Shown: in pieces, positions 1 through 40,874 of the stretch
How positions within the stretch are numbered: the stretch's first letter is position 1
Layout: each line of letters opens with the position of its first letter
Origin: Clostridiales bacterium DTU074
GTDB taxonomy: Bacteria > Bacillota > Clostridia > Caldicoprobacterales > Caldicoprobacteraceae
Assembly: GCA_001513075.1 (NCBI GenBank)
Contig: LFSE01000086.1
Span: 1 to 40,874, forward strand
Reading direction: 5' to 3'
Length of the DNA: 40,874 nucleotides
The notes under the pieces: generated by a model
Database searches by the model: none
Told to the model about the DNA's origin: nothing
Seen by the model: the letters and a program-made list of their open reading frames with translations, nothing else
Translations under genes and position numbers: made by a program

Positions 1-105
1 ATTATTAACCGGAGCAAAGACAGCGCTATAACCGAGTTTTTTCACAATTTGAATCCATTCTTCGGGACTGCTGTAACTCGATAAAATCGGTCCGCCCAGC
101 CTCAT
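1..105 (-). CDS. Sugar phosphate isomerase/epimerase-like protein (N-terminal fragment)
   Basis: Only the first 35 codons are in the window; the gene runs off the left edge. The protein starts MRLGGPIL, followed by SPEEWIQIVKKLGY. This is the usual opening of the xylose-isomerase-like TIM-barrel family (sugar phosphate isomerases/epimerases): a first beta strand and then a helix that begins 'PEEW'. The ATG at 105 has a strong Shine-Dalgarno site (AAAGGAGGG) about 8 bases upstream. It lies 16 bases after the Rsm22-like gene, so it is probably the last visible gene of the same minus-strand transcript. Substrate cannot be inferred from this fragment. Confidence 0.6.
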   Translation of the reverse strand, partial: MRLGGPILSSYSSPEEWIQIVKKLGYSAVFAPVNN

Positions 106-121
106 CTCAATGGCCCTCCTT

Positions 122-1099
122 TCACTCTCCTTTTATTATGGAACCCCACTGCAATTCCCGGGCTTTGCGAAACTCCTCCTTATCCCTGCGACTAACAACA
201 GTATCCACAAGCCCGCCGGGGGTACACATCTTCAGATATATGTGCCCCTTCCTTATCTGAGGATGGCGAAGAACCACTCCTTCAACAGCCAACCCCTCGG
301 TTCGGGACGCACATATAAAGGCAAACTTCTCGTCCTCGTAGGACAGCTCTCCGCCCTTTACCTGACGGTGCAGGCTGCTGCGGGCTACCCGCCGTGAGAA
401 ATGACACCAATCATCTTCTCCAATCGGGCAGGGTTCATCATGGGGACAGGGTGCCGCAATTCTGGCACCTTCTTTCAGCAGCCGATTCCGTGCCTCTTTT
501 ATGTTCAAAAAGCCCGCAGGCGCACCGGGTTCGATAATGATCAAAAGATTACCTGTGCTTTCCCACAGTCTTTCCACAAAAACATCCCTGGATTCCCGGG
601 GTAGCTCATTTAGAATATAAGCCGCAACAACCGCATCATAAGGCTCAATTTCCCATCCATCCCTGATATCGCCCTTTATCCAGTCTAACCTTCCCTCCGG
701 AAAAATGCGGGAATAAGCACATAGCTTTTGCCCCAGCTCTATCATGTGCTGATCCCGTTCGATCAGGGTAATATGCTTAAGAGCCGGCCATAAAGCGGCA
801 GCTACCCATATGGCAGTGCCTGGCCCGGCTCCTAAATCAAGGAGGGTTTCAATTTTCAAGACAGGTAAGCGCTCCATTGCCTGTAAGGCAGCGAAGTATA
901 TGGCAGCATAGGTAGCAGGCATTCGAAAAACAGCATAAGCCAGCGCTTCCTCATATGAGCCTATGTATGTCTTCTCGGGAAACGTTTGACCGGTGCGATA
1001 TCTTTCAGAAAGCTTTGATACCAGAGATGTAAGCCTTTTTACTGGTAAACCGGAAAGCTGAGCTTCAACGGCAGCATGTAATTGGGAAGGAAATTCCAT
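122..1099 (-). CDS. Rsm22-family (small ribosomal subunit) SAM-dependent methyltransferase-like protein
   Basis: This 325-residue protein has a class I SAM-binding motif (LLDLGAGPGT, residues 87-96) and an acidic end of strand 2 (LIERD). It also has the signature of the Rsm22/METTL17 family, CPHDEPC followed by DDWCHF. Four cysteines (218, 224, 232 and 263) fit the family's iron-sulfur cluster ligands. Eukaryotic members act in mitochondrial small-subunit assembly; the role of bacterial members is poorly known, so function here is by family only. The ATG at 1099 has AAAGGGG about 8 bases upstream. The gene follows the MATE gene by 17 bases and is probably co-transcribed with it. Family assignment is confident; enzymatic activity is not shown. 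Confidence 0.82.
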   Translation of the reverse strand: MEFPSQLHAAVEAQLSGLPVKRLTSLVSKLSERYRTGQTFPEKTYIGSYEEALAYAVFRMPATYAAIYFAALQAMERLPVLKIETLLDLGAGPGTAIWVAAALWPALKHITLIERDQHMIELGQKLCAYSRIFPEGRLDWIKGDIRDGWEIEPYDAVVAAYILNELPRESRDVFVERLWESTGNLLIIIEPGAPAGFLNIKEARNRLLKEGARIAAPCPHDEPCPIGEDDWCHFSRRVARSSLHRQVKGGELSYEDEKFAFICASRTEGLAVEGVVLRHPQIRKGHIYLKMCTPGGLVDTVVSRRDKEEFRKARELQWGSIIKGE

Positions 1100-1116
1100 A
1101 CACTATGCCCCTTTAT

Positions 1117-2607
1117 TCACACTTTTATGCTCTTCCATTTACCCGAATTAAATCTTAAAAGTATCAACAGCGAACGGAGAAGCTGATCAGCTACCAGCGC
1201 TATCCAGGCGCCTATCAAATCCATTCCCAAAACATATATAGCCAACATGGCAACGCCCGGACGCACTAGCAAAACGGTTATGAATATCACAATGGCAATA
1301 GCTCTGGTATCCCCAGCACCTCTTAAAGCCCCGGACAGAATAAACTGGGAGGATTGGAATGGCTGTATTAAAGCCACCAGCATCAGTATTCTGGCGCCCT
1401 GGGAAATAACATATGAATCATCGGTATACAATCTTACTATGTCCTTACCAAACAATACAAACGACAGGGCAAGCACGATGGAAACCGCCATCCCCACACG
1501 CCGGGTGTATCTGCTGTATGCCTGGGCCATATCGGGCCGCCTCTTGCCAAGGCTCTGCCCAACAAGGGATGTAGCAGAAACAGCAAAGGCCTGCCCGTTC
1601 ATGAATGACATGGCCTGTATATTCATACATACATTATGGGTTGCAAACGCAACCGTACCGAGTGATGCCACTGTCTTTGAATAGGTTATCATGCCTGCCC
1701 GCATGATCAGTTGTTCGATCATAGAGGGTATACCAATTCTGAATATCCTCTTTATTGTATTCCAGTGGGGGTTGAACCCTTCCTTTATTCTGAGCTGTAA
1801 AAACTGACTTCCTTTAAGAACGGCAATTAAGGCCATAACAAAGGCCGCGCATTGTCCGATCACAGTAGCCAGCGATGCGCCGGCTACCTCCAACCTTGGA
1901 AAACCAAAATGACCGTAAATCAGCAGGTAATTGAACACCACATTAACCAGATTGGCTGTCAGGTTATATATCATAGCCGTTCTGGAATCCCCAATACCTC
2001 GTAAGGCAGCAGTTATGGTGCTGGTCAAAGCCAGCACCACAAAACCCATCATTTGGATCTGTAAATATTGCGTCCCTGCATTCAGAGTCTGTTCATCAGC
2101 CGCTCCCATAAAAAGAATCATGGGCTTTGAGTATATGTAACCGATAATCGAAGAAATGGCTGACAACACAAAGGTAAGCAACAATGCCTGGCGTAAAACC
2201 AAATTAGTCCCTTTATAATCGCCTTCACCCTTGTGCCTTGCTATCAGGGCGGTAGCTCCCACATTCATGGCCATAAACATGGTCATCAACAAAAACTTGG
2301 GCTGGTTGGTAAGTCCTACCGCTGCAATGGCCCATGGTCCCAACCGTCCAACCATCATCATATCTACCATGGATACAATCTGTGTAAGAATGAATTCCAT
2401 GAAAGCCGGCCACGCTATACGCACTATATCGGTATAAAGCATCCTGGAGCTTATGCTATCAGGTAATTTCTTGCTTACCCGTTCCTGCAGCCCATAGCTG
2501 TTTATATCCCCATCCCCCGGCTCTACCAGATCCAACGCCATTTTGTATTCTTTGCCATGTTTTTGCTTTTTCTGCCTATGTATTAAATTATCAATCTTAA
2601 CATTCAC
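1117..2607 (-). CDS. MATE family efflux transporter
   Basis: This 496-residue polytopic membrane protein has the pattern of the multidrug and toxic compound extrusion family (NorM/DinF-like): about 12 hydrophobic segments in two related halves. Residues such as WPAFMEFILTQIVSMVD and MMMVGRLG near the first helices, and a related ALRGAGDTR-type loop in both halves (ALRGIGDSR and ALRGAGDTR), support this. It should exchange Na+ or H+ for cationic organic compounds at the cytoplasmic membrane; the substrate is unknown. Translation probably starts at the GTG at 2607. A later ATG (M23, 'MALDLVEP') is possible, since the first 50 residues are hydrophilic and not part of the family core. It has its own promoter at 2656-2684. 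Confidence 0.9.
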   Translation of the reverse strand: MNVKIDNLIHRQKKQKHGKEYKMALDLVEPGDGDINSYGLQERVSKKLPDSISSRMLYTDIVRIAWPAFMEFILTQIVSMVDMMMVGRLGPWAIAAVGLTNQPKFLLMTMFMAMNVGATALIARHKGEGDYKGTNLVLRQALLLTFVLSAISSIIGYIYSKPMILFMGAADEQTLNAGTQYLQIQMMGFVVLALTSTITAALRGIGDSRTAMIYNLTANLVNVVFNYLLIYGHFGFPRLEVAGASLATVIGQCAAFVMALIAVLKGSQFLQLRIKEGFNPHWNTIKRIFRIGIPSMIEQLIMRAGMITYSKTVASLGTVAFATHNVCMNIQAMSFMNGQAFAVSATSLVGQSLGKRRPDMAQAYSRYTRRVGMAVSIVLALSFVLFGKDIVRLYTDDSYVISQGARILMLVALIQPFQSSQFILSGALRGAGDTRAIAIVIFITVLLVRPGVAMLAIYVLGMDLIGAWIALVADQLLRSLLILLRFNSGKWKSIKV

Positions 2608-2655
2608 TTTTACTCTTACACTTCCCTTACAATATAAAAACTACATGCATAAACT

Positions 2656-2684
2656 ATCATAGCATAAACTAATTCATGTGTCTA
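2656..2684 (-). promoter_or_regulatory. Promoter of the MATE gene
   Basis: On the minus strand a -35 TAGACA (2684-2679) and a -10 TATGAT (2661-2656) are separated by 17 bases. The -10 is preceded by TG in the extended -10 position (TGCTATGAT). It sits about 50 bases before the GTG start, in the gap after the ADP-ribosylglycohydrolase gene. Confidence 0.5.
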
Positions 2685-2709
2685 ATAATGTAAAATCTTT
2701 TTTTCTGCT

Positions 2710-4017
2710 TCATTCAAGTATTATCTCAGCTTGCCTGGCAAATCTATCAATTACATCATCTATTGTGAACTTCTCTGCATTGTTCATATATGTATAAATC
2801 TTGTTGTTGAAAGGCTTATACCAATGTTCCGGTATCCCCTTTTTGCCTACGATAGCCCCCACGATACTTCCGGCAGTAGCGGTGGTGCAATCATTGTCCA
2901 ACCCCATAGCTACAGTTTGGGATATCACTTTGGTCACATCGTTTTCACCGATAATAAGTCCGAATATGGTAAGGCAGGCATTGTTTATTGTATGAACGCT
3001 GCTCATGCCCTTAAACCTGTCGTCCACTGCCTGACGTGCGTCACGGTAATCCTTTATATTTTTCCCTTCCTCGAGAGCCCATCTGATTTCCCGCGCCAAC
3101 AGGCAGTTCTCAGGAATCTCGGTAAGGCCTATCTTAAGAGCGTCTATCGAATTATCAACTTCAAATGCAGCAGCCTGGGCTGCGCTGAAGAACATCTCAC
3201 CGTATATGCCGTTGCGCCGGTGGCTGAGATATGCATCCCTGTACGCCATTTCAGCAGCCTTTTCGGGATAGCCCGGTGCCAAATAGGCCCATCCGTCCGA
3301 ACGAATGTCGGCGCCTATCCATTGACAGTAGGGATTGCCTATATCAGCCGCTTCATATGCATTTATACCGGCTTTGATATTCCTCAAAGCTATATCCTCA
3401 GCCGTGCATGCCATGGGCAAATATTTAATCCAGGCCTTTGCCACATCATCGGTTGTGAAGTCCTTTCCATAGTCTTCCACGATCAATAAGGCCAGCAGCG
3501 TATATGTAATATCGTCATCCACGGGAACCCCGTCCATTTTATCACGGGTATAATCCTGATTCAGGCTTTTACCGTACCTGACACCCGAAGGATCCTTAAC
3601 CTGAGACCAGTAATCGATGGGAGGAAATTGATCATCGATAAATTCAGACCATTTTTGCATGCTTTCAATGGACCAGCCCTCAACAGCGGCGCCTAGAATA
3701 CAACCGGCCATGCGGGCCAGCAGAGCGCCTTCCAGCTTGTCCTGATACTTATCCCTATTGAACCTCTTCCACAATCTTCTGGGACCATCCGGCCTCAATT
3801 TCCGGATATCCTCCAAAGAGTTTGGCTCCTGCATAGCCAGCTTGTCATCAATCGGCAGACTGTTAATTTGTGCTATGGCTGACTTCAGGCTTTCCTCAAC
3901 TTTCAGCAGTATATTTTCAACATCTTTCACATTCGCACCGTATTCGCATCGCAAATTGGCATATTCGTGCAGGTGTTCCAATAAAGAACGGTAATGCGGT
4001 ATATTTGGATATTGCAT
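2710..4017 (-). CDS. ADP-ribosylglycohydrolase family protein
   Basis: This 435-residue protein belongs to the ARH/DraG-like family, which removes ADP-ribose from proteins or small molecules. The metal-binding acidic motifs are visible: VDDDITYTLLAL in the N-terminal half and GLDNDCTTATAGSIVGAIVG near the C-terminus, the usual 'D-x-D-(S/T)-x-A-x-x-G-A' block that binds two Mg2+. LARMAGCILGAAVEG is the usual opening helix of the domain. About 90 residues before it are an extra helical N-terminus. The ATG at 4017 was chosen because AAAGGGGTGG lies 6 bases upstream; an in-frame ATG at 4050 has no such site. No ADP-ribosyltransferase partner is nearby, so the substrate is unknown. Confidence 0.87.
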   Translation of the reverse strand: MQYPNIPHYRSLLEHLHEYANLRCEYGANVKDVENILLKVEESLKSAIAQINSLPIDDKLAMQEPNSLEDIRKLRPDGPRRLWKRFNRDKYQDKLEGALLARMAGCILGAAVEGWSIESMQKWSEFIDDQFPPIDYWSQVKDPSGVRYGKSLNQDYTRDKMDGVPVDDDITYTLLALLIVEDYGKDFTTDDVAKAWIKYLPMACTAEDIALRNIKAGINAYEAADIGNPYCQWIGADIRSDGWAYLAPGYPEKAAEMAYRDAYLSHRRNGIYGEMFFSAAQAAAFEVDNSIDALKIGLTEIPENCLLAREIRWALEEGKNIKDYRDARQAVDDRFKGMSSVHTINNACLTIFGLIIGENDVTKVISQTVAMGLDNDCTTATAGSIVGAIVGKKGIPEHWYKPFNNKIYTYMNNAEKFTIDDVIDRFARQAEIILE

Positions 4018-4066
4018 AATTGCCACCCCTTTGATATGAATTATTAACATCTTTTTTTATTATATA

Positions 4067-4108
4067 TTTGACATACTGTATATATTATATATTCGACACA
4101 CTGTCAAA
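4067..4108 (-). promoter_or_regulatory. Cluster of three Spo0A-box-like sites upstream of the ADP-ribosylglycohydrolase gene
   Basis: The minus strand holds TGTCGAA (4098-4092) and TGTCAAA (4073-4067). They lie in two 25-base imperfect direct repeats, each followed by ATATATAAT. A third TGTCAAA is on the plus strand at 4102-4108. TGTCGAA matches the core of the Bacillus/Clostridium Spo0A box exactly; the other two differ by one base. A TATAAT on the minus strand (4064-4059) without a good -35 fits an activated or repressed promoter. The sites are seen directly; binding by Spo0A is inferred. Confidence 0.35.
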
Positions 4109-4220
4109 AAAACCCTTCTGCATCATAACCATTCCGTTATACAAAACCGGACAATGGCTTTAAGAACAAAATAAAACGGCATAAAACCTCTGTCGGCATG
4201 ATCGGTGCCGGAAATGTCTC

Positions 4221-4260
4221 AAGGCTCTACGCCGCACTTCAAGGCTTTACGCCGTACCAA
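4221..4260. repeat. Two tandem copies of a 20-base repeat in an intergenic gap
   Basis: AAGGCTCTACGCCGCACTTC (4221-4240) is followed directly by AAGGCTTTACGCCGTACCAA (4241-4260). The gap from 4018 to 4311 also holds the Spo0A-box-like cluster but no convincing gene. The role of the repeat is unknown. Confidence 0.6.
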
Positions 4261-4311
4261 GATAAAGGCATTTGAATTGTTTGCAGTTATGGTCGAATCT
4301 TGACGAAGTCT

Positions 4312-4584
4312 TCAGTATTTCTTCTTTCTTGTCTTGACAAATACCACCTTTACTCCCTCTACGGTGCTCTTGGTGCCGGAGTATAATCCCGACGCCGCCA
4401 AACCCAAAGCCAAGCCCATCAATATGCCTTTTTTTATATCGTTTGGCGAAATATATACGATTCCTATGACGATTCCGAGTATTACCGAAACTACTGCAGA
4501 AAAGCTTGAGGGAAGGCCGATCTGTTTAAACAGCTCCACAATACCGACTATAAGGGGGATAACGGCCACATCGTAAATGGACAT
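4312..4584 (-). CDS. Small holin-like membrane protein (A118-type holin family resemblance)
   Basis: This 90-residue protein has three hydrophobic stretches: residues about 5-20, 27-45 and 52-68. It ends in a basic tail (KTRKKKY). The order 'VELFKQIGLPSSFSAVVSVILG ... GILMGLALGLAASGLYS' resembles the small phage holins of the Hol118 group, which form membrane lesions to release endolysin. The start ATG has AAGGAGG 8 bases upstream. No endolysin, tail or capsid gene lies nearby, so this is either a phage remnant or a chromosomal holin-like protein with another job. Family call is moderate; function is inferred. Confidence 0.55.
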   Translation of the reverse strand: MSIYDVAVIPLIVGIVELFKQIGLPSSFSAVVSVILGIVIGIVYISPNDIKKGILMGLALGLAASGLYSGTKSTVEGVKVVFVKTRKKKY

Positions 4585-4671
4585 AGGTAATACCTCCTTG
4601 CACTATTCATATATCCCAATAAATGCAATCATATTAAAAGAATATGCTGTATCGACGTGATTAAGTACAAC

Positions 4672-4695
4672 AAAGCCGGGATTTCTCCCGGCTTT
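4672..4695 (-). terminator. Terminator-like hairpin after rtcB
   Basis: AAAGCCGGGA (4672-4681) pairs with TCCCGGCTTT (4686-4695), a perfect 10-bp stem with a 4-base loop, immediately after the rtcB stop. The T tract that follows on the minus strand is weak. Confidence 0.6.
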
Positions 4696-4696
4696 A

Positions 4697-5896
4697 TCAT
4701 CCTTTTATCACCGCTATGGTCCTTAGCTTTTTTAATGGCTTTACCAGATCCAGTTCCTGACTTATCACAAAGTCAATATCCTTGTAGGCCATCCTGAACT
4801 CTTCGGCAACATCCTTTTTTCTTACCTTCCCCAGAATAACATTCTGCTCTTCCAAATCCTTCAGCACATAGTCCACCGAGTATTCCCGCTTTGCCTGGTT
4901 TCTGGATAACTGACGCCCCGCTCCATGGGAACAGGAATAAAAGCTTTCGGGATTACCAAGGCCCTCGACTATATATGAATAACTTCCCATAGCTCCTGGA
5001 ATAATCCCCAGCATTCCCTTTCGCACGCATATGGCACCCTTCCTGTGCACCCAAACCTTTTGCCCGTAATGCTCTTCATAGGCTGCATAATTATGGTGGG
5101 CATTAACCTCGTTTTTAAAGGCAATGTTCTTCACACTATCCACCAGCTCTTCCTTCACCACTTCCATCATTACATGCCTATTCTCCCTGGCAAAATCCAG
5201 GGCCAGATTCATCCACTCAATATATTCCTTCCCCTGCTTTGAATCCACCGGCAGGTATGCCAAATCGTATTCAGGTGGGACGGGTGCGTTCCATTTTTTG
5301 TTCAGTTCTTTGGCCAATCGGTTATAGTAGCCAGCAATCTTGTATCCAAAATTTCTGCTACCGCTATGTACCATAACACACAGCTTGCCTTCCTCATCTT
5401 CCTGCAGCTCGATAAAGTGATTTCCCCCTCCCAGGGTACCGATCTGGTAATAACCGGCATCGATCTCATCGACCAACTCGTTATCCTTCTTCTTAAATCC
5501 CGCTTTAACTGCTTGATCCAGCACTTGACTTTCCTGCTTTTTCTTGTGATGATTAAAGCCGGTTGGAATTCTGCGCATAATTCGGTTTACCAAATGCCCA
5601 TATTCCTCTCTGGATAATTCGTCCTTCCAAATATTGGTCTCCACATACGCTACGCCGCATCCTATATCCACGCCCACCGCATTGGGAATTATAACGTCGT
5701 GTGCAGCAATAACACCACCTATTGGCATTCCGTAACCGCTGTGGGCATCCGGCATGAGGGCCACCCACTTATGGACAAAGGGCAGGTTGGACAAATTTAA
5801 CGCCTGCTGCAAGCATTCTTCCTCAAGCTGCCCCGCATGCTCCAGCCACACCTTTATAGGAACCCTCTGTCGTTTCTCATCAAAAATTACAAACAA
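4697..5896 (-). CDS. rtcB: RtcB family RNA ligase
   Basis: RtcB joins 2',3'-cyclic phosphate (or 3'-phosphate) and 5'-OH RNA ends with GTP and Mn2+, in RNA repair or tRNA splicing. The family motifs occur in order: MPDAHSGYGMPIGG, VGVDIGCGVAYV (Cys metal ligand), GGGNHFIEL, HSGSRNFG, NAHHNYA, and SHGAGRQLSR with the histidine that is guanylylated. The protein is about 400 residues, the length of the compact bacterial form. I place the start at the TTG at 5896 because GGGAG lies about 8 bases upstream and family similarity begins there (FVIFDEK...PIKVWLE). An in-frame ATG at 5932 lacks a good ribosome site but cannot be excluded. No archease gene is adjacent. Confidence 0.93.
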   Translation of the reverse strand: MFVIFDEKRQRVPIKVWLEHAGQLEEECLQQALNLSNLPFVHKWVALMPDAHSGYGMPIGGVIAAHDVIIPNAVGVDIGCGVAYVETNIWKDELSREEYGHLVNRIMRRIPTGFNHHKKKQESQVLDQAVKAGFKKKDNELVDEIDAGYYQIGTLGGGNHFIELQEDEEGKLCVMVHSGSRNFGYKIAGYYNRLAKELNKKWNAPVPPEYDLAYLPVDSKQGKEYIEWMNLALDFARENRHVMMEVVKEELVDSVKNIAFKNEVNAHHNYAAYEEHYGQKVWVHRKGAICVRKGMLGIIPGAMGSYSYIVEGLGNPESFYSCSHGAGRQLSRNQAKREYSVDYVLKDLEEQNVILGKVRKKDVAEEFRMAYKDIDFVISQELDLVKPLKKLRTIAVIKG

Positions 5897-5942
5897 CTGT
5901 ATCACTCCCGGCAACAAGCATATTTTAAGCATCTGCTCAAGT

Positions 5943-6104
5943 TCATTTTAACAGCAAACGCCGGATCCCGCAACCAATAGTGGTATTCCGCCCAATATGA
6001 TAATCCCCTATTCCCCCTGTAATCCCAATGCCAGCTGATAGTATAACAGGAACAAGCTCCCAATGAACTTTATATAAGACAATATTTTTAGAAACAACAG
6101 CCAC
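5943..6104 (-). CDS. Possible 53-residue small protein upstream of rtcB
   Basis: An uninterrupted minus-strand reading frame runs from a GTG at 6104 to a TGA at 5943. AGAGGA lies about 10 bases before the start. The product has a Gly/Ile-rich middle (AGIGITGGIGDYHIG) and a basic end (CGIRRLLLK). It falls in the 227-base gap between the polysaccharide deacetylase and rtcB, 46 bases before the preferred rtcB start. I recognise no family; a weak hexapeptide-repeat look (IG...TTIG) may be chance. An extended -10 (TGTTATACT) within it could be the rtcB promoter instead. Confidence 0.2.
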   Translation of the reverse strand: MAVVSKNIVLYKVHWELVPVILSAGIGITGGIGDYHIGRNTTIGCGIRRLLLK

Positions 6105-6123
6105 AGAGGATCATTCCTCTTAG

Positions 6124-7002
6124 CTATTTCTTTAGCGTAAGGAGATGCAGAATATTGCTGCTGATGATTCGGAGCCGGTCTAAATTATTCCTGGCAAACT
6201 CTTCAGCAGCCAACCAGCCTTTCAGCCTGGCCGCAAACAGGTATTTGCCATCGCTTTTTAACACGGGTATCCTCTTTAAAGTATAGATGTGCTCGATACC
6301 GCATTGTCTGTTTATCGGTTTTCCATTGGATATGAGCACTGCTGTATCATAGTACCTTTTCAGGATCTCCTCTCCTGAACCACTGTATATACCCCTGGGA
6401 TATGCAAAATGCCGGATTGGCCTTCCCAACTTTTTCTCCAGAATATATTTGGATAATTTGAGCTCCCTATCTATATCAACCAAATCCAATTTATCCATAT
6501 CAACATGGTTTACAGTATGGCTCCCAAACTCCACCAGACCTTCACTGTTTAGCCTGTGGATATGCTGCCAGTCCATAACAGGGGCATTCTCTTCATCCCG
6601 ATCCCACTGGTATTTTTTGCAGGTACCTATATAGCCTGGACAGAGGTATGTTATAGAGGGGAATTTATATCTTTTGAGAATTGGATAGGCATTTGTATAG
6701 TAGTCCAGATAACCATCATCAAAAGTAATTACAATGTTCTTTCCCTTTATGGTGTTCCCGGATATCATGGAACAGACCTCATCCATAGTAATTATATTAA
6801 AGCCCTTTTTGTACAGATAACTCATATGCCAGTAGAAGTTTCGCCGGCTGACAGCCAGTTCCTTATTTGAGTTATCGTTCACCCTGTGATACATCAAAAT
6901 CAAGATCTCATCTTCTTGCTTGTTAAATAAAGAATATACTATACCTACAGGTAAAAGAAGGTATTTGATGAAGGTCCTTAAAAAAAAAGCCATAAGTTTC
7001 AC
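6124..7002 (-). CDS. Polysaccharide deacetylase (NodB homology, carbohydrate esterase 4)
   Basis: This 292-residue protein has an N-terminal hydrophobic segment (about residues 5-25) that probably anchors it in the membrane. The NodB domain follows: LMYHRV, then ITFDDGYLDYY (the Asp pair for catalysis and metal), GSHTVNH (metal-binding His pair) and HFAYPRG. These enzymes remove N- or O-acetyl groups from polysaccharides. It is the last gene of the exopolysaccharide operon. Its ATG overlaps the stop of the preceding reading frame as ATGA, so translation is probably coupled. Likely role, by context: deacetylation of the exported polymer or of cell wall glycan. Confidence 0.88.
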   Translation of the reverse strand: MKLMAFFLRTFIKYLLLPVGIVYSLFNKQEDEILILMYHRVNDNSNKELAVSRRNFYWHMSYLYKKGFNIITMDEVCSMISGNTIKGKNIVITFDDGYLDYYTNAYPILKRYKFPSITYLCPGYIGTCKKYQWDRDEENAPVMDWQHIHRLNSEGLVEFGSHTVNHVDMDKLDLVDIDRELKLSKYILEKKLGRPIRHFAYPRGIYSGSGEEILKRYYDTAVLISNGKPINRQCGIEHIYTLKRIPVLKSDGKYLFAARLKGWLAAEEFARNNLDRLRIISSNILHLLTLKK

Positions 7003-7484
7003 TCCAAATTTCGCTGGTACACTCTATAAGTGGGTTTTCCAAACCAACTGGTATATCTAATATACCGGAATTTATCAAATCCTTCCTTTTTCAGCAGGCT
7101 TAGCAATGATTGATTTCTTCCTGTTGCCGTAATGTAGCATTTGTTATAACCTTTTCTTTTGCAACATTCAATGACAGAGCGCAGTATATGCCCATCCATT
7201 TTCATTTCCTTTCCGCTGTAACAATGCTTATACAAATATATTGAATCTCGATTCAGAGGCCAGGAATACTGTATTTTATCAATCTCTATATTAGTGGGGC
7301 TAAACCACAGACAATGGATGCCTTGATCTTGATAGGGATATACAAGATACATATATCCCCTTTCAAAAATCGCCTTAGAATATCGGATGCTTTCCAGTGG
7401 GTAATATCTATTAGAAGTTCCAGATGCCGGGCAGCCGACGCCTCCTCTACCCTGCATACCCTCTCCCCACCATCTATCAGGCAT
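6999..7484 (-). pseudogene. Frameshifted C-terminal part of a double-GNAT protein
   Basis: The frame open from 7484 contains real protein only downstream of about 7360; the first 40 or so codons are the wrong frame of the preceding gene, and the ATG at 7484 has no ribosome site. From about 7360 the product reads GYMYLVYPYQDQGIHCLWFS and continues as a GNAT acyltransferase core (helix HILRSVIECCKRKGY, strand YITATGRNQS, helix LLSLLKKEGF). The matching N-terminal half of this domain lies in the -1 offset frame of the upstream gene. Adding one base to the C4 run at 7357-7360 joins the two smoothly. The frame ends in an ATGA overlap with the deacetylase gene, which shows it was the natural end of the upstream gene. 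Confidence 0.65.
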
Positions 7485-8731
7485 TTCAAATTTTTGTGCA
7501 ATATATAATAATCCCCCCTACAATATACTAAATTCATAATGTCTTTGAGCTTATCCTTGAGGACATGAAATGCTCTTTTGCCAACTCTTTTTGCATTCTC
7601 CTGATAGAGAAAAAACTTCAATTTACCAAGTTTGTATTTTACAAAATAATATAGTCCGGGAATTTTCTTAATGAGCTGTCTGACATCCTGCCAGCTCCGG
7701 CGTATATAATATATCAGTCGGGAAAAAACACTGTTAACAGGGAATACAAAGTTTACCACATTCATACTGTGAGTACCCCATATGGCCTTGTAGGGTTCGT
7801 ACCCAATACCGAAATCAAATTCATCCATTCCCTTTTCAAAGCACTCCCTGATCTTCTCAATAAGCACCATCTCCCCCGGACTGAAAATACCAAAATTATC
7901 ATCATGGCCTATACGATAGAATAAATATCTGTTCTTGTATTCAAAACCGTATATGAATGACAGAGTCCTGCCATCCATATCGATGGTATCTATATGGACT
8001 CTGAAGGGCAGATCCTTTGACATGGCCAGTTTTTTGAAAAATTCCCTGGTTTCCCCTTCTGAGAAGTTACTTGTGCCTATCTTTCGCTGCCATCTCTTGT
8101 CATGAATGCCAAATATGATCTCCAGGTCTTGGCTTCTGCCATCAAAGGGTTTAAATTCCACCTGTCCTAGCCTTCTGAGTCTTTTTGCTTTCCTTTTCAT
8201 GGTACCAATGGATTTATGACTTATTCGGTTTTTCAGGTAATCATCAAAACTCTGTGCATCTGTGCTTGTATAAAATCGTTCAAGACTGGTTTCAAAAAAA
8301 CACCATCCGTTATTACTTAAATACTGCTTAACTATGGTGTAATCTTCAGTACCTTCCAACAAGCCGTGTAGATCTATCAGGAATCTACCCTTCATGCCAA
8401 TAAGATGGTCAAGAATCCTTTCTATGCACCTGGCCTTATATTCCTTCCTGATAATGAACTCCATATAATTGGCCTCATAAGCGCCAATAAATCTTATCTC
8501 CTCATATGATCTTTTAGGCACCTTCATAAGAGGACAAAATCCTGCAATATCATCGCCCTCAATTAACATTAGTATATACGGTTTATTGCCCTCCCCATGG
8601 TATTGCCACCAGGTATAAAGCCATTCAAAACTTGAGTAAACTATATTGCTGTCATTACCGGATAAGATATCATTCCATATATTCTTATATGGCAGTATTT
8701 CCTCCAGACTATCCAGCACCTTTATTTTCAA
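7286..8731 (-). CDS. CelD/FemAB-like GNAT acyltransferase of the exopolysaccharide operon (frameshifted near its C-terminus)
   Basis: The first 330 or so residues form a GNAT domain of the BcsL/CelD type (Acetyltransferase_6), found in many exopolysaccharide clusters. Features include WLYTWWQYHG, a central FEYKNRYLFYRIGHDD strand, FSPGEMVLIEKIRECFEKG and FDFGIGYEPYK. A linker then leads to the start of a second GNAT domain (from about MNLVYCRGDYYIL), which breaks at about 7360. The last 24 residues in this frame are out-of-frame sequence. The TTG at 8731 was chosen because GGGGGAGGG lies 8 bases upstream and homologs begin 'MKI.V.DSLEE'; an ATG at 8758 lies within the preceding gene. Probable role: acylation of a sugar or lipid-linked intermediate, inferred. 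Confidence 0.75.
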   Translation of the reverse strand: MKIKVLDSLEEILPYKNIWNDILSGNDSNIVYSSFEWLYTWWQYHGEGNKPYILMLIEGDDIAGFCPLMKVPKRSYEEIRFIGAYEANYMEFIIRKEYKARCIERILDHLIGMKGRFLIDLHGLLEGTEDYTIVKQYLSNNGWCFFETSLERFYTSTDAQSFDDYLKNRISHKSIGTMKRKAKRLRRLGQVEFKPFDGRSQDLEIIFGIHDKRWQRKIGTSNFSEGETREFFKKLAMSKDLPFRVHIDTIDMDGRTLSFIYGFEYKNRYLFYRIGHDDNFGIFSPGEMVLIEKIRECFEKGMDEFDFGIGYEPYKAIWGTHSMNVVNFVFPVNSVFSRLIYYIRRSWQDVRQLIKKIPGLYYFVKYKLGKLKFFLYQENAKRVGKRAFHVLKDKLKDIMNLVYCRGDYYILHKNLKCLIDGGERVCRVEEASAARHLELLIDITHWKASDILRRFLKGDICILYIPIKIKASIVCGLAPLI

Positions 8732-10016
8732 TTTTCTTACCCTCCCCCAGTATAACATTTGCCATACTAAGGCCGATAAAAAACCAGAAATGCCTCCAAT
8801 GGAGTGTATCTATCACCATGCTGTTTACCATAATGCCCGACAATATAGCTGACAGGCCTGCAGGTGTCAGCACAGCATATGACCTGCCCAGCCTAAAGTC
8901 AAGTATCAATCTGTAAAAAATACATATCAGTCCGCTAGTAAATATCAAAAAGCCTCCTGCTCCGTTTTCCACCAGCAATCTTATATAAAGATTGTGTGAG
9001 GAAAATTTTACTCCTATCTGATCCATTACCGTGCATTCAAACTGTCCCGGCCCGTAACCCAGCAAGTTATCCAGGGCAAGGCTGATTCCTATATTCTGAA
9101 CCGTAAACCTGTCTGCGTCATATGACTGGATACCCAGTCTGCTAAAAATAAAAAGTTTGAAGTCACGGCTTAATCCGTAGTTCCAGAAAAGAAAGCCTGC
9201 AACAGCAAAAAAGGCCGCATACACCAACAGCTTTTTATAGTTGACCTTTTTAAAATCAATCTTCCTTATATTCAATATAAAATACAGTGATATACAAACC
9301 AGAAGATTTAGCCAGGCCCCTCTGGAAAATGTAGCTATAATCCCCAGCATATTTATAACAATAACAGCAGGATAGACCCATATCGGACACGACAGAAGCC
9401 TCCTTTTCCCCATATCGTCTATCATTATCAAAACTGCAGGTACCAGAAAGGGGCCCAGTACATTGGGATCTTTAAAAAAACCTTTTATTCTGTATTCATC
9501 GTACATGAGTATGGTTGGAAATACCCCCAGATGAGCCAATATCCCTAAAAGAGCAGATATGGTACTTGATACCACATATGCCGCTAATAACCCCTTCATA
9601 TTGTCCCGGTTAGCATATATAGAAATATAAAGACAAAATACAACAAGGTACAGAGTAATGGCATAATACCTTATACCCACCCACCTTTCAGCTATATTGA
9701 AAAGCTGTAAGGTGTTCACAATGGCAAAAAGTATAAACGACAGGACTGCGCTCTTATAACCTTTTAGCCTTGCAAGATCTATATGCTTCCCGGCAATACC
9801 AAATATAAATAGCAGCACAAACAGTATGTCACAGGGAGCTGGTTCGATAAAAACTACCGACAGCAAAAAGGTATTAAGCATGACCATCCAATGATACTTG
9901 TACATCAGAAGCCATGTGAGGACCCAACCCCCGATCAATGCCGGGATATACAGCCGGTCTCCCCCTCTTAACAACGAGGATAAAAAGGAATCAGCAATCC
10001 CTGTACAGCCTGTCAT
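8709..10016 (-). CDS. O-antigen ligase / Wzy-like polysaccharide polymerase family membrane protein
   Basis: This 435-residue protein has about 11-12 membrane segments and the Wzy_C/O-antigen ligase features: FFKDPNVLGPFLVPAVL, ATFSRGAWLNLLV, GYGPGQFE, and SSHNLYIRLLVENG in the large periplasm-facing loop, where the His is the conserved catalytic position of WaaL-type ligases. It should use undecaprenyl-diphosphate-linked oligosaccharide on the outer face of the membrane, either to polymerise repeat units or to ligate glycan to an acceptor; sequence alone does not separate these. The start overlaps the end of the glycosyltransferase gene by 26 bases and the end overlaps the GNAT gene by 23, so translation of this operon is tightly coupled. 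Confidence 0.85.
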   Translation of the reverse strand: MTGCTGIADSFLSSLLRGGDRLYIPALIGGWVLTWLLMYKYHWMVMLNTFLLSVVFIEPAPCDILFVLLFIFGIAGKHIDLARLKGYKSAVLSFILFAIVNTLQLFNIAERWVGIRYYAITLYLVVFCLYISIYANRDNMKGLLAAYVVSSTISALLGILAHLGVFPTILMYDEYRIKGFFKDPNVLGPFLVPAVLIMIDDMGKRRLLSCPIWVYPAVIVINMLGIIATFSRGAWLNLLVCISLYFILNIRKIDFKKVNYKKLLVYAAFFAVAGFLFWNYGLSRDFKLFIFSRLGIQSYDADRFTVQNIGISLALDNLLGYGPGQFECTVMDQIGVKFSSHNLYIRLLVENGAGGFLIFTSGLICIFYRLILDFRLGRSYAVLTPAGLSAILSGIMVNSMVIDTLHWRHFWFFIGLSMANVILGEGKKIENKGAG

Positions 10017-11136
10017 AGGCCGCCACCATCCTATCTTTTGAAAAACATTCTACTGCTTTTCGTTTTCCAGCCTCACCCATATTTGCTCTCAAAGCCCGAT
10101 CTTTTAGCAGTAAACATATATAATCAGCATCCCGAGATGCATTAAAACCATTTGTCATAAAGCCGTTTATTCCGTGATCAATAACCTCGGGAATTCCCCC
10201 TACCAAGCTGCCGACCACCGGCTTTCCGGCAAACATAGCTTCTATCAGTGCGATAGGCAGCCCTTCCCATTTTGAGAACAATGTCACTATATCCATATCA
10301 TTCATGAGCTCCCTTGCATCAGCTCTGGTCCCCAGCATGTATACATCATTCTTCAACCCCAATTGCCGTATGATCTGCCGACAGCTTTCATTCATCGGCC
10401 CATCTCCCATAATGATCAGCTTGGCCCGGTATCCCCTCTTTAGAATTTCATTAAACACCTGTATCGTGTATACCGGCTGTTTCGGTTCCCGCAGACGCAT
10501 CACCGAACCTATTATGGCCATGTCTTCCTGTATATTAAGCTCACGACGGAGTTTTCCCTGTATCACAGGCGCCGGGTCTATTCCGTTGTATATCACACGG
10601 GCCTTGCCGGGCTGCAGCCAACCCCTGCTTATACCCTTGTACATATGATAACGGGAAACACACAAACACATGGTACATGTCCGTCCTGCCACCTTTTCAG
10701 CAAACCCCAGCATCTTTTGCAGCCATTCCGGTTGATATTCGTTGATCCCCCAGCCATGAACTGTAAAATAGATCTTTGGCACTCCTGCCATAAAGGCAGC
10801 CAGCCTCCCCAAGATACCCATCTTGGAGCTATGAAAATGGGCTATGTCGTACCTTTCCTTCCTCATAAGCCGGTATAGCTTAAAGAAAACCCATATATCA
10901 TAAAATGGAGATAACTCCCGCCTGAGCTGGGGAATACCTATAATTCCTATATATCTTCCCTTTTTAAGTTCCAAATTCCTTATCCACTGTATAAGCTCCC
11001 CTCCCGGACAGGTAGCAAGGGTTATATCATACCTATCTTCAGGCAGGGATGATATTAAGTCATAGACCACTTTTTGGGCTCCCCCCATCTCGGAAAGAGT
11101 TATCCCCATAAAAACCTTTACCCTTCCATTCTCCAC
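9991..11136 (-). CDS. Glycosyltransferase family 4 (GT-B fold)
   Basis: A 1,4-type retaining glycosyltransferase of the EPS cluster. The N-terminal domain has ITLSEMGGAQKVVYDLISSLP, the acceptor side with the Gly-Gly-Ala-x-Lys/Arg motif. The C-terminal domain has IGSVMRLREPKQP, LIIMGDGPMNESC, and FSKWEGLPIALIEAMFAGKPVVGSLVGGIPE, the E-x7-E nucleotide-sugar motif. It acts at the cytoplasmic face on the lipid-linked glycan started by the WecA-like enzyme. The ORF is open from 11181, but I prefer the GTG at 11136 (AAAGGGG 11 bases upstream), because it follows the preceding stop and is near the point where homologs begin. An internal ATG at 11109 is also possible. Confidence 0.88.
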   Translation of the reverse strand: MENGRVKVFMGITLSEMGGAQKVVYDLISSLPEDRYDITLATCPGGELIQWIRNLELKKGRYIGIIGIPQLRRELSPFYDIWVFFKLYRLMRKERYDIAHFHSSKMGILGRLAAFMAGVPKIYFTVHGWGINEYQPEWLQKMLGFAEKVAGRTCTMCLCVSRYHMYKGISRGWLQPGKARVIYNGIDPAPVIQGKLRRELNIQEDMAIIGSVMRLREPKQPVYTIQVFNEILKRGYRAKLIIMGDGPMNESCRQIIRQLGLKNDVYMLGTRADARELMNDMDIVTLFSKWEGLPIALIEAMFAGKPVVGSLVGGIPEVIDHGINGFMTNGFNASRDADYICLLLKDRALRANMGEAGKRKAVECFSKDRMVAAYDRLYRDC

Positions 11137-11152
11137 ACCTCTGAACACCCCT

Positions 11153-12130
11153 TTAAATATAAAGCCGTATGCCCAATGCAATCAGACATATAATGATAAA
11201 CAACGCCAAAGGCAGAAGGTTTTGCACAGCTATCAGAACCCCTAAAATCCCCGTAATTATGGCACAGATGTGCATTACAGCCACTGCAGATGCAGGCTTG
11301 AATCCCTTTTTTAAAAGTCTGTAGTGTATATGACCGTCATCCGCTTGGATCATGCTGCTCCCTTTTAAAGCTCTCCTTATCATACTGCTGCCGGTCTCAA
11401 ATATAGGCAATGCCAGTATTATTATCGAAACCAATACGGAAGTGCTGCTCCTATCAGCGTTAACATACGCTATGGAACACACGGACAGTATAAATCCTAA
11501 GAATAAGCTTCCTCCATCGCCCATAAAGAGTTTGGCAGGATAGAAGTTGTATATCAAAAACCCAAGGGTTGCACCTATCAGTATCGAAGACAGCTGATTT
11601 AACACGGTATAACCAAATATCACTGATATCACTGCAAAAGCGCTGCCTGCTATAAGTGCAATACCGCCTGCCAGTCCATCCAGCCCGTCAGTGATATTAA
11701 CCGCATTAGTAATCCCTATCATCCACGCTGTGCTGACAAGCACATCAACAACCGACATCCATGGGACATCTGTCAACACAAAAGATTCAATGTGAAAGCG
11801 TATATCGGTCAGGGCGGCCAACAGGCCACAAAATGTCTGCAAGACTAATTTTTGTATAGCTTTTATATCCCATATATCATCAACAGTACCAACAGCTACA
11901 ATGAAAGCAGAATATATGATCAGATGAATCGCTTTGGTGATATTGTCCGCACTTGCCAGCAAAGACAGTGCAAAAGCCGCAAATATACCCAATCCCCCTA
12001 ATAGGGGAATGGGTTTTTGATGCGCCTTTCTTCCGCCAGGCTTATCCATTATATGAAATTTTCTGGTTAAAAATATGATAATCGGCATTATCAGGCTGGA
12101 AGCCGTTAATGAAATAAGAAAATACGGCAT
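11153..12130 (-). CDS. MraY/WecA-like undecaprenyl-phosphate sugar-1-phosphate transferase
   Basis: This 325-residue polytopic protein (about 10-11 membrane segments) carries the family motifs: KAHQKPIPLLGGLGIF, a VDDIWD Mg2+ motif, NAVNITDGLDGLAGG, and FMGDGGSLFLGF. The final loop reads DDGHIHYRLLKKG, a variant of the HIHHRL motif seen in GlcNAc-1-P transferases (Tyr replaces the second His). It transfers a HexNAc-1-phosphate from UDP-sugar to undecaprenyl phosphate, the first step of polymer assembly at the cytoplasmic membrane. The ATG at 12130 was chosen because GGGG lies 7 bases upstream; it is 1 base after the stop of the chain-length regulator gene. Sugar specificity is not certain. 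Confidence 0.9.
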   Translation of the reverse strand: MPYFLISLTASSLIMPIIIFLTRKFHIMDKPGGRKAHQKPIPLLGGLGIFAAFALSLLASADNITKAIHLIIYSAFIVAVGTVDDIWDIKAIQKLVLQTFCGLLAALTDIRFHIESFVLTDVPWMSVVDVLVSTAWMIGITNAVNITDGLDGLAGGIALIAGSAFAVISVIFGYTVLNQLSSILIGATLGFLIYNFYPAKLFMGDGGSLFLGFILSVCSIAYVNADRSSTSVLVSIIILALPIFETGSSMIRRALKGSSMIQADDGHIHYRLLKKGFKPASAVAVMHICAIITGILGVLIAVQNLLPLALFIIICLIALGIRLYI

Positions 12131-12131
12131 T

Positions 12132-12695
12132 TTACATCCCCTTATACTTCCCATTCAGCACTATAATGAAGGCCGATAGGAGTAGTGAAAAAACAGCAGC
12201 TATCATCATATTCAATTTCACATCTGGTCTTGACGGAACAGAAGGAATATATGGCTTATCCACCACTTTCAGATGGCTCTTAACAAACAGTTGCTCCATC
12301 CTCCTCTTCAACACCTTCACCAGCGTTTTGGCTATCCGATAAGCAGTTTCTGCATCATTATCTTTCACCGAAATATGCATAAGCCCGGTGTCTTCGTCAT
12401 AGAATACTTTGATCTTTTTCTGTAGATCCGTCATGCTATACTCAAGGTCCAGACTTGTTACAATCTCTTCCATTACTTGATTACTGGTTGCAACCGCCTT
12501 ACATATCTTTGCAATCCTTGATATATCAGAATCACCAGCTGAAGAAAATTTATCCATAATGAGGGTGCTTGAAGATATATACACCTTATCTATAACATAT
12601 TTGCTTACCACAGCACTTACCGCAACGGATACCACCAGCATGCAGATTATCATCAGCAACCAGCTCTTTAATTCATGAGTCCTTTTCTTCCTCAT
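12132..12695 (-). CDS. YveK/Wzz-like polysaccharide chain-length regulator
   Basis: This 187-residue protein has an N-terminal membrane helix (SWLLMIICMLVVSVAVSAVVSKYV), an extracytoplasmic part with KVYISSSTLIM and a coiled region, and the Pro-rich block YIPSVPSRPDVKLN before a second helix (MMIAAVFSLLLSAFIIVL). This is the layout of the membrane component of Gram-positive Wzz/CapA-type regulators. These normally partner with a cytoplasmic tyrosine kinase (CapB/YveL); none is present in this operon. It is the first gene of the exopolysaccharide operon. The ATG at 12695 has CAGGTG about 7 bases upstream; upstream in-frame ATGs at 12701 and 12731 are less well placed. Confidence 0.82.
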   Translation of the reverse strand: MRKKRTHELKSWLLMIICMLVVSVAVSAVVSKYVIDKVYISSSTLIMDKFSSAGDSDISRIAKICKAVATSNQVMEEIVTSLDLEYSMTDLQKKIKVFYDEDTGLMHISVKDNDAETAYRIAKTLVKVLKRRMEQLFVKSHLKVVDKPYIPSVPSRPDVKLNMMIAAVFSLLLSAFIIVLNGKYKGM

Positions 12696-12770
12696 AATCA
12701 TCACCTGCAGATAATTTTTGGCAGACTTCACGTTTATTACATGTTATGTTTTTTCTCCCTTTCTTGTTAC

Positions 12771-12817
12771 AAAAAAGCCCCCGTGCTAAACATTTATTAC
12801 AGTAGCACAGGGGCTTA
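12771..12817 (-). terminator. Intrinsic terminator of the RDD-padR transcript
   Basis: On the minus strand AAGCCCCTGTGCTA pairs with TAGCACGGGGGCTT around a loop of about 15 bases, followed by a run of six T. It separates the padR transcript from the exopolysaccharide operon. Confidence 0.85.
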
Positions 12818-12920
12818 TTGATACTTCTTAAAAGGTCTATTCAGCCTTTAATATATCAACTTATAAAAAGCATCACTTTTTTATAATATATCCCTAAAGT
12901 AATTATATCGCTGAATCGGT

Positions 12921-13235
12921 TCAAAATGGTATGCCAAGTTTTCTTACTCCTTCGACCATCTTCTGCCAATCCACAATCATCGTGTTAAGATAATCAATAC
13001 CTGTCTGAGTAATACGGTAGTACTTTCTTGCAGGCCCGCTGGGCGAATCTTTTTTATATGTTCGAGTAAATCCTTCCGCATTTAACCGTCGGAGTATGGC
13101 ATATATTGACCCGTCGTATACATCACTGAACTGATCCTTTATGGCCTTCATTATTTCATAGCCGTACAGATCCTTATCTCTCAATTGATAAAGGATGCAT
13201 AACTCCAGTACACCCTTTTTCAGCTGGGTATTCAT
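12921..13235 (-). CDS. PadR family transcriptional regulator
   Basis: This 104-residue protein is the compact PadR type: KKGVLELCILYQLRDKDLYGYEIMKAI is helix 1 and the start of the winged helix, and VYDGSIYAILRRLNAEGF is the recognition helix. The wing is GPARKYYRIT. A short C-terminal helix mediates dimerisation. PadR proteins repress genes for envelope stress, antimicrobial export or phenolic acid stress. ATG 13235 was chosen because family similarity begins there; AAGGAGG lies 14 bases and AAAGG 4-5 bases upstream. It is downstream of the HAAS-RDD gene and likely controls the dyad at 14220-14251. The 163-base gap upstream (13236-13398) holds no clear gene. Confidence 0.93.
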   Translation of the reverse strand: MNTQLKKGVLELCILYQLRDKDLYGYEIMKAIKDQFSDVYDGSIYAILRRLNAEGFTRTYKKDSPSGPARKYYRITQTGIDYLNTMIVDWQKMVEGVRKLGIPF

Positions 13236-13398
13236 AACGCCTTTATGTTCCTCCTTTTTGCTTTTCCTCTCGATTAAACATATACACCAGTTGTTGACTT
13301 TTCGCATTATTCCGGAGTTGTAGAAACAAGCTTGACCGGACTGGAGTTGATTTTAGATTCGGAGCAACATTTTCCTTATTTTGCGCCGGGATATTATC

Positions 13399-14190
13399 CT
13401 ATTGGTCATTCCTCATATCCTCAACCACAAGGGTACCCACCAGTTTATCATGAATGGTGTTATGTGTGTTTGAAAAAGCTGTCCAGAAGAATGAGACAAT
13501 ATAGGATATATTCCAGGTCAGGCCGGCAAGCAAAATTTTGCCTACAAATTGACGTATGAATACATCCAGAGGCCTCAGGATCCTTCCATCCCTCTTTACA
13601 ACCCTTATATTCATAAGCCGCATGCCTATGGTCCTGTCCTTCAGTATTATCATTGACAGCGTACCATACAACCAGAAGAAGATAAAACTTATTAATACAA
13701 GGACAATATGGAAAATGTTTATACCGGCTATGCCGGAGTCAACATACGTGCTTACAACGCCGGGCTGGGGACTGATGTCCAAAAAACCCAAAATAATAAA
13801 TATGGGAACAACCGGATTGTACAGCATTAGCGGTATAACAGCAAAAAAAAGAATTCTGGGTGCTCTGATGAATGACAGCAACACCAGCGGAACCAAAGAT
13901 AGTATGTAGTCAATTGCAAATGCCATCACCCGCTTTCCAAGGGGTGCCACCGGATAATCACCTTCAATGACCGACTTTGCTTCCCTGTTATCCGACCATT
14001 CATCCAATATATTTCTGGCAACCAGAGCCGGTGAGCCAATCATATCCGATATTTCATCTTCGGTTTTATTGTCAGCTTTGCCGGATTCAAATATATCATC
14101 GTAGTCCATCAGAATATTTTCCAGTTCATCGTCTCCAATTTTACCTTCAAGGTTAATTTTCAGCTCCCTTAAAAATTCACTCTTTTTCAC
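13399..14190 (-). CDS. HAAS (DUF1700-like) and RDD domain membrane protein
   Basis: Residues 1-65 form a cytoplasmic helical HAAS/DUF1700-like domain (MKKSEFLRELKINLEG, MDYDDIFESG, IGSPALVARNI), of the kind usually encoded beside PadR regulators. From about residue 85 a polytopic RDD domain follows (MAFAIDYILSLVPLVLL; ILKDRTIGMRLMNIRVV). It gives four or five membrane segments and carries the conserved Arg and Asp residues. Members of this mix probably sense or transmit envelope stress or transport ions; the activity is not established. The start is a GTG at 14190 with GGGGGG 6 bases upstream. It is the first gene of a minus-strand operon with padR and is divergent from the ABC genes. Confidence 0.85.
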   Translation of the reverse strand: MKKSEFLRELKINLEGKIGDDELENILMDYDDIFESGKADNKTEDEISDMIGSPALVARNILDEWSDNREAKSVIEGDYPVAPLGKRVMAFAIDYILSLVPLVLLSFIRAPRILFFAVIPLMLYNPVVPIFIILGFLDISPQPGVVSTYVDSGIAGINIFHIVLVLISFIFFWLYGTLSMIILKDRTIGMRLMNIRVVKRDGRILRPLDVFIRQFVGKILLAGLTWNISYIVSFFWTAFSNTHNTIHDKLVGTLVVEDMRNDQ

Positions 14191-14219
14191 TGTTATCCCC
14201 CCGACTATTATTCATTGAT

Positions 14220-14263
14220 TAGTAGTCGGTATTGATTATACCACACTACTATTTAAAGCACAA
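14220..14263 (-). promoter_or_regulatory. Promoter of HAAS-RDD/padR with an overlapping dyad, candidate PadR operator
   Basis: On the minus strand -35 TTGTGC (14263-14258) and -10 TATAAT (14240-14235) are 17 bases apart. A dyad, TAGTAGT (14220-14226) against ACTACTA (14245-14251) with GTAT/ATAC inner arms, covers the -10 and spacer. This placement would let a dimeric repressor block RNA polymerase. Promoter and dyad are seen; PadR binding is inferred. The rest of the 420-base gap up to 14610 is AT-rich and shows no gene; the promoter of the ABC operon must lie there but I could not fix it. Confidence 0.6.
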
Positions 14264-14610
14264 TAGTAAATTCATGTTTAAACACCGTTATATTGAGATG
14301 TCCTTAGGCTGCTAATACAAAGAATCTCTATATTTCTATATAAAAATAAACAATAAAATAAAATTCCCCTGTGTTTTTCTGTAAAGTAAAGGAAAAATTA
14401 AGTTTATAGAGAATTATATACTGACGGAATAAATAAAATTTCAAAAATATTTATTATACACATGCAACTTTATAATATACAATACGTCTATTAGGGTGAA
14501 TATAAGTTCTTTACCAACCTTATTTTTCACCGTTGTCGGCAAACAAACATTGCTTGATTCACGGACAGGATCTACTTCACAAATTTATTAATATGGGAGA
14601 GGATGAAACA

Positions 14611-15534
14611 GTGGAATTATTAAAAATTGAAGGTCTTTCAAAGACTATAAAAAAGAAAAAAATACTGAACAACATATCTCTAACTGTTAATTCGGGGGAA
14701 ATTGTGGGCTTCCTGGGTCCCAACGGTGCCGGAAAAACCACCACAATTAAACTGATCCTGGGCTTGTTCAAAATCACCGAAGGAAAAATAACCATCTGCG
14801 GCCATGACGTTGCAACGGATTTTGAAAATGCTATGAAATATGTGGGGGGCATAGTGGAAAATCCCGATCTGTATAAAAGATTGACGGGCAGGCAAAACCT
14901 TGAATATTTTGCAAGCATGTATCCGGATGTGGACAAGAGCCATATAGACGAAATTGTAAGAATGGTCAAGATGTCGGAACGCATTAATGACAGGGTTAAA
15001 ACATATTCACTGGGTATGTGCCAGCGAATAGGAATAGCCCAGGCACTGCTGCATCGACCACAGTTGCTGGTCCTGGACGAGCCCACCAATGGCCTGGACC
15101 CTATCGGAATAAAGGAGCTGAGGGATCTGTTAAAGTACCTTGCCAAGGAAGCCGGTGTGGGCGTGTTTGTATCAAGCCATATATTGTCGGAGATGGAGCT
15201 CATGTGCGACCGTATTTATATTATAGACAACGGTGAGATCATCGGTGAGAAGAATATCAATCAGACCGAAGATTCGGAAGATGCACCCATATACCAGTAT
15301 GTATTTGTTACCGACAATAATGAAATGACCTATGAATATATGAAGAGCCTGGATATAAACTGCGAATTGAAAAACGATGGTGTGGAAATTGTTATGAAGA
15401 GCAGCGAAATTCCGAATATTGTAAAGACATTGGTTAACAACAATATAGGAATCTATGCAGTAAACCAAAAGAGAAGATCTCTTGAACAGGATTTCATATC
15501 CATAACAACGGGAAGCAAAACGCAGATAAGATAA
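14611..15534 (+). CDS. ABC transporter ATP-binding protein
   Basis: This 307-residue ATPase of the ABC-2 export type carries all motifs: Walker A GPNGAGKTTT, Q-loop region, signature YSLGMCQRIGIAQAL (LSGGQ replaced by SLGMC, as in many BcrA/CcmA-like ATPases), Walker B LLVLDEPTNGLD, and H-loop SSHILSEME. The C-terminal 80 residues are an accessory domain typical of bacitracin/lantibiotic-type exporters. GTG at 14611 has GGGAGAGG 8 bases upstream. The next gene begins with nearly the same leader (TATGGGAGAGGATG). It powers the permease encoded downstream; the substrate is unknown, but the PadR and PASTA neighbours suggest an envelope role. Confidence 0.92.
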   Translation: MELLKIEGLSKTIKKKKILNNISLTVNSGEIVGFLGPNGAGKTTTIKLILGLFKITEGKITICGHDVATDFENAMKYVGGIVENPDLYKRLTGRQNLEYFASMYPDVDKSHIDEIVRMVKMSERINDRVKTYSLGMCQRIGIAQALLHRPQLLVLDEPTNGLDPIGIKELRDLLKYLAKEAGVGVFVSSHILSEMELMCDRIYIIDNGEIIGEKNINQTEDSEDAPIYQYVFVTDNNEMTYEYMKSLDINCELKNDGVEIVMKSSEIPNIVKTLVNNNIGIYAVNQKRRSLEQDFISITTGSKTQIR

Positions 15535-15573
15535 TTTTAAACAAACTTCAATTATATGGGAGAGGATGTAGAT

Positions 15574-17379
15574 ATGAAGTTTTTGAAACAAATAAAGATG
15601 GAAATTTTAAATATATTGAGATCGCGTTTCCTATTAGTCATATGCATACTGATTACATCAGCCAGCATAGTTATTCCGGTCCTCAATTACTTTACACAAT
15701 CACGCACCATTGACAGCGGCGGTGGTATTGTCCGTCCCCTGCCGATGCCTATGGACGGAGTTATTCGCTCCAAGATAGCAATCGATATAATGCCTCCCGA
15801 TATGGGACAGGAGCCGATCATTGTAGACGGTATAAAAATCGAACCGTCAAACCCTTTTTATTGGCAGATCAATAGCTTGCAGCAGGAAATGAATGCACTT
15901 GAAACCGACAAAAATCGGTTTTCGGAACCCGAGGTTTTGGATCTGGTCCTTTCCATAATCGAGGAAGAGCTCAAACTGTATGTAAAATTTGCGCAGCATA
16001 TTGACAAGCCAACCGACTACCGGATGGAATTATCCTGGAACAGCATGGGAATCATACATGACAAATTCATATATGAGCACAATGATGTTCCGGAAGACAG
16101 GCTGCTGGAAGCCGTAATGTACAGAATGGGTGTAGATCCCGAAACTTTTAAGGAGAAATACATCGACATAAGCCCGGAAGAAAAACTGGCGGCTCTGGAC
16201 AAATTGGATGAAAAAATAAATACCCTGTACACCATATTGGAAACTAACGATTTTCCCAAATATATAGAATGGAGAATCCAGCAGGAACGTGACAATATTG
16301 CTAACATGGAGGAACAAATTGCTATACACGAACAAGCCATCATTGATAACCCCTCCCAGGAGGAAAGCCTCAACAGCATTATAGAGGATCTAAAAAGGCA
16401 GATAGAGCTGATAGAAACCAATACAATTCCCATATTGGAATACAGGTTGGAAAAGAATATCATTCCAGGAGAGAATATATGGCAGAACACCGCCCTATCT
16501 GACATCGAAAGCAGCAGAAATCAGCTATCGTGGATAAATATAATGCCTGAGGAAGAATTCTTCAGAGATACATGGCTGGTACAGCAATACGGGAGCTATC
16601 AAAATTACGTTAGTAGCATGCAGTCCCAGATTGATGAGCTGAATAAGACGATACTCATTGCCCAGAATTCCCTGGATGCGGATAAACCCGATATGAAATA
16701 CGTGCCTAAAGGGGCAAGGAGCCGTACAGTGCGTTTCCTGGACTACTCGATCTTTGTTGCCCTGTTTGCCATACTCCTTGGGGGATGGCTCATGGCCAGC
16801 GAGTTCCAACAAGGCACCATCAGGCTGCTGCTGATTCGCCCAAGAACCCGTACAAAAATTTTGGCGGCCAAATTTATGGCAGCTTTGCTGATATGCATTG
16901 GCATCTATATAACGGGAAGCATTCTCAACATGTTGGCCAACGGGATTTTCTTCGGCTTTGGAGACTACACCTATCCCAATTATACCGTGTCAGGGCAGAT
17001 CAACTTCTTTGTGTATTACTTCCCGAAAATGCTTGCCTGTATCATAACAATCGTGTTTGGCTTTGCCGCTGCCTTCATGCTTTCGGTAATTATTAAAAAC
17101 GCTGCCGTAGCCATAGCCGTTCCGATTGCCGCTTTTATCGGCAGCTCCATAATGATGAGCGTAATAGCCTATAGCAAGGCCATGTACTGGATTGCCTATA
17201 CCCCAATACCCTACGTACAGATTTCCTCCTTCTTTGTACCGTATTCTATGACACAGTCCATTATGCAAAGGGGTATACCACTCAATCTCACTTATGGTAT
17301 AATAATGTTGCTGGTTCTATCCATACTGTGTACCGCCGCATCAGTATTTGTGTTTAAAACAAGAGATATAACAAATTAG
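15574..17379 (+). CDS. ABC-2 type permease with a large coiled-coil extracytoplasmic domain
   Basis: This 601-residue protein has a first membrane helix at about residues 17-38 (FLLVICILITSASIVIPVL). A hydrophilic region of about 340 residues follows, with long charged helices (for example NIANMEEQIAIHEQAI and SIIEDLKRQIELIE) likely to form coiled coils outside the cell. Five or so membrane segments follow from about residue 390. After TM2 comes MASEFQQGTIRLLLIRPRTRTKILAAKF, the classic ABC-2 permease loop. The insert is much larger than in simple BcrB-like permeases and suggests contact with a surface partner, perhaps the PASTA protein encoded 13 bases downstream. The ATG has GGGAGAGG upstream. 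Confidence 0.82.
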   Translation: MKFLKQIKMEILNILRSRFLLVICILITSASIVIPVLNYFTQSRTIDSGGGIVRPLPMPMDGVIRSKIAIDIMPPDMGQEPIIVDGIKIEPSNPFYWQINSLQQEMNALETDKNRFSEPEVLDLVLSIIEEELKLYVKFAQHIDKPTDYRMELSWNSMGIIHDKFIYEHNDVPEDRLLEAVMYRMGVDPETFKEKYIDISPEEKLAALDKLDEKINTLYTILETNDFPKYIEWRIQQERDNIANMEEQIAIHEQAIIDNPSQEESLNSIIEDLKRQIELIETNTIPILEYRLEKNIIPGENIWQNTALSDIESSRNQLSWINIMPEEEFFRDTWLVQQYGSYQNYVSSMQSQIDELNKTILIAQNSLDADKPDMKYVPKGARSRTVRFLDYSIFVALFAILLGGWLMASEFQQGTIRLLLIRPRTRTKILAAKFMAALLICIGIYITGSILNMLANGIFFGFGDYTYPNYTVSGQINFFVYYFPKMLACIITIVFGFAAAFMLSVIIKNAAVAIAVPIAAFIGSSIMMSVIAYSKAMYWIAYTPIPYVQISSFFVPYSMTQSIMQRGIPLNLTYGIIMLLVLSILCTAASVFVFKTRDITN

Positions 17380-17392
17380 AAAGGGAAATCGG

Positions 17393-19171
17393 ATGGGAGA
17401 GAAGAACACATTTCTCGATTCCTATAAAAAGAAGATAGCGGATCAAGCTGAGAATAAAGCGGAAGAAAGCGCTATGCCGGAAGGGACTTCTTCCGCCGCT
17501 GAGAGTCAAAAAACCAATATGAAATACGAACTGGAAAGCGGCTTCAAAAAACCGATAAAGCCTTCCACAACCGTTGTCCAGGACAGTAAAAAGTCAAGGA
17601 GGATCATTACCGCTGCTGTTATCGGAACCGGAGTATTGCTGTGCATAGCCATCGTGATTTTCCTCCTTATGAATCAAAGCATTGAAGTAGTGGATCTTAC
17701 CGGATGGACAGAAAACAACGCCCAGCTGTGGGCACGGGAAAATGGTATTATCCTCCAGATCGAAGAGGAATACAGCGATGAGGTTGAGGCCGGCAAGATA
17801 ATGTCTCAGAGCATACCTGCCGGCACCAAGATAAAAAAAGGGGATTTTGTAAAGCTCACCATCTCGTTGGGACCTGATCTGTCGGTAACACTTCCAATAC
17901 CGGATTTTTTGGCAATGACCAAAGAAGAGGTGGAAGCCTGGGCTGCGGAAAATCACATGACAAAAGTGCGTATAACCACCGAATACAGCGATGAAGTGGA
18001 AGCAGGAAGGGTTATAAGGTACGAGATAAATGATGAAAGGGTGGTTGGCGAAGTAAGAAGGGACTCACCCATCTACATTGTTGTGTCCAAAGGACCCGAG
18101 GATGAAACCGCCGCCACCATCACGGTTCCCAACTTTAAGCAGATGGCTATTTCCGAATGTTATGCATTTGCCAACGAAAACGAGATAATATTGACCATAG
18201 AAGAACAGTACGATGATTATATACCTGCCGGCTCCGTGATCTCCCAAAGTATTAAACCCGAAGAAAAAGTCAGCAAAGGGACCGAGATCATACTGGTGGT
18301 ATCCAAAGGAAAATTGATCACCGTACCTGATTTTTCAGGCTATTCAAAGGAAAAAGCAACGGCCGTCGCCGGCCAGCTTGGCATCCCCATAACAATCGTG
18401 GAAAGATACTCATCCTATCCGGCAGGCGCATTCATTTCCCAAAGCATTAAAGCGGGTTCGGAATACAATACGGGGGATATACTGGAAATCAGTTACTCCC
18501 TGGGCAATGAAGTTGTAATTCAGTCCTTTGTCGGGCAAACGAGAGACGCGATTGAAAACTGGGCCAAGGAATTAAACGCTCAGGGGGCCAACATTAAGAT
18601 CAAAGCGGTCAACACCTCGAGCAATTCACCGAAAGGAACGATTATTCATCAGGACAAGGCAAATACGGTAATCGGTGTCAATGCCACCATAAATATAACC
18701 GTATCCTCGGGTAAGATTGTATTCGTTCCCGATTTTGTCGCCCCCGAAGGTTCGGGTTACGATGTGGCCATAACGAGGGAAAAAGCCATCGCCATGTGTG
18801 AGGAATTGAATATTGTACCCATCTTCGAAAAGGCCGCCAAATCGGGCAGGCTGCCCGGTGAAATATGGTCCCAAAGCATAGCGGCGGGCACTGAGGTAAC
18901 CGAGGGAACCAAAATTATCCTTAAATATGTGCCGGTAGAAAAGGTAAAGGTCCCCAATTTTGAAAATATGACCAAGGAAGAGATCATGGCGGGGAATTAT
19001 AACCGAATGTTTGATATACGCTTTGAAATTGGCACTGAATATGTGGATGGATATGCGGGCAAGGTGTATCAGCAATCCCTGACTGCCAACACCTACACAA
19101 CTTCCGGGAGCGTCATCATATTGACTATAGGTCCGGATCAACCCTTGGTCCCCTCGCCCGGTGAAGAATAA
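17393..19171 (+). CDS. Membrane-anchored protein with seven PASTA domains and no kinase domain
   Basis: This 592-residue protein has a cytoplasmic N-terminus of about 75 residues rich in Lys, Glu and Ser, one membrane helix (IITAAVIGTGVLLCIAIVIFLL), and then about 490 residues in seven PASTA-like repeats of 65-75 residues. Repeats are marked by 'VPDF/VPNF' openings, a helix, and 'SQSI.AGT....G..I.L..S.G' endings. PASTA domains bind muropeptides or beta-lactam-like ligands, normally as the outer part of PrkC/Stk kinases or PBP2x; here no kinase or transpeptidase is attached. It is the last gene of the ABC operon, 13 bases after the permease, with AAAGGG before its ATG. It may couple wall status to the transporter (inferred). 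Confidence 0.88.
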   Translation: MGEKNTFLDSYKKKIADQAENKAEESAMPEGTSSAAESQKTNMKYELESGFKKPIKPSTTVVQDSKKSRRIITAAVIGTGVLLCIAIVIFLLMNQSIEVVDLTGWTENNAQLWARENGIILQIEEEYSDEVEAGKIMSQSIPAGTKIKKGDFVKLTISLGPDLSVTLPIPDFLAMTKEEVEAWAAENHMTKVRITTEYSDEVEAGRVIRYEINDERVVGEVRRDSPIYIVVSKGPEDETAATITVPNFKQMAISECYAFANENEIILTIEEQYDDYIPAGSVISQSIKPEEKVSKGTEIILVVSKGKLITVPDFSGYSKEKATAVAGQLGIPITIVERYSSYPAGAFISQSIKAGSEYNTGDILEISYSLGNEVVIQSFVGQTRDAIENWAKELNAQGANIKIKAVNTSSNSPKGTIIHQDKANTVIGVNATINITVSSGKIVFVPDFVAPEGSGYDVAITREKAIAMCEELNIVPIFEKAAKSGRLPGEIWSQSIAAGTEVTEGTKIILKYVPVEKVKVPNFENMTKEEIMAGNYNRMFDIRFEIGTEYVDGYAGKVYQQSLTANTYTTSGSVIILTIGPDQPLVPSPGEE

Positions 19172-19186
19172 ACCGTTAATTACTGT

Positions 19187-19226
19187 GCCGGTTCCGGTAT
19201 TTCCGGTTCCGGCGTTTTTATTTTTT
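19187..19226 (+). terminator. Intrinsic terminator of the ABC-PASTA operon
   Basis: GCCGG (19187-19191) and CCGG pair with CCGG and CCGGC (ending 19213), with a small internal TT/TT mismatch and a short loop. GTTTTTATTTTTT follows. The hairpin lies 16 bases after the stop codon. Confidence 0.8.
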
Positions 19227-19339
19227 ACAATCGGCACTACTGAAAAGCACAGCATAAGCGACAAAGGGAAAAGCCATCAAATTTCCGCCGGTAGCCTGAA
19301 GGGCAAAAATACAAAAAGAAAAAAATAAAAGATTGATTA

Positions 19340-19368
19340 TTGCCATTCCTTCCGGTTATATATATAAT
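19340..19368 (+). promoter_or_regulatory. Promoter of degV
   Basis: A -35 TTGCCA (19340-19345) and a perfect -10 TATAAT (19363-19368) are separated by 17 bases. It lies 65 bases before the ATG and fits a sigma-A promoter. Confidence 0.7.
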
Positions 19369-19433
19369 CATAGGTAATTCTTTTTAAGGATGGTACTGTC
19401 CATTCTCATTATCTGAAAGGAGAATATAGGTCA

Positions 19434-20267
19434 ATGAAATATAGGATTGTGGCTGATAGCGGATGTGACATAAACCAGGCTTCAGGAGAAAAGTTGGATG
19501 TCACCATCGTGCCGCTTAAAATATACATAGGTGATAAGGAATTCATTGACGATCAATCGTTGAATATACAGGACATGTTAAGAATGATGAATAAATCTCA
19601 AACCGCTCCGAAAACTTCCTGCCCTTCCCCGGGTGATTTTTTGGAGGCCTACGAGGGTGAAGAGGAGAGCTTGTTTGTTGTCACCATATCTTCGGGAGTC
19701 AGCGGAACATATTCAAGTGCCTCAATGGCCAGGGATATGTTCCTTGAGAAAAAGAAGAAGTTTATCCACGTCTTTGATACCTTAAGCGCTTCGGCAGGTC
19801 AAACTCTGGTCAGCCTAAAAATTCATAAACTGATTAGTGAAGGTTTGGGAGAACTGGAAGTTGTCAAGGCTGTCAACAAATACATAAAGGAAATGAAAAC
19901 GCTGTTCCTCATTGATTCCCTGGACAATCTCATCAAAGCGGGAAGGATAAACAAATTTGTAGGTAAGATGGCTTCAGCCCTGAATGTTAAGCCCATAATG
20001 GGAGGACAGGACGGTATCATCAAGATGTTCGAAAAAAACCGCGGATACAAAAGGGCATTTACGCGGCTGGTTGAAATAATAGGCGAAATCGGAGAGAATC
20101 TTGAAGAAAAGACCTTGGGGATAGCCCACTGCAATTGTCTAAAAAGGGCTGAGGAGTTCAGGAATGAGGTGCTCAAAAAATACAATTTCAAAAACATCAT
20201 CATCGTCAGCATGAATGGTATAAGTTCGGTTTATGCCAACGAAGGAGGCCTTGTCATAGCTTTTTAG
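19434..20267 (+). CDS. DegV family protein (fatty-acid-binding, FakB-like)
   Basis: A 277-residue DegV fold protein. Motifs: IVADSGCDI at the N-terminus, VVTISSGVSGTYSSA (the Ser/Thr residues that bind the fatty acid carboxylate), and HVFDTLSASAGQTLV. Later LIDSLDNLIKAGRI is followed by LNVKPIM and the C-terminal AHCNCLKRAEEF. DegV proteins deliver fatty acids to the FakA kinase for phospholipid synthesis; no fakA is in the window. GAAAGGAGAATATAGGTCA precedes the ATG, a strong ribosome site. It is preceded by its own promoter and appears monocistronic. Confidence 0.92.
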   Translation: MKYRIVADSGCDINQASGEKLDVTIVPLKIYIGDKEFIDDQSLNIQDMLRMMNKSQTAPKTSCPSPGDFLEAYEGEEESLFVVTISSGVSGTYSSASMARDMFLEKKKKFIHVFDTLSASAGQTLVSLKIHKLISEGLGELEVVKAVNKYIKEMKTLFLIDSLDNLIKAGRINKFVGKMASALNVKPIMGGQDGIIKMFEKNRGYKRAFTRLVEIIGEIGENLEEKTLGIAHCNCLKRAEEFRNEVLKKYNFKNIIIVSMNGISSVYANEGGLVIAF

Positions 20268-20287
20268 ACATGCTTCCTTTTTTTGCC
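20242..20287 (+). terminator. Possible terminator overlapping the degV stop codon
   Basis: AAGGA with TGTC (20242 onward) can pair with GACA and TCCTT, leaving an internal mismatch, and is followed by a run of seven T. The stem includes the end of the reading frame. Confidence 0.4.
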
Positions 20288-20352
20288 TTTTTTCTCATTA
20301 CGGGAATGCCCTTATTCATCCCACTTTTTTGCAAAATTTTTTTACAATATTA

Positions 20353-20672
20353 TCCAATCACTGGTGCTCCAAGGCGAGCTCCATACTATTCTGCATACAA
20401 TGCTCATTGACAGAAGAGTATTATTCCGCTCGCTGGTGCTCAAGGCCAAGAGCCTGTAGTGCTCACTACGGGCCTCCACCAAAACTCGCTGGCGCTCAGA
20501 CATTGGTTCCGGCTTCCCTCCGCTTCGCTAACAGGTTCTAAGCCTTTTCGCAAGGCGAGCTCCATAATATTTTTCATTGTGCTCTTTGGTAGCAGTATAA
20601 CGAAGTACAATGCATCGGCAGACTTCTATTCCAACCACTGGCGCTCCAAGGCGAGCTTGATACTATTCTGCA
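20353..20672. repeat. Cluster of degenerate interspersed repeats between degV and the GH2 gene
   Basis: A 43-base unit at 20353-20395 recurs at 20630-20672 with 39 of 43 bases identical. A third partial copy (AAGGCGAGCTCCATA...) starts at 20552. The core CTGG(T/C)GCTC also appears near 20432 and 20489. Short hairpins lie between, for example CCTGTAGTG/CACTACGGG near 20454 and GCCTT/AAGGC near 20542. The gap 20268-20942 is otherwise without a convincing gene; the open frames there lack ribosome sites and protein-like composition. The origin is unknown. Confidence 0.7.
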
Positions 20673-20702
20673 AATTATGCATTTCAATGATTATACACAA
20701 TA

Positions 20703-20731
20703 TTGGTTATGATGCATGTTTGTTATATAAT
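20703..20731 (+). promoter_or_regulatory. Candidate promoter of the GH2 gene
   Basis: -35 TTGGTT (20703-20708) and -10 TATAAT (20726-20731) with a 17-base spacer, about 210 bases before the ATG. The -10 is within a near-palindrome, TGTTTGTTATATAATAAACA. The long leader contains several CAATG words and may hold further control sites. Confidence 0.5.
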
Positions 20732-20942
20732 AAACATAATCAAATATCACAATGGTGTTATACAATGCCAGTAGTCTTTGCAATGTTAATCGTATTTTAC
20801 AACGACAATGTTATTGAATAATGCCGATGTTTTTTTTCAATGTCAATTATGCTTTAATAGGATTTCCCAAATACATAACATGCTACAGATAAACACAAGG
20901 ATGCTTAAATAACATTATTGTGAGCAAAGGAGGCAGTATATT

Positions 20943-23315
20943 ATGCAAAGACAAAATTTGGACCGAAGATGGAAATTTGAGTTTATCAGCACGTCTCCCA
21001 TCCAGGACAGTCAGCACGGAAGCACGATAGTGGATCTCCCCCATGATTTCAGCATAATTCAGAAGCGGGATCCCCATACCCTGTCGGGCGCCAGCAACGG
21101 CTTTTTCCCCGGAGGAATAGGTACCTATGAAAAATCACTGTACGTGCCAGGTGAATGGAAGGATAAAAAAATTATGCTAGAATTTGAAGGTGCTTACATG
21201 AATACCACGGTACATATCAACAATGAACTGGTAGCCCGTCATCCGTATGGCTATACCAGTTTTCACTGCGTTCTGACCCCCTATCTGCTCTATGATCGGG
21301 AAAACACTATCACCGTTACCGTCAACAACAGTGCTCTGCCCAATACACGATGGTACAGCGGCTCGGGAATATACCGACATGTATGGCTGTTGATAGGTGA
21401 AAGCATACATATAATCCCTTGGGGAGTGTATGCTACAAGCCCCGAAGTTTCAACCGAACGCTCCCGGGTTCATGTGAAAACAACCGTCGAGAACAGCGGC
21501 ACGGAATCCGCTGAAGTTATGATCCGATCCACATTGCTAAACGCTTGCAGCGACGTAGTGGCGGTGGATGAAACCCAACTCGAGATAGATAACGGCACCA
21601 CCAAAGAAGTTGAACAGGATCTTGTAGTTTCACCCGCCAATTTATGGTCGGTTGATAATCCATATCTGTATACGCTGAGAAGTGAAGTCGTAAAAGATGG
21701 TAATGTCATCGACAGTACCGAAACCTCAATAGGAATTCGTTCCATCTCCTTCGATTCACAAAACGGTTTCAGGCTGAACGGCGTTCCCATGAAGCTTAGG
21801 GGTGGCTGCGTGCACCATGACTGCGGATTACTGGGAGCTGCAGCCTATGATCGGGCAGAGGAACGCAAGGTAGAGCTGCTTAAAGCCAACGGCTTCAATG
21901 CAGTGCGCTGTGCCCATAACCCTCCTTCTCCAGCATTTCTGGATGCCTGCGACCGGCTGGGACTGTTGGTGATAGATGAAGCCTTCGACTGTTGGCGTGA
22001 AGGCAAGAATCCAAACGATTACAGCGTCTATTTTGAAGACTTCTGGGAAAAAGATATGGCATCCATGATACTTCGGGATCGGAATCATCCATGTATTATT
22101 ATGTGGTCAACGGGAAATGAAATTGTAGAAAGAGGTGGCCGTTCAGAAGGCTACACTTATGCCCGCAAGTTGGCTAATTTTGTCCGTAAGCTTGATGACA
22201 CACGTCCGGTAACCAGCGCCCTGTGCTCCTTCTGGGGTAATTCTGAAAGCATAGTACTCATGGAAAATCTGACTGAGCTCCCGGAAGGCTGTGACCTGTG
22301 GGCTGAACTGACCAGAAAATTTGTAGAACCACTTGATGTTGTGGGGTATAACTACCTATACCAGCGGTATGAGAACGATAATAAAAAATTCCCCAACCGC
22401 ATCATTTACGGTTCCGAAACCTTCCCCAAGGAAGCTTTTGACAACTGGGATGCTGTTGAACGGCTGCCCTTCGTCATAGGGGATTTTGTGTGGACCGCCC
22501 TGGACTACCTGGGTGAAGCCGGCATCGGGCATGTATGGTATAATGGAGAAAATAGCCCTCTAGGTAACTACCCCTGGCACCAGGCCAATTGTGGTGACAT
22601 TGATATATGCGGGTTCAAAAGGCCTCAGTCATACTACCGCGACTGTGTATGGGGTATTTCCAAAGTCCCTTATATAGCAGTTTATAAACCGGAACACTAC
22701 GGAAAAAATCCTGACATTTCACCCTGGGGATGGCCCGATGTAGTCTCTTCATGGACCTGGCCGGGTTTTGAAGGTAAATCTACCCGGGTGGATGTATACA
22801 GCGTGGACAGTGAGGTAGAGCTAATCCTCAACGGAAAGCTTCTTGGCCGTAAACCCGCCGGGAAAGCCAACAGATATATAGCATCCTTTGATGTAACTTA
22901 TGAAGCCGGAACTCTGGAGGCTGTGGCATATGATGAAAACGGCGTTGAAACTTCCCGCAGCGTTCTTAAAACAGCAGGAAAACCCGCATCCATTCGTCTG
23001 ACCCCTGACCGGAGCAAGCTTAATGCAAAGTTCGGCGATCTCTCCTTTGTTACAGTTGAGGTACTGGATGCTGAAGGAAATCTGGTACATAATGCAGATA
23101 TTAACATCTATTTCACCGCCAGCGGTGTAGGTTCGGTGCTGGCCGTGGGAAGCGGAAATCCGGTAACTGAAGAGATGTACATTGGAAACCAACGCAGGGT
23201 TTATTACGGCCGGGCGATGGTAGTACTCCGCGCCGAAGGAGAGCCCGGCAATATTACCCTGACAGCTTCGGCTGAGGGCATTCCATCTGCAACCGTAGAA
23301 ATACAGGTGGGGTGA
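20943..23315 (+). CDS. Glycoside hydrolase family 2 (beta-galactosidase-like)
   Basis: This 790-residue enzyme has the GH2 domain order: an N-terminal sugar-binding jelly roll (WKFEFI ... TYEKSLYVP), an Ig-like domain, and a TIM barrel from about residue 285 (GVPMKLRGGCVHHDCG). The acid/base is Glu393 in STGNEIVE and the nucleophile is Glu492 in YGSETFP. A DUF4982-type domain follows (about residues 610-680, VYSVDSEVELILNGK), then a C-terminal Ig-like GH2 domain. No signal peptide is present, so it acts inside the cell on imported oligosaccharides. AAAGGAGG precedes the ATG. The true substrate could be a beta-galactoside, beta-mannoside or beta-glucuronide; the domain set favours beta-galactosidase. 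No transporter is adjacent. Confidence 0.9.
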   Translation: MQRQNLDRRWKFEFISTSPIQDSQHGSTIVDLPHDFSIIQKRDPHTLSGASNGFFPGGIGTYEKSLYVPGEWKDKKIMLEFEGAYMNTTVHINNELVARHPYGYTSFHCVLTPYLLYDRENTITVTVNNSALPNTRWYSGSGIYRHVWLLIGESIHIIPWGVYATSPEVSTERSRVHVKTTVENSGTESAEVMIRSTLLNACSDVVAVDETQLEIDNGTTKEVEQDLVVSPANLWSVDNPYLYTLRSEVVKDGNVIDSTETSIGIRSISFDSQNGFRLNGVPMKLRGGCVHHDCGLLGAAAYDRAEERKVELLKANGFNAVRCAHNPPSPAFLDACDRLGLLVIDEAFDCWREGKNPNDYSVYFEDFWEKDMASMILRDRNHPCIIMWSTGNEIVERGGRSEGYTYARKLANFVRKLDDTRPVTSALCSFWGNSESIVLMENLTELPEGCDLWAELTRKFVEPLDVVGYNYLYQRYENDNKKFPNRIIYGSETFPKEAFDNWDAVERLPFVIGDFVWTALDYLGEAGIGHVWYNGENSPLGNYPWHQANCGDIDICGFKRPQSYYRDCVWGISKVPYIAVYKPEHYGKNPDISPWGWPDVVSSWTWPGFEGKSTRVDVYSVDSEVELILNGKLLGRKPAGKANRYIASFDVTYEAGTLEAVAYDENGVETSRSVLKTAGKPASIRLTPDRSKLNAKFGDLSFVTVEVLDAEGNLVHNADINIYFTASGVGSVLAVGSGNPVTEEMYIGNQRRVYYGRAMVVLRAEGEPGNITLTASAEGIPSATVEIQVG

Positions 23316-23374
23316 TGGAACTTTACCCTTTGCCTTTTATTCATGCCTAAAACACGATCATTGACAGAAAGGTT

Positions 23375-23423
23375 ATATGGGGCAGGGTATCGGCGATTAT
23401 CAGCCTTATCCCCTGCCCCATAT
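23375..23423. repeat. Long perfect inverted repeat downstream of GH2
   Basis: ATATGGGGCAGGG (from 23375) pairs with CCCTGCCCCATAT (to 23423), a 13-bp perfect stem around a loop of about 23 bases that can itself fold (GGC/GCC). It could terminate the GH2 transcript, but the T tract after it is poor. Confidence 0.6.
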
Positions 23424-23537
23424 TTACTCAATGACTCCCGATATATTCGTTTATATTCATTGTTTGTATGGTAAAAATAGTATATAATTAACCTAGATAA
23501 TCATTAGTTTGTTCTCCATAAAGAGGTAGGTGAATGT

Positions 23538-23978
23538 ATGATTTATGATAAATTCTTGTACCTCCATTCAACATGCAAAAAATATGACATAGGTCTGGTT
23601 TATCTGTTTGGTTCCCAGCAGAAACAGGCTTATCAACTGTTAAAAAATGATACTGAACATATTAACGTAGACGATCCTTTAACTGATGTAGACGTAGGAG
23701 TGGTTTTTCTTTTCGATTTAACAGGTACTAAACAAAACCACAAACTGTATTCAGCTGTTTACAACGAATTGGAGGAGTTGTTCCGGCCTTACAGATTGGA
23801 TCTGGTTTTTCTGCAGGAATGCCACTCTGTGTTTCAAACCGAAGCATTAAAAGGTATATGCATATACAGCGATTCTGAAGATTTTAAAGATAAATATGAG
23901 ATGTCAGTATTAAGGCGTGCGGCTGATTTTAAATATGTGCTTGATCTATACACAAAAGAAGTACTGGAAAAATATTAG
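23538..23978 (+). CDS. MntA-like nucleotidyltransferase antitoxin (atypical)
   Basis: A 146-residue protein of the MNT nucleotidyltransferase type that pairs with HepT toxins, neutralising them by AMPylation. LVYLFGSQ carries the Gly-Ser and LTDVDVGVVF carries the Asp-x-Asp of the active site. The usual spacing between GS and DxD is about 10 residues; here about 23 separate them, so the loop is expanded. RLDLVFLQE provides the third acidic residue of the fold. AAGAGGTAGGTG lies just before the ATG. It stands 26 bases before the HepT-like gene. Confidence 0.82.
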   Translation: MIYDKFLYLHSTCKKYDIGLVYLFGSQQKQAYQLLKNDTEHINVDDPLTDVDVGVVFLFDLTGTKQNHKLYSAVYNELEELFRPYRLDLVFLQECHSVFQTEALKGICIYSDSEDFKDKYEMSVLRRAADFKYVLDLYTKEVLEKY

Positions 23979-24025
23979 AAAACTGTACAGGGACAAAATA
24001 CTATGTGAAAGGGCTGAAGTACATC

Positions 24026-24451
24026 ATGATAGACAAAGGACTCATAAAGGGGCGTCTATTGCTTATAGATGACTATATTACCCAACTGGAATCACTATCA
24101 CAAATGCCGATTAGTGAATTCCTCAGCGACAGGCGGAATGCTGCGGCTGCTGAAAGTTTCCTGAGAAGATCATTAGAAGCAATATTTGATATAGGAAGAC
24201 ATATATTGGCTAAAACCGGCGGCATAAATATGGCGACTGAGTACAAAGCCATAGCCAGAGGGCTGGGAGAAAGAAATGTTGTGAGCAAGGATTTAAGCCA
24301 GAAGCTTATCCAGATGGCAGGATACAGGAACAGGATGGTACACATGTATCATATAATTGCCGAAGATGAATTGTACAACATTATAACTGAAGATTTAAAC
24401 GACATAAGAGAATTTGTTGTTAGTATAAAAAAATACCTAACGACATTTTAA
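24026..24451 (+). CDS. HepT-like (DUF86) toxin
   Basis: This 141-residue all-helical protein matches the HepT/DUF86 family of HEPN RNases. The catalytic R-x4-H-x-Y motif is visible as RNRMVHMY, where the last Tyr is the residue that antitoxins AMPylate. An earlier helix reads FLRRSLEAIFDIGRHIL. It probably cleaves RNA and arrests growth when free of its partner. The ATG at 24026 was chosen because homologs start 'MIDK..I'; a GTG at 24005 is also open. With the preceding gene it forms a MntA/HepT-type toxin-antitoxin operon. Confidence 0.87.
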   Translation: MIDKGLIKGRLLLIDDYITQLESLSQMPISEFLSDRRNAAAAESFLRRSLEAIFDIGRHILAKTGGINMATEYKAIARGLGERNVVSKDLSQKLIQMAGYRNRMVHMYHIIAEDELYNIITEDLNDIREFVVSIKKYLTTF

Positions 24452-24468
24452 ATAAAACCCTTCGGCTA

Positions 24469-24498
24469 TAAAAAAGCAGGAAGAGTTTTATCTTGCTT
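24469..24498 (-). terminator. Terminator of galE
   Basis: On the minus strand AAGCAAGA pairs with TCTTCCTGCTT with a bulge, and a run of six T follows. It overlaps the galE stop codon. Confidence 0.5.
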
Positions 24499-25510
24499 AA
24501 TCTTCATATCCATTGGGGTTGTTTTTCTGCCAGTTCCACGAATCCCTGCACATATCCTCCAGATCCTTTTCAGCCTTCCATCCCAGTTCCTCATGGGCCT
24601 TGGTAGGATCGGCATAGCACATGTCTATATCCCCCGGCCTTCTTTCAGTTATAACATATGGAATTTTCCGGCCGGTAGCCTTTTCAAATGTTTTTACCAC
24701 ATCAAGTACGCTGTAACCCGTTCCGGTTCCCAGATTATATACGTCAACACCGCTTTCCTTCATAACCTTTTCCAGGGCTTTTAAATGGCCTTTTGCCAGA
24801 TCCACCACATGTATATAGTCTCTGACTCCCGTACCGTCATGGGTATTGTAATCATTGCCAAACACATTGAGCTTTTCCCTCTTCCCTACAGCTACCTGGG
24901 TTATATAGGGCATCAGGTTGTTGGGTATACCGTTGGGGTCCTCCCCGATCCTGCCACTTTCATGAGCACCGATGGGATTAAAATATCTCAGCAGAATAAC
25001 TCCCCACTGGTTGTCGGATACATATACATCCCTCAGGATCTCCTCTATCATGTATTTGGTCCGCCCGTAGGGATTTATGGGACCGAGAGGAAAATCTTCC
25101 TTAATTGGCACGCTTTTTGGATTGCCGTACACAGTAGCTGATGAGCTGAAAACAATTTTCTTTACGCCGTGCATGGCCATGACCTCGCACAGTATAATAG
25201 TCCCGGTTATGTTGTTATAGTAGTATTTAAGCGGTACAGCCACCGACTCCCCAACAGCCTTCAGGCCTGCAAAATGAATCACAGCCTCAATACGGTTCTC
25301 GGAGAATACCCTTTCAAGCCCTTCCCTGTCCAGTAGATCCACTGCATAGGATTTAAAATCCCTGCCGGTTATTTCCTTTACACGTTTCAGAGCTTCGGGT
25401 TTACTGTTTGAAAAATTATCCACAACCACGATATCGTAACCTGCATTCAACAGTTCAACGCAGGCATGGCTCCCAATATACCCAGCGCCCCCGGTAACAA
25501 GAACTGACAT
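24497..25510 (-). CDS. galE: UDP-glucose 4-epimerase
   Basis: GalE interconverts UDP-glucose and UDP-galactose with bound NAD+, an SDR-fold cytoplasmic enzyme. Motifs: [11 protein letters not shown] (NAD binding), [42 protein letters not shown] with catalytic Tyr and Lys, and [13 protein letters not shown]. The product of 337 residues has normal length. The ATG at 25510 has GGAGG 8 bases upstream, better than the in-frame ATG at 25525. It may follow the L,D-transpeptidase gene in one transcript (92-base gap). It could serve galactose use with the GH2 enzyme or supply UDP-galactose for the polysaccharide locus. Confidence 0.96.
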
Positions 25511-25602
25511 AATCTTTCCCTCCATCGCTAATAAATACTACCGCTGCAGCAGTATCTTTTATTCAATGAATTCTTCAGAGGAATTATTAATCCTCCCATA
25601 TA

Positions 25603-26748
25603 TCAGTATATAAAAACCGTTGTGTTTTTGGGTATGTTGTCATAAAACCACTCGCTGTCTTCAATAGACAATCTTATGCAGCCGAAAGAAGCCCTCTTCC
25701 CTAGCGTGGGGTCATCCACTTCCTGATTCCTATTCATTGCCACCGAATGAAATAAATATGGGCCCGAATACCTCACCCAATATTTTGCCCCGGACTTCAG
25801 CCTTTCATTATAAAACCATGGGCCTCTGTCCTCTATTTTAAATGTACCCCTTAATGTAGGAGATCTGTTCCTGCCCGTCGCACAGACCATGCTCCGTTCC
25901 AATTTCCATTTGCCGTTTTCTTCTTTAAACACATTTACAAGCTGCCTGTCAATATCGACCCAAACAAGGTACTCGGTTGAGCTGTTCAATTTTTTATATT
26001 CCACAAAGCCTTCCAGCTGTTCTACAGTCAGCCGGTGTGGGCTGGTCTCAGGATCATCGGGTATATCCAATGCGTCAGCGGTTACCCAGCCGACTTGTCC
26101 ATCTTTTGTTTCGATATTGTACCACTCGCTGTTATAACCCCTTATAATAACCACCTCTTTACCGGCGGTAACATCACCAACCGCCCTGGCTGCACCGGAA
26201 GAACCGTCTCTTAGTTTAACATCGTACTTTACAACCGCCGTAACTATGGACGGCTTAACCAAAGCATCGTAATCAATATCTTCTTCCGATGGAAACGGCT
26301 GAGAATTGCTGTCATTATTGTACTGTTCCGAGTTGGAAGGAGCCTCGCTATTATCCTGCCCCTGGCCATTATTCTGCTCTGGTTCCGATAGCCCCAGATT
26401 GTCTGTACTATCAGCCTTGTCTTCGTTATCATCTTCGGATGCTTCCGGTTTATTGACGCTATTGTCAGCGCCTGGGGAATTATCAGGTTGCTTGCCTTGG
26501 TTTTGGGCTCCCTCCTGTTGTTCAGGCTCCGTGCGCTCAGCTTCCGAATGGGATTCATCGTTGCCCCCGTTATTTGCGCTGGTTACCGGTTCGGCGGATT
26601 GAACAATCTCACCGGAAACAAACAGTTTCATTACATAATTGGTTATCACCAATCCTATTCCTATTGCCGACGCAACTGTAGTAAATAATACAGCAAAAAC
26701 AGGGATAAATATTATTATTCTCTCGTACAATGCTTGTCTTTTGTGCAA
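25603..26748 (-). CDS. Membrane-anchored L,D-transpeptidase with SH3 domain (YkuD family)
   Basis: This 381-residue protein has an N-terminal membrane helix (residues about 12-40), then a linker of about 100 residues that is rich in Asn, Glu, Gln, Ser and Asp. A bacterial SH3 domain follows (VKLRDGSSGAARAVG ... QVGWVTADALDI), and a YkuD domain at the C-terminus. The active site reads YLFHSVAMN, then KRASFGCIRLS with the catalytic Cys. Such enzymes form 3-3 peptidoglycan cross-links or attach proteins to the wall. It starts with a TTG at 26748 with GGAG 9 bases upstream. The acidic, disordered linker probably spans the wall. Confidence 0.9.
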   Translation of the reverse strand: MHKRQALYERIIIFIPVFAVLFTTVASAIGIGLVITNYVMKLFVSGEIVQSAEPVTSANNGGNDESHSEAERTEPEQQEGAQNQGKQPDNSPGADNSVNKPEASEDDNEDKADSTDNLGLSEPEQNNGQGQDNSEAPSNSEQYNNDSNSQPFPSEEDIDYDALVKPSIVTAVVKYDVKLRDGSSGAARAVGDVTAGKEVVIIRGYNSEWYNIETKDGQVGWVTADALDIPDDPETSPHRLTVEQLEGFVEYKKLNSSTEYLVWVDIDRQLVNVFKEENGKWKLERSMVCATGRNRSPTLRGTFKIEDRGPWFYNERLKSGAKYWVRYSGPYLFHSVAMNRNQEVDDPTLGKRASFGCIRLSIEDSEWFYDNIPKNTTVFIY

Positions 26749-26834
26749 CTTATATCACTCCATACTAATCAACGGCTACATAGAATAATATACATTTATC
26801 ACATAATAACACACAACTTGCATTGAGAGCAAAT

Positions 26835-26873
26835 CGTCAATATTTGACGCATATTGTCGAATAGACGTCTATT
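26835..26873. promoter_or_regulatory. Operator-like palindromes and Spo0A-box-like motif between ldt and the ComK-like genes
   Basis: CGTCAA-TAT-TTGACG (26835-26849) is a perfect dyad. AATAGACGTCTATT (26860-26873) is a perfect 14-bp palindrome. TTGTCGAA (26854-26861) between them contains TGTCGAA, the exact Spo0A-box core. The region lies between divergent genes, about 120 bases upstream of the first ComK-like gene and 90 upstream of the L,D-transpeptidase. The motifs are seen; the proteins that bind are not known. Confidence 0.5.
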
Positions 26874-26944
26874 TTCAAAAATTTCTTTATTATTTTATCT
26901 ATTTCAAAATTTTCCTTGAATTATTTTACATTATTATCATTGTA

Positions 26945-26973
26945 TTGTATATTATATTATAGCTAATTATTAT
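26945..26973 (+). promoter_or_regulatory. Possible promoter of the first ComK-like gene
   Basis: TTGTAT (26945-26950) and TATTAT (26968-26973) are separated by 17 bases. The surrounding DNA is very AT-rich, so other registers are possible. The leader would be short, about 15 bases. Confidence 0.35.
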
Positions 26974-26993
26974 ACATATGGGGAGGTCATTCT

Positions 26994-27602
26994 ATGAAAA
27001 ATCTCAGCAAATATTTTGCCGAAGGGGTAAGCGCCCTGCTGCCGGTTTACGTCAAAGGAGTGGGAGACTCAACCCTTCTTATCACCTCTGACGGTGAAAA
27101 AAGAATGATACATAGAAAACTGAAAACAGTTATCAAAAGGTTGGTCTCCCAATACTCTTACGATGTCGTATCTCTGCACAAAAAGTACGGAGAATTGATA
27201 TCGCAAAAATACAAGATCCCTCTTCCGCTTCATCCCAATCTGATCCTCATACCCTTCAAGACTAGGAAACCCAGGATACAAGGGGATTATACCTACGGTT
27301 ACGTAAACTACAAATGCATCAACAAATATCTCCCAACCGACAAACACTCCAGAATCGTACTAGACAACGGCTTTGAAATACCCCTCCTCCAGTCCTATTA
27401 TACCACTCGAAAAAATATTCTAAACGCAGCTATAATAGCAAAGGAATTCATCCGTCAGTATTATGGTATGCAGGAGCTGAAGGTTGACCTTCAAAGTATT
27501 AATGACGATTTCAACAGTCCGGCAACCCGCAGTGATATTGCCATGTTAAATTACAGCATGGGTAAGCTTCTTCAGATAATAGAGTCCCTTCTTAGCAAGT
27601 AA
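26994..27602 (+). CDS. ComK-like protein 1 (competence transcription factor family)
   Basis: This 202-residue protein resembles ComK. An N-terminal 'ALLPVYVKGVGDSTLLI' strand pair is followed by a basic helix (IHRKLKTVIKRLVSQYS), then IPLPLHPNLILIPFKTRKP. This last block matches ComK's 'P..I.P...I..FPT.SP', and YGYVNYKCINKY matches its 'C.WI...HI..Y'. The C-terminal part has IVLDNGFEIPLLQSYYTTRKNIL, parallel to ComK 'I.F.NG....V..SYYTLE.Q'. ComK (about 190 residues) activates DNA-uptake genes in Bacillus by binding AT-boxes. Here the Cys of C-x-W is absent and about 50 residues of helical tail follow. GGGGAGG precedes the ATG. The family call rests on remembered motif order, not on an alignment. 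Confidence 0.6.
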   Translation: MKNLSKYFAEGVSALLPVYVKGVGDSTLLITSDGEKRMIHRKLKTVIKRLVSQYSYDVVSLHKKYGELISQKYKIPLPLHPNLILIPFKTRKPRIQGDYTYGYVNYKCINKYLPTDKHSRIVLDNGFEIPLLQSYYTTRKNILNAAIIAKEFIRQYYGMQELKVDLQSINDDFNSPATRSDIAMLNYSMGKLLQIIESLLSK

Positions 27603-27690
27603 CAATTCTTATCCCATTTTCCTAAGGTATAATCCGTTATTACATAAATAATACAAATATTATATACATAAATATATAAGGGGGTCATTA

Positions 27691-28248
27691 TTGATCATGT
27701 ATTATCTGCAATATGATAATCCATACAACAATAATGATGATGAAATTGCTGCGCTTTTACCGGTGTATACCGAAGGAGTGGGTGATACTACCGAAGTTAT
27801 CGAAATGGGCGGCAAACGAAGAGTACTCCATTCAAAAATCAACTCGGTTATAAACCAGCTCTTTATCCTTCATGCCACCAGTATTGAAAAAATAAGAAGA
27901 AAGTACGAAGGCATTATACTTCAAAAGAATAAACCTCCGCTACCCTTAAGTCAGGAGCTTATCCTGCTTCCCTTTAAGGTAAGGCGACCTCTTGTAAAGG
28001 GCGATCCCGCCTATGGCTACATAAACTACATATCTATAAAAAGCTATGACAGAGCAGGCAAGTATTCCAAGCTTTTTCTCACAAACGGGATAGAAATCCA
28101 CCTGATCCAATCGCTGGCAACAACACAAAAAAATATAATGCAAGCAAAGCTTATAGCAAGCGAAATGGAACTGCGAAAACACAGAAAAGAGACAGAGCTT
28201 ATAAATGATATCCTTAATCTGAAGAATGATATATTCACACTGTTTTAG
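27691..28248 (+). CDS. ComK-like protein 2 (paralog of the preceding gene)
   Basis: This 185-residue protein parallels the preceding one throughout: IAALLPVYTEGVGDTTEVI, VLHSKINSVINQLFI, PPLPLSQELILLPFKVRRP, GYINYISIKSYD and LFLTNGIEIHLIQSLATTQKNIM. It lacks most of the C-terminal helical tail. I chose the TTG start at 27691 because GGGGG lies 6 bases upstream and the leader (GGTCATT) matches that of the first copy; the ATG at 27697 is the alternative. A TATAAT at 27629-27634 in the 88-base gap may give it a separate promoter. Probable DNA-binding regulator of the ComK family; its targets are unknown. Confidence 0.58.
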   Translation: MIMYYLQYDNPYNNNDDEIAALLPVYTEGVGDTTEVIEMGGKRRVLHSKINSVINQLFILHATSIEKIRRKYEGIILQKNKPPLPLSQELILLPFKVRRPLVKGDPAYGYINYISIKSYDRAGKYSKLFLTNGIEIHLIQSLATTQKNIMQAKLIASEMELRKHRKETELINDILNLKNDIFTLF

Positions 28249-28284
28249 CAATAATATTTGATGGATAATAAATAATGAAAGCAT

Positions 28285-28316
28285 CCCCCGGAGCAACACA
28301 CTTCCGGGGGTTTTAA
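28285..28316 (+). terminator. Intrinsic terminator of the ComK-like pair
   Basis: CCCCCGGA pairs with TTCCGGGGG around a short loop, followed by TTTTAATT. It lies 37 bases after the stop. Confidence 0.82.
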
Positions 28317-28352
28317 TTAATAAAAGAATATTATTGGCTCAATTGAGAGCAT

Positions 28353-30251
28353 CTAATCAGCCGTGTTGGCTTTAACCTTTATATTCCAGCTGCCCTTATC
28401 CATAACCCTTTTTGCCCTGAAAACCAATCTGTATATGTGGGAGCCCCACACATGAGACAATCTTTCATCGGTTATGGAAATGTATTCACCTTCACAGGCA
28501 TATATACTGCTGTCAAAACAAACCGATAATTCTACATCGCCAGGTCTTAAATATACAATACCTTTCTCATTATCAATCGAGTTTTCGCAGGGCACCATAA
28601 GGCTTACCATAATATCATCGCTCATGCTGTTGAGCTCAAAATCATCGTTTATCTCAACAAAGGCTAAGTCTCCTCTGTGCAGTGTGCACCGCCTTATCCA
28701 CTTCTTAATTCCAGCCTCAGGTGGATAGGCACATGAAATATCCAATGAAAGCTCTGCTGTGTTGTCTTCTTTTTTATAAACAACATTCCGCGCCCGGTAT
28801 TCTATGCCCGGTTGCTGACCAAAGCCGTTCACGGTGGGAAGATTATGATAATTGGATTGCATGGTCCATATCTCATACCTGGCGCTGCTGAAGGTTTTTG
28901 CTGTGTATGTCTCAACACCAACATCGATTATTACCGGCAGCCCGGAGTAGTAAACAATAAATTGTCCCACATCGTTGTGATTATGGTTTTCACTATTGTG
29001 CCCTCCCTTTGCAGCCAGATAGAATCCCTTATAATCGCCTTCCCTCTCCCTGGCGGCCATGACCTGTAAGCCGTCCAGCCATACATCCCTTACATACGGC
29101 GGCCTGGCCTTTTTATTCTGCAATTTCTCATAAATAAATATTTCGGGCAATTGGCGCAGGAGAGAAGCCGGAACAATTTCTCCCGCATATTGTTTTCTTT
29201 TTTCGGCTTGAAGGTGATAAGCACTAATGCCCATATCCACCAGTCTTTGATCGCCTATGCGCTGTCCGTATCTATATACCAGCGAAGCGGCTATTGCAAC
29301 CCTGGCACCGCCGTCAGCAAAATTGATAAAATACTCATCATGTATATGTGCCCTGTATATATATCTGCCTATTTGCTGTACCAGCGGCTCATTATAAAAG
29401 TTTATCCTGCCTCCCGACGCCCAGAAAAGAAGCTCAAGACAGTCAAACAGTGAAGCACCCGCTCTGCCCCAATATGAAGTTCCCTCATCGCAGCCACCAT
29501 CGTCATGATACACGGCCATAAAGGCATCCAAGCTTTCCAGAGCTTTTCGTACGGCTTTGACCCTCCTGTCCCTATCCTTTTCAATTATCAAAAAAGCCGT
29601 CAGGCAGTTTGAGTTGCACCACGGATTCCAGTTGTTAACCGGCCGAATGGATAACAGCCCCATCCACCAGAAGTCATCCCTTTCCATATAGGGATCAAGG
29701 ATCCGCCTTTTTACCTCCGTTTCGATCCGCCGGCATATCAGAGGAGTTACTTTGTCCAGCTGGGATTTCAAAAGATAATAGGTCCAGCACAAAAGCCCTG
29801 CCGTCTCGCCAGCAAATAGATCGATAATAGGTTCGTTTACGTCCGGCAGCGGAGCATCCGGATATCCGGACACATAATTATGGGCAGGCACTCCCCAAAA
29901 TGTTTCTTCACAAATAGCCCATATGCCGTTTATAATCTGATCGAGAAATCGTCCCTTTCCTTCCATATATTCAGCCAGAACCAGAGTAGCAAGGACATTG
30001 CGGCGTTTAAAATGAAGTTTTTCAAATTCGCTTCGATTACCATTTCGCTTAAAATCCATAAACCTTACAGCGGGCAATGGAGGCCATGAAAAATCAAGAT
30101 ATCGTTTCCCCGCCTCTATCCATCTCTTTTGCAAGCAATCGGGTAATCCTTCCACAAGCTGCCGTTCATCTCCTTTGGGAAAGGGGTGAAAATCCCGGTA
30201 ATCACATATTAAATCCCTGATTGCAGCCTCATCATATTTCTCTTTCAGCAT
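28353..30251 (-). CDS. Heparinase II/III family protein (polysaccharide lyase-like)
   Basis: This 632-residue protein has an N-terminal all-helical toroid (WPPLPAVRFMDFKRNGNR, LVLAEYMEGKGRFLDQIINGIWAICEE) and a C-terminal beta-sheet domain beginning about residue 380. The core motif GGHNSENHNHNDVGQFIVYYSG holds the conserved His and Asn residues, followed by DVGVETYTAKTF and NYHNLPTVNG. Relatives cleave uronic-acid-containing polysaccharides such as heparin, alginate or oligo-alginate by beta-elimination. There is no signal peptide, so it probably works inside the cell on imported oligosaccharides. Its ATG has GGGGGG 8 bases upstream. The exact substrate cannot be read from the sequence. Confidence 0.87.
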   Translation of the reverse strand: MLKEKYDEAAIRDLICDYRDFHPFPKGDERQLVEGLPDCLQKRWIEAGKRYLDFSWPPLPAVRFMDFKRNGNRSEFEKLHFKRRNVLATLVLAEYMEGKGRFLDQIINGIWAICEETFWGVPAHNYVSGYPDAPLPDVNEPIIDLFAGETAGLLCWTYYLLKSQLDKVTPLICRRIETEVKRRILDPYMERDDFWWMGLLSIRPVNNWNPWCNSNCLTAFLIIEKDRDRRVKAVRKALESLDAFMAVYHDDGGCDEGTSYWGRAGASLFDCLELLFWASGGRINFYNEPLVQQIGRYIYRAHIHDEYFINFADGGARVAIAASLVYRYGQRIGDQRLVDMGISAYHLQAEKRKQYAGEIVPASLLRQLPEIFIYEKLQNKKARPPYVRDVWLDGLQVMAAREREGDYKGFYLAAKGGHNSENHNHNDVGQFIVYYSGLPVIIDVGVETYTAKTFSSARYEIWTMQSNYHNLPTVNGFGQQPGIEYRARNVVYKKEDNTAELSLDISCAYPPEAGIKKWIRRCTLHRGDLAFVEINDDFELNSMSDDIMVSLMVPCENSIDNEKGIVYLRPGDVELSVCFDSSIYACEGEYISITDERLSHVWGSHIYRLVFRAKRVMDKGSWNIKVKANTAD

Positions 30252-30362
30252 AAGCCCAACCCCCCATCATCTGAATTCTGTGCTTGCTTCTTGCTCCTGA
30301 ACAGCTGTTATATTTCCGACAAACAAAGCCTTTTTGCCCGAGCAAAGGAAGAAATGAATTAA

Positions 30363-30397
30363 GCAGGATAAGGGTGTAACAATCACCCCTCTCCTGC
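30363..30397 (-). terminator. Terminator after the hydroxyacid dehydrogenase gene
   Basis: GCAGG and AGGGTG pair with CACCC and CCTGC in a two-part stem with a loop of about seven bases. On the minus strand it is followed by TTAATTCATTT, so the T tract is weak. Confidence 0.55.
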
Positions 30398-30419
30398 CTG
30401 GCCAGTTTAATCTATTTAT

Positions 30420-31391
30420 TTAGTAGCCTTTATCATAATCCCTTATGTTGATCATCTCATCTATTCTGTTTTCACAGAAGCATTTAACATTTTTCATGAT
30501 AATTTTGGATGAAAAATGATTCCAAATGTCTCCGCTGCCCGCCATATGCGGGGTTATGATACAATTTTCCAGATCCCAGAACGGGCTTTCCTTCGGCAGG
30601 TATCCCAGTCTGAACTCTTCTGTAAACACATCCAATGCAGCACCAGCTATCTTCCGCTTCTTCAAATAATCGTATAAAACCTTTTCATCAAAAACAGCCC
30701 CTCGTGATATGTTAATAATATATGCGGTTTCTTTCATGCAATCGAATTGTTCTTTGCCAATTAAATTCTCCGTTTTGTCCGTGAGGGGAAGAGTACACAC
30801 TAAAAAATCACATAAAGTCAGGAATTCGTTTAAGCTTTCCATTGTAAAGACCTCATCAAAATACTCTACAGGCTTTCCACTTGTGTTGATACCGATGGTT
30901 TTCATTCCGAAGGCCTTTAGCCTTTTTGCCGTTTCGGTGGCTATGTCGCCAGTTCCCAAGAACCCTGCCGTTTTGCCGTAAAGGTTAAATACCCCAGCCG
31001 GACCCTTCCATTGATGGGTCAACTGATTTTCAACTATATCCCTACCCCTTCTTGCCAGCATTAGCATTGTAAAAACAATGTGCTCGGATATGGGTACCCC
31101 ACCGGCTCCACGGGCATTGGTAACTATTATATTTCTCCTTTTAAGATATTGCATCGGCAACCTCTCAATACCTACATGAGGGACATGTATCCATTTCAGA
31201 TTTCTGCACCTTTCGAGCATTTCCTGCTGAAAAGCCCTGTGATCCGAAATGATAACATCGGCATTTTCTACTTCCTTAGACTGAATCAAATCCTCCCGAG
31301 TCTCAAATATTGTGACCCGTACACCCAATCTCTCCATTTCCCTGATGTCTTCAGTGCTGAATTTATAAGTTGACAATAATTTTACAGCCAT
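30420..31391 (-). CDS. D-2-hydroxyacid dehydrogenase family protein
   Basis: A 323-residue NAD(P)-dependent oxidoreductase of the phosphoglycerate dehydrogenase-like family. The nucleotide-binding motif is FLGTGDIATETAKRLKAFGM (a GxGxxA variant). The catalytic residues sit in INISRGAVFDE (Arg), ALDVFTEE (Glu) and ITPHMAGSG (His). The N-terminal part (WIHVPHVGIERLP) forms the substrate cap. It reduces a 2-keto acid or oxidises a D-2-hydroxyacid; the substrate is unknown. AAGGTGG lies 6 bases before the ATG. A possible link to uronic acid metabolism with the neighbouring heparinase-like gene is inference; a hairpin lies between the two genes. Confidence 0.88.
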   Translation of the reverse strand: MAVKLLSTYKFSTEDIREMERLGVRVTIFETREDLIQSKEVENADVIISDHRAFQQEMLERCRNLKWIHVPHVGIERLPMQYLKRRNIIVTNARGAGGVPISEHIVFTMLMLARRGRDIVENQLTHQWKGPAGVFNLYGKTAGFLGTGDIATETAKRLKAFGMKTIGINTSGKPVEYFDEVFTMESLNEFLTLCDFLVCTLPLTDKTENLIGKEQFDCMKETAYIINISRGAVFDEKVLYDYLKKRKIAGAALDVFTEEFRLGYLPKESPFWDLENCIITPHMAGSGDIWNHFSSKIIMKNVKCFCENRIDEMINIRDYDKGY

Positions 31392-31414
31392 TCTTTTCCA
31401 CCTTTATCCTTATT

Positions 31415-31456
31415 CTACAATTGTATATTCTCTTGCTACAATTGCATATTCTCTTG
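31415..31456. repeat. Tandem 21-base repeat in the dehydrogenase promoter region
   Basis: CTACAATTG(T/C)ATATTCTCTTG occurs twice head to tail (31415-31435, 31436-31456), 20 of 21 bases identical. The first contains TACAATTGTA, a perfect 10-bp palindrome. It is 24 bases before the dehydrogenase start, where a regulator could bind. Confidence 0.7.
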
Positions 31457-31477
31457 TGATAGTGAATTATAAAATTG

Positions 31478-31852
31478 CTATTCCGCCTGGTTAATAACTA
31501 CACCGCCCTCAGGATTACCCTCGTAACTCATCGATATCTTCCCATCAAAGAAAGCCCCTTGGTCTGCCGAGAAGCCGCAGGCTTTGGCATCCCCCTTTAA
31601 CATGCCTTCATTCATGATTCTCAAAAAGCCGGAACATTTTACATTGCCTTCCACAACACCTGAAATATACAGGTTTAAGGCTGTAACATCTCCCGAAACC
31701 GACGCCCCCTTGCCTACAATAACGTCTCCTGCTGCAATTATGCTGCCCTTGACCTGTCCGTCTACACGAACACTTGTATCCGATTTTACATCCCCTTCAA
31801 TGACAGTGCCGCGGCCTATAAGGGTGCCAACGTCTTTCCTTTTGAAAATCAT
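31478..31852 (-). CDS. Bactofilin (polymer-forming cytoskeletal protein)
   Basis: A 124-residue protein made mostly of short beta repeats of the bactofilin fold: GTLIGRGTVIEGDVKSD, VRVDGQVKGSI, DVIVGKGASVSGDV, LYISGVVEGNVKCSG. The usual N-terminus is MIFKRKD. Bactofilins polymerise without nucleotide on the inner membrane face and localise wall enzymes. The ATG at 31852 has GGGGG 8 bases upstream; an in-frame ATG at 31873 is less likely. It follows the M23 peptidase gene by 48 bases, the common bactofilin-M23 arrangement. Confidence 0.93.
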   Translation of the reverse strand: MIFKRKDVGTLIGRGTVIEGDVKSDTSVRVDGQVKGSIIAAGDVIVGKGASVSGDVTALNLYISGVVEGNVKCSGFLRIMNEGMLKGDAKACGFSADQGAFFDGKISMSYEGNPEGGVVINQAE

Positions 31853-31900
31853 TGATACAACCCCCTTATTCATTTGATTTGTTGCCCTACCGCCCCTTTA

Positions 31901-32857
31901 TTATTCATGTGTTATATATTTCAGGGGATCAATAGGTTCATTGTTTATCCTTATTTCAAAGTGCAGGTGCGGTCCCGTACTCCTGCCGGTGCTGCCGATC
32001 CTGGCTATCACCTCCCCTTTGTCAACCTGCTGCCCTTCCTCCACCAATAATCTGGATGCATGAGCATAATAAGTCGTTATACCATAGCCGTGATCAATGA
32101 TAACCAGATTGCCGTAAGCCCCTCTTCTTCCTGCAAAAGCCACCTTCCCCTTTCCCGCCGCCCTTATATCGCTCCCATAAGGAGCAGCAATGTCCAAGCC
32201 TTTGTGGTTCTGCTGTTTTTTTGTGAATGGATCTATCCTTTCTCCAAAGTGATCGGTTATCCGCCCATGAATTGGAGTAAAATCCGGTAATGCTCTTGCA
32301 AAATCATCCAGCAAGTGTTCGGCATCTGAAAGAGCCGAGTTATCAGAGGTATCATCCATCGTTATGGAATTTATCTGTATAATTGTATTTCTGAGGCCAA
32401 TGAGCTCGGAGACAAAGCCTTTGTCATCCCGGCCGTTCCCCCGGCTGGCCAGTGTCCTGGCTTTATCAAGTATATACTTTTCGGTTATTTCCTTATATTT
32501 GTCAACTATTTCACAATATAAGTCTGCCAGATGTTCTACCTTCTCCTGTATTTGTGCATTATCGCAGGTTATTTCCTCTATTTCGCGCTGGTTTGCTCTT
32601 ATGACGTGTAGTTGGGCATAATTTACTTCAAGAAGCCTGGCATTATCGGCTTTTAACGAAGTGTTCTGCTGTACTATATCCCTCAAAAAAAGTCCCATAT
32701 ACAAGGCTCCGCAAATAATCATGCACAGCACAGCCGCTATTATCAATTTGGGATAATATATCCTGACGGCTTTTGCATCATCACCTTCAGGCGGAGCTAT
32801 GGTTATGGTTATATAATTATTCCTCGCTCCTATATTAGCTTTCAAAAATTTCTTCAT
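31901..32857 (-). CDS. Membrane-anchored M23 family metallopeptidase
   Basis: This 318-residue protein has a short cytoplasmic N-terminus and a membrane helix (LIIAAVLCMIICGALYMGLFL). A coiled coil of about 120 residues (NTSLKADNARLLEVNYAQL ... KYKEITEKYIL) follows, and the C-terminal LytM/M23 domain has the zinc ligands His and Asp in NHKGLDIAAP and His in GPHLHFEI, with YYAHASRL beside them. It cleaves peptide cross-links of the wall (endopeptidase). The ATG at 32857 has GGTG about 7 bases upstream. It forms an operon with the bactofilin gene, so the bactofilin probably positions it. Promoter at 32976-32984. Confidence 0.9.
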   Translation of the reverse strand: MKKFLKANIGARNNYITITIAPPEGDDAKAVRIYYPKLIIAAVLCMIICGALYMGLFLRDIVQQNTSLKADNARLLEVNYAQLHVIRANQREIEEITCDNAQIQEKVEHLADLYCEIVDKYKEITEKYILDKARTLASRGNGRDDKGFVSELIGLRNTIIQINSITMDDTSDNSALSDAEHLLDDFARALPDFTPIHGRITDHFGERIDPFTKKQQNHKGLDIAAPYGSDIRAAGKGKVAFAGRRGAYGNLVIIDHGYGITTYYAHASRLLVEEGQQVDKGEVIARIGSTGRSTGPHLHFEIRINNEPIDPLKYITHE

Positions 32858-32975
32858 ATTAATCACCCATAGAGAAAAAAATAACATCAAAAGCCGGCAC
32901 AAAACAAAACATGATAATGATGGGTAAAGAAAAACAGCCTTTCCATTTGTAGAAATATTTGGATATCTACAGCAT

Positions 32976-32984
32976 ATTATAGCA
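32976..32984 (-). promoter_or_regulatory. Extended -10 promoter of the M23-bactofilin operon
   Basis: TGCTATAAT on the minus strand has both the TG extension and a perfect -10. The -35 position holds only TAGTTA, so the extended element is the main signal. It lies about 120 bases before the start; the gap 32858-33140 shows no other gene. Confidence 0.5.
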
Positions 32985-33140
32985 CAAAAATATTTATATA
33001 ACTATTTATTTTTTTCCTTTTTTATATCCTTTAATACTATATATCCTTAATTTTCCGTTAGCATGCATAATGGTACTACTGAAATATCCGTTGATTTCCG
33101 GCATTCGATATGAATACGGTCTCAAAAGGAATACAACCGT

Positions 33141-33689
33141 TTATTTGAAATCGGATATGGCAACGGCAACTATTTTGTCAGGAGGATCCAATACCCGTAT
33201 TTCGCTGCCGATATTCAGATCTCCTATTTGAATCTTCTGTCCACCCTTCATGTTTCCGACATATACACAGATGTATGAAGGTATGCTATTCACATGACCT
33301 TCCACATTAACCGCCTCGGCCTGGCGCTGTAATACTATCCCTCTGGATTCCAATACATCCATTCCCTCATACTTCAGGGGAACCCTCAAGCTGATCCATT
33401 TATTTTCGGGCATGTCCTGAAAATCAATATGTATAACCTCATTGGTGACCGGATCCTTTTGAACCTCCTTGATGATAACCCGCTTTAATTCATTCTCCAA
33501 AGCTATTTCATATAAAGCATTGCTTCCGAGCCTTGCTATCATGGCGTTTATTTCCTTTTTTGCGGCTGCTATTTTCCTGGGTTGCTGCTTTTCACCGTAA
33601 TATATTGCCGGAACATATCCCTGCTTTCTCAATTGCTTTGCGGTTACATCGTCTTGTCTCGTGAATACGTTTAACTTTCTTACTATCAC
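33141..33689 (-). CDS. rplY: 50S ribosomal protein L25/general stress protein Ctc
   Basis: This 182-residue protein has the L25 5S-rRNA-binding domain (RKQGYVPAIYYGEKQQPRKI, then VIIKEVQKDPVTNEVIHIDF), and the C-terminal TL5/Ctc beta domain (VPLKYEGMD, ESRGIVLQRQAEAVNVEGH, IGDLNIGSEI). It is slightly shorter than typical two-domain forms. It binds 5S rRNA in the large subunit and in Bacillus is induced by stress as Ctc. GTG start at 33689, with GGAG about 11 bases upstream. It stands alone between the M23 operon and the Tyr-rich gene. Confidence 0.95.
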   Translation of the reverse strand: MIVRKLNVFTRQDDVTAKQLRKQGYVPAIYYGEKQQPRKIAAAKKEINAMIARLGSNALYEIALENELKRVIIKEVQKDPVTNEVIHIDFQDMPENKWISLRVPLKYEGMDVLESRGIVLQRQAEAVNVEGHVNSIPSYICVYVGNMKGGQKIQIGDLNIGSEIRVLDPPDKIVAVAISDFK

Positions 33690-33763
33690 CAGATCACCAT
33701 CTCCTTATTGTTTTTCACTTGCTAGTATTTCCAATCCACCGGCTTTTAATTTATGTTGGTAAA

Positions 33764-33793
33764 CACAAAAATAGCAGTGGCCGTTGCCACTGC
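33764..33793 (-). terminator. Intrinsic terminator after the Tyr-rich gene
   Basis: GCAGTGGC (33774-33781) and GCCACTGC (33786-33793) form a perfect 8-bp stem with loop CGTT. On the minus strand TATTTTTGTG follows. Confidence 0.85.
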
Positions 33794-33850
33794 CAAATAC
33801 GCTCAATTTTTACCATTGATAATAATCATTACAATATGGTGCATGAGCTA

Positions 33851-34288
33851 TCAACGGAAAAATCTTCTTCTCCTCCTCCGGAAAAGTTCGGACAACAATA
33901 TAATGGCAATCAGGTCCCTTAGTATAGGGGTTCTCCGGCGTTCAAATTGTAGGTTTTCGGCCCCTTGCTTTTCTTTCATCTTTGCTCCCGCATATTCTTC
34001 CAACTCCGGCATCTCCTTTACGCACATATCGTAACACCTGTTTATCATGTCCTCTATTTCGCTCTGGCTGGGATAGGGAATATAGGGATTATCCATCTCA
34101 TCGCATACCCTGCATACATAGGGATAGATTTTATAATATACTTCAGGGTACATCACAGGATAAACCATTCCCTCATGATAGTCCGGTTCCATCCAGGGGA
34201 ACATATGTCCGTACCTTTCGTGATATTCCACAGGATAATAACACCAAGGTGTACGCCAGTTGTAATAATCATTATGGCCGTAATTCAT
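33851..34288 (-). CDS. Tyr/Pro/Trp-rich small protein with Cys pairs and Arg-rich tail, unknown function
   Basis: I do not recognise a named family with certainty. The 145-residue product has an aromatic N-terminal half (YYNWRTPWCYYPVEYHERYG, MYPEVYYKIYPYVCRVC). The middle carries Cys residues in VCRVCDEM and NRCYDMCVKEM, with the block NPYIPYPSQSEIEDMI. A short hydrophobic helix, LIAIILLSELF, precedes an Arg run. The composition resembles spore coat or surface-layer proteins that cross-link through Tyr and Cys, but this is a composition argument only. The ATG at 34288 has GGAGG about 10 bases upstream; the frame is open to 34489 without a better start. It follows ftsH and has its own terminator. 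Confidence 0.7.
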   Translation of the reverse strand: MNYGHNDYYNWRTPWCYYPVEYHERYGHMFPWMEPDYHEGMVYPVMYPEVYYKIYPYVCRVCDEMDNPYIPYPSQSEIEDMINRCYDMCVKEMPELEEYAGAKMKEKQGAENLQFERRRTPILRDLIAIILLSELFRRRRRRFFR

Positions 34289-34496
34289 TTTTTGCATACC
34301 TCCCTCATAATTGACATAATTGAGTGTCACTAATAGCCGGAAAGCGTATATATTCCATCGCTTTCGCCACCGTAACTCGCTCAAGCTCAAGCTTGCCTTT
34401 TTAATAGCTATTATGGGAATATACAGATCGCTTATGGCCTTGCTCATGGCCTTATAATATAATATGAGGGAGGTATAAAAATGGTTCACCTCAGGC

Positions 34497-36272
34497 TTAC
34501 GCCGTCCCTCTGAGCCTTTCTTTGCACTGATTAATTATGTCATCCAGCTCATGTTCCTTTAGCGTTTCCCTTTCAAGCAGAGCTGTTGCAACAGCCTCCA
34601 AAACAGGCTTGTTTTGCATTAAGATCTTCTTTACCTCAGTATAATACGAATGAATTACGTCCCGAGCTTCCCTGATCAATTCATCCTCAACATGCCTTAT
34701 GCCGTTATTAAACAGTGCTTTATAGCTCAGCAAACCCGACTTTTCGCCCATCCCGAATCGGGTTATCATGTCCATCAATATCCCGGTTGCACGCTCCAGA
34801 TCGTTTGAAGCCCCGGTGGTAACGCTGTCCTCACCGTAGATTATTTCTTCAGCCGCCCTCCCAGCAAGGGCTATTTTTATGCTGTTTTCCATATCCCGCT
34901 TTTTGTAATACATCCTATCCGGAGGAATGCTCAGACTAAACCCACCAGCTCCTTTGGTGCTGGGTATTATAGTCACCCTTGAAACTCGGTTTTCAGGTGC
35001 AACAAGCCTGGTGATCAAAGCATGTCCCGCCTCGTGATAGGCTGTCAGCTCCCGATCAAAATCATTGATGGCACTCCTGTCCTTCTTTTCCAGACCAGCG
35101 ATAACAATGTAAAAAGCTCTGTCGATATCTCCGGCCTCTATAGAACCGCTGTTTCTCTTTGCAGCAAGTATTGCTGCCTCATTTATCAGATTCTCAAGCT
35201 TGGCTCCGCTAAAGTACACCGTCTGCTGGGCTACCCTGTAGAGATCCACATCATCAGCAAGGGGTTTCCCCCGGCATTGGAGTTTTAATATTTCGTACCT
35301 TTCTTTAACATCGGGCAAGCCAACTTCAATGTGCCTGTCAAATCGTCCGGGTCTCAGCAAGGCCGGATCCAATACATCCAGCCTATTGGTGGCACCAATC
35401 ACAACTATGCCTTCGCTATCCTTAAAACCCGACATTTCGGCCAAAAGGGCATTCAAGGTTTGATCCCTCTCATCATTTCCGCCTTCAAAACCGGCATCCC
35501 TTTTTTTGCCCAGGGCATCAATTTCATCTATAAAAATTACGCTTTTGCCGCTTTCCCTGGCTTTTCTAAACAAATCCCTGATCCGGCCCGCCCCCACGCC
35601 GACATAAACCTGTACAAAATCTGAACCGGATACGGCATAAAACGGTACACCGGCTTCTCCCGCCACTGCTTTGGCTATCAGTGTTTTTCCGGTCCCTGGC
35701 GGTCCGTAAAGAATTATCCCTCTTGGAAGCCTGGCTCCATATCGGGCGTATTTTTCCGGATTCTTTATAAAGTCAATAACATCTCTAATGCTATCTTTCA
35801 CCTCATCAATTCCGGCAACATCGTCAAAAGTCACCCCGGCCTTCCCTTCAGGACCGGCTGCAATCGAAGATAGCTTTCCCATGCCGCTTTGAGCCTGTTT
35901 TATGGACTTGTTCGAGAAAAAATAGAAAATCCCACCAAAAATCAATATAGTCAGCATAAAGCTTCCCGCATCCATAAGGCGGGCTTCGCGGCTTTTTTCA
36001 TCTACTTCGATATTCTTCCGCAGCAGTTCTTCCTTAAAGCCTTCCCTTCGGGGATTATCAGTAATAAACTCCGTACCGTCCTTATATAAGCCCTTTATCA
36101 TGTCTCTCTCCTGGAGGTAGACCCTTTGGATCTTCTCCTCATCAACGGCCTGGAGAAATTCGTTATATGATATTCGCTGAGGATCGGGCTGGAGATAAAG
36201 AAATACAAAATACGCAATGATTAATAAAAGCCCAATTCCAAGCCCGTATATCAGCCTTTTCTTGTTGTGCAA
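34497..36272 (-). CDS. ftsH: ATP-dependent zinc metalloprotease FtsH
   Basis: This 591-residue membrane protease has two membrane helices (near residues 8-26 and about 107-120) with a small extracytoplasmic domain between. The AAA domain carries Walker A GPPGTGKT, Walker B VIFIDEIDALG, pore segment FVQVYVGVGA, and SRH ATNRLDVLDPALLRPGRFD. The peptidase has HEAGH with the third ligand in SNDLERAT. It degrades membrane proteins and regulators. In the pore segment the usual Glu-Met-Phe is replaced by Gln-Val-Tyr, so it may be a divergent paralog. TTG at 36272 is preferred: GAGGTG is 6-7 bases upstream, and the ATG at 36320 falls at the likely transcription start. Confidence 0.93.
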   Translation of the reverse strand: MHNKKRLIYGLGIGLLLIIAYFVFLYLQPDPQRISYNEFLQAVDEEKIQRVYLQERDMIKGLYKDGTEFITDNPRREGFKEELLRKNIEVDEKSREARLMDAGSFMLTILIFGGIFYFFSNKSIKQAQSGMGKLSSIAAGPEGKAGVTFDDVAGIDEVKDSIRDVIDFIKNPEKYARYGARLPRGIILYGPPGTGKTLIAKAVAGEAGVPFYAVSGSDFVQVYVGVGAGRIRDLFRKARESGKSVIFIDEIDALGKKRDAGFEGGNDERDQTLNALLAEMSGFKDSEGIVVIGATNRLDVLDPALLRPGRFDRHIEVGLPDVKERYEILKLQCRGKPLADDVDLYRVAQQTVYFSGAKLENLINEAAILAAKRNSGSIEAGDIDRAFYIVIAGLEKKDRSAINDFDRELTAYHEAGHALITRLVAPENRVSRVTIIPSTKGAGGFSLSIPPDRMYYKKRDMENSIKIALAGRAAEEIIYGEDSVTTGASNDLERATGILMDMITRFGMGEKSGLLSYKALFNNGIRHVEDELIREARDVIHSYYTEVKKILMQNKPVLEAVATALLERETLKEHELDDIINQCKERLRGTA

Positions 36273-36325
36273 GCCACTCACCTCTGCATATTTAATACAA
36301 CTTTTATAACGCGTCAGCATATAAT

Positions 36326-36334
36326 ATTATAGCA
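36326..36334 (-). promoter_or_regulatory. Extended -10 promoter of ftsH
   Basis: TGCTATAAT on the minus strand, 54 bases before the TTG start, is identical to the element of the M23 operon. The -35 is poor. Transcription from here would begin near the upstream ATG at 36320, supporting the later start. Confidence 0.5.
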
Positions 36335-36478
36335 ACGCATAATGGATATACTTTTATATATATTATAATATATAACTTGGTTTTAGTCCATAAAAGCTTT
36401 TTTTATTATAAAAAAACCGCAAAATGAGAAAAATTAAGATCTATCTGGCTAATATTCGTAGCATTCGCCTTTTAATGA

Positions 36479-36507
36479 TTGATTTTTTCCGGTTTTTATG
36501 CTACAGT
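36479..36507 (+). promoter_or_regulatory. Promoter of speD
   Basis: -35 TTGATT (36479-36484) and -10 TACAGT (36502-36507) are 17 bases apart. Transcription from here would include the folded leader at 36524-36660. Confidence 0.55.
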
Positions 36508-36523
36508 ATACATCGACATGTAA

Positions 36524-36660
36524 GGTTGTCTTGCGACCATTTTAATACCCACTTAAAGGGTTGGGACATCTGCTGATCTAACCGTCCCGGAGCGGGATGG
36601 GGACCATCGGTTGTACTAACCTTCCCCCGTAAGTGGGCAAGTATTTCAAATAGGGGGGAT
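36524..36660 (+). promoter_or_regulatory. Structured RNA leader upstream of speD, candidate riboswitch or other cis-regulator
   Basis: The leader can fold into several nested stems. A 5-bp hairpin GGTTG/CGACC lies at 36524-36538. P1, CCCACTTA (36548-36555) with TAAGTGGG (36630-36637), is 8 perfect pairs enclosing 74 bases. Inside, GGGAC (36563) pairs with GTCCC (36588) and GGGGA (36599) with TCCCC (36627). Their loops share a similar sequence, ATC-(T/G)-G-(C/T)-TG-..-CTAACC. A third hairpin, TCCCGGAGCGGGA, is an alternative. The 3' part TCCCCC (36623-36628) can also pair with GGGGGA (36654-36659) of the ribosome site, so a switch that hides or frees the site is possible. I do not recognise the class; it is not a SAM-I, SAM-II or SAM-III consensus. 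Confidence 0.6.
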
Positions 36661-36664
36661 TCAA

Positions 36665-37036
36665 ATGGATACTTACTCAAGACATTGCATTTTGGAGCTA
36701 TGGGAGTGTGAAAGAGACCTTTTAAATGATCTGCAGCACATGGAGCGTGTTATTACAGATGCGGCACTGCAAGCCGGTGCGGAAGTACGCGAGGTAGCTT
36801 TTCATCAATTTGCACCTCATGGGGTGTCTGGAGTAGTCATAGTATCGGAGTCGCATTTAGCTATCCATACCTTCCCTGAACATGGATATGCAAGCATTGA
36901 CGTATTCACCTGTGGTAAACGGATTAATCCAAAAAAAGCTGCAGCCATCATTGCTGACAAGTTAGGCGCCAAACGCATATATGAAATGAATGTGGAACGT
37001 GGAACGGGCGAAATGTCCATCGTGGATGATTTTTGA
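36665..37036 (+). CDS. speD: S-adenosylmethionine decarboxylase proenzyme, prokaryotic class 1B
   Basis: The 123-residue proenzyme cleaves itself before Ser63 (VSESHLAIH), making the pyruvoyl group of the alpha chain. Ser63, His68 and Cys83 are all in place, as in the Thermotoga-type enzyme. It makes decarboxylated SAM, the aminopropyl donor for spermidine synthesis. Usual length and a good ribosome site (GGGGGG about 6 bases before the ATG). No speE, speA or arginase gene adjoins it, so the rest of the polyamine pathway must be elsewhere. The gene ends with its own terminator and appears to be a one-gene unit under the structured leader. Confidence 0.96.
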
Positions 37037-37066
37037 ATGCAGCTGCCAGGTCAGCAAATAACAGAT

Positions 37067-37109
37067 AAAAGGACTCTGTGCATGAATCTGTTGCATGGAG
37101 TCCTTTTTG
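37067..37109 (+). terminator. Intrinsic terminator of speD
   Basis: AAAGGACTC and TGCA pair with TGCA and GAGTCCTTT in a long stem, followed by TTTTT, starting about 31 bases after the stop codon. Confidence 0.9.
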
Positions 37110-37184
37110 ATATTGTTTAAACCGCCGATTCATTGGGAATAATAGCAAAATAAAATGCTAATTTGAACCTGGAGGTTATTCCCC

Positions 37185-39788
37185 ATGGATCGATATGAAT
37201 CATCACCTTCAAGAATGAGCAGAAAAAGGAAAAGAAGTAACAGGCATATATATCGTGGCATTATTACCGGTTTGCTTTTTATAACTGCTGCATTTTTATT
37301 GTTCTCTTCCGTGTACACATCGATCATCATCAATAGATTGAGGGATATTGATTTCAGTAAAATAGAGAACATCAAACAGTCATCATTCATATATGATATT
37401 GATAATAACTTAATCACAAGCATTTACGGAGTGGAGAACAGGATTAATATTCCCTTATCCGATATTCCCCTGCATGTGCGCAACGCATTTATTGCCGTGG
37501 AAGACATAAGGTTCTACAATCATCGGGGATTTGACATCAAACGAATTTTCGGCTCCCTCATTGAGAACATAAAGCAGGGAAGATATGCTCAAGGGGCAAG
37601 CACAATAACGCAGCAGGTAGTGCGTAACGGCTTTCTTACTCAAAAGAAAACCATAAACAGAAAAATACAGGAAATCTACCTTGCTTACCAGTTGGAAAAA
37701 AAGTATTCCAAAGATCAGATTCTCCAGATGTATCTTAACCTGATATATTTCGGCAAAGGTGCCTACGGCATTGAAGCGGCATCCAGGCTCTATTTCGGAA
37801 AGTCGGCAAAGGATCTTACCATTGCCGAAGGAGCCCTTCTGGCCGGTATACCAAAAAATCCATCTAATTATTCACCTTTTATAAATCTATCCGAATCCCT
37901 GGCCAGAAAAGATCTGGTTATAGATCTCATGGTATCCAACGGATATCTGTCGGCTGAAGAAGGCAGCAGAATCAAACAGGAAAAGGTAAGTCTTTCACCT
38001 CCATCCAGCCGAAATTACCCATACAGGTTTTTTATGGACATGGTTCTCGAGGAAGCCGCAGATATATTGGGAGTTAGCGAAGAAGAGCTGTTTTCCAAGG
38101 GATACAGGATTTATACATCCTTGGATACAGAGCTTCAGGAATATGCGGAGAAACTCTACACCAGAGATGAACTGTTTCCAAAAAGCCCATCAAGCGGCAT
38201 CCCATGTGAAAGCGCATTGGTAGTGCTAGACGCTTCATCGGGTGAAATACGGGCCTTAATCGGCGGGCGTGAAGGAGTCAACGACGATAATGTCATCAGA
38301 AAAGGACTCAACAGAGCAACGCAAGCACGCCGCCAACCGGGTTCAACCATAAAACCCTTGCTTATATATGCCCCGGCTATTGAAAATCACGGCTATACTC
38401 CTGTAACATTTCTTTTGGATCAGGAGAGCCAGTTCGGCAACTACAAGCCCTCCAACTACGATGGCAAATACAGGGGATGGATCACCCTGAGATACGCTCT
38501 ATCCCATTCCATCAATATCCCCGCCATACAAGTCCTTAAGGACATAGGTATAAAGAACGGCATCTCATTTGCCGAAAGGCTGGGAATACCCTTCGAAGAT
38601 GAGGACAGGGAACATCTGGCAATTGGTCTGGGAGGTTTTTATAAAGGGGTTACACCCATTGAGCTGGCAAGGGCATATGCGGTTCTGGCAGATAACGGAA
38701 AATACAAGGATTACACAACAATTCGCCGCATTGAGAATTCATACGGCATAGTAGTATACGAATCTAAAACCAAAAAAAGCCAGGTTATGAGAGAGGAAAC
38801 CGCCTTTATCATCAGCGATATACTTCAGGATACGGTCAAAAGCGGCACGGCCACAAAGCTGAAATCACTTAACATACCTCTTGCAGCAAAAACCGGAACG
38901 GTACAATTGCCCGATACCAGTGAGTTTTCGGGCATAAACGGACTGAATGACTCCTGGATTGCTGTTTACAATCCCGAATACGTTGTTATAATATGGATGG
39001 GCTATGACCATGTGAGCAAGGACCAATATCTGCCGTCGGACGCCCTGGGAGGGATAAGGCCTGCAGAAATTGCAAAACATATATTTGAGTATCTGTACAG
39101 GGATCGAAAACCTCCTACCTTTCAAAAGCCTTTAAATGTAGTGGAAGCCAAACTTGATGCAAAAGCCCTGTGGGAAGAAAGAAAGGTCTTGCTGGCATCA
39201 CCATTTACTCCATCTGGCTATGTTATCACCGAGTATTTTACTCCTGAGACGGTGCCGTCCGAACAATCGCACTACTGGGCAGTACCTCAAACCCCGGCCG
39301 ATTTTGACGTTACTTTAAACAAAGACGGGCTGCCGGTTATCACCTTTAAACCCATGGATGCATTCGCGGTTTACAATATCTACAGGCTGGAAGAAGGACA
39401 GGATACCCCTCTTCATATTTATCAAATTCAAACGGATACCCTTGACACGGTGAAATGGACCGATACCCTTGTAAACCGCGGAAAAAAATACGGCTACTAT
39501 GTAGTCCCCATACATCCGGAAGTGCTGGTGGAAGGCCAGCCCCTGCAAGGAGCACCCACTCCCACCCTTTCGGTAGAGATACCGTTGTTACCCTCCGAAA
39601 CTGATACAGGCCAGGAACCCGCTGATGAGAGGCATCAATTACCTGAAACCCCAGAGACTACCGAACCCAATGCAGAGTCACAGTATGAGGAAAATGTCAC
39701 CAACAGTTTACAGGAGGGAACTGCTCCCAACAACCGCTTGCAGCAGGAACAGAGGAAAAAGACTATAAAGCTGGAGCTGTTGGACTGA
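37185..39788 (+). CDS. Class A penicillin-binding protein (PBP1A-like)
   Basis: This 867-residue bifunctional enzyme has a basic cytoplasmic tail, a membrane helix (residues about 23-48), a GT51 glycosyltransferase domain (Glu106 in AVEDIRFYNHRG; GASTITQQVVRN) and a transpeptidase domain. The latter has SxxK as GSTIKP, SxN as SHSIN, and KTG in AAKTGTVQ. About 650-740 is connector, followed by a fibronectin-III-like segment (FAVYNIYRLEEG) and an acidic Pro/Glu/Gln-rich tail. It polymerises glycan strands and cross-links them outside the membrane. CTGGAGG precedes the ATG. The start lies 75 bases after the speD terminator, and its stop lies 3 bases from that of the convergent TPR gene. Confidence 0.95.
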   Translation: MDRYESSPSRMSRKRKRSNRHIYRGIITGLLFITAAFLLFSSVYTSIIINRLRDIDFSKIENIKQSSFIYDIDNNLITSIYGVENRINIPLSDIPLHVRNAFIAVEDIRFYNHRGFDIKRIFGSLIENIKQGRYAQGASTITQQVVRNGFLTQKKTINRKIQEIYLAYQLEKKYSKDQILQMYLNLIYFGKGAYGIEAASRLYFGKSAKDLTIAEGALLAGIPKNPSNYSPFINLSESLARKDLVIDLMVSNGYLSAEEGSRIKQEKVSLSPPSSRNYPYRFFMDMVLEEAADILGVSEEELFSKGYRIYTSLDTELQEYAEKLYTRDELFPKSPSSGIPCESALVVLDASSGEIRALIGGREGVNDDNVIRKGLNRATQARRQPGSTIKPLLIYAPAIENHGYTPVTFLLDQESQFGNYKPSNYDGKYRGWITLRYALSHSINIPAIQVLKDIGIKNGISFAERLGIPFEDEDREHLAIGLGGFYKGVTPIELARAYAVLADNGKYKDYTTIRRIENSYGIVVYESKTKKSQVMREETAFIISDILQDTVKSGTATKLKSLNIPLAAKTGTVQLPDTSEFSGINGLNDSWIAVYNPEYVVIIWMGYDHVSKDQYLPSDALGGIRPAEIAKHIFEYLYRDRKPPTFQKPLNVVEAKLDAKALWEERKVLLASPFTPSGYVITEYFTPETVPSEQSHYWAVPQTPADFDVTLNKDGLPVITFKPMDAFAVYNIYRLEEGQDTPLHIYQIQTDTLDTVKWTDTLVNRGKKYGYYVVPIHPEVLVEGQPLQGAPTPTLSVEIPLLPSETDTGQEPADERHQLPETPETTEPNAESQYEENVTNSLQEGTAPNNRLQQEQRKKTIKLELLD

Positions 39789-39791
39789 TGA

Positions 39792-40487
39792 TTATGTTGA
39801 AGTCTCGAGCTCTTTCAGCCTTTTTTCTATGTCCTCCCTCTTTACAGTGGTTAAAGGATTTATATTACCCTCCAGGGCTTTTAAAAATTTCTCCCTTGCT
39901 TTTTCATATTCTCCTTCCTGTTGGTAAATACATCCAAGGTGATACAGGGTCGATACCTGGTCTTCCTTTATAGATTCGGCCTTAAGAAAGTATTTTTTGG
40001 CTTCATCAATGTTTCCCATTCTATAATAGGTTTGCCCCAGGTTATCCAGTATGGCAGGATCTTCATCATCATAATCCAGGGCTTCCAGGTTATAATCCAG
40101 TGCTGCTTTTAAATCTCCCTTTTCAATAAGCAAATATCCCAAGGCACCATACACCCTGGAATTCCTGCTCTTTCGGTGGAGTTCCCACAACATCTCTATT
40201 GCGGTATCAAGCTCTCCCAACTTCCAATAAGCCAGGCTTATGTTTTGTTTCGCCATGTTTCTAAATGACTCCTTATACCTTCTGTTAAGGAGTACATCCC
40301 TGAAAATATCCCTGGCTTTCTCATACTCGCCGGTCTTTAGAAGTATTACCCCGTATGCCAATTTATATGATGGGGTTGACATGTCCCTTTCCATACCCCT
40401 TTTATAAAAGTTCTTAGCTTTTTCAGCATTGCCTCTGATATGAAACCAGTACCCCAATAAACCATAAATATTTCCAATGAGACCCAC
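39792..40487 (-). CDS. Tetratricopeptide repeat protein
   Basis: This 231-residue protein has about six TPR units of the A.G...Y....YEKA...F pattern, for example YGVILLKTGEYEKARDIFRD, LGYLLIEKGDLKAALDYNLE, and LGCIYQQEGEYEKAREKFLK. TPR proteins act as scaffolds; no enzymatic domain is seen. The start is a GTG at 40487 with GGGAGG about 10 bases upstream. It begins 16 bases after the lipoate-protein ligase gene and is probably in the same transcript. Its partner is unknown. Confidence 0.88.
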   Translation of the reverse strand: MGLIGNIYGLLGYWFHIRGNAEKAKNFYKRGMERDMSTPSYKLAYGVILLKTGEYEKARDIFRDVLLNRRYKESFRNMAKQNISLAYWKLGELDTAIEMLWELHRKSRNSRVYGALGYLLIEKGDLKAALDYNLEALDYDDEDPAILDNLGQTYYRMGNIDEAKKYFLKAESIKEDQVSTLYHLGCIYQQEGEYEKAREKFLKALEGNINPLTTVKREDIEKRLKELETST

Positions 40488-40503
40488 AGTATATCATCCT
40501 CCC

Positions 40504-40874
40504 TTAAAATCCTTTATCCATCAGCCATTGAATAATATCCTCCAGCATTTGTCTCCTTGAAGCTTCACTTATGTTCAGACCTTCCAGGGCTTCCATAAGG
40601 GCTTTGGAATTAAAGGCACACCCCTCCAGAACTCCGGGCAGCATATCGACAAAGGCCTCATCCATGGCATCCGAATATACCATGGCCTTTTCAACGGTAC
40701 CGTTATTGATTACAAAGCCTATCTCTATGCCACCCCAGCTAAATCGGGTATCAATATTTATATTAAAACCGGGGGTTTCACCAAAACGCCATTCCCAGGA
40801 AGCATTTCTGCGATATAATTCCCCGACCCTTCGCTGGTCCACATCATCTATTGTAAGTAAGCGGGCATTACCGC
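40504..40874 (-). CDS. Lipoate-protein ligase, C-terminal part
   Basis: The reading frame is open to the right edge of the window, so the N-terminal catalytic domain is outside. The visible 123 codons include NASWEWRFGETPGFNI and RFSWGGIEIGFVINNG, the typical accessory C-terminal domain of LplA-type ligases. This domain folds over the lipoyl-AMP. The complete enzyme attaches lipoate to E2 and H proteins. The in-frame GTG at 40842 is internal, not the start. No lipoyl-dependent enzyme is visible nearby. Confidence 0.85.
   Translation of the reverse strand, partial: GNARLLTIDDVDQRRVGELYRRNASWEWRFGETPGFNINIDTRFSWGGIEIGFVINNGTVEKAMVYSDAMDEAFVDMLPGVLEGCAFNSKALMEALEGLNISEASRRQMLEDIIQWLMDKGF

Follow-up and report, generated by a model that had tools for sequence, protein, structure and literature searches.

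A conserved structured RNA in the speD leader of Bacillota as a candidate translational switch

The leader of speD, the gene for S-adenosylmethionine decarboxylase, in Clostridiales bacterium DTU074 is a real, conserved structured RNA, and comparison with related sequences excludes chance as its cause. The window that we analysed is the whole stretch of 40,874 nucleotides taken from contig LFSE01000086.1. Our results suggest, with a modest balance of probability in its favour, that this leader acts in cis to switch off the translation of speD in answer to a metabolite of the polyamine pathway, of which spermidine is the most likely.

Distribution of the leader and its tie to speD

The leader lies between a probable promoter and speD, directly upstream of the gene, and a BLAST search with it gave matches at the equivalent site 5' of speD in other members of the genus, the family and the class. 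Three forms were found among the loci of SpeD relatives. The window has the long form, found in Clostridia; a short form occurs in Geobacillus, Parageobacillus, Fervidibacillus, Robertmurraya and Bacillus, and Bacillota MAGs have a GC-rich one. The three share one order of elements, namely P1, AAAGGG, a P2 of widely differing length, CCCCCG and the second strand of P1. A covariance model (R1) built from ten sequences was run on 48 loci and then on whole genomes, and a refined model (R2) was used for the window's own class; the E-values of these models are rough. The genome searches were made within Bacillota, and statements on lineages rest on family codes and on named SpeD-relative loci. The motif was present in 149 of the 300 sampled genomes of Bacilli, with one copy each, in 25/151 and 4/46 genomes of two further Bacillota classes, and in 11 of the 341 genomes of the window's own class (R2; 13 matches minus two chance matches in coding sequence). 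Low-scoring model matches inside other genes (L080, L081, L108 and, with R2, L272 and L273) were discarded, and the chance match L108 was left out of the 99 aligned loci.

The motif is located 5' of speD at all of these 99 non-chance loci (98 by script, and L051 by way of the SpeD-relative search through which it was obtained). PF02675 was found in all 17 motif-bearing genomes tested, and a match to the aminopropyltransferase (spermidine synthase) family in 31 of 32 motif genomes, so the polyamine pathway is present. Several Bacilli lacking the motif have speD without the leader element, and no SAM-I-type leader was found at gathering scores in its place at the motif-less speD loci. A second speD gene is present in some genomes, and one family has leaders on both copies, one per type.

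At locus L074, the motif stands between a gapB-like gene and speD, with nrdR next, and this gene order indicates that the motif is probably present in the Bacillus subtilis group. In B. subtilis, a 79-nt RNA associated with Hfq was sequenced from the interval between gapB and speD (Dambach et al. 2013, PMC3574147), the same place in which L074, with its order GapB-speD-NrdR, carries the motif. In the part of that paper considered here, it is described as an RNA of unknown kind, with no structure or class proposed. This makes it very probable that the leader is transcribed in B. subtilis, a point on which the original prediction had made the leader depend; the 79-nt RNA and the motif would be the same RNA.

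Architecture and covariation of the leader

The features of the leader and of its gene are collected in Table 1. The neighbours of speD in the window are ftsH-like and PBP1A-family genes, and a promoter pair similar to that of the window (TTGATT/TAAAGT) was observed at the matching position in L019. Because a probable terminator directly follows speD, the gene is probably transcribed alone. The single terminator-like site, at 36524-36538, is 5' of P1, and scanning of the window revealed no transcription terminator between P1 and speD. An upstream ORF (ATG then TAA, 36518-36523), just past the predicted transcription start, was rejected, as it is not conserved in L020 and L021; this ATG-TAA is present only in the window and L019.

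Table 1. Coordinates of the speD leader and its surroundings in the window
Feature	Position	Strand	Basis
Probable sigma-A promoter, TTGATT - 17 nt - TACAGT	36479..36507	+	inferred from sequence reading; under consensus-scan cut-off
Possible outer stem P0, 5' strand AATA (partner 36642-36645)	36544..36547	+	sequence, weak
P1, 5' strand CCCACTTA	36548..36555	+	P1 covariation
Invariant AAAGGG at the foot of P2, which would compete with the SD for the anti-SD	36555..36560	+	AAGGG in 93/93 distinct aligned sequences
P2, a single long hairpin; internal loops conserved, tip variable	36559..36621	+	pairing in nine long-form relatives; P2 covariation
Invariant anti-Shine-Dalgarno (anti-SD) CCCCC	36624..36628	+	93/93 distinct aligned sequences; variant lineages stay complementary to SD
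P1, 3' strand TAAGTGGG	36630..36637	+	P1 covariation
Possible outer stem P0, 3' strand TATT	36642..36645	+	sequence, weak
Shine-Dalgarno (SD) run GGGGGG, complementary to anti-SD	36653..36658	+	at least 5 G in 98/98 motif-bearing speD
speD, S-adenosylmethionine decarboxylase proenzyme, 123 aa	36665..37036	+	TIGR03330 E = 2.1e-40 (over cut-off), PF02675 E = 8.5e-40
Probable intrinsic terminator 3' of speD (AAAAGGACTC ... GAGTCCTTTTT)	37067..37110	+	sequence reading

The original prediction described a perfect 8-bp stem enclosing two hairpins whose loops share the text ATC-N-G-Y-TG-NN-CTAACC. The stem was found as described (P1), and the shared text is present at 36568-36583 and 36606-36621. On the other hand, the two separate hairpins were not sustained: in nine long-form relatives, GGGAC/GTCCC pairs in 76% and GGGGA/TCCCC in 47% of cells, whereas the pairs of a single long hairpin, GGTTG/TAACC, CTG/CGG and TG/CA, form in 100%. 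The two-hairpin interior was thus ruled out by its poor conservation, and the complete pairing of the repeats as opposite strands indicates that the two ATC...CTAACC texts are the arms of one hairpin with internal loops, the tip of which is a small variable stem-loop. The minimum-energy fold of the window's leader contains the single long P2 hairpin as well. The TCCCCC tract is located at 36623-36628 as predicted, but its proposed alternative partner, the GGGGA of the second hairpin, has to be replaced; since P2 is a single conserved hairpin, the other partner would be the invariant AAAGGG at its base.

In the middle of P2 (36565-36577 and 36605-36614), CATC, GCTG, ATC and GTTG are nearly invariant in the Clostridia long form beyond the needs of pairing, and these positions are perhaps a second recognition site. 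A longer equivalent of P0, CAATATA/TATATTG, was observed at L003. An outer stem P0 of the GGAACC/GGTCCC type, in which an internal loop (AG versus GACGTA-like) is conserved, is present in L133, L135, L159 and the GC-rich L050-L061 together with a hairpin just before the SD; the Clostridia form lacks these features. In the window, AAGTATT at 36639-36645 can pair with GGATACTT (36667-36674), spanning the SD and the start codon, and might thus occlude this leader in a second way.

Covariation, without which the original prediction would not have let the leader stand, is present. Of the cells in 94 distinct aligned sequences, 86.4% are paired, and 255 differ on both sides versus a shuffled mean of 94.7 (sd 8.1). 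The covariation score was 0.507, compared with 0.210 after shuffling and at most 0.107 with the partner strand slid, and both sides vary in 7 of the 9 pairs of P1. Fitting of the alignment to the covariance model biases it towards structure, but the effect size goes beyond that bias. AAGGG and CCCCC are invariant in 93/93 distinct sequences, in which CCCCCG is likewise invariant and the flanking letters are nearly so. By thermodynamics alone, the folding energy of the window's leader is only modestly special (z = -2.0).

Complementarity of the anti-Shine-Dalgarno tract and its variants

The G-run SD noted in the original prediction, GGGGGGA, occupies 36653-36659 and is separated by 5 nt from the speD ATG (36665). 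An SD with at least five G was found in 98/98 motif-bearing speD genes with a script-placed start, from the 99 aligned loci, and L051, whose start was not placed by script, has an all-G SD too. As a baseline, GGGGG occurred in 23 of 227 ORFs (~10%) of a mechanical ORF set from a Bacillus-like genome other than the window's (nineteen 20-kb stretches plus one of 7 kb). The C-tract's partner SD is therefore itself unusual. At motif-less speD loci, a GGGGG SD was present in 0/15 by script, with L044 arguable as its start was misplaced. The distance from the C-tract to the SD at motif loci ranges from 23 to 70 nt.

Two folds of the window's leader were compared. With P1 closed and the SD free, the energy was -50.1 kcal/mol, and with the C-tract on the SD it was -52.0 kcal/mol, the minimum-energy state; the two are near equal in energy and P2 is common to both. 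The C-tract:SD pairing contributes -13.4 kcal/mol in the window, and several forms reach about -12 kcal/mol for C5-6:G5-6 pairing. An H-type pseudoknot would be sterically possible, with P1 and the C-tract:SD helix formed together.

In the main form, CCCCC, AAAGGG and GGGGG do not vary, so that covariation of the pseudoknot can be read only from variant lineages, which belong to one Bacilli order and its neighbours and represent few independent events. In this order and the neighbours, the outer stem, P1 and the pre-SD hairpin are kept and the interior is different. In a first lineage, AAAGGG is changed to AAGGAA and CCCCC to CTCCTC, and the SD from AGGAAGGGGG to AGGAGGGGGG (AGGAA to AGGAG); in a second, found in 144 of the 200 genomes of one Bacilli order, the C-tract TTCCCTC pairs with GGGGGAA. 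The leaders L232-L261 of that order have a third interior type (CAGGACAT..ATGTTGCGAGAG..TCCCTCG) with a common outer frame. For nearly all variant anti-SD:SD duplexes, the computed energy lies between about -9 and -13 kcal/mol, with a weaker one in L213 (-5.8 kcal/mol). The letters change yet the duplexes are kept, and thus anti-SD:SD complementarity is kept; these lineages can be seen as natural compensatory mutants, in which the anti-SD letters were swapped and the complementarity to the SD was retained. This comparison supports closure of the P1 pseudoknot by putative anti-SD:SD pairing. The variants keep the outer stems but not AAAGGG, and the putative pocket is therefore not uniform across lineages.

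In L211, L217 and L218-L231, AAGGAA, CTCCTC and AGGAG replace AAAGGG, CCCCC and GGGGG, in some cases on a second speD copy beside the main form. Within the L232-L261 type, the outer frame CCAGGATTCACT..AGTGAATGACGTAGGTCCTAG hardly varies.

Taken together, the conservation, the covariation of P1, the invariant anti-SD with its unusual SD and the complementary variants strongly support the central idea of the original prediction, a folded speD leader able to sequester the ribosome-binding site.

Proposed control of speD and comparison with known RNAs

As the comparison of sequences shows, P1 encloses AAAGGG, the tip-variable P2 and the C-tract just before its own 3' strand. In the OFF state of the mechanism that we propose, the C-tract would pair with the SD while P1 holds, forming an H-type pseudoknot that excludes the ribosome, and in the ON state it would pair with AAAGGG, leaving the SD free. 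The ligand would be bound by the conserved junction and the pseudoknot, causing feedback repression. The signal would most likely be spermidine, with which the pathway ends, or a closely related polyamine; decarboxylated SAM, MTA and SAM are alternatives. A metabolite of the polyamine pathway is suggested because of the exclusive tie to speD and the feedback logic; SAM, decarboxylated SAM, MTA or a polyamine is plausible as the ligand, and the metabolite would probably be sensed directly by the RNA. The leader shows features that are general to riboswitches, namely a covarying structured 5' leader, an anti-SD inside the conserved domain with a matching SD, and association with speD only.

A polyamine effect may also arise without a dedicated pocket, if polycations stabilise the GC-rich pseudoknot and translation falls as polyamines rise. 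The strong C:G pairing in the window and in several other forms would suit this, as would the variants, which retain the pseudoknot potential and not the AAAGGG core, and polyamines are known to affect RNA folding broadly (PMC10853860). However, the invariant AAAGGG and CCCCCG with their near-invariant flanks in the 93 distinct sequences exceed the needs of a bare pseudoknot, and we regard this explanation as unlikely. Marginally less probable again is a translational operator for a conserved RNA-binding protein, which would recognise the AAAGGG/CCCCC junction and P2 and stabilise the SD-sequestered form. The recovery of the B. subtilis gapB-speD RNA with Hfq (PMC3574147) and the long-P2 paired positions conserved in Clostridia beyond pairing needs are in line with such a protein, but the single-gene tie across Bacillota classes and the very variable P2 tip fit a compact RNA pocket better, and no candidate regulator linked to speD was found within the window. 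Constitutive tuning, in which a fixed structure sets low translation or protects the mRNA with no signal, is very improbable, for although the SD-sequestered fold is already the minimum-energy state in the window, a fixed block needs neither a conserved competitor AAAGGG, nor two states of near-equal energy, nor complementarity that is kept when the anti-SD changes.

As for known RNA families, Rfam 15 (4227 families) gave no match in the window at gathering scores and none to the leader at any useful E-value, loose E-values included, and the motifs of the relatives were likewise without a match. This agreed with the original prediction, which saw no match to SAM riboswitch consensus sequences; Rfam was negative for every one of them and for the other families. 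A sub-threshold match to the azaaromatic (yjdF) riboswitch was observed at L133 864-966 (32 bits versus a cut-off of 45). The genome of the window has an ordinary SAM-I riboswitch (RF00162) on another contig, as the sole match. No published description or name for this RNA (speD motif, polyamine or decarboxylated SAM riboswitch) was found in open-licence papers.

The SMK box (SAM-III), located upstream of metK in Lactobacillales, switches by anti-SD:SD pairing with a G-rich SD. The speD leader resembles it in that its SD would pair with an internal anti-SD, as complementarity and comparison indicate, but has no match to the Rfam covariance model. It is also similar to the H-type pseudoknots that hide the SD (preQ1, SAM-II/V type), in which P1 is combined with loop nucleotides pairing with the SD, and differs from these in the inserted P2 hairpin, the AAAGGG competitor, the association with speD only and the lack of an Rfam match. 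Salvail et al. (2023, PMC10853860) reported a spermidine riboswitch, a SAM-I variant with a four-stem fold and a transcription terminator, of which 13 examples are known. The two have in common Gram-positive hosts, polyamine biosynthesis genes including speD, and a proposed feedback OFF mode. In contrast, RF00162 matches neither the window nor the relatives, there is no terminator between the motif and speD, a hairpin inside P1 and an SD pseudoknot are found instead, and the motif occurs in hundreds of genomes. Failing both tested defining features of the SAM-I-derived spermidine riboswitch, the speD leader would be a separate class.

Tentatively, and with slightly less than even confidence, we propose that the leader may represent a riboswitch class that is new, very common and unrelated to SAM-I. 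Its ligand would be spermidine, another polyamine or decarboxylated SAM, and it would control translation of speD by an SD-sequestering pseudoknot in about half of the sampled Bacilli, probably also in B. subtilis. Riboswitches that sense polyamines have long been expected, and the literature yielded a single, rare class. The speD-specific RNA described here was apparently overlooked, despite the sequencing of an Hfq-partner RNA from the same gap of B. subtilis. The reading is directly testable in a model organism and, if true, it would show how the committed step of spermidine synthesis is controlled in a large bacterial group.
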